Source of the DNA: Thermomicrobiales bacterium
GTDB lineage: Bacteria; Chloroflexota; Chloroflexia; Thermomicrobiales; UBA6265
Assembly: GCA_025928015.1 (NCBI GenBank)
Contig: JAICKJ010000006.1
Span: 1-34,660, forward strand
Length of the DNA: 34,660 bases
Direction of reading: 5' to 3'
In this document: in pieces, positions 1 through 34,660 of the stretch
How positions within the stretch are numbered: position 1 is the stretch's first letter
How the letters are laid out: each line of letters begins with the position of its first letter
The notes under the pieces: model-generated
Told to the model about the DNA's origin: nothing
Database searches by the model: none
Seen by the model: only the letters and a program-made list of their open reading frames with translations
Position numbers and translations under genes: made by a program

Positions 1-2
1 CG

Positions 3-386
3 ATCGAGAACTCGCAGTACAGCGACTGGCGCGCCTCGCGCGAGACGCCGCCGTTCAACCTCTACACCGGCACGTGGGGCTCGGACTTCAGCGACCCGGC
101 CACCTGGTTCAACCAGAACTTCACCCACGCCTCCGACCACTACCGCAACCACTGGAACGATCCGGAATTCGACCAACTGGTGGACAAGGCGGCGACCAAC
201 ACTAACGAGCAGGAGCGCGTGCAGCAGTACCAGCAGGCGGAGAAGATCATCGTCGAGCAGGCGCCGATCATCCCGCTCTACCGCGGCAAGGCCTTCCGGG
301 CCGTCAAGCCGTGGGTCAAGGACCTCTACTTCCAGCCGGTGCTCTCGTACGTCCACCTGCGGACGATCAAGATCGCCAAGCACTAG
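3..386 (+). CDS. ABC transporter substrate-binding protein, family 5 (peptide/nickel type), 3' part only
   Basis: Open frame from the window edge to TAG at 384-386; translation ...NLYTGTWGSDFSDPATWFNQNF...QQAEKIIVEQAPIIPLYRGKAFRAVKPWVKD is typical of a DppA/OppA C-terminus; followed by DppB/DppC-like permeases. Confidence 0.9.
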   Translation: MENSQYSDWRASRETPPFNLYTGTWGSDFSDPATWFNQNFTHASDHYRNHWNDPEFDQLVDKAATNTNEQERVQQYQQAEKIIVEQAPIIPLYRGKAFRAVKPWVKDLYFQPVLSYVHLRTIKIAKH

Positions 387-390
387 GAGA

Positions 391-577
391 CGGCCCCCAC
401 CCCCGACCCCACCCCCAATGCTGGGAGAGGGGAGGTCGCCGAAACGATCTGGCGTAGCCAACAGAATCGTTGATGGCGCCAAGCAAGTTCGCGACCTGCT
501 CCCCTCTCCCGGCATCGGGGGATGCTCTCCCCTCACTGAGGGGAGTCGGAGGGGAGAATAGCTGGGGGAGGGGGCGC
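391..577. repeat. Large nested inverted-repeat element between substrate-binding protein and permease genes
   Basis: GCCCCCACCCCC (393-404) vs GGGGGAGGGGGC (564-575); GGGAGAGGGGAGGTCGC (423-439) vs GCGACCTGCTCCCCTCTCCC (491-510); AACGAT/ATCGTT inside; further CTCCCCTCA-C-TGAGGGGAG hairpin. Confidence 0.7.
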
Positions 578-589
578 TAGCGAGACCGC

Positions 590-1516
590 ATGCAACGCCG
601 CGCTTTCGTCATTCGCCGGATTTTGCTGCTCTTCCCGACGCTGCTGGCGATTTACACCCTCACCTTCCTGCTGATCCACGCCACCCCCGGCGGACCGTGG
701 TCGCAGGGCGAGAAGCCCGTGCCCCAGGTCGTCCTCGACAACCTGAACAAGGCCTACGGGCTCGACAAGCCGCTCTGGCGGCAGTACGTCGATTACCTCT
801 GGAACGTGCTGCACGGCGACTTCGGGCCGTCGTTCACCTCGCGCTCGCGCACCGTCGCCGACATCCTCAGCGCGACCTTCCCGGTCTCGCTCCAGCTCGG
901 GCTGGTCGCGATGGCAATTGCCGTCGTCTTCGGCGTCTCGCTCGGCCTGATCGGCGCGGTCAGGCACAACACCTGGGTAGACTACCTCTCGGGATTCCTG
1001 GCGATCTTCGGCATCTCGACGCCCTCCTACGTCGTCGCCTCGCTGCTCGTGCTCATCCTCGCCAGCAAGCTGCACCTCGTGCCGACGAGCGGTTGGGACG
1101 GCATCGGCAGCACGAGGATCATCATCCCGGCGATCGCCCTCGCCTTCTATCCCGCCGCCGTGCTCGCCCGCTACACGCGCGCCTCGATGCTCGATGTGCT
1201 GACGGCCGATTACATCCGCACCGCCCGCGCGAAGGGGCTGCGGAGCACGACCGTCATCCTCCGGCACGGGGTACGCAACTCCATGCTGCCGGTGCTGACC
1301 GTCGCCGGCGTCGTGCTCGCCGACGTCATCACCGGTTCGTTTTATGTTGAGACGATCTACTCCGTGCCCGGCCTCGGCCGTTACTTCGTCGACAGCATCA
1401 CCCGGCGCGACTACCCAGTCATTCTCGGCACCGTGCTGCTCTTCGGCGCGGTCATCTCGATCATGAACCTGATCGTCGATCTGCTCTACCCGCTGCTCGA
1501 CCCGCGCATCGAGTAG
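590..1516 (+). CDS. ABC transporter permease, DppB/OppB type
   Basis: 308 aa; multiple TM segments; motif ARYTRASMLDVLTADYIRTARAKGLRSTTVILRHGVRNSMLPVLT (EAA loop). Confidence 0.95.
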   Translation: MQRRAFVIRRILLLFPTLLAIYTLTFLLIHATPGGPWSQGEKPVPQVVLDNLNKAYGLDKPLWRQYVDYLWNVLHGDFGPSFTSRSRTVADILSATFPVSLQLGLVAMAIAVVFGVSLGLIGAVRHNTWVDYLSGFLAIFGISTPSYVVASLLVLILASKLHLVPTSGWDGIGSTRIIIPAIALAFYPAAVLARYTRASMLDVLTADYIRTARAKGLRSTTVILRHGVRNSMLPVLTVAGVVLADVITGSFYVETIYSVPGLGRYFVDSITRRDYPVILGTVLLFGAVISIMNLIVDLLYPLLDPRIE

Positions 1517-1537
1517 CCGTCATCCCGGAAGGACCGC

Positions 1538-2512
1538 ATGAGCACCGCGACCGCGCCGGCGACCGGCGCGCTGAATGCCGAAGCGCAGACCAGCCAGAAG
1601 GCGGAGAGCCTCTGGTCGGATGCCTTTCGCCGCCTGCGCCGCAACCGCGTCGCCTTCGTCTCGGTCATCTTCCTCGTGCTGCTGGCGCTGGCGGCCATCC
1701 TGGTGCCGATCCTCAGTCCCGTCAAATATGGCGATCAGGACTACACGGCCATCACCCAGCCGCCGAGCTGGTCGCACCCGATGGGTACCGACGACCTCGG
1801 CCGTGACCTCTTCGTGCGGCTCTTCTTCGGCGCCCGCATCTCGCTGACGGTCGGCATCGTCGTCCAGTTCGTGATCCTGCTCATCGGCGTGCCGGCCGGG
1901 CTCGCCGCCGGCTATCTGGGCGGCAAGGTTGACACGCTGATCATGCGGATCGTCGACATCCTCTACGCGATGCCGAACCTGCTCTTCGTGATCATCATCA
2001 TGACCTTCCTGCGCGGCGTGCTCGGCCAGGAGGGGTCGCACGGCGCGCTGGTGGACACGCTCTCGACCGTCGACGCCAAGACCGGCGGCCTGATCGGCGT
2101 CTACATCGGGCTCGGCCTGATCAGCTGGCTGACCGTCGCCCGGATCGTGCGGGCGCAGGTGCTCTCGCTGAAGCAGAAGGAGTTCATCGAGGCGGCGCGG
2201 GCGCTGGGCGCGAGCCACTGGCAAATCATGTTCCGCCACCTCTTCCCCAACACGATCGCGCCGATCGTCGTGGCGACGACATTGGGCATTCCCGGCGCGA
2301 TCCTCTACGAGGCGGGCATCAGCTTCATTGGCCTGGGGGTCATCCCGCCGATGCCGAGCTGGGGCCTGATGATCAGCGAATCGCTGGACAGCATGCGCTC
2401 GCACCCCTACATGCTGATCTTCCCGGCCGCCGCCCTCTCCCTCACCGTCCTCGCCTTCAACTTCCTCGGCGACGGCCTGCGCGACGCCGTCGATCCCTGG
2501 ATGAAGCGGTAG
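1538..2512 (+). CDS. ABC transporter permease, DppC/OppC type
   Basis: 324 aa; HPMGTDDLGRDLFVRLFFGARISLTVG and EFIEAARALGASHWQIMFRHLFPNTIAPI motifs. Confidence 0.95.
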   Translation: MSTATAPATGALNAEAQTSQKAESLWSDAFRRLRRNRVAFVSVIFLVLLALAAILVPILSPVKYGDQDYTAITQPPSWSHPMGTDDLGRDLFVRLFFGARISLTVGIVVQFVILLIGVPAGLAAGYLGGKVDTLIMRIVDILYAMPNLLFVIIIMTFLRGVLGQEGSHGALVDTLSTVDAKTGGLIGVYIGLGLISWLTVARIVRAQVLSLKQKEFIEAARALGASHWQIMFRHLFPNTIAPIVVATTLGIPGAILYEAGISFIGLGVIPPMPSWGLMISESLDSMRSHPYMLIFPAAALSLTVLAFNFLGDGLRDAVDPWMKR

Positions 2513-2570
2513 GGAGCGAGCTTGACGCACGCCGTGGCGCGGCCGCCAACGGACCGCGCTCGACCGGGGA

Positions 2571-2624
2571 CGCGGGGATCAATCCCCGCGCTCACTCCAA
2601 ACGGAAGCCGGCTGAAGACCGGCT
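2571..2624 (+). terminator. Tandem hairpins downstream of the ABC transporter operon (possible terminator)
   Basis: CGCGGGGAT-CA-ATCCCCGCG (2571-2590) and AGCCGG-CTGAAGA-CCGGCT (2606-2624); no T-tract. Confidence 0.45.
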
Positions 2625-2743
2625 GGCGGCCAGGTGATCGTCATCATTGGCGGCGTTGAAAGGCCACGAATCGATGTAGGGACGACCCGGTGTGGGCGCA
2701 TGCGCCGCCACAATTCCCGTTTGCTCTCTGCCAATCCCCACGG

Positions 2744-3112
2744 ATGTCATTCTGACCAGCGGGAAGAATCTCCCGTCGTAGCGGCGTCCTCGTTCGGGAC
2801 CACGCCCGTTCGGTTCCACCGCACCGCTTGGTCGTCATTCCGACCAGCGGAAGGAATCCCCCGGCGAAGCCGGTCCGCCGCGGTGGACGACTGCTGCGGC
2901 AGGAGATGCTTCGACTCTGCTCAGCATGACGACGGAGACAAGCGCTTCGCGCGGGGATGCTTCGGGCTTCGCCGCTCAGCATGGCGGCGTGGCGGGCAGT
3001 CAGTGGGCAACGCTCGTCCGGCGTGGCCGGGGCTCGCTGCACTCGGAAGAGAGATTTCCTTCGGCAAGCTCAGGACAGGCTCTCGACTCGGCCCGGAATG
3101 ACGGTGGACGGC
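2744..3112. repeat. Cluster of interspersed intergenic repeats (TCATTCNGACCAGCGGAAGAATC-like and ATTTCCTTCGGCAAGCTCAGGACAGGCTCTCGACTCGG-like units)
   Basis: Units recur within this region in both orientations and again, inverted, at 34452-34622. Confidence 0.8.
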
Positions 3113-3188
3113 TCTCGGAAAGACGATGTGCGTCATTGCGAAGGGCGATACGCAGTGGTTGGCAACGGCGGGCGCACGCCGGGCGCCC

Positions 3189-3626
3189 CTATCTTCCGGT
3201 TGCGGCCCAGGAGGTGATCCGCAGGCGCTCGATCAGGATGACCGGGCGCTGCGCGATCGCCATGGCGCGGTATTGCGGGTACTTCGCGCGCAGGGCGGTG
3301 ATGGCGTCGGCGTGGCCGTCCTCGCCGGGGGCGACGATGCGGGCGTGGCCCTTGATCTGCACCCAGGCGAGGCGCGACCAGTCCTCGTCGTAGCGATCGA
3401 CGATGACGGCGACCTCCGGATGCGACCGGATGTGGCGAACGCGCGCCAGCTCGGCGTCCGCGACCGATTTCGGCTTCTCGTCCAGCGCGCTGACGACGAC
3501 CGGTTCGTCTTCGCCGAGCAGGGCGAAGCAGAACGGGACGACGGACGGGCGACCGCGGTCATCGACGGTCGCCAGATGACCGATCCGCGCCTGGCGCACG
3601 AACGCGAGCGCCGCGGTGGCCGTCAT
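3189..3626 (-). CDS. PPOX-class (pyridoxamine 5'-phosphate oxidase-fold, possibly F420-dependent) protein
   Basis: 145 aa from MTATAALAFVRQARIGHLATVDDRGRPSVVPFCFAL...; C-term WVQIKGHARIVAPGEDGHADAITALRAKYPQYRAM typical of this family; start chosen at 3626, shorter than the ORF-track call. Confidence 0.85.
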   Translation of the reverse strand: MTATAALAFVRQARIGHLATVDDRGRPSVVPFCFALLGEDEPVVVSALDEKPKSVADAELARVRHIRSHPEVAVIVDRYDEDWSRLAWVQIKGHARIVAPGEDGHADAITALRAKYPQYRAMAIAQRPVILIERLRITSWAATGR

Positions 3627-4141
3627 CGCGCGCCCTCCGCGCCGGCACGGTGCGAACCCAACGCGCAGTGGCCGAAGAGGACGGCGCCGGTGAGGAACCA
3701 GGGCGACCAGAGGATGAGATTCCAGCGCATCCAGTCCGGATCGATCGCGCCAGATGGGGATCCGTTCGCCATCAGGTGGTGGTGGAGGCTGCCAACGATG
3801 CCGGGCAGGACCAGGCCGCGCGCGCCGAGGATGGCGCTCACACCGGCCGCGCCGGTGACCGGCAGCCAGCGGGGCAGCCGGCGTCCCCACGGACGGACGG
3901 TGGCGAGCGCGGCGCCGCTGGCGGCCAGGCAGAGCGCGGCGACGCCCCACAGGCCGGCGGCGCGGAAGCGCACATCATCGATCAAGGCTTCTTCCTGGGG
4001 GCCGGGCGGTGTGCCGAGGCTGAAACGCAGGGCCGGCCGCAAATAACCGAGCGCCCAGAGGAAGTGCGGCGCGGCGAAGACGATGCCCCAGAGCGCGGCG
4101 GCGTAGGCCGAGTCACGTGATCGTTGCAACGAACGGCTCAC
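3623..4141 (-). CDS. Membrane protein, DUF3995-like
   Basis: 172 aa from GTG at 4141; several hydrophobic segments; overlaps the PPOX gene by ATGA. Confidence 0.6.
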   Translation of the reverse strand: MSRSLQRSRDSAYAAALWGIVFAAPHFLWALGYLRPALRFSLGTPPGPQEEALIDDVRFRAAGLWGVAALCLAASGAALATVRPWGRRLPRWLPVTGAAGVSAILGARGLVLPGIVGSLHHHLMANGSPSGAIDPDWMRWNLILWSPWFLTGAVLFGHCALGSHRAGAEGAR

Positions 4142-4638
4142 GGGTGCTCCTTTCGCAGAACCCGGACGTGCCGGCCCTGTGGCCAGCGGCTGAGCTGGAC
4201 GGCCGTGATGCCCCAGGCGATGGCGCCGAGATCGAGCACCGCCAGCACCAGCCAGGTCGGCCAGCCGGTTGGACCCGAGCCGAGATCGGGGAGGATGCGG
4301 GTGGCGCGGAGCGTGAAGCCCGCCGCGCCGGCGCCCAGGGCGACGAACGCGCCCCACACGGCCGCTGACAGCAGCCAGCGTGGCAGCCGGCGGCCAGCCG
4401 GCTGCGCGGTGGCGAGCGCGATCCCGGTTGCCACCGCCGCCAGCGCGACATTGCCCCACTCGTCGCGGCTGATATTGGCGCGCTCGTCGTGGCCCGCGGC
4501 TGCCGGGAAGCCGGGCAGCCCGAGCTTGCCGTCGATCGCATAGACCACCTTCATCGCCCCGTAGGCCGCGGTCGTGACGGCGGCAATGAGCGCCGGCAGC
4601 CGCGAGATTCCGGTGGCATCGCTTGATACACGCGGCAT
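4138..4638 (-). CDS. Membrane protein, DUF3995-like paralog of the downstream gene
   Basis: 166 aa; shared segment ATAQPAGRRLPRWLLSAAVWGAFVALGA vs ATVRPWGRRLPRWLPVTGAAGVSAILGA; overlaps the next gene. Confidence 0.6.
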   Translation of the reverse strand: MPRVSSDATGISRLPALIAAVTTAAYGAMKVVYAIDGKLGLPGFPAAAGHDERANISRDEWGNVALAAVATGIALATAQPAGRRLPRWLLSAAVWGAFVALGAGAAGFTLRATRILPDLGSGPTGWPTWLVLAVLDLGAIAWGITAVQLSRWPQGRHVRVLRKEHP

Positions 4639-4666
4639 TGATCGACCTCCGACTTCGCCCCGATTT

Positions 4667-4690
4667 GTTCTAGAATACGTATTCTAGAAC
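4667..4690. promoter_or_regulatory. Perfect 24-bp palindrome, candidate operator for the divergent TetR regulator
   Basis: GTTCTAGAATACGTATTCTAGAAC equals its own reverse complement; lies between divergent genes. Confidence 0.85.
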
Positions 4691-4726
4691 GTGAGTGATA
4701 CTATCGGCGGAGAAAGGACGTGTCAA

Positions 4727-5323
4727 GTGGGACGCACCGCCAAGTTCACCGAGGATGATGTGCTCGATGCCGCGCTGACCGTGATTGCCGCGCGCGGACC
4801 GGCGGGGGCGACGATCGCCGCCATCGCCACGCAGCTCCAGGCGCCGGTCGGCTCGATCTACCACCGTTTTCGCTCGCGCGACTTGCTGCTGGCGAAGCTC
4901 TGGCTGCGATCGATTATGCGGTTTCAGGCTGGATTTCTCGCCGCGCTGGCCGTGGAGGACGATCTGGCCGCGGTGGGGGTTACGGCCGCGCTGCACGTCG
5001 TGCGCTGGTCGCGGGAGCATCTGGATGAGGCGCGGGTGATGGTGCTCTACCGGCGCGAGGACCTGGCCGCGCGCTGGCCCGAAGAGCTGGGCGACGAACT
5101 GGCGCGATTGAACGTGGCGACGGAAGCGGCGGTGAGCCACTACGCGCGGCGGCGATTCGGACGGACCGACGCGGAGACGGTGCGCCGTGTCGTGTTCGCG
5201 CTGGTCGATGTTCCTTACGCGGCCGCCCGACGGTCCCTGCTGGTCGGCGAGGCACCGCCCAAGTCGCTCGACGGTCTGGTGCGGACCGCCGTCCACGCGG
5301 TCCTGGACGCGGCTGCCGGCTGA
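4727..5323 (+). CDS. TetR/AcrR family transcriptional regulator
   Basis: VGRTAKFTEDDVLDAALTVIAARGPAGATIAAIATQLQAPVGSIYHRFRSRDLLLAKLW; GTG at 4727 has an AGAAAGGA SD upstream (ORF track starts at 4691, also GTG). Confidence 0.9.
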   Translation: MGRTAKFTEDDVLDAALTVIAARGPAGATIAAIATQLQAPVGSIYHRFRSRDLLLAKLWLRSIMRFQAGFLAALAVEDDLAAVGVTAALHVVRWSREHLDEARVMVLYRREDLAARWPEELGDELARLNVATEAAVSHYARRRFGRTDAETVRRVVFALVDVPYAAARRSLLVGEAPPKSLDGLVRTAVHAVLDAAAG

Positions 5324-5333
5324 TTCCCGGGGT

Positions 5334-5972
5334 TCACGCGGGCACACTCTCCTCCATCACGCCGGCCATCGCGCGGGCTTCCGCGTCGCCGGTGGCGCGC
5401 AGGCCGGCGATGGCGCCGGTGCGATCGACCGCCGGGCGGTTCTGGCTCGCCTTCCATTTACCGGTCAGGCGCCGGATCGGGATTTCGATCCCGACGATCT
5501 GTGTCAGCATCTCGTCGATGAAGGCCCGGGGCGCGTCGGCCATCCGCCACGGCTCCGCCTGGTCCGCCTCCATCGTCTTCGTCAGCTTGCCGACGACGCC
5601 CCGCAGCCATTTCTCGTCCTCGTGGACGATGAGCGGGCCATGCGCGTGGACGACGGCGTAGTTGTAGGTCGGGACGACCTCGTGCGTCGCCTGTTTGGTC
5701 GGATACCAGTTGGGTGAGATGTAGGCGGTCGGGCCCTGGAAGATGACCAGCGCGTCGATGGCCGGATCGTGGTCACGCCAGAGCGCGTTGTTGCGCGCGA
5801 CGTGGCCGATCAGGGTGCCGTGCTCGCCCTGCCGCGTGTCCAGCAGAAAGGGAATGTGATTGGCATCGAGACCATCGCCGCCGAGGGTCACGAGCGTGCC
5901 GAGCGGGTAATCCGCGATCAGCGTCCGGAGCAGAGCGAGATCGGTTTGGGCGGAATAGGGTGGCAGATACAT
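5334..5972 (-). CDS. FMN-binding negative transcriptional regulator, PaiB family
   Basis: 212 aa MYLPPYSAQTDLALLRTLIADYPLGTLVTLGGDGLDANHIPFLLD...FQGPTAYISPNWYPTK...VPTYNYAVVHAHG. Confidence 0.9.
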   Translation of the reverse strand: MYLPPYSAQTDLALLRTLIADYPLGTLVTLGGDGLDANHIPFLLDTRQGEHGTLIGHVARNNALWRDHDPAIDALVIFQGPTAYISPNWYPTKQATHEVVPTYNYAVVHAHGPLIVHEDEKWLRGVVGKLTKTMEADQAEPWRMADAPRAFIDEMLTQIVGIEIPIRRLTGKWKASQNRPAVDRTGAIAGLRATGDAEARAMAGVMEESVPA

Positions 5973-6086
5973 GGCGTGTCATTTCTGATGCGACGTGGAT
6001 CGCGGATGATCCTGAGACCGTTCTAGGCATCGCCGGTCCTGCTGTCAAGCCGGACCACAGCCGCGGGCGGCTCATTACTTTCACTA

Positions 6087-6116
6087 TTGACTGAACATGC
6101 TGAACAGAGTAGCATG
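6087..6116 (+). promoter_or_regulatory. Sigma70-like promoter with overlapping inverted repeat upstream of the GbsR/MarR gene
   Basis: TTGACT (6087-6092) - 17 nt - TAGCAT (6110-6115); IR CATGCT-N9-AGCATG (6096-6116) and direct repeat CTGAACA x2. Confidence 0.5.
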
Positions 6117-6174
6117 ATGCCGCGCGGCGAGCCGGCCGCCGCGGCACGGAGCTCGTTCGGAAAGGATCGCACGC

Positions 6175-6657
6175 GTGCCACAGGACGCGGATATCGAGAC
6201 GCGGCGGGCGCAGTTCGTCGAGGACTTCGGGGTCCTCTTCGAGCAGTCCGGCGGGGTGCGGATGCTCGGCCGGGTCATCGGCCTGCTCATGATCGCCGAG
6301 CCACCGGAGCGGACCGCCGAGCAACTGGCGTCGGAGCTGCAAGCCAGCCGTGGCTCGATCAGCCAGACGACCCGCCAGCTCGTGCAAATGGGGTTGGTGC
6401 AGCGCTTCACCAAGCCCGGCGAGCGGCGCGACTACTTCCGGATCAAACCGAATGGCTGGACCGCGATGACCCGCGCCGAAATCCGACTCATCGCCAACTA
6501 TCGCGAATTGATCGGGCGTGGTCTCACGCTCGTGCCCGGCGGCGAGGGGGAGACACGGCGGAACATCGAGCACGCGGTCCGCTTCTTCGATTACGTGGAT
6601 CGGGAGTACCGCCGGTTCATGGATGAGTGGGACCAGTTGGAAAAGGAACGGCAATGA
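6175..6657 (+). CDS. GbsR/MarR family transcriptional regulator
   Basis: 160 aa; RRAQFVEDFGVLFEQSGGVRMLGRVIGLLMIAEPPERTAEQLASELQASRGSISQTTRQLVQMGLVQRFTKPGERRDYFRI. Confidence 0.85.
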   Translation: MPQDADIETRRAQFVEDFGVLFEQSGGVRMLGRVIGLLMIAEPPERTAEQLASELQASRGSISQTTRQLVQMGLVQRFTKPGERRDYFRIKPNGWTAMTRAEIRLIANYRELIGRGLTLVPGGEGETRRNIEHAVRFFDYVDREYRRFMDEWDQLEKERQ

Positions 6658-7580
6658 CGGCTGCAATCGCCACATACGATCTGACCAAGACCTACGGTCA
6701 GGCGCGGGGCATTCGCGATATCAACCTCACCGTCGAACGAGGCGAGATCTTCGGCTTTCTCGGGCCCAATGGCGCCGGCAAGTCGACCACCCTGCGGACC
6801 GTGCTCGGCTTCATGAAGCCGAGCAGTGGCCGGGCCGAGGTGCTCGGGTTCGACTCCTGGACGGAGAAGACTCGCATGCACGCGCATATCGGCAACCTGC
6901 CGGGCGAGTTCTCGCTGGAGGACCGGATGACCGGCCGGGAGCTGATCCGCTTCTTCGCCCGGCTGCGCGGGGTCAGGGATCTCGCCTTCGCCGAGGAGCT
7001 GGCGACCCGGCTGGACGCCAACCTGGACCGGCCGATGCGCCGTCTCTCGCGTGGCAACAAACAGAAGATCGGCATCATCCAGGCGCTCTTCCACCAGCCG
7101 GAGGTCGTCATTCTCGACGAGCCGACCGGCGGGCTTGACCCGCTCGTGCAGGAGGAGTTTCTGAAGCTGCTGGCTGAGGCGCGGGAGCGCGGCCAGACCG
7201 TCTTCTTCTCTTCCCACGTGCTGGCGGAGATCGAGCGGCTGGCCGACCGGGTCGGCATCATCCGCGAGGGCGAGCTGATCGCCGTCGAGGACCCGACGCG
7301 GCTCACACAGCAGGCGTTCCGCCACGTGCGCATCGCCTTCGCCCGGCTATTGACGCTCGAGGAGCAGGGGAGCTTCGCGCAATTGCCGGGCGTCGAGCAG
7401 TTCCGCGCCGAGGACGGGCAGATCATGTTCGATGACCACGGCTCGTTCGACGAGCTGGTCAAGCTGGCCGCGCAGTTTCCAGTCGCGTCGCTCGATGTCG
7501 AGCGGCCGACGCTGGAGGAGATCTTCCTGACCTACTACGGCGCGCCGGCGAGTGGCGGTGCCGCGAAGGAGGTGGCGTGA
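6654..7580 (+). CDS. ABC transporter ATP-binding protein (ABC-2/drug-exporter type)
   Basis: Walker A GPNGAGKST, signature LSRGNKQKIG, Walker B VVILDEPTGGLDP; ATGA overlap with upstream regulator gene. Confidence 0.95.
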   Translation: MTAAIATYDLTKTYGQARGIRDINLTVERGEIFGFLGPNGAGKSTTLRTVLGFMKPSSGRAEVLGFDSWTEKTRMHAHIGNLPGEFSLEDRMTGRELIRFFARLRGVRDLAFAEELATRLDANLDRPMRRLSRGNKQKIGIIQALFHQPEVVILDEPTGGLDPLVQEEFLKLLAEARERGQTVFFSSHVLAEIERLADRVGIIREGELIAVEDPTRLTQQAFRHVRIAFARLLTLEEQGSFAQLPGVEQFRAEDGQIMFDDHGSFDELVKLAAQFPVASLDVERPTLEEIFLTYYGAPASGGAAKEVA

Positions 7581-8419
7581 TGAGTGCCCGGGCACAGGCC
7601 GGCCGTCTGGCCGCGACCCAAACGCGAGCGGCGGAGCCGCGCGGTACGTTCCTGATCTCCACCCGGCAGGCGTTGCGCGGGTTGACGCGCTCCGGTCTCT
7701 TCTGGGGCGTCGGACTGGCCATCTACGCGGTGATGCTGGTCGCCATCTTCCCGTCGCTCAAGGGCGCGGTCGATGTCAGCACCTATCCACAGGGTCTGCG
7801 CGACGCGCTCGGCATCACGGACATGAGCCACATCCGGCCCTTCCTGCAGGTCGAGTTCATCTCCTACCTGCCGCTCGTGCTCGCCTTCTACCCGATGACC
7901 GTGCTGGCCGGGACGATCGCCGGCGCGGAGGAGCGGCGGTGGCTGGATGTGCTGCTCGGCAATCCGGTCTCGCGCCGGACGGTCGTCCTCGGCGCGATGG
8001 CGGCGCTGGCCGTCGTGCTCTTCGCCATTCTGGTGGGCGACGCGGTCGTCATGTGGATTTTCGCGCGGCTGCTCGACATCGATCTGAGCCTGAGCGCGTC
8101 GCTCCAGGGAATGCTGGCCAACTGGCCGATCGGCCTCGCCTTCGGCGCGGTGGCGCTCGCGGTATCGGCGACGGTGCGGAGCCGGGCGGCGGCGTTGGGC
8201 ATCGCGGCGGCGGTGATGTTCGGGTTCTACCTGCTCAATCTGCTCGCCACGCTCGTCTCCGGCGTTGCGTGGCTGAAGTGGCTCTCCGCCTTCCATTACT
8301 ACGGCAGCCCGATGACCGAAGGCCTCTTCTGGGGTGGCGCGGTCGTGTTGCTGATCGCCGCCGGTGTGCTGACGGCGGTCGCCGTCGCGGCCTTCGAGCG
8401 GCGGGACATCTACACGTAA
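7580..8419 (+). CDS. ABC transporter permease (ABC-2 type)
   Basis: About 279 aa, about 6 hydrophobic segments; immediately follows the ATPase gene. Confidence 0.85.
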   Translation: MSARAQAGRLAATQTRAAEPRGTFLISTRQALRGLTRSGLFWGVGLAIYAVMLVAIFPSLKGAVDVSTYPQGLRDALGITDMSHIRPFLQVEFISYLPLVLAFYPMTVLAGTIAGAEERRWLDVLLGNPVSRRTVVLGAMAALAVVLFAILVGDAVVMWIFARLLDIDLSLSASLQGMLANWPIGLAFGAVALAVSATVRSRAAALGIAAAVMFGFYLLNLLATLVSGVAWLKWLSAFHYYGSPMTEGLFWGGAVVLLIAAGVLTAVAVAAFERRDIYT

Positions 8420-8571
8420 ACGCCCTTTGTCCCCACGGAGCGCTCACGCAGGGGCCGAACTTGTATCGGCCCATCGTCGCCAACCCGTCCTGGTGTGGTT
8501 GGGGAGCGCGGTTGGGAGTGAGGGCGACCACATGGGGATCGCCCCTACCGGGTGGTTGAGGGAGGGGGCCG

Positions 8572-8943
8572 CTACGTCGCCTCGGTCAGGAAGAACTCGT
8601 TGCCGTCCGGATCGGAGAACCAGGTCGCCTTCGCGCCCCATGGCATCGTCTCCGGCGCTCCCTTGAAGGTTACCCCCTTCCCTGACAGGTCCTTGTAGGT
8701 GGCATCGAGGTCGTCGGCGATCATCGAGATGCCACTGGCGATGCCCTTGTTGTCTCCATACATGGTCGGGGCGCCGAGCACGAGCTCGGTGGTCGCGCCC
8801 TTCGGCGCCACCGTCAGGAAACGCTCGCCATTGCCCATGTCATTGTCGTTTCGCTTCTCCCACCCGAGCTTGTTCGTGTAGAAGTCGAGCGCGGCGTCCT
8901 GGTCCTTGACAATGACAGTGGTTGAGTGGATGTAGCTGATCAT
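8572..8943 (-). CDS. VOC (glyoxalase/bleomycin-resistance/dioxygenase) family protein
   Basis: 123 aa; MISYIHSTTVIVKDQDAALDFYTNKLGWEKRND...WFSDPDGNEFFLTEA. Confidence 0.92.
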   Translation of the reverse strand: MISYIHSTTVIVKDQDAALDFYTNKLGWEKRNDNDMGNGERFLTVAPKGATTELVLGAPTMYGDNKGIASGISMIADDLDATYKDLSGKGVTFKGAPETMPWGAKATWFSDPDGNEFFLTEAT

Positions 8944-9055
8944 AGGAGGGTTCCTCCACAGTTCGTGTTATCACGCGAGTCCTTGCCCGGCCGTTCACCG
9001 CGGCGGTTCCATGGTAGTCCCGGCGACCGGCGACGGCTTCTCCGATCTTGCGCGA

Positions 9056-9922
9056 TCAGTGGCCGGCGATCGCGTGGCGTGATGGGGCGGAGACGAACCG
9101 CTCGGGCCGGCGAAGCAGGTGGGGGCAGGCATCCAGCCGCAGGGCCGGCAGCGCGGTCAGCACGGGCGGGTCGGTCGCCTCGATCGGCCGGAGCGTGAGC
9201 CGGCGGAAGAGGTTGTCGCCCGGCACGTCGATCCTTATCGGGTCCGTATCCGCCGCGACCAACAGGCCGGTCGTGGGTTGGAGCTGGGCGGCGAGATCGA
9301 TCATCGGGCCCGGGAGTGACGCGACCAGCAGCCGGTAGGTGCCCGGTGGCACCGGCCCGATGGTGAAGGCACCCGGCTGCGGCAGGTAGGTGCCGGCGAC
9401 GGGTCGCGAGACGGCGAGCCCACCCGGGAAGAGCCCGATGTAGGTCGGGCCGCCCTGCCTGTCCGGGTCGTCGATGACGCCGTCGACTCGCGCGCCACGC
9501 GGGTTGCCCACCGGGCCGACCGCCTCATCGAGGGCGCGGAGATCGACGACCTCATCAAGGAGCGCCGGCAGTTGCCGCAGTTCCAGCGGGCTGAGGCCGA
9601 CCAGTTGCTTGAAACGGGTGGTGAAGGTGCCGAGGCTTTCGTACCCCACTTCGAAGCAGATGTCGGTGACGCTCTGGTCGGTGTCGAGCAGCAGCTCCTT
9701 GGCCCGCTCGTAGCGCAACGCCGTCAGGAAGGTGTTGGGCGGCACGCCGGTGACCATCCGGAAGACGCGGGCGAAGTGGAACGGGCTGAGGCAGGCCCGC
9801 TCGGCCAGCGAGTCGAGCGTGTGCGGTGCGGAGACATCCGCGCGCATGACCTCAATGACGCCGGTGATGGTCCCCTGGTGAACAGACGGTGCCGCGACGG
9901 GCGGCTCGGCGATCTGGAGCAT
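9056..9922 (-). CDS. AraC family regulator with N-terminal HTH and C-terminal beta-rich domain
   Basis: 288 aa; HTLDSLAERACLSPFHFARVFRMVTGVPPNTFLTALRYERAKELLLDTDQSVTDICFEVGYESLGTFTTRFKQLVGLSP. Confidence 0.9.
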   Translation of the reverse strand: MLQIAEPPVAAPSVHQGTITGVIEVMRADVSAPHTLDSLAERACLSPFHFARVFRMVTGVPPNTFLTALRYERAKELLLDTDQSVTDICFEVGYESLGTFTTRFKQLVGLSPLELRQLPALLDEVVDLRALDEAVGPVGNPRGARVDGVIDDPDRQGGPTYIGLFPGGLAVSRPVAGTYLPQPGAFTIGPVPPGTYRLLVASLPGPMIDLAAQLQPTTGLLVAADTDPIRIDVPGDNLFRRLTLRPIEATDPPVLTALPALRLDACPHLLRRPERFVSAPSRHAIAGH

Positions 9923-10069
9923 CGATTCCCCCGGTAAACGTTGGGACGCGGTGGCTGACGTGCGGGCGCCGCGCCGGACGGTCGGGCGAGTGCTGCGCCA
10001 AGCGTACCAGATTCCGTGTCAAAAGGGAACAGATGTTCGATGTACGTTCACTGGGCCGGTGAACGGTGC

Positions 10070-11143
10070 TCAGGCCGGCGAGCGCTCGATCGCGATATCC
10101 GCCGGGACCGCGGGCGCATCCTTCGGCGCCCGCTCGGCGGCGATCGAGAGGCGGAGCGAGCCGAGCAGGACGAGCTGGAAGAGCAGCCCGCCGAAGGCGG
10201 CGAGCTGGCTGGCCGCGAAGGCGAAGAACTGGGCGAAGAAGATCGAGATCAGGACCGACCAGGTGAAGACCCGCAGCGCCGTCAGCCGGTGCCGCCGGAC
10301 CAGGAAGACGATGCCCACGAGGACCAGCGCGCCGGTGGCGAACGTTGTCAGCGTCGTGCCCCACTCCACGAAGTTCAGCCCGTCCCCGATCACGAGCTTC
10401 TTGTCGATCACCAGCAGGGACAGATCGACGACGATGGAGATCGCCTGCAGGACGAAGAGGACGAGCACGATGCGCTCGATCATCCTGCTGCCGACGAGTC
10501 GCCAGTACCAGCGCAGCAGACGATCGCGCAGGCTGAGGATGCGGCTGTGCTCCTTGGCCTCGATGACCGGCGCCTCGCGTAGCATCTGGCGCATCTGGCG
10601 GGTGAGCGGGTCGTCAATGCCACTGGCGTCGAGCATGGCCAGGGCGCGATCGCGTCCGGTCGCGTCGAGCCGGCCGATGGCGAGGAACTCCAGCGCGGAC
10701 GTCGCGGTTACCACCTGCTCCTCCGGCAGGAAGGTCTGGCGGCGCTCGATCGTCCGGGCGATGAGAAAGAGGAGGATGAAGATCGCGTAGATGATGGCGA
10801 TCGTCGGCTTGAAGAAGTAGTCGTTGTCCTTGGTGATGAACTTGCCGAGCTCGTCGATGAAGGTGCCGAAGCCGACGCCGCCGACGACCGCCGCGACCGG
10901 CTTCCAGACGTCGCTCTGGAAGAGGAGCAGCATGCCGAGGGCGACGGTGAGGCCGAGCCCGCCCCAGAGCATGTGGGCGATGTGCAGCGTGCCGCCGCCG
11001 ACCTGGGGATAGCCGGTGGCGTAGAGGTAGGCGCGGATGCCGACGATCGTAACCACGGCCGAGACCAGCCAGACCTCGGTCAGCATGCCGCCATGGATAT
11101 CCCGCAATCGGAATGGCGAAACCCCGCCAACTGTCCGCGTCAC
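10070..11143 (-). CDS. Multi-pass membrane protein of unknown function
   Basis: 357 aa; about 8 hydrophobic segments separated by a soluble middle region; no motif recognised. Confidence 0.75.
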   Translation of the reverse strand: MTRTVGGVSPFRLRDIHGGMLTEVWLVSAVVTIVGIRAYLYATGYPQVGGGTLHIAHMLWGGLGLTVALGMLLLFQSDVWKPVAAVVGGVGFGTFIDELGKFITKDNDYFFKPTIAIIYAIFILLFLIARTIERRQTFLPEEQVVTATSALEFLAIGRLDATGRDRALAMLDASGIDDPLTRQMRQMLREAPVIEAKEHSRILSLRDRLLRWYWRLVGSRMIERIVLVLFVLQAISIVVDLSLLVIDKKLVIGDGLNFVEWGTTLTTFATGALVLVGIVFLVRRHRLTALRVFTWSVLISIFFAQFFAFAASQLAAFGGLLFQLVLLGSLRLSIAAERAPKDAPAVPADIAIERSPA

Positions 11144-11277
11144 CGTCGCCCTCGCTCTGCGCCCGATCCGTCATTGTCCCACGGCATTATCAGCCAGAAC
11201 CGTCCCACGGTCGAGCGATTTGCAGCGATTTGCAAGGTAGACATCTGCGACCCGATTGGTATCCTTGTCGCCACAGG

Positions 11278-11371
11278 TAGCAGCTTGAGGTAGAGAACCT
11301 CCAACTACGGCTGGATCAACCCTGAATCGGGGTAAAGCTATGCGGGAACATGGAGACCCGCCAAGCTGCTA
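11278..11371. ncRNA. Candidate structured RNA: closing helix with four adjacent internal hairpins
   Basis: TAGCAGCTTG (11278-11287) pairs with CAAGCTGCTA (11362-11371); inside GAGGT/ACCTC, CCAAC-TACG-GCTGG, ACCC/GGGT, GCGGG/CCCGC, with little unpaired sequence between helices. Confidence 0.45.
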
Positions 11372-11878
11372 TCTGATTTCTTTCTGCCACACGAGTCGTT
11401 CCTTCTTTTGGCGCCGTCTCGCCTCCTGGGCATCGACGAGGAGGGCGGTCTTGATGCTGTTCAACCTGGCTGGATCATCTGAAACCCAAACGGGGACGAC
11501 ACACCAGGAACCAATCTCGAGACGCAGATAGAAGATCGCCGTGTGGTCGTCACGCTTGCCCAGCCTAACCTGGTCCGGGTTGCGTACGGCGCGGATGATG
11601 TATCGCTCAAGCTCGAGTAGTTCCGGATGGCGAGTCAAATAATGACGCCGGCGACGCTGGACGACGATGATGTCGCTCGTGACGGAGAACGGCCATGTCG
11701 CGAGTGTGGTAATAGGCAAGCGTCCAACGGAGAGCACCTCGCGCTCACCGAGTCTTCGCAGGTGGTCGAGGAGCGCATCTTCTCCCTCCTGTCCCTCAAC
11801 CTCCATCACCTCCCCCTGGTATCTACGCGGTGAGACTCCGGGCAGTCCGTCCCATGGCTCTCCTTGAGCTGATCCCAT
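11369..11878 (-). CDS. Hypothetical protein, possible Barnase/EndoU/RelE-like (PBECR-type) nuclease fold
   Basis: 169 aa from ATG at 11878 with GGAG SD (upstream ATG at 11998 also possible); C-term YLTRHPELLELERYIIRAVRNPDQVRLGKRDDHTAIFYLRLEIGSWCVVPVWV; family is a weak guess. Confidence 0.5.
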   Translation of the reverse strand: MGSAQGEPWDGLPGVSPRRYQGEVMEVEGQEGEDALLDHLRRLGEREVLSVGRLPITTLATWPFSVTSDIIVVQRRRRHYLTRHPELLELERYIIRAVRNPDQVRLGKRDDHTAIFYLRLEIGSWCVVPVWVSDDPARLNSIKTALLVDAQEARRRQKKERLVWQKEIR

Positions 11879-12029
11879 CCGCAGCTCCGTTGGCAGTATC
11901 TGCCAGGCGAGTCGCCAGGTCGACGGATTCAGCGCCGCCAGCGGCGCGAACGACCCATTGACACCGCCACCACCGGGCTCTATGCTCGCCCTATTCATGC
12001 AAAGTTGAATGGTTGAAACGAGGTGAACG

Positions 12030-12707
12030 ATGCGGAACGAGACTAAACCGGCGACAAAGCCCCGGGAGCACCAGATGCGCGGCGACGTGCTGGTCATCCG
12101 CGACCTGGAGACGCTGAGACTGATCTCCGATCCGTTGCGACTGCGGCTGCTGGAGATCGCGCGCGAGGAGCCGGTCACCGCCAAGGAGATGGCGAGCCGG
12201 CTCGGTGTCTCCCAGACCCGCCTCTACTACCACATCAAGCTGCTCGAAGAGCGCGGGCTGCTCACCGTCGCCAGCACCCGGCTCGTCTCCGGCATCGTCG
12301 AGAAGCGCTATCGCACCACCGCCTACCGCCTCTCGGTCGACAAGACGCTCATCGGTCCGACCGCGCAAGGCAACGACGCACTCGACACCTACCTCTCGGT
12401 CGTGCTGGATGAGGTCCGCCGCGAGATCAACCGGGGCGTCGACGCCGGGCTGATCGACCTGGAGCGGACCGGCGAGGACGCGATCGCGCCACGCCGGCTG
12501 GTGCTTGGGCGCAACTGGGCGCGGCTCACGCCGGGGCAGGTGGAGGAGTTCTCGCGCCGGCAGCGCGACCTGTGGCAGTTCCTGCGCGAGGCCGAGGCGA
12601 GCGCTGACGACGCGAACCCGGCGACGCGGCTCTACGAAGTGCTCTTCGCCTTCTACCCCACGCTCAGCGCCGGTCCCGCCGGCGACGATCCGGAGCAGGT
12701 ATCATGA
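12030..12707 (+). CDS. ArsR-like winged-helix transcriptional regulator
   Basis: 225 aa; LISDPLRLRLLEIAREEPVTAKEMASRLGVSQTRLYYHIKLLEERGLLTV. Confidence 0.9.
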   Translation: MRNETKPATKPREHQMRGDVLVIRDLETLRLISDPLRLRLLEIAREEPVTAKEMASRLGVSQTRLYYHIKLLEERGLLTVASTRLVSGIVEKRYRTTAYRLSVDKTLIGPTAQGNDALDTYLSVVLDEVRREINRGVDAGLIDLERTGEDAIAPRRLVLGRNWARLTPGQVEEFSRRQRDLWQFLREAEASADDANPATRLYEVLFAFYPTLSAGPAGDDPEQVS

Positions 12708-13999
12708 TCGCCTCTCCCAGCGCTCAAGCGGCGCCGTCTCATGCGCGGGCACGGGTCGATCGGCGCCCGCTTTACGCCCTTTTCGGCGCGACCGCCATCT
12801 CGCTCGCCGGCAGCATGCTCAGTCTGGTGGCGCTGCCCTGGTTCGTGTTGCAGACGACCGGCAGCGCGGCGCAGGCGGGATTGGTCGGTCTCGCGACGGT
12901 CTTGCCCGGCTTCCTCGCCGGCATCTTCGGGGGCACGCTCGTCGATCAGCTCGGATTCAAGCAGGTCAGCATCGTCTCCGACGTCGTCAGCGGCCTCGCG
13001 ATCGGCGCCATCCCGCTGCTCTACGACACGGTCGGTCTCGCCTTCTGGCAACTGCTGATGCTCGTCTTCCTCGGCGGCTTGCTGAAGGTGCCGGGCCTGA
13101 CCGCGCGGCGGGCGCTCTTGCCGGAGCTGGCCGAGAGTGCCGGCATGGTGCTGGAGCGGGCGAACGCGATCTTCGAGTCGATCGGCAACCTGGCGGTCCT
13201 GGTCGGCCCGCCGGTCGCCGGTCTGCTGATCAGCCTGATGAGCGCGCGGAACGTCCTCTGGCTCGATGCCGCCAGCTTCGCCGCCTCGGCGGCGATCATC
13301 GGCGCGCTCGTCCCGCGGATCGTGTCTGCCGCGCAGCCGCAGCGGGGCAGCTACCTCGCCGAGCTGCTGACCGGGCTGCGCTTCATCCGCCGTGAGCCGC
13401 TGCTCTTCCCGATGGCGATCTTCCTCGCGCTCAGCAACGGGCTCTCCGGCGGCTTCTTCGCCGTGCTGCTGCCGGTCTTCGCCAGGCAGACCTACGGCCG
13501 GGCGACCGATCTCGGCCTGATGGTCGCCGCCTGCGGCGCCGGCGCGTTCCTCGGCGCGCTCGCCTTCGGCAGCGTCGGCCACCGCCTCTCACGGACGGCC
13601 ATCTGGCTGGGCGCGTTCTCGCTCATGTCGCTGGAGTTCTGGGTGCTGGCGGTCGCGCCGCCGCTGCCGGTCATCCTGGCCGTGCTGGCGATCGCGGGGT
13701 TCGTCTCCGGGCCGGTGAATCCGTTGATGGTCACGATCCGCCATGAGCGCAGCCCGGTGCATCTCCGGGGCCGTGTCTTCAGCACCTACACCGCGATCGC
13801 GTCGGCCGTCCAGCCCCTGGGGATCGTGGCGACCGGCTACCTGATCGAGGGGATGGGGCTGCGCCCGACCACGCTGCTCATCGCCGCGCTGATCCAGCTC
13901 CTTGGCGTCGTGATGTGCTTCATCCCCGCCTTCCGGGCGATGAACCCGCCCGCGCCGGTGGACGTCGCGACGGCGAGCTTGACGGTGACCGGAGACTGA
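12704..13999 (+). CDS. MFS transporter
   Basis: 431 aa, about 12 TM; ATGA overlap with ArsR; LPGFLAGIFGGTLVDQLGFKQVSIVSD. Confidence 0.92.
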   Translation: MIASPSAQAAPSHARARVDRRPLYALFGATAISLAGSMLSLVALPWFVLQTTGSAAQAGLVGLATVLPGFLAGIFGGTLVDQLGFKQVSIVSDVVSGLAIGAIPLLYDTVGLAFWQLLMLVFLGGLLKVPGLTARRALLPELAESAGMVLERANAIFESIGNLAVLVGPPVAGLLISLMSARNVLWLDAASFAASAAIIGALVPRIVSAAQPQRGSYLAELLTGLRFIRREPLLFPMAIFLALSNGLSGGFFAVLLPVFARQTYGRATDLGLMVAACGAGAFLGALAFGSVGHRLSRTAIWLGAFSLMSLEFWVLAVAPPLPVILAVLAIAGFVSGPVNPLMVTIRHERSPVHLRGRVFSTYTAIASAVQPLGIVATGYLIEGMGLRPTTLLIAALIQLLGVVMCFIPAFRAMNPPAPVDVATASLTVTGD

Positions 14000-14107
14000 C
14001 CTCATCGCCGGTTGTGCGGAGCATGGAACCTTTCACCTTCGGCTCGCCTCTCTGTCCATGAACGTGGCGGATGAACTGGTGTCCGCCGGCATGGCTGGAG
14101 GTGTTCC

Positions 14108-14764
14108 ATGAACGCTGGTGTGGCGCGGGCTGCGCGCGGTCCGATCGTTTCGCAAGTCGATCGTCGCACAGGTGTCCTCGCGTTGCTCTGGGCGATGATC
14201 GCCGTGCAAGTCGTCTGGATGCTGGGGTGGACGCCGTCGTCGGTCCGGCCCGGTGACAAGGCCGGGTACGATCTCATGGTTGTAGCCGTCTGCGTGGCGC
14301 TGGCAATCACGGCTGGGCGGCTCGCGTGGCTGGCGACGATCGTGCGGGTCGCGCTCGGGCTGGGACTGCTCCTCTCGGTCGCTGACCGCTTCGGGCTGCT
14401 GGGCGGACCGGGCGCGGCCGGCGTGTCTTGGGGGACATGGTCGAGCTTCGTCGAGTACACGCGGGAGGTGAACGCCTTTCTGCCGGCAGGCGTCGCGCCC
14501 ACGCTGGCGATGCTGGCGACGGCCGCCGAGCTGGCCGGCGGCGTCGCCCTGCTGCTGGGCGTCGTGATCCGGCGGGCGACGCTTGGTGTGGCGCTGCTCT
14601 TCACGATCTACGGCATCGCGATGTCGCTCTCGCTCGGGGCCGGGTCGCCGTTTCCCTACGTCGTCTGGCCGCTGGCGGCCGCCTCGCTGGCGCTCGCCTG
14701 GTGCGACGCGAGCGTGCTGAGCATCGATCGGCTCCGGTCCCGGCGGATGTCCCGGGCGGGATAG
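14108..14764 (+). CDS. DoxX-like membrane protein
   Basis: 218 aa; RVALGLGLLLSVADRFGLLG...EYTREVNAFLPAGVAPTLAMLATAAELAGGVALLLGVVIR. Confidence 0.75.
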   Translation: MNAGVARAARGPIVSQVDRRTGVLALLWAMIAVQVVWMLGWTPSSVRPGDKAGYDLMVVAVCVALAITAGRLAWLATIVRVALGLGLLLSVADRFGLLGGPGAAGVSWGTWSSFVEYTREVNAFLPAGVAPTLAMLATAAELAGGVALLLGVVIRRATLGVALLFTIYGIAMSLSLGAGSPFPYVVWPLAAASLALAWCDASVLSIDRLRSRRMSRAG

Positions 14765-14770
14765 GCGCGG

Positions 14771-15298
14771 ATGGAGTGGGCGATGAACCAGGACGCTCGC
14801 GGCCCGGATGAGCTGACCCCGCTGATCCGGGCCGCGCAACGGGGCGACACATTGGCCATGAACGACCTGCTGGATGCGCTCGCGCCCTGGGTGGGTCGCA
14901 TCTGTGGCGCCATTGCTCTCGACCACGGTCCGGACGCGACCCAGGAGACCCTGATCGCCGTCTTTCGGCGGCTCAGGACGTTGCGTGAGCCGCCGGCCTG
15001 GCGCGGCTGGGTGCGGGCGATCGCCACGCGGGAGGCGGTGCGGGTCGCCCGTCGGGCGAACGGGCCGGGCGATACCGGGCTGGCCGGCATCCCGGCCCGT
15101 GGCGACGCCGAGCTGGCGACCGATATCCGCGACGTGCTGGAACGGCTTTCGCCAGAGCATCGCGCGGTGCTGGTGTTGCGCGATCTGGAAGGATTGGACG
15201 AGGCAACGGCGGCGGCCCTGCTGCGGGTGCCGGAAGGGACCGTGAAGTCGCGGTTGCACCGGGCGCGCGCGAGTTTCAGAAAGGCATGGACGAAATGA
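14771..15298 (+). CDS. ECF-type RNA polymerase sigma factor
   Basis: 175 aa; region 2 DATQETLIAVFRRLRTLREPPAWRGWVRAIATREAVRVARR and region 4 LSPEHRAVLVLRDLEGLDEATAAALLRVPEGTVKSRLHRARASFRK. Confidence 0.92.
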   Translation: MEWAMNQDARGPDELTPLIRAAQRGDTLAMNDLLDALAPWVGRICGAIALDHGPDATQETLIAVFRRLRTLREPPAWRGWVRAIATREAVRVARRANGPGDTGLAGIPARGDAELATDIRDVLERLSPEHRAVLVLRDLEGLDEATAAALLRVPEGTVKSRLHRARASFRKAWTK

Positions 15299-15789
15299 AC
15301 GCGGCGCAAAGGCAGGATTGGCCGGTGGCGGAGCTGGATCCGGTGCGGCGGCTGCACGTCATGGCCGCCGGAGTTCCGGGCATGCTGGTCGTCGAGCGGG
15401 AGATGGCGCTGCCGTTCGAGGCGGTCTGGCGGGTGGCGAGCGATCTGGAGCATGAGCTGCCGGGGTTGGGCGGCGGCTGGGTGACCGCATTCCGCTACCT
15501 GACGGTCGAAGGTGAGCGGCGGGAAGCGCTGGTGCGCGGTCCGCTCGGCATTCGCGACCGCTTCCGGATCGTCCTGCGGCCCGGGTGGTGCTGGATGGAG
15601 GGGCATGCGCTCGCGGCCGGCATGGCGGCGGTGCCAAGCGGCGCCGGCACGCGGTTTGCCTGGGCGTCGGGGCTGCGGCTCCCCGGTGGCCGGCTGCTGC
15701 GTCCTCTGGCGCGGCGCGGGCTGGAGCAGACGCTCGCGGCGTTGGAACAGCGAGCCCGCGAGCGCATGATGCCCACCATGGACGGGTAG
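15295..15789 (+). CDS. SRPBCC/polyketide-cyclase-like protein
   Basis: 164 aa; MLVVEREMALPFEAVWRVASDLEHELPGLGGGWVTAFRYL; ATGA overlap with the sigma gene (15295-15298). Confidence 0.6.
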   Translation: MNAAQRQDWPVAELDPVRRLHVMAAGVPGMLVVEREMALPFEAVWRVASDLEHELPGLGGGWVTAFRYLTVEGERREALVRGPLGIRDRFRIVLRPGWCWMEGHALAAGMAAVPSGAGTRFAWASGLRLPGGRLLRPLARRGLEQTLAALEQRARERMMPTMDG

Positions 15790-15815
15790 CGCGGGCTGTT
15801 GCCAGAGCCTGTCCG

Positions 15816-18167
15816 TCATTCCTGCAGCGGGAGCAGCCCCGCCTGTTCGAGGACCATCACCGCGGCGTGCCGCGACCGCACGCCGAGCTTGCCAAAGACG
15901 TGAGCGACGTGGGTCTGGATGGTGCGCACGCCGATCGAGAGCGCCGCGGCGATCTCCCGGTCCGACTTGCCCCGCAGGAGTTCCCGGAGGACGTCCAGTT
16001 CCCGGTGCGTCAGGCCGTGCCGCGTGGCGAACTCGTGCAACGGCGTGTCCGAGGGCGGCGTCACCACGGCGGATTCCGACCTGGGCGCGACGGCGAACGC
16101 GATCGCCTGTGCTGGCGTCATTTCCCGGCCTGCGCTCCAGGCGTCCCGGAAGCGGCTGCCCAATGCGCGCCGCGCCATGAGAATCGTCGTCCAGCGTCTG
16201 GACTCATCGAGCGGTGCGGGCGGAAACCGCAGGGCCGCGCGCAAGGCATCGGCCGCGCCAATGAGGGTCGCGGCGCGCTCCGCCTCCTGTGCCGCGTCGA
16301 CAGCGGCCAGCCCTTCCAGCGATTCGACGATCCGGAATTGATCGGCAGAGCGGCCGCCCTCCGTCAGAGCCGCCCGCAGGAAGATGCTCGCCCGTGGCCG
16401 GTTGCCCCGCTCGACGGCGTTGCGCCCGAGGGCGACGAGCGCCCAGGTGATCGCCTGGACCTCTCCGGTGGCGCGGAAGATCGCGAGCGCGCGGAGGTAA
16501 AATCCGGCCGCCTCGCGGAGTTCCCCCCGGCGCTGGCGCAGGTCGCCGAGCTGGATCAGCCCAATGCCGAGATCACGCCGGCCATGGGTGCTGGCCAGGG
16601 CGTCCAGGGCCGCGATGACATGGTGGTCGGCGTCCTCGATCTCGTCATGGAGCAATTCCACGAAGCTGAGATCGAGCAACGCCAATCCCTCCAGGTAGCG
16701 GCTACCCTGCTCGGTGGCGAGCGTGAGACCACGGGACGCGTAGCTGTGCGCCACGCGGAGATCGCCCTGGATCGCCGCCAGGTATCCGGCCGCGAAGAGC
16801 CCTTCCCCCAGGAGGGCGTCCGGCGCGGTCTCATCCTCGAGCGCCATTTCCAGCCAGCGCCTCGCTTCGCGGATGCGGCCTCGTGCGAAGGCAAAGCGCC
16901 AGAGGGAGACGGCGAGGCGAAGTGAATTGGTGGCCTCGCGCCGCGCGTGAAACCAGTCGAACGCACGCGCCAGGTGTTCATGCGCCGCATCCAGGCGATC
17001 GAGACAGCGAAGTTGATCAGGCCCCATGAGGGCGGGTCCGGTTTCGATCGCCAGCGCGAGGCACCAGGCCGCGTGGCGCGCGCCGACCTCCGCCGCCTCA
17101 CCGTCTGCCGCGAGCATTTCCTGCCCATACTCGCGCACGATACCCAGCATTCGATACCGCGTCTCACCGGGCCGGTGGGCATCGCGCTGGATCAGGCTCT
17201 TTTCGATCAGGGAGGTCAGGAGACCCGGCATGGCCTCCGGCGTATCGGCCGCCGCAACCGCCTCGGCCACCTCGTATGTCCAACTGCCGGGTAGGTAGGC
17301 GAGGACGCGGAAGAGCCGTTGTTCCTCCGGGATCAGCAGGTCGTAGCTCCATTGCAGCGCGCTGCGCATCGCTCGCAGCCGCGGCGGCAGATCGTGGGCG
17401 CCGCGATTGAGCAAGCCGAGCCGTGTCGTCAGGCGGGCCGCCAGTGCCTGCGGCGTCAGGAATTTGACCCATGACGCAGCCAGCTCGATGGCCAGGGGGA
17501 GGCCGTCGAGCAGACGGCAGATCTGTGCGATAGCACCGGCATTGCTGTCCGTGAGCACAAAATCAGGCCGGACACCCTGCGCCGCGCGGACAAAGAGTTG
17601 CACGGCGGACGCCGCCGCCACGTCCAACGCGGTTTCTGGCGTGTCCGCCGCCGTCGGTGCGGCGGGAACGATGAGCGGCTCGACCGGGACGACATGCTCC
17701 GGGGAGACGCCCAGGCGCGAACGGCTGGTCACCAGCGCGCGGACCCGCGGGCATTGCTCCAGCAGTCGCTCCAGATCCGCGGCCGCGGGCAGCACGTGCT
17801 CGAAGGTATCCACGACGAGCAGCAGCTCCTCCGCCCGGAGCGCCTGCGCCAATTCCTCTTCGATCGGACGGTTGTTTCCATCGGTGACGCCAAGCCGGTA
17901 GGCGATCGCCGCCATCACCCGCTCCGGGTCCGACACTGTGTCCAGCGGGATCATGCGGGATCCCGCCTCGAACTCGCCTTCCAGCAACCGGGCGCAGTGC
18001 AGCGCGAGGAACGACTTGCCAACGCCGGCCGGCCCCGTCAGCACGACGAGCCGCGCATCGTCCGCGCGCAGCAGATCCACGATGTCCCTGAGCGCCTCCT
18101 CCCGCCCGATGATCGGGCGAAGCGACGCTCGCCGCGTCCAGTCCCGATCGGATCCGGGAAGTGCCAT
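15816..18167 (-). CDS. AAA/NB-ARC-like ATPase with C-terminal LuxR HTH (LuxR family regulator)
   Basis: 783 aa from MALPGSDRDWTRR...; LTGPAGVGKSFLALHCARLL P-loop; C-term LTHRELDVLRELLRGKSDREIAAALSIGVRTIQTHVAHVFGKLGVRSRHAAV; start chosen downstream of the ORF-track start. Confidence 0.9.
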   Translation of the reverse strand: MALPGSDRDWTRRASLRPIIGREEALRDIVDLLRADDARLVVLTGPAGVGKSFLALHCARLLEGEFEAGSRMIPLDTVSDPERVMAAIAYRLGVTDGNNRPIEEELAQALRAEELLLVVDTFEHVLPAAADLERLLEQCPRVRALVTSRSRLGVSPEHVVPVEPLIVPAAPTAADTPETALDVAAASAVQLFVRAAQGVRPDFVLTDSNAGAIAQICRLLDGLPLAIELAASWVKFLTPQALAARLTTRLGLLNRGAHDLPPRLRAMRSALQWSYDLLIPEEQRLFRVLAYLPGSWTYEVAEAVAAADTPEAMPGLLTSLIEKSLIQRDAHRPGETRYRMLGIVREYGQEMLAADGEAAEVGARHAAWCLALAIETGPALMGPDQLRCLDRLDAAHEHLARAFDWFHARREATNSLRLAVSLWRFAFARGRIREARRWLEMALEDETAPDALLGEGLFAAGYLAAIQGDLRVAHSYASRGLTLATEQGSRYLEGLALLDLSFVELLHDEIEDADHHVIAALDALASTHGRRDLGIGLIQLGDLRQRRGELREAAGFYLRALAIFRATGEVQAITWALVALGRNAVERGNRPRASIFLRAALTEGGRSADQFRIVESLEGLAAVDAAQEAERAATLIGAADALRAALRFPPAPLDESRRWTTILMARRALGSRFRDAWSAGREMTPAQAIAFAVAPRSESAVVTPPSDTPLHEFATRHGLTHRELDVLRELLRGKSDREIAAALSIGVRTIQTHVAHVFGKLGVRSRHAAVMVLEQAGLLPLQE

Positions 18168-18361
18168 AATCGTAGCCTCGGTGTCCGGGATGGATGCGTG
18201 AATCGTGTTCGCCTCAGGGAGTGCGTGCGCGATCCGGCGAACGCACGCGGCAGGTTGGAGTACGACACTATTGCGCACGATTCGTACCCGGGGAATGGCC
18301 GGGGGCATGGCGCGCCGGATCGTCGGCGCAGAACGTTGGCCCGAGGAGCAGGAGGAGTGGC

Positions 18362-18580
18362 GTGACTCGAGCAGAGGACGAAGGGATCCTGCGGCGGGGT
18401 GAGCAGGCGCGGGCGAATCTGGTGGCGGCGCTGCGCGAATGCGGGCAGCTCGCCGACGCCGTGGAGACATTCCATGGCAACGAGCTGCTGGAGACGCTGA
18501 GCTATCTCGACAGCCTGCGCTTCGTCATGGCCGAATCGGGCCAAATCCTCGCCGGCGTCACCCGCGGCGAGCAGGAATAG
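18362..18580 (+). CDS. Small hypothetical protein
   Basis: 72 aa VTRAEDEGILRRGEQARANLVAALRECGQLADAVETFHGNELLETLSYLDSLRFVMAESGQILAGVTRGEQE; purine-rich SD (GGAGGAG); 13 bp upstream of the YciI gene. Confidence 0.6.
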   Translation: MTRAEDEGILRRGEQARANLVAALRECGQLADAVETFHGNELLETLSYLDSLRFVMAESGQILAGVTRGEQE

Positions 18581-18593
18581 GGCGGAGGCGCGC

Positions 18594-18941
18594 ATGCAGT
18601 TCGATCACTACACGCTCGCCCTCTTGCTGGAGCGCGCCGATGCGCCGCATCTGGACGACAACGAAACGGCCGCGATCCGGGATGGGCATCTCGCCCATCT
18701 CGCGGCGTTGCACGACGCGGGTCATTTGCTCGCGGCGGGTCCGCTGTCCGCCGAGGGATTCTTCGGCTTGAGTGTCTTCCGGGTCGGGCCGGAGGAGGCG
18801 CGGACGCTCAGCGAGGCCGATCCCGCCTTTCGCGCCGGCTGGTTCACCGTCACGATCCTGCCGTGGGCGGTACCCGCCGGTGCGATGTCATTCACGCCGG
18901 TCCCCTTTCCGCACTCGACCGCCGAGGCCAGAGGCGATTGA
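18594..18941 (+). CDS. YciI-like family protein
   Basis: 115 aa; MQFDHYTLALLLERADAPHLDDNETAAIRDGHLAHLAALHDAGHLLAAGPL. Confidence 0.75.
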   Translation: MQFDHYTLALLLERADAPHLDDNETAAIRDGHLAHLAALHDAGHLLAAGPLSAEGFFGLSVFRVGPEEARTLSEADPAFRAGWFTVTILPWAVPAGAMSFTPVPFPHSTAEARGD

Positions 18942-18988
18942 CGAGGTACGCTTCGAATGTGGCTTGAGTCCTGAAATGGAGAGACAGC

Positions 18989-19241
18989 ATGAAGGCAATG
19001 ACCTATGGCGAGTCCCGGGCCAAACTCGCAGGTACTCGACAGCGTCGTGGACGATTGCGAGGAAGTCGTGATCGTCCGAACCGGCAAGGCGCCAGTTGTC
19101 ATCGTCTCTCTCGCCGAATATGAATCCCTGAGGGAGATGGACTACCTGATGCGTAGTCCGGCGAATGCACAACACCTGTCGGATAGCATCGCGGCATTGG
19201 AGGCCGGCCGAGGGCAGCGGCACGACCTGATCGTGCCGTAA
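18989..19241 (+). pseudogene. YefM/Phd-family antitoxin, frameshifted
   Basis: ATG frame gives MKAMTYGESRAKLA; the +2 frame continues VLDSVVDDCEEVVIVRTGKAPVVIVSLAEYESLREMDYLMRSPANAQHLSDSIAALEAGRGQRHDLIVP; junction near 19030. Confidence 0.8.
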
Positions 19242-19269
19242 GCGCGACGCCTGGTTTATGGCGGAGGAA

Positions 19270-19285
19270 GGGACGCACGGCGTGC
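19270..19285 (+). repeat. Short interspersed repeat GGGACGCACGGCGTGC, copy 1
   Basis: Identical 16-mer at 34390-34405. Confidence 0.75.
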
Positions 19286-21745
19286 CTACGGTTGGTCCTC
19301 GCCGGCGGGGAGGAGGCCGAGCTGGATCGCGGCGGCGATGGCGGCGGTGCGGGAGTGGACGCCCAGCTTCGCCAGCAGGTTGGCGACGTGGACGTGGACC
19401 GTGCGGATGCTGATGTAGAGCGCCCCGGCGATCTCGCGATCGGTCTCGCCCTTCGCCAGATGCTCCAGGATCTCCTGCTGGCGTGACGTCAATGGCTCGC
19501 TGAGGCCCACGTCCATGGTGGCGGCGGGCGCCGAAGCCGGCGCCGCCTTCATCTCCGGCGCCATGGGGGCGATGGCGAGCGAGCAGGCCGTTTCGATCGC
19601 CAGCTCGAGGCCGCGCTGGTAGTTCTCCGCCCAGGTCTCTCCGGCCATCGCCACCGCGCGGTCGCGCGCGTCCCGCACCCGCGCCTCGTCGATGGCCGGC
19701 ACCGGCGCGCCGATCTGCTCCCGAATCGCCGCCGCCGCGCCGTAGAGCGTCGCCGCCCGACGCGGCGCGCCATGCAGCGTCGCCAGCTCGGCGTAGGCCT
19801 CCAGCGTCTCGGCGATGCCCTGCTTGTCGACCAGCGCGAAATAGCGCTCCTGCGCCGCCTCCAGATTGATCGCGGCCTCGGCGAGCTGCCCCCGGGCGAT
19901 CGCCAGCCAGCCGAGATTGGTGTAGGACCACGCGGCGCCGCGCGTCTCGCCGATCCGCTGATACTGGCGCAGCGCCTCCTGGTGGGCGTCGGCCGCCTGG
20001 TCCAGCTCGCCCATCGCCCAGTAGAGGTTGCCGAGATTGGTGATCGTCGCCGCCGCGCCGCGCGGGTCGCCCACCTCCCGGCACAGCTCGAGCGCCGGCT
20101 GGTAGAAATCGAGCGCCTCCTGGAGCTGGCCGAGCGCGATCGCCACGTCGCCGAGGCCGATCAGCGCAGTGGCCTCGACCCTGCGGTCGCGCGTGTTTGG
20201 GGCCATGGCAAGCGCTTCGTTGAAGCGCCGGCGGGCAGCCTCGGGCTTGTTCTGGACGCTCAGCAGGACGCCCGCGCCGACGAGCGCGTGGCCGCGGGTG
20301 GATGATGGCTCTGGCGCCGCGGCGAGTGCCTGGTCGAGCCAGTCGATGCACGCCTGGATGTCCCCTCGGGTGTAGCCGAAGCGCCAGATCGCCTTCGCCA
20401 GCCGCAGCGCGCCCGCCGCGCGGCCGTTCGCCAGCAACCAGGCGTGAGCGCGACGCAGATTGGCGCGTTCCGTCGCGATGTACTGGAGCCAGTCGGCCTG
20501 GTCCGGACCGATCAGGTAGGGCTCGGCCTCCTCCGCGAAGGCGACCGCCCAGGTGGCGTGCGCGGCCTCGAGCGCCGGCCACTCCTCGGCGGAGAGCCGT
20601 TCCAGGCCGAATTCGCGGATCGTCGCGAGCATGAAAAAGCGCCGGCCGCTGGTGTCGTCCGTCGACCGGATCAGGCTCTTGTCGGCCAGCGAGGAGATCG
20701 TCTCGATCAGCGAAAAGGGGACGGCGTCGATATCCAGGTAGCCGAGCGACGGCGTCTCGGTGAGGATGGCCGCGGCGGTCGTGAGCGTCCAGCCATTCTG
20801 GAAGACCGAGAGGCGGCGGAAGACGCGCCGTTCCTCGGCGCTGAGCAGGTCGTAGCTCCACTGGAGCGCGTTCCGCATCGTCTGCAAGCGCTCCGGCATG
20901 TCCTTCGCGCCGCCGGAGAGGAGGGGCAGTCGCTGCTCCAGCCGCTGGGCGAGCGCGTTGGGCGGCAGCACCTTGACCCGGGCGGCGGCCAGCTCGATCG
21001 CCAGCGGCAGGCCGTCCAGCCGCTGGCAGATGGTCGCCACCGAGGTCGCGTTCGCCGTGGTGAGGCGGAAGTCGATCCGGGCCGCCTGAGCCCGGGCGAC
21101 GAAGAGCCGCACTGCCGGCGAGTCCGATATATCTACCGTTTCGACGCGGCGCCATTCGGGCGCTTGCGGCGTGAACGGCACGACGAGCGGACGCACATGG
21201 TAGACCGTCTCGCCGGAGATGCCGGGCAGCGCGCGGCTGGTGATCATCATCTTGAGCAGCGGGCAAGCGATCAGCAATGTCGCGACCGCGGGCGCGGCAT
21301 CGAGCACCTGCTCGAAGTTGTCGAGCACCAGCAATGAAGGGCCCTCGCGCAGGGTGCCCACGGTCGCGTCGTACGCGAGCGGACCGCCCGGGTCGTTGAT
21401 TCCCAGCCGCTCGGCGATCGCGGTCAGCACCTGCGCCGGCTCGGTCAACATCGCCAGCGGGACGTAGAAGACCCGGCCGTTGAGCCGCGCCACCATCTCG
21501 TGCGCGACCTGGATGGCGAGGCGTGTCTTGCCTACGCCGCCCGGTCCGGTCAGCACCATCAGGCGGTCATCGTCACGTTCCAGCATGGTCAGGAGGTCAG
21601 TCAGCTCCCGCTCGCGGCCGATGAGCGAGGCGACAACCGCCGGCAGGTGGCCACCTGCCACGGCGCCCGCCTGCGTCACAGTTGGGCCGAGGGGATTGGC
21701 GTTCGCGTTGTATTGGGCGTTGGACATGCACCTGACCTGCGACAT
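19286..21745 (-). CDS. AAA/NB-ARC-like ATPase with TPR-like region and C-terminal LuxR HTH (paralog of 15816-18167)
   Basis: 819 aa (alternative ATG at 21727); SLIGRERELTDLLTMLERDDDRLMVLTGPGGVGKTRLAIQVAHE; C-term LTSRQQEILEHLAKGETDREIAGALYISIRTVHVHVANLLAKLGVHSR. Confidence 0.93.
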   Translation of the reverse strand: MSQVRCMSNAQYNANANPLGPTVTQAGAVAGGHLPAVVASLIGRERELTDLLTMLERDDDRLMVLTGPGGVGKTRLAIQVAHEMVARLNGRVFYVPLAMLTEPAQVLTAIAERLGINDPGGPLAYDATVGTLREGPSLLVLDNFEQVLDAAPAVATLLIACPLLKMMITSRALPGISGETVYHVRPLVVPFTPQAPEWRRVETVDISDSPAVRLFVARAQAARIDFRLTTANATSVATICQRLDGLPLAIELAAARVKVLPPNALAQRLEQRLPLLSGGAKDMPERLQTMRNALQWSYDLLSAEERRVFRRLSVFQNGWTLTTAAAILTETPSLGYLDIDAVPFSLIETISSLADKSLIRSTDDTSGRRFFMLATIREFGLERLSAEEWPALEAAHATWAVAFAEEAEPYLIGPDQADWLQYIATERANLRRAHAWLLANGRAAGALRLAKAIWRFGYTRGDIQACIDWLDQALAAAPEPSSTRGHALVGAGVLLSVQNKPEAARRRFNEALAMAPNTRDRRVEATALIGLGDVAIALGQLQEALDFYQPALELCREVGDPRGAAATITNLGNLYWAMGELDQAADAHQEALRQYQRIGETRGAAWSYTNLGWLAIARGQLAEAAINLEAAQERYFALVDKQGIAETLEAYAELATLHGAPRRAATLYGAAAAIREQIGAPVPAIDEARVRDARDRAVAMAGETWAENYQRGLELAIETACSLAIAPMAPEMKAAPASAPAATMDVGLSEPLTSRQQEILEHLAKGETDREIAGALYISIRTVHVHVANLLAKLGVHSRTAAIAAAIQLGLLPAGEDQP

Positions 21746-21786
21746 CGGGTGACGTTATTGACACAATGATACGCGCACTCGCGCGA

Positions 21787-21807
21787 ATACGGACCGATCG
21801 GTCGTAT
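21787..21807. promoter_or_regulatory. Inverted repeat in the divergent LuxR / small-peptide intergenic region
   Basis: ATAC-g-GACCGATCGGTC-GTAT; the central 12 bp is a perfect palindrome. Confidence 0.45.
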
Positions 21808-21974
21808 CGCGCCCCGCGTTTCGCTCATTACAACGCCCCGCGCGCGACATTCGGGTACACGGCGCGTCCGCGTGTAAAGCAGTTGGCAGCGGCCGGGCGC
21901 GGCATGGTGTGAACTTGTGCTGCGCGCGCCTGATCCGTCGCACGATCAAAGACAAGAACGAAGAAAGGACACCG

Positions 21975-22256
21975 ATGAGCGATCTGACCACACTGCCCGA
22001 CGACATCCGCAAGAAGATCGTCGATATCAACACTCGCGCCAACCAGGACGACGAGTTCCGCCAGCGTCTGAGCGAGGACCCGATGGGCACGCTTTCCGCC
22101 GCCGGCCTGCCGACCGACGCGGCGCAGACGGTGATCGACTTCGAGCCAGCGCAGGCGCAGGGCGAGGTCGAGGGCTACATGCGGTGCGTCGATGGCACCT
22201 GCTGGGACATCACCTATTCGAGCATCTGCCCCGGCAGCTGCTGGATCACCTTCTGA
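21975..22256 (+). CDS. Candidate RiPP precursor peptide with NHLP-like leader and Cys/Trp-rich C-terminal core
   Basis: 93 aa MSDLTTLPDDIRKKIVDINTRANQDDEFRQRLSEDPMGTLSAAGLPTDAAQTVIDFEPAQAQGEVEGYMRCVDGTCWDITYSSICPGSCWITF; SD AAGAAAGGA; followed by a perfect hairpin. Confidence 0.65.
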   Translation: MSDLTTLPDDIRKKIVDINTRANQDDEFRQRLSEDPMGTLSAAGLPTDAAQTVIDFEPAQAQGEVEGYMRCVDGTCWDITYSSICPGSCWITF

Positions 22257-22309
22257 TAACGCGGCCTCTGGCGAGCGCGTAACCATCCAACACACGGGAC
22301 CGACATGCC

Positions 22310-22337
22310 CCGCCCGGATCCTGCAGGATCCGGGCGG
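22310..22337 (+). terminator. Perfect 28-bp palindromic hairpin downstream of the small peptide gene
   Basis: CCGCCCGGATCCTGCAGGATCCGGGCGG; no T-tract. Confidence 0.65.
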
Positions 22338-22526
22338 TGGCGTCTTCACGCTATGGGCGTTCCCGCCTTCTGGTTTCGCTCGACCGAGCGAACTGATACG
22401 CTATCAACGACAAGTTCCACATCAGCGAACGATGGGTCCGGTCGGCCGAGCGAGCAGGAAGGAGCGGATGCATTCATTCATTGTCAGGCCCGTTGTCGCA
22501 TAGCTTGCCTCCTCGGGAGGTGGATC

Positions 22527-23072
22527 ATGTCACGCTACCGCCTCACATCCTCCGTGGTTCTCTTCGTCGTCATGCTGCTCGCGCTCTGGTCAGGCGGCGT
22601 GCCACGCGCCGGCGCCCAGACGCAGATGATCGATCTCACGATCGCCAAGTTCAACTGTCAGACCGATCCCGGTCAGATCAGCCTCGCCAAGGGCAATATC
22701 CCCGCCGATTGCGCGTCCGGCGCGAACGTCACCTTCAACGTGACGTTGACGTCCGATGGGTCGAGCCTCGGCTCGTGCACGACCAACGCCAACGGCATCT
22801 GCAAGGTCTCCGTGCCCAATGAAGCCAATGTGACCGTGACGGAGGATACCTCGACCGGACCCACTGGCTACGCGCCGCGTGACAACCCGATCCAGACGCA
22901 AGCTGTCACCGAATTCGCCAGTGCCGTCTTCGTCAACCTGCCGACCACGCTCCCGACTACGGGCGCGGGCACCGCTTCGACCAGCCTCAGTCCACTGGGG
23001 ACGGGCGCACTGTTGCTCGGTGCCGCCGCGCTCCTGCTCGCCGCGCTCGGGGTGCGGCGCCGCATGTCTTGA
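22527..23072 (+). CDS. Secreted surface protein with LPXTG-like sorting signal
   Basis: 181 aa; signal peptide MSRYRLTSSVVLFVVMLLALWSGGVPRAGAQ; C-term LPTTGAGTASTSLSPLGTGALLLGAAALLLAALGVRRRMS; SD GGGAGG. Confidence 0.8.
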   Translation: MSRYRLTSSVVLFVVMLLALWSGGVPRAGAQTQMIDLTIAKFNCQTDPGQISLAKGNIPADCASGANVTFNVTLTSDGSSLGSCTTNANGICKVSVPNEANVTVTEDTSTGPTGYAPRDNPIQTQAVTEFASAVFVNLPTTLPTTGAGTASTSLSPLGTGALLLGAAALLLAALGVRRRMS

Positions 23073-23087
23073 TGACCGTCGCCCGGC

Positions 23088-24569
23088 TCAGGCGGTGCTC
23101 CCGAAGAGGCGGACGTCGAAGGTTGGGTCGGGCATGGCGGGGTCGAGCGGGTAGACCGGGCGCTGGACGCGGTGGAAGGGCAGGCTCGGGATGTCCTGGT
23201 TGACCGCGCCGGGGGTCAGCGCCAGGAAGGCGGCCGAGGCGGCCTCGCGCAGCTCCGGCTCCAGATAGCCGATCTTGACGACCGTCACGTCGTGCGCCGC
23301 CGGGTCCAGGTTCACGTTCCTGAATTCCTGAATGTGGTGGTACGGCTTGCGGCGTGACGGGATGATGACATGGACGCCGCCACGCATGACGACGGCGATG
23401 TCGCCGCCGACCGGATCGGCTGGGTAGAGCGCGTAGACGACGCCGCTGAGCGCGAACGGCGTGCCGTTGACCGGGTCGAGCACGCCGCCGATCGTCACGT
23501 CGACCGGCGCGCCCACACCGGCCGCCTGGCACGCCGCGACGGCGGTCGGGCTGGCGACGGCGGCGACGATCGCCGTCTTCTCGCCTGACGCGAAGGCGGG
23601 GTGCGCCAGCAGCCGCTCGGTCATGTAGGGCATGTCACCGGCGCCGCCGGCCGTCGGGTTGTCGCCGGAATCGCTGATGAAGACGGCCTTCTGGCCCAGC
23701 TTCGCCGCCTCGTCGATGCACCAGTCGGCCGGCCCGGCGGTGGCGATGAAGCCGAAGTTGTTCCGGGCATCCCAGTAGCGCCGCGCGATCTTCGCCGCCT
23801 CGCCCGTGATCGCCTCCGCGTCGGTGCCGGAGACGACGACCGTCGCGCTGGCGCGGGGCTGATCGGCCCAGACGTAGCCGACCCAGAGCGAGGCGTCGAA
23901 CACGCCGGGCACGACGTCGGATTCGGCCAGCTTCGCGTAGACGGTGTGTCCCGGCTCGACGAAGGTGCTGGTCCGCTCGCCGGGCAGGATGACCGGGATG
24001 CGGATCCACGCCCGCAGCGGCCGGATGCCCTCATCGAGACAACGCAGCAGGTGGCGTAGCCCGCGCTCTTTCGTCTCCATCGCGTCGACGTGTGGCGCCT
24101 GCCGGTAGCAGGTGAAGATATCGACCGCCTCGACGAGCGCCGGCGAGATGTTGCCATGCAGATCCATGCCGGCGGAGATGACGCATGCCGGGCCGACCAG
24201 CGCGCGGATCGCCGTCGCCAGATCGCCTTCGGCGTCGTCCATGCCGAGCACGCTCATCGCGCCGTGGACGTCGAAGTAGAAGCCGTCGAGCGGCAGCGAC
24301 GCCCGCACCCGGTCGAGCAGCTCGGTTTTCAGCGTCTGGTAGGTCTCGGCGGTCACCTGTCCGCCGGGCAGCGAGCGCGCCTGGAGGGCGGGCAGCCAGT
24401 CGATATCATCTCGCCCGTCGCGCAGCACCGCCTGGACGTAAGGAAGCTCGAGCAGCTCCTCTCCCCGTCGCACGTGGAAGTCATCCAGCGTGCTGTAGAG
24501 CGGCGAGAAGGTGCTGCTCTCGATCGATATCCCGCCGTGCCCGATCCGGAACCGTTTCTGCGCTGCCAT
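23088..24569 (-). CDS. M81 family metallopeptidase (microcystinase C/MlrC-like)
   Basis: 493 aa from MAAQKRFRIGHGGISIESSTFSPL; DGFYFDVHGAMSVLGMDDAEGDL, GMDLHGNISPALVEAVDIFTCYRQAPHVDAMETKERG, SDSGDNPTAGGAGD. Confidence 0.92.
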   Translation of the reverse strand: MAAQKRFRIGHGGISIESSTFSPLYSTLDDFHVRRGEELLELPYVQAVLRDGRDDIDWLPALQARSLPGGQVTAETYQTLKTELLDRVRASLPLDGFYFDVHGAMSVLGMDDAEGDLATAIRALVGPACVISAGMDLHGNISPALVEAVDIFTCYRQAPHVDAMETKERGLRHLLRCLDEGIRPLRAWIRIPVILPGERTSTFVEPGHTVYAKLAESDVVPGVFDASLWVGYVWADQPRASATVVVSGTDAEAITGEAAKIARRYWDARNNFGFIATAGPADWCIDEAAKLGQKAVFISDSGDNPTAGGAGDMPYMTERLLAHPAFASGEKTAIVAAVASPTAVAACQAAGVGAPVDVTIGGVLDPVNGTPFALSGVVYALYPADPVGGDIAVVMRGGVHVIIPSRRKPYHHIQEFRNVNLDPAAHDVTVVKIGYLEPELREAASAAFLALTPGAVNQDIPSLPFHRVQRPVYPLDPAMPDPTFDVRLFGSTA

Positions 24570-24719
24570 GCCTTGTCCCTTGATCACGAACATGTCCACT
24601 GTCGCCGGGTGACGATAGCAACGCGCGCCCCGATGCACAACAGGCGTCCGGCCGATGCCGCGCTCGCTGCCCGGTCCGTTGGGGGAAGAACCCCACCGTC
24701 CGATCTCCCGATAACCCGC

Positions 24720-24752
24720 TCTTAGAAGAATCTTAGAAAGCGAGATAATAAT
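24720..24752 (+). promoter_or_regulatory. Period-11 direct repeat plus A/T-rich -10-like element upstream of the MMPL operon
   Basis: TCTTAGAA at 24720-24727 and 24731-24738 (11-bp spacing); GATAATAAT at 24744-24752. Confidence 0.55.
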
Positions 24753-24804
24753 CGTGGGGATGGCGAAGACCAGTTCGCCTGCGATAAGGAGATGGATATC
24801 CACC

Positions 24805-26919
24805 ATGAGTACGGGCGCGATTGCACGATTCGTTCTGAAGCACAAGCTGCTGGTGGTGGTTGCCTGGGTAGTCGTCGCGGCGATCAGCTTCGGGTTGGTC
24901 TCGACGGTGACGAGCGGCCTTTCCCACCAGTTCACCTTGCCCGGCAAGGAAGGCGCGGAGATCTCCGGCCAGGTCCAGGGGCGCTATGGGGTCGGCGGCT
25001 TCAACGACCCGGTCATCGCCGTCGTGACCTTGCCCGAAGGCACGACGGTTGATTCGCCGGGGATCAAGGCGCAATTGACCACGGCGTTTGACCGGATCAC
25101 GAAGAGCTCGCCGCAGACCCGCGTCGCGTCATACGCGTCCACCGGGGACCGGGCATTCGTGTCCACGGATGGGCGGACCACCTTTGCCCTCGCCTACCTG
25201 CCCAGCGACGAGACCGGGCTGATCGATCTGCCGGCGGTCAAGGAGGCGATGACGGGCGTGACGGTGGCCGGCGCGCCGGTGCTGCTGACCGGACGGCCGG
25301 TCCTGGCGACGGAGTCCTCCTCCGGCGGCGCGGGCGTGCTGGTCGAGCTGCTGATCGGCGGCGGCGGCGCCTTGCTGGTGCTCGCCTACATCTTCGGCTC
25401 GTTCCTCGCCCTGCTGCCGATCCTGATGGCCATCGTCGCCATCCCGACGACCTTCCTGCTCATCGGCGGCGTGAATCAGCTCACGGACGTCAACTTCATC
25501 GTCCAATTCCTGATCGCGCTCATCGGCCTCGGCGTCGCGATCGATTACGCGCTGCTGGTCGTCACCCGCTGGCGCGAGGAACGGGCCGCCGGACGGCCGA
25601 ACGAGGCGGCCGTGCAGCGGGCGATGGAGACGGCCGGGCACGCGGTCGTCTTCAGCGGCACGACGGTCAGCATCGGCCTGCTCGCGCTGGTGGTGCTGCC
25701 TGTTCCGTTCATGCGCAGCGTCGGCTACGCCGGCATGCTCATCCCGCTGGTAAGCGTCGTCGTCACGCTCACGCTCCTGCCGGTCATCCTCGCCACCATT
25801 GGCCCGAAGCTCGACTGGCCACGCGGCCGCTCCGGTCACCAATCGCATCCCGGCTGGCACGCCTGGGCGACGGTGGTCGTCCGGCACCGGATCGCGGCGA
25901 CGGTGGTTGCGCTGGTCGTCCTCGGCGCATTGCTCGTGCCGGCCTTCGGGATCACGGTCGGCGATCCCCGGCCCGATGCGCTCAACGGCAGCGGCGCGGC
26001 GCAGCAAGGACTGGTTGCCCTGCAGGACGCGGGCATCCCGGGCGGGGCGATGAGCCCCTTCCAGGTGCTGGTGCAGGGTGGCGACGCGCACGCGGTCGCC
26101 ACGGCGCTGGACAGAGTCAACGGGCTGCGTGGGGCGGTGGCGCCGGCGGGCGCCGGCTGGTCACAGGGCGGTTCATCGCTCGTCATCGCGCTGCCCGACA
26201 CGGATGGGAGCAGCCAGGCCGCCATGACGGTGCTCGACCGCGTGCGCGATGTCGCGCACGCCCAACCGGGCCAGGTCGGCGTCGGCGGACCCGCGGCCTT
26301 CAACGCGGATTTCACGGATGCGGTCTATGGCAGCTTCCCGCTCATGGTTGGGCTGATCGCGCTGGTGACCTACATCCTGCTGGTGCGGGCCTTCCGCTCG
26401 CTCGTCCTGCCCCTCAAGGCGCTGGCGCTCAACGTCCTCTCGGTCGGCGCGGCCTACGGTGTCCTGGTGCTGATCTGGCAGCACGGCTACGGCTCCGAGG
26501 CGATCTGGGGCATCCCGGCGACGGGCGCCATCACGAGCTGGGTGCCGCTGATGGTCTTCGCCTTCCTCTTCGGCCTCTCGATGGACTACGAGGTCTTCAT
26601 CCTCGCCCGGATGCGGGAGGAGTACGACGCGACCGGCTCGACCGACCGGGCGATCGTCGGCGGACTCTCGCTGACGGGCCGGCTGGTGACCTGCGCGGCC
26701 CTGATTCTCTTCCTCTCCTTCACCGGCATGGCGTCCGGGCCGCAGACGGAGATCAAGATGCTGGCGACGGGCCTGGCGGCGGGCATTATCCTCGACGCGA
26801 CAGTCGTGCGGGCGCTGCTGGTGCCGGCATTGATCTCGCTGATGGGACACTGGAACTGGTGGCTGCCGGGCTGGCTGGAGCGGGTGGTGCCACATCCCGA
26901 GTCCCGCGCCACCGCCTGA
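24805..26919 (+). CDS. MMPL family (RND-like) transporter
   Basis: 704 aa from MSTGAIARFVLKHKLLVVVAWVVV; two TM clusters; IALIGLGVAIDYALLVVTRWREERAAG and FLFGLSMDYEVFILARMREEYDATG. Confidence 0.93.
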   Translation: MSTGAIARFVLKHKLLVVVAWVVVAAISFGLVSTVTSGLSHQFTLPGKEGAEISGQVQGRYGVGGFNDPVIAVVTLPEGTTVDSPGIKAQLTTAFDRITKSSPQTRVASYASTGDRAFVSTDGRTTFALAYLPSDETGLIDLPAVKEAMTGVTVAGAPVLLTGRPVLATESSSGGAGVLVELLIGGGGALLVLAYIFGSFLALLPILMAIVAIPTTFLLIGGVNQLTDVNFIVQFLIALIGLGVAIDYALLVVTRWREERAAGRPNEAAVQRAMETAGHAVVFSGTTVSIGLLALVVLPVPFMRSVGYAGMLIPLVSVVVTLTLLPVILATIGPKLDWPRGRSGHQSHPGWHAWATVVVRHRIAATVVALVVLGALLVPAFGITVGDPRPDALNGSGAAQQGLVALQDAGIPGGAMSPFQVLVQGGDAHAVATALDRVNGLRGAVAPAGAGWSQGGSSLVIALPDTDGSSQAAMTVLDRVRDVAHAQPGQVGVGGPAAFNADFTDAVYGSFPLMVGLIALVTYILLVRAFRSLVLPLKALALNVLSVGAAYGVLVLIWQHGYGSEAIWGIPATGAITSWVPLMVFAFLFGLSMDYEVFILARMREEYDATGSTDRAIVGGLSLTGRLVTCAALILFLSFTGMASGPQTEIKMLATGLAAGIILDATVVRALLVPALISLMGHWNWWLPGWLERVVPHPESRATA

Positions 26920-26955
26920 GGCCAGCGCCCGCGTGACGTACGCTCACTACACGAC

Positions 26956-27549
26956 ATGATGAAAGGACCAGATGTGACCTTCGAAGATCAGGACGTGAAC
27001 CTTGCCAATCAGCCCTGCGCGGCGTCGCACGCCGCGCGGGCCACCGTGGAGCGCGCACGCGTCGGGGCGGCCCTGCTGGCCGGCGCGCGCAGCCGCCGGG
27101 CGGTACTCGGCGCGGCCGCGCTCGGTGTCCTCGGCGTGGCGGCCGCCTGTGGCGGCGACGAGTCGGCGAAGGAGAGCGGCGGCGACCAGCCGATCACGAT
27201 TGCGAAAGCGAATGTGCCGGCGGTCGATGGCGAGCCGTTCCAGGGGAGCGATGGCAGGTTCTACCTCGTGCACAACCAGGACGGCGTCCTCGCCCTCTCG
27301 CGGACCTGCACGCACATGGGGTGCAAGGTCCCCTGGAACCAGAGCGAGGCGTGTTTCCACTGCCCCTGCCACAACAGCAAGTTCGACCGCAACGGGGTGG
27401 AGTTCGCCGGACCGGCCAAGCGGCCGCTGGCGCTGGTCCAGCTGTCGGTGCGGGCGAACGGCGACGTCGTCGTCACGCCGGACAAACAGACCGACCGGAA
27501 GGAGTACGACCCGGGCCAGGCGGCCCCCTATCCGCCAGGCAGCGCCTGA
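26956..27549 (+). CDS. Rieske [2Fe-2S] protein, Tat-exported, probable lipoprotein
   Basis: CTHMGCKVPWNQSEACFHCPCHNSKFD cluster motifs; N-terminal SRRAVLGAAALGVLGVAAAC (twin-Arg plus lipobox-like Cys). Confidence 0.9.
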   Translation: MMKGPDVTFEDQDVNLANQPCAASHAARATVERARVGAALLAGARSRRAVLGAAALGVLGVAAACGGDESAKESGGDQPITIAKANVPAVDGEPFQGSDGRFYLVHNQDGVLALSRTCTHMGCKVPWNQSEACFHCPCHNSKFDRNGVEFAGPAKRPLALVQLSVRANGDVVVTPDKQTDRKEYDPGQAAPYPPGSA

Positions 27550-27591
27550 TCGCCGTGGCGGCGATCGGGACGATGAAGGGACGTTCACACC

Positions 27592-28029
27592 ATGAATAAC
27601 ACGACGACATCGCGCGCTGGCACGGGCGCGACCGTGGCGCGGGTCATCCTGCTCATGCTTGTCGCGCTCTTCGTGCTCGGAGCAGTGGCGCAGTTCTTCC
27701 TGGCCGGTCTGGCGATCTTCGACACGCCCACCCGGTGGTCGGACCATGAGACGGTGGGACACATCATCGGTGAGGTGGCCTATGTGGGCTGGATATTCGC
27801 GGCGCTCGGCCGCGCCGGCTCCAGGGTCATCGTTGGTTCCATCCTGTTGGCGATCCTCATGGGCGCGCAGTATGCCTTCGTCAATGCCGGCACGGCGTGG
27901 GTGCAGGCGCTGCATCCGCTGAACGGCGCCGTGCTCTTCGCGTTGTCGATCTGGATCGCCGTCGCGACCGGCCGAATGCTGGCGCGTAACCGGTCGAGCG
28001 CCGCGCCGGCCCTGGCCGGACAGCCATGA
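27592..28029 (+). CDS. Small 4-TM membrane protein, DUF6220-like
   Basis: 145 aa; AQFFLAGLAIFD...HETVGHIIGEVAYVGW; family assignment from memory. Confidence 0.6.
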   Translation: MNNTTTSRAGTGATVARVILLMLVALFVLGAVAQFFLAGLAIFDTPTRWSDHETVGHIIGEVAYVGWIFAALGRAGSRVIVGSILLAILMGAQYAFVNAGTAWVQALHPLNGAVLFALSIWIAVATGRMLARNRSSAAPALAGQP

Positions 28030-28697
28030 CGCGCAGTATCCGTATTCTGGTGGTTGAAGACGATCGCTCCATCGCCCGGCTGCTCGAGCTGGAGCTGGCG
28101 CATCGCGGCTACGTCGTTGAGACGGTTGGCGATGGTCTGGTCGCGCTGGAGGCAGTCGCGCGCTTCGCGCCGCAGGTGATCGTGCTCGACATTCTGCTGC
28201 CGGGACTGGACGGTGAGCGTGTGCTGCGGGAGCTGCGGCGTCAGGGCAACGACACGCCGGTCCTCATGCTCACCGCGCGCGACAGTTCGCGTGACAAGGT
28301 CCGTAATCTCGATGGCGGGGCCGACGACTACCTGACCAAGCCCTTTGACGTCGAGGAGCTGCTGGCGCGGCTGCGCGTCATCATGCGGCGGGCGGAGCCG
28401 GACGAGGAGCTGCGCGCGGGCGACCTGATCATCAACACGGCGACGCGGGAGGTCCGCCGCGGCGCGCGACGGATCGATCTGACGGGTCGCGAGTATGACC
28501 TGCTCGAGCTGCTGGCCCGCAATGCGCGCCACGTCCTCTCGCGCGAGCTGCTACTCGATCGCCTCTGGCCCGCCGCGGCTAATCCGAACGTCGTCGACGT
28601 CTACATCGGGTATCTGCGGCGGAAGATCGACCGGCCCGGCGAAGCGCGGCTGATCCAGACCATGCGCGGCGCGGGATTCACGCTGCGCGACGAGTAG
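28026..28697 (+). CDS. OmpR/PhoB-type response regulator
   Basis: 223 aa; VVEDDRSIARLLELELAHRGY...VIVLDILLPGLDG...LTKPFDVEELLARL; C-terminal winged helix; ATGA overlap with upstream gene. Confidence 0.95.
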   Translation: MTRSIRILVVEDDRSIARLLELELAHRGYVVETVGDGLVALEAVARFAPQVIVLDILLPGLDGERVLRELRRQGNDTPVLMLTARDSSRDKVRNLDGGADDYLTKPFDVEELLARLRVIMRRAEPDEELRAGDLIINTATREVRRGARRIDLTGREYDLLELLARNARHVLSRELLLDRLWPAAANPNVVDVYIGYLRRKIDRPGEARLIQTMRGAGFTLRDE

Positions 28698-28700
28698 CTC

Positions 28701-30161
28701 GTGCTCTCCATTCGCTGGCGGCTGACCATCTTTCACGCGCTCGCCATCCTCGGCATCGCCGGGTTGCTGCTCGCCATCCTCTTCGTCGTGATGTATCGCG
28801 GTGTCTCGGCCAGCGTCGAGGAGACGGTGCAAGCCCGCGCCGGCCAGACGGCCCAGTTGCTCTATCGTCAGCCGTTGCGTGGTCCGGACGATCCGAATCT
28901 CGCCCCGCTCGGTGACGACGGTGTCTACATCGCCATTCGCGATGCGCAAGGACGGGTGATCGCGACGGCGGGGACACCGCCGAAGGGCTTCGGCAAGGTG
29001 ACAGACGGCGACCGGACCGGATTGTGGCGAGAGGCGGTGACCACCGGCAGACCGGCCGAGCGGCGGGAGCACGAGCTCTTCGGCTACGCCACGGCGATCG
29101 CCGCCGCGCCGGGCGGGGCGCGCGTCGTCGAGCTCTGGAAATCGTATGACGAGGAGGCAGACCGGATCGTGCCCTTCCTCCCCGTCGTCTCGATCCTCGT
29201 GCCGGTCGGCGTCGTCCTGGCATTGCTCGGCTCCTGGCTCCTGGCGTGGTCGGCGCTGCGGCCCGTCGACGCGATCGTTCGCGCCGCGCGGGAGATCGGC
29301 GAGGAGGACCTCTCGCGCCGGTTGCCGGTGCGGAACCCCCGCGACGAGCTGGGACGGCTGGCGCTCACGTTCAACGATCTGCTCGCGCGGCTGGAGCGGG
29401 CCTTCCGCGACCGCGAAGCGGCGCTGACGCGCCAGCGCCGCTTCACCGCCGACGCCAGCCACGAGTTGCGCACGCCGCTCACCTCGATTCTCGGCTACAC
29501 CCGCATCCTGCGGACCTGGGGCGGTGGCGATCCGGCCGTCGCGCAGGAGAGTCTGGAAGCGCTGGAGCGGGACGCGCGGCGGATGCACGGTCTGGTGGAG
29601 GCATTGTTGCTCCTGGCCAAGGGCGACGAGCCGCCGGTGTCGCGCCCGGAACGGGTCGATCTGCGCGATGTCGCCCGGGAGGTTGGCGTGGCGGCCCGCG
29701 CCGCGGCCGCCGGCGTGGTCGCGATCGAGCTCCGCCTGGCGCCGACGCCGGTGATCGCGCTGGTGGACCCGGATGCGGCACACCGCGCGCTGGCGATCCT
29801 CGTCGACAACGCCATCAAGTTCAGCCAGGGTCTCCCTCACCCCGGCGAGGTGCGGGTCGCGGCCCGCGACGTCCCCGCTGGCGGAACGGAGCTCGTCGTC
29901 GAGGACAACGGCGTCGGCATCACGCCTCGGGAGCAGGAGGCGATCTTCGATCGCTTTTACCGCGTGGATCAGGCGCGGACGATGCCGGGCGCCGGCCTGG
30001 GGCTGGCGATCGCGCGGCAGGTCATGGAGCGGGCCGGCGGCCGCTTGACCGTGCGATCGGTACGGGGCGAAGGTGCCACGTTTGCGCTCTGGTTCCCGCC
30101 GGATTCCCAAGACCTGACCAAGCCCCCGCCGCACGCAGCGGATGGGGATGGAGCTAGTTGA
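28701..30161 (+). CDS. Sensor histidine kinase (HAMP, HisKA, HATPase)
   Basis: 486 aa; FTADASHELRTPLTSILGYTRIL, DNAIKFSQG, GAGLGLAIARQVMERAGG. Confidence 0.95.
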   Translation: MLSIRWRLTIFHALAILGIAGLLLAILFVVMYRGVSASVEETVQARAGQTAQLLYRQPLRGPDDPNLAPLGDDGVYIAIRDAQGRVIATAGTPPKGFGKVTDGDRTGLWREAVTTGRPAERREHELFGYATAIAAAPGGARVVELWKSYDEEADRIVPFLPVVSILVPVGVVLALLGSWLLAWSALRPVDAIVRAAREIGEEDLSRRLPVRNPRDELGRLALTFNDLLARLERAFRDREAALTRQRRFTADASHELRTPLTSILGYTRILRTWGGGDPAVAQESLEALERDARRMHGLVEALLLLAKGDEPPVSRPERVDLRDVAREVGVAARAAAAGVVAIELRLAPTPVIALVDPDAAHRALAILVDNAIKFSQGLPHPGEVRVAARDVPAGGTELVVEDNGVGITPREQEAIFDRFYRVDQARTMPGAGLGLAIARQVMERAGGRLTVRSVRGEGATFALWFPPDSQDLTKPPPHAADGDGAS

Positions 30162-30224
30162 CAAGGGGACAACGCGTCTGCGATTATTCAGCGGTTTGGA
30201 ATTTGTCCTTGGGAAGCGTTGGAT

Positions 30225-30946
30225 GGTTCTCCACCTCCTCCACCAGTCCAGGTTCGGACGTGTCGCGACGGGCGTTATCGTCGCGACGCCGATGGCGCCA
30301 GCGGTCGGCGTCAGAGCGTCCGACGGGGCGTGCCCGATCGTCGGGTCGCTCGGGTTCGGGATGCGGGTCGACATTGCCGCGGACCTGGTCAGGTCTGGCG
30401 ACTACCTGTGGCGGAAAGATGAAGACACCGGCGGGCGAAGGATGCACCGTCGCCAGCTCCTACCAGAACCTGCATTCCGTCGCGCCGTCCGGGGTGCCGG
30501 TGCTGATGTACTGTGGTCTGGCCCTGCCGGCCAAGCCGATCATGTTCACGATCGACGATGGCAATCCCAGCACCGCGACATTCAGGAAGATCCTCGACAA
30601 GTACGGGTACCGGGGTGTTTATTTCCTGCCGAACTACGCGCAGCGGTCCGGCGAGGAGATCCGGGAGCTGGCGGAGTCCGGTCCGGTCTGTGGGCACACG
30701 GTCGGCCACCCCGACCTGGCGACGCGGGGCCACGACGAGCAGCAGTACGAGATCAAGCACAACGAGGCGTGGCTGAAGCAGATCGTCGGGGAACCCGTGA
30801 CTTGCTTCGCCTACCCGTTCGGCAGCTACAACAACGTGACGAATCAGATCGTGGCCGATTCGGGGTACAAGATGGCGTTCAACGCCTGGGGTGGATCGGC
30901 CGTCGCGCGACAGTGGATGGCGTGCCGTCGTGACGGCGCCGTGTAG
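30225..30946 (+). pseudogene. Decayed SH3b/NodB polysaccharide deacetylase copy
   Basis: SH3b-like VRASDGACPIVGSLGFGMRVDIAADLVRSGDYLWRKDEDTGG in one frame, then PVLMYCGLALPAKPIMFTIDDGNPSTATFRKILDKYGYRGVYFLPNYAQ... in another; about 45 residues missing after PVLMY and C-term truncated relative to 31032-32246. Confidence 0.85.
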
Positions 30947-31031
30947 GTGGAGCGAGCCGCCCAGCGCATGAGGGCATATATCGTTGGTGGACAGAATGGC
31001 AATCCGTCTGTCAGTATGACCAGCGCTGGCT

Positions 31032-32246
31032 ATGCGTCTGGTGGGAATGAGAATCATGCCGCGCCGCTTTCGGCTTCCGCACGTCCAGGGCTCCAATCGA
31101 ATCATCAGCATCCTGATCGCCGCGCTCCTCCTGATCGGTGTGGGCGGCTTCGGGCTGTCGCATCTGGTGCAGTCGCAAGGCTCGACGTCACCGTCGACCG
31201 CGACGCCGCTAGCGTTCGCGCAGAAGGACCCGCCGTCGACGCCGACCGCGATGCCGGGCACGCCCGGCGCCAGCCCGGCCGCGGCTACCCCGGGCCAGAC
31301 GGCGACCGCGACCGCAAAGGACGCGAAGGCGGCGTGCTCGGCCAAGGGCGCGACGTCGGTCAAGAAGGTGCCCGACGGGTACGCCGGCCCGGGGAAGGTG
31401 ATCGTGATCGATGACGCGGTGAACCTGCGTTCCGGCCCGAGTACCGACTGCCCGATCGTCGGCTCGCTGGGCATGGGCCAGGAGGTCGTCATCCGCTCCG
31501 GCTTGCTCAAGAACGGCAAATACTACTGGCGGCAGGTCACGACGGGCGAGGGCGAGGGGTACGCGATTGCCAGCGCGTTCCAACGGCCGCCCAAGAACGA
31601 GGCGACCTTCGTGCCGGTGCTGATGTACCACCACATCGCCGAGGGCAACGACAATCTGCACGTGCCCCCGGCCGAGTTCGAGCAGCAGATCGCCTGGCTG
31701 AAGAAGAACGGCTACGTCAGTATCACGACGGACGACCTTTACCGGGCGCTCTACAAGGGGCTCAAGCTGCCGGCCAAGCCGATCATGCTGACGATCGATG
31801 ACGGCAATCCGAGCACGGAGACCTTCAAGAAGATCCTCGACAAGTACGGGTTCAAGGGCGTCTATTTCCTGCCGAACTACGCCGAGCTCAGCAAAGCGCA
31901 GATCAAGGCCCTGGACAAGGATGGCGAGGTCTGCGGCCACACCGTCTCCCACCAGTTCCTCGGTCAGCTCAGTTACGACGACCAGTACTACCAGATCATG
32001 AACAACAAGGAGTGGCTGGAGAAGATCGTCGGCCACAAGGTGACGTGCTTCGCCTATCCGTTCGGCAGTTACAACGACAACACCAACGCGATCATGGCCA
32101 AGTCCGGCTACACGATGGGCTTCAACGCCTGGGGCGGCGCCCAGCCGCTGGTCAAGAACGTCGATCCGTACCACATCCTCCGCAAGGAGATCGACCCGCA
32201 GTTCGATCTCAACACCTTCATCCAGATCGTCACGCAGGGCTGGTAG
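31032..32246 (+). CDS. Membrane-anchored/secreted polysaccharide deacetylase (CE4/NodB) with SH3b domain
   Basis: 404 aa; TM anchor RIISILIAALLLIGVGGFGL; SH3b VNLRSGPSTDCPIVGSLGMGQEV; PVLMYHHIAEG, LTIDDGNPSTETF, GHTVSH, CFAYPFGSYN; ATG at 31056 also possible. Confidence 0.92.
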   Translation: MRLVGMRIMPRRFRLPHVQGSNRIISILIAALLLIGVGGFGLSHLVQSQGSTSPSTATPLAFAQKDPPSTPTAMPGTPGASPAAATPGQTATATAKDAKAACSAKGATSVKKVPDGYAGPGKVIVIDDAVNLRSGPSTDCPIVGSLGMGQEVVIRSGLLKNGKYYWRQVTTGEGEGYAIASAFQRPPKNEATFVPVLMYHHIAEGNDNLHVPPAEFEQQIAWLKKNGYVSITTDDLYRALYKGLKLPAKPIMLTIDDGNPSTETFKKILDKYGFKGVYFLPNYAELSKAQIKALDKDGEVCGHTVSHQFLGQLSYDDQYYQIMNNKEWLEKIVGHKVTCFAYPFGSYNDNTNAIMAKSGYTMGFNAWGGAQPLVKNVDPYHILRKEIDPQFDLNTFIQIVTQGW

Positions 32247-32312
32247 ACCGGCGCCGGTGACCAACGACCTCGCAAAGCTGCTCGTGGCCGCCAGCGATCG
32301 CTGGCGGCCGTT

Positions 32313-32612
32313 CTAATCCACAGGCTCGGCCTCGTCGGGCGGGTCGCCGATCTTCTCCTGTGGCAGCGGCTGGTTGTCGACGGCGATGACCGCGTCCGGC
32401 GCGAGCTTGATGTCCACCGCGCGGAGGTGCTCATCCGGCGAATCGCCGGAGTCCGTGCCGACGTCGAACTCGACCGTCGTGCCGGGTCCGAGATCACCGA
32501 ATTCCGGCCCCTCCAGCGCGCTCATGTGGAAGAAGTATTCCTCGCCGTTCGGTCCGATGATGAAGCCGAATTTGCCTTCGGGATCGACGCGGTCGACGGT
32601 GCGTTGCAACAT
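32313..32612 (-). CDS. Cold-shock-domain-like protein with C-terminal extension
   Basis: 99 aa; MLQRTVDRVDPEGKFGFIIGPNGEEYFFHMSAL (RNP1/RNP2-like) followed by acidic tail. Confidence 0.75.
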   Translation of the reverse strand: MLQRTVDRVDPEGKFGFIIGPNGEEYFFHMSALEGPEFGDLGPGTTVEFDVGTDSGDSPDEHLRAVDIKLAPDAVIAVDNQPLPQEKIGDPPDEAEPVD

Positions 32613-32750
32613 GTGAGTCGCTCCTTTCCGGCGGCTGCGCGCCACCTGCGCCGGCTCCCCGCAGGGGGCGTGCCGCACGATGGCTTGCCCGGAACGGGTC
32701 CAGCGCGTAGATTGCGCGTTGGCAACCGAATGGGGAGCAAGGGAGGCGGC

Positions 32751-32972
32751 GTGAGCGATCCGGGTGTGGTCATCAGCGAGGACGAGGCGGCGACGCTCGC
32801 CCGGTGGGCGGGGTTGACCATGCCGCCGGAGCGGCTGCCGCAACTGGCCCTCAATCTCACGGCGGCGCGCGCCGCGGTCGCCGATCTGGCGCTGGCCGGG
32901 ATCGATCCCGACGCGCCCGTCGCCGGGCCATTCGACCCGTCCTGGCCCGATGACGAGGCGGACGCGTCATGA
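32751..32972 (+). CDS. Small amidase-associated subunit (AtzG/GatC-like, DUF4089-type)
   Basis: 73 aa; ISEDEAATLARWAGLTMPPERLPQLALNLTAARAAVADLALAGIDPDAPVAGPFDPSW; ATGA overlap with amidase gene. Confidence 0.65.
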   Translation: MSDPGVVISEDEAATLARWAGLTMPPERLPQLALNLTAARAAVADLALAGIDPDAPVAGPFDPSWPDDEADAS

Positions 32973-34390
32973 CGACCACCGACATTGGCACCCTGACACT
33001 CCATGGCGCGATCGCCGCGCTGCGCACCCGCGAGCTCTCGGCCGACGAGCTGGTCCGGGCGATGCTCCAGCGCGTCGTCGAGACCGAGCCGGCCCTCCAT
33101 GACTGGGTCGAGATCTTCCCCGACGTGCTCAATCAGGCGGCCATCGCCGACCGCCGGTTCAGCGTCCGCGGCGATCCGCCCGCCTTGCTTGGCATCCCGC
33201 TGGGCGTGAAGGACATCTTCGACCTCGCCGGCACGCCGACGCGCTGCAACGCCGCGTTGCGCGACGAGGCGCCGCCGGCCGTGCGTGACGCGGAGGCGGT
33301 CCACCGGCTGCGCCGGGATGGCGCAATCCTGCTCGGCAAGACGGTGACGCAGGAGTTCGCCGCCGGCGTCGTCAGCGCTCCGGCCCGCAACCCCTGGGAC
33401 CCCGACCGCATCCCCGGCGGCAGCTCCGGCGGCTCGGCCGCGGCCGTCGCCGCCGGCACCTGTCTCGGCGCGCTCGGCTCCGATACCGGTGGCAGCATCC
33501 GTATCCCGGCCTCCGTCACCGGCGTGACCGGGCTGAAACCGACCTGGGGTCAGATCAGCGCCGACGGCGTCTTCCCGCTCTCCGCCTCGCTCGATACGGT
33601 CGGGCCGATTGCCCGGACGGTGCTCGACGCGGCCATCCTCTACCTCAGCCTGGCGAACCGGACGGCGCAGATCCCGGCGACCGTGACGTGCCTGGAGAGC
33701 TGTCAGCGGCTGGACGGCGTCCGGATCGGCATTTTCTCAGGCTGGTTCGACGAACGGATGCAACCGGGTGTCGCCCACGCTTTCGACGAGGCGCTGAGCG
33801 CGCTGCGCAAATTGGGCGCGGACTTGGTCTCCGTCGAGTGGCCGGAGGCGTCGGCGGCGCGCGCGGCGGCGATGCTGATCTCGCGCATTGAGTCGGCGGC
33901 GCTCCACCGCGAAGCATTGCGGACGTCGCCCGAGCTGATGGGCGAGGCGCTGCGCGGCCGGCTGGAGACCGGCGCGATCCTGACCGGCGACGATTATCTC
34001 CGGGCCCGCCAGGCGCGGGTCGGGGTGGCCCGCAGTATCGCCGCGCTCTACCGTGAGCACCGATTGGCGGCAACCGTCGCGCCGACGCTCCCGGCGACCG
34101 CGCCCCGCGCCGACGATTTGCGCGTGGCGTACGGCGACGGCGCAACCGATGAGGTCGGCGTCGCCTTCACCCGCTTCACGATGCCCTTCAACGCGACGGG
34201 TCAGCCGGTCATCTCCGTCCCTTGCGGCTTCGACGATGACCACCTGCCGATCGGCCTCTCGTTCATCGGCCGCCCGCACGCCGAGCTCGACCTCTGCGCC
34301 CTCGCCCACGCCTACGAACACGCCACCGGCTGGTGGCAGCACCGCCCACCGATCACCGCGGAAGACTTCTCCGGGGAGGGCGAACAGTAG
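32969..34390 (+). CDS. Amidase signature family hydrolase (GatA/AtzE-like)
   Basis: 473 aa; GVKDIFDLAGTPTRCN, PGGSSGGSAAAVAAGTCLGALGSDTGGSIRIPAS. Confidence 0.93.
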   Translation: MTTTDIGTLTLHGAIAALRTRELSADELVRAMLQRVVETEPALHDWVEIFPDVLNQAAIADRRFSVRGDPPALLGIPLGVKDIFDLAGTPTRCNAALRDEAPPAVRDAEAVHRLRRDGAILLGKTVTQEFAAGVVSAPARNPWDPDRIPGGSSGGSAAAVAAGTCLGALGSDTGGSIRIPASVTGVTGLKPTWGQISADGVFPLSASLDTVGPIARTVLDAAILYLSLANRTAQIPATVTCLESCQRLDGVRIGIFSGWFDERMQPGVAHAFDEALSALRKLGADLVSVEWPEASAARAAAMLISRIESAALHREALRTSPELMGEALRGRLETGAILTGDDYLRARQARVGVARSIAALYREHRLAATVAPTLPATAPRADDLRVAYGDGATDEVGVAFTRFTMPFNATGQPVISVPCGFDDDHLPIGLSFIGRPHAELDLCALAHAYEHATGWWQHRPPITAEDFSGEGEQ

Positions 34391-34405
34391 GGACGCACGG
34401 CGTGC
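34390..34405 (+). repeat. Short interspersed repeat GGGACGCACGGCGTGC, copy 2
   Basis: Identical 16-mer at 19270-19285. Confidence 0.75.
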
Positions 34406-34451
34406 GGCCGCTGTTGCCGCCCTGCCCATTTTGCCCTTCCCGATCCTCTTC

Positions 34452-34622
34452 CCCGTCATTCCAAGCGAATCGAGCGCCTGTCTTGAGCTTGCCGAAGGAA
34501 ATCTCTCTCACGAGCGTATGCGAGTGCCGCCACGCCGGACGAGCGTGGCGGCGCGGTACACCCGCCGCGCCGTCATGCTGAGCTGGTCGAAGCATCCCCC
34601 GGCGACGCCGGTCCGCGCCGCG
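34452..34622 (-). repeat. Interspersed composite repeat, inverted copy of the 2857-3112 element
   Basis: Reverse complement reads ...ACGCTCGTCCGGCGTGGCGG...GAGAGAGATTTCCTTCGGCAAGCTCAAGACAGGCGCTCGATTCGCTTGGAATGACGG, matching 3010-3110. Confidence 0.85.
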
Positions 34623-34660
34623 GACATTCGTGCCGCCTGAGGCGGACATTGCCTGCGGCC

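Follow-up and report, generated by a model that had tools for sequence, protein, structure and literature searches.

The window, that is, the whole stretch of 34,660 nucleotides analyzed here, carries on its forward strand a short gene for a putative precursor peptide, located between a divergent regulator and a palindrome. The features of this region are the following:

19286..21745, minus strand: divergent NB-ARC/TPR/LuxR (STAND-type) regulator
21961..21969, plus strand: Shine-Dalgarno-like AAGAAAGGA, 5 nt before the precursor ATG, read directly
21975..22256, plus strand: putative precursor peptide gene, 93 aa plus stop, assigned from its translation, paralogues, and relatives beside LanL
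21975..22175, plus strand: predicted precursor leader, residues 1-67, with the conserved D..F...L..DP...L...G pattern and without Cys
22164..22178, plus strand: EVEGY boundary motif, residues 64-68, probable leader-removal region
22176..22253, plus strand: predicted core YMRCVDGTCWDITYSSICPGSCWITF, 26 residues, with Cys 71, 76, 85, and 89 and Ser/Thr 75, 80, 82, 83, 88, and 92
22310..22337, no strand: perfect 28-bp palindrome CCGCCCGGATCCTG/CAGGATCCGGGCGG, between the precursor gene and the next gene

The translation of the gene agrees exactly with what an earlier sequence-only reading had described, namely a 93-residue open reading frame with a good Shine-Dalgarno sequence and a charged N-terminal half, and the EVEG, CVDGTCWDIT, and CPGSCWIT stretches that it had singled out are all found. 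The core combines four Cys with six Ser/Thr, all four Cys of the peptide being located in its last 27 residues, an arrangement with a chance of about 0.006 under random placement. AlphaFold gave a poor model for the single precursor sequence (pLDDT 49, pTM 0.20), where the sole helix spans residues 9-34.

Regarding the neighborhood, the LuxR-type regulator previously noted as divergent corresponds to the NB-ARC/TPR/LuxR gene, 229 bp away from the precursor gene, of which it is a possible controller. Because about 28 relatives of this regulator are present in the host genome, its adjacency is weak evidence for a cluster and was dropped as such. Also, the strong hairpin said to isolate the gene corresponds to the perfect palindrome that follows it, with a fold z-score of -3.7 for this stretch; it lacks a clean T-tract and was not found in the other loci compared. 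A Phd/YefM antitoxin gene (19005-19241, plus strand) is located between two regulators. On the other side, 22527-23072 (plus strand) encodes a probable secreted protein without Pfam match, which starts like a signal peptide and finishes with an LPTTG-like tail and a hydrophobic end, and 23088-24947 (minus strand), two genes downstream of the precursor, encodes an M81/MlrC-type metallopeptidase.

The host genome as assembled (3.94 Mb in 400 contigs, 76.5% complete) contains four paralogues of the precursor with identities of 40-57% (best E = 3.5e-33), being 57% for the one on contig C351, 45% for two on C138, and 43% for the one on C286, at a contig end. A weak match on C55 lies antisense inside a LanM gene and was discarded as chance. 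The C351 paralogue aligns with the window gene along 93 codons without indel, with 38/67 identical residues in the leader and 15/26 in the core, where the four Cys are kept; among the six Ser/Thr of the window peptide, three are identical, two show S/T exchanges (S88/T and T92/S), and one is lost. This pattern would keep the residues needed for lanthionine chemistry. Moreover, the four paralogues and the gap-free alignment place the reality of the open reading frame well beyond chance.

The main rival explanation is that the gene, a duplicate derived from the C351 cluster, is decaying or silent, so that its modified product is no longer made. The dN/dS between both genes is 0.75 overall, 0.63 for the leader, and 1.37 for the core, the last calculated over few sites and all of them in a gene too short to decide on selection; since the overall value falls short of supporting strong purifying selection, a young, relaxing duplicate is possible. 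This explanation is also favored by a core value above 1, by the unlinked position of the gene, by a scan for sigma-70-like promoters where none was found for it, and by an unlinked precursor copy in another genome (G368) that is frame-broken. However, the window gene maintains an intact frame and a good Shine-Dalgarno sequence, all the Cys and nearly all the Ser/Thr are conserved by identity or S/T exchange, and the promoter scan covered one promoter type. We consider decay, then, an unlikely explanation.

The C351 paralogue is located directly upstream of a LanL of 921 aa, and the first C138 paralogue directly upstream of another of 942 aa, these being the only LanLs in the genome as assembled; the C286 contig ends at its paralogue. 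Both synthetases exceed the curated cut-off of the LanL model NF038150 (703 bits for C351 and 675 bits for C138, cut-off 650) and score much lower with the class III model. Their RamC_N, kinase, and LANC_like domains contain the GWKLHVSA, RDLKSxN, DFE, WCHG, and QCHG motifs expected for a lyase, a kinase, and a zinc-type cyclase, and the zinc-ligand motifs WCHG and QCHG, a trait lacking in class III, are found in both LanC domains. Besides LanL, the C138 locus encodes a second precursor, a GAF protein, and an S8 protease whose triad is intact (DSG, HGT, and GNSFAAPH) and which is unlinked to the window gene; it also includes the first part of an ABC exporter. A position beside the synthetase, the usual although not strictly defining criterion for a precursor, is observed for the C351 and C138 paralogues but not for the window gene, around which no synthetase is present within 22 kb upstream and 12 kb downstream. 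With respect to LanL, YcaO, and LanC-type domains, whose matches across the genome are all on other contigs, this agrees with the earlier statement that the window lacks a maturase. Thus, the proposal of an orphan precursor served by a distant enzyme stands with respect to an enzyme encoded elsewhere, whereas the gene is no lone orphan, being one of five related genes.

Other RiPP enzymes of this genome are LanM, on C55 and C205, and a YcaO/SagB azole system on C323. In the first case (G000 C55, L053:2271-6695), the LanM gene (808 bits) directly follows a cytochrome P450, and no precursor was recognized. The contigs C323 (L074) and C205 (L076) of G000 have a common end and jointly encode a LanM-like protein, a SagB dehydrogenase, a YcaO/SagD-type cyclodehydratase that carries a fused leader-binding domain, and a PoyD-like radical SAM epimerase with an N-terminal match to the Os1348 NHLP clan (34.6 bits, cut-off 40), which would correspond to a possible hybrid azole/epimerase/lanthionine cluster.

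A profile built from four precursors was searched against 400 genomes of the phylum, taking E<=1e-6 as a strong match. Strong matches are observed in six of them, host included, and all six carry LanL, as compared with a near-full-length LanL in 13/400 overall, although these genomes are related and the counts are not independent. A broader profile added G109 and G225, both with LanL beside the precursor, and gave weaker matches in G381, G274, and G204, which are without LanL. Precursor relatives adjoin LanL in G368 (two loci), G417, G361, G334, G250, G109, and G225, and relatives are found in three other bacterial families. GAF relatives (39-51% identity) and S8 relatives (56-74%) accompany most of these precursor/LanL loci. 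Moreover, when 15 LanLs of the phylum were placed in a tree, the ten accompanied by the leader were set apart from the rest by a branch with a support of 100/100; the other five, from G082, G083, G350, G309, and G285, lack a recognizable relative of the leader as well as nearby relatives of GAF or S8. The precursor family is firmly supported. Its relatives came from the whole-genome searches; no homologue is present in the 100 nearest genomes, which speaks against the reading favored below, and no relative was confirmed by scans of contig collections with the peptide or with the LanL pair. Also recurring beside LanL clusters in different genomes is another precursor subtype, with the core C-A-N-[TS]-C-A-L-[TS] (L055:7971-8414, L056:19057-19326, and L058:7941-8294).

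Among NCBIfam families, the leader matches best NF038399, the Os1348 NHLP clan (E=1.4e-4, 21.9 bits, cut-off 40, residues 21-46), followed by TIGR04509 (E=1.3e-3, below cut-off) and the NHLP family TIGR03793 (E=2e-3, 18.0 bits, cut-off 50.9). Since all these matches are below the curated cut-offs, the leader is kin to the NHLP/Os1348 clan without being a member. The NHLP-like leader of the sequence-only reading is thus retained as an NHLP-related, RiPP-type precursor but not as a strict NHLP member. True NHLP precursors, above the family cut-off, are encoded separately on C193 (L016:7568-8737) and C59 (L017:9551-9940) of G000; three of them in tandem end in C-x-A-C-x-x-G-V-R-G, and one ends in VGGVRG. 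An NHLP-like precursor under the cut-off and without a Cys core is found on C85 (L018:2533-2799). NHLP leaders have been described alongside LanM and azole enzymes (PMC2887384), and a genome survey lists them for class II families (PMC7268733). Given that such enzymes are present in this genome, the window peptide could be modified by LanM (C55 or C205) or by the azole system of C323, as is usual for these leaders. Nonetheless, its leader is far under the NHLP cut-off, close relatives adjoin LanL in each strong-match genome examined, and LanM and the azole system could act instead on the true NHLP peptides of C193 and C59, which makes this alternative very improbable.

A leader-core boundary of the type [DE]-V-x-[G/A]-[YF] is present in 29/30 family members, and in these 29 the Cys are concentrated in the core (64/592 residues, as compared with 9/1922 in the leader). 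The four Cys of the window peptide, in two similar blocks, would also fit a disulfide-bonded or metal-binding small peptide unmodified by any RiPP enzyme. However, across the family the core varies in length and in Cys number (from 1 to 5), always with Cys and Ser/Thr present, whereas the leader and the linkage to LanL are constant, a behavior that is RiPP-like and unlike that of a folded Cys-rich protein, so that this explanation is hardly to be expected. Similarly, the suggestion of a new class of small Cys-rich peptide gives way to a known one, the relevant enzyme being LanL (class IV).

The boundary also bears on leader removal. According to a review, in class III lanthipeptides the S8 proteases (AmyP) have (T/S/A)EVE as their site of action, whereas in the known class IV systems an M1-type protease (SflL) removes the leader, S9 POPs being also implicated (PMC10885120). 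The paralogues show AEVE and SEVE, and the window peptide GEVE; because of this resemblance, the S8 protease is the likely leader peptidase by analogy. A Gly-Gly type leader end, as for a C39 transporter, is absent from the window leader, which ends in EVEG-Y. A C39-type peptide exporter on C368 (L077:6412-8227) and C75 (L075:2-2230) of G000 has close to it two small ORFs whose ends are double-Gly-like; as processing enzyme, the C39 exporter is less likely, the boundary not being Gly-Gly.

The reading that we favor, with a probability of about 0.78, is that the window ORF is a class IV lanthipeptide precursor (LanA) that has no synthetase within 12 kb and is modified in trans. As a nearby synthetase is lacking, we infer from paralogy both the pairing of the peptide with LanL and the action in trans that the unlinked position would imply. 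In this sequence of events, a LanL from another contig would recognize the NHLP/Os1348-related leader (residues 1 to about 67), that of C351 being the most likely partner because it adjoins the closest paralogue, and that of C138 the alternative. Then, LanL would phosphorylate Ser/Thr of the core and eliminate the phosphate to give dehydro-residues, to which the Cys thiols would add, generating up to four (methyl)lanthionine rings. Phosphorylation, elimination, and cyclization are established chemistry for LanL enzymes in general. The adjacent Thr-Cys and Ser-Cys leave the ring pattern undictated. Finally, the S8 protease of the C138 LanL locus would cut the leader near E-V-E-G-Y, and an ABC or MFS transporter would export the product. 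More tentatively, a class IV lineage might have taken over an NHLP-type leader and work as a combinatorial system, where one or two LanLs and a shared S8 protease would process several precursors, distant ones among them, with production tied to a signal through the GAF protein and STAND regulators.

The sequence-only reading had named three outcomes against itself: a C-terminal Cys block not conserved or a broken frame in homologues, no similarity to leader models, and no RiPP maturase in the genome. None of them is observed: the Cys block is conserved and the frame intact in the C351 alignment, the three leader models give the matches described above, and the genome encodes two LanL, two LanM, and one YcaO.

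Neither class IV lanthipeptides nor NHLP leaders are new. The class IV members characterized to date have been found in Actinomycetota and in one deltaproteobacterium (PMC9576775), and the text of a Ktedonobacteria survey reports lantipeptide clusters without mention of LanL (PMC6497799). Within the literature covered, supplements and subscription papers being outside its scope, no prior description was found of class IV in combination with NHLP leaders, with GAF, or with Chloroflexi, nor of a LanL with an NHLP-related leader and the GAF and S8 set.

Compared with the class IV systems of venezuelin, SflA, and streptocollin, the group described here has a synthetase of the same architecture, with lyase, kinase, and zinc-type LanC, that scores above the equivalog cut-off for LanL, and its cores are rich in Cys and Ser/Thr. 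However, it differs in the NHLP/Os1348-related leader, in the S8 protease and GAF protein beside LanL, and in having several precursors per synthetase, one of them unlinked. Class III systems with AmyP-type proteases also include an S8 protease in the cluster, and the paralogues here show AEVE and SEVE and the window peptide GEVE; in the present group, however, the synthetase is of class IV and the cleavage site is putative. In prochlorosin-type class II systems, one synthetase likewise serves precursors encoded elsewhere, but with a Nif11 leader, LanM, and much larger precursor numbers. Unlinked precursors were also noted in a genome survey (PMC7268733). With the NHLP family TIGR03793, the window family shares the leader pattern, many paralogues, and enzymes away from the precursor, and it differs in its low score, a leader of about 67 residues, the lack of a Gly-Gly end, and the link to LanL instead of LanM or azole enzymes. 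The Os1348 clan of Pseudomonas sp. Os17 is the best family match, although below its cut-off, and the reported neighbors of Os1348 are an acetyltransferase and a HEXXH protein, with no lanthipeptide enzyme mentioned (PMC7726476).

Few class IV lanthipeptides have been characterized so far, and little RiPP chemistry has been done in the host phylum, probably Chloroflexota judging from the character of the genome. The group extends this class with a leader of another type, an S8 protease that is probably dedicated, and a GAF partner that is conserved, and it makes testable whether an NHLP-type leader can guide LanL and whether LanL acts on substrates encoded elsewhere. Then, the window gene and its kin most likely represent a branch, so far little described, of an already known class of peptides.
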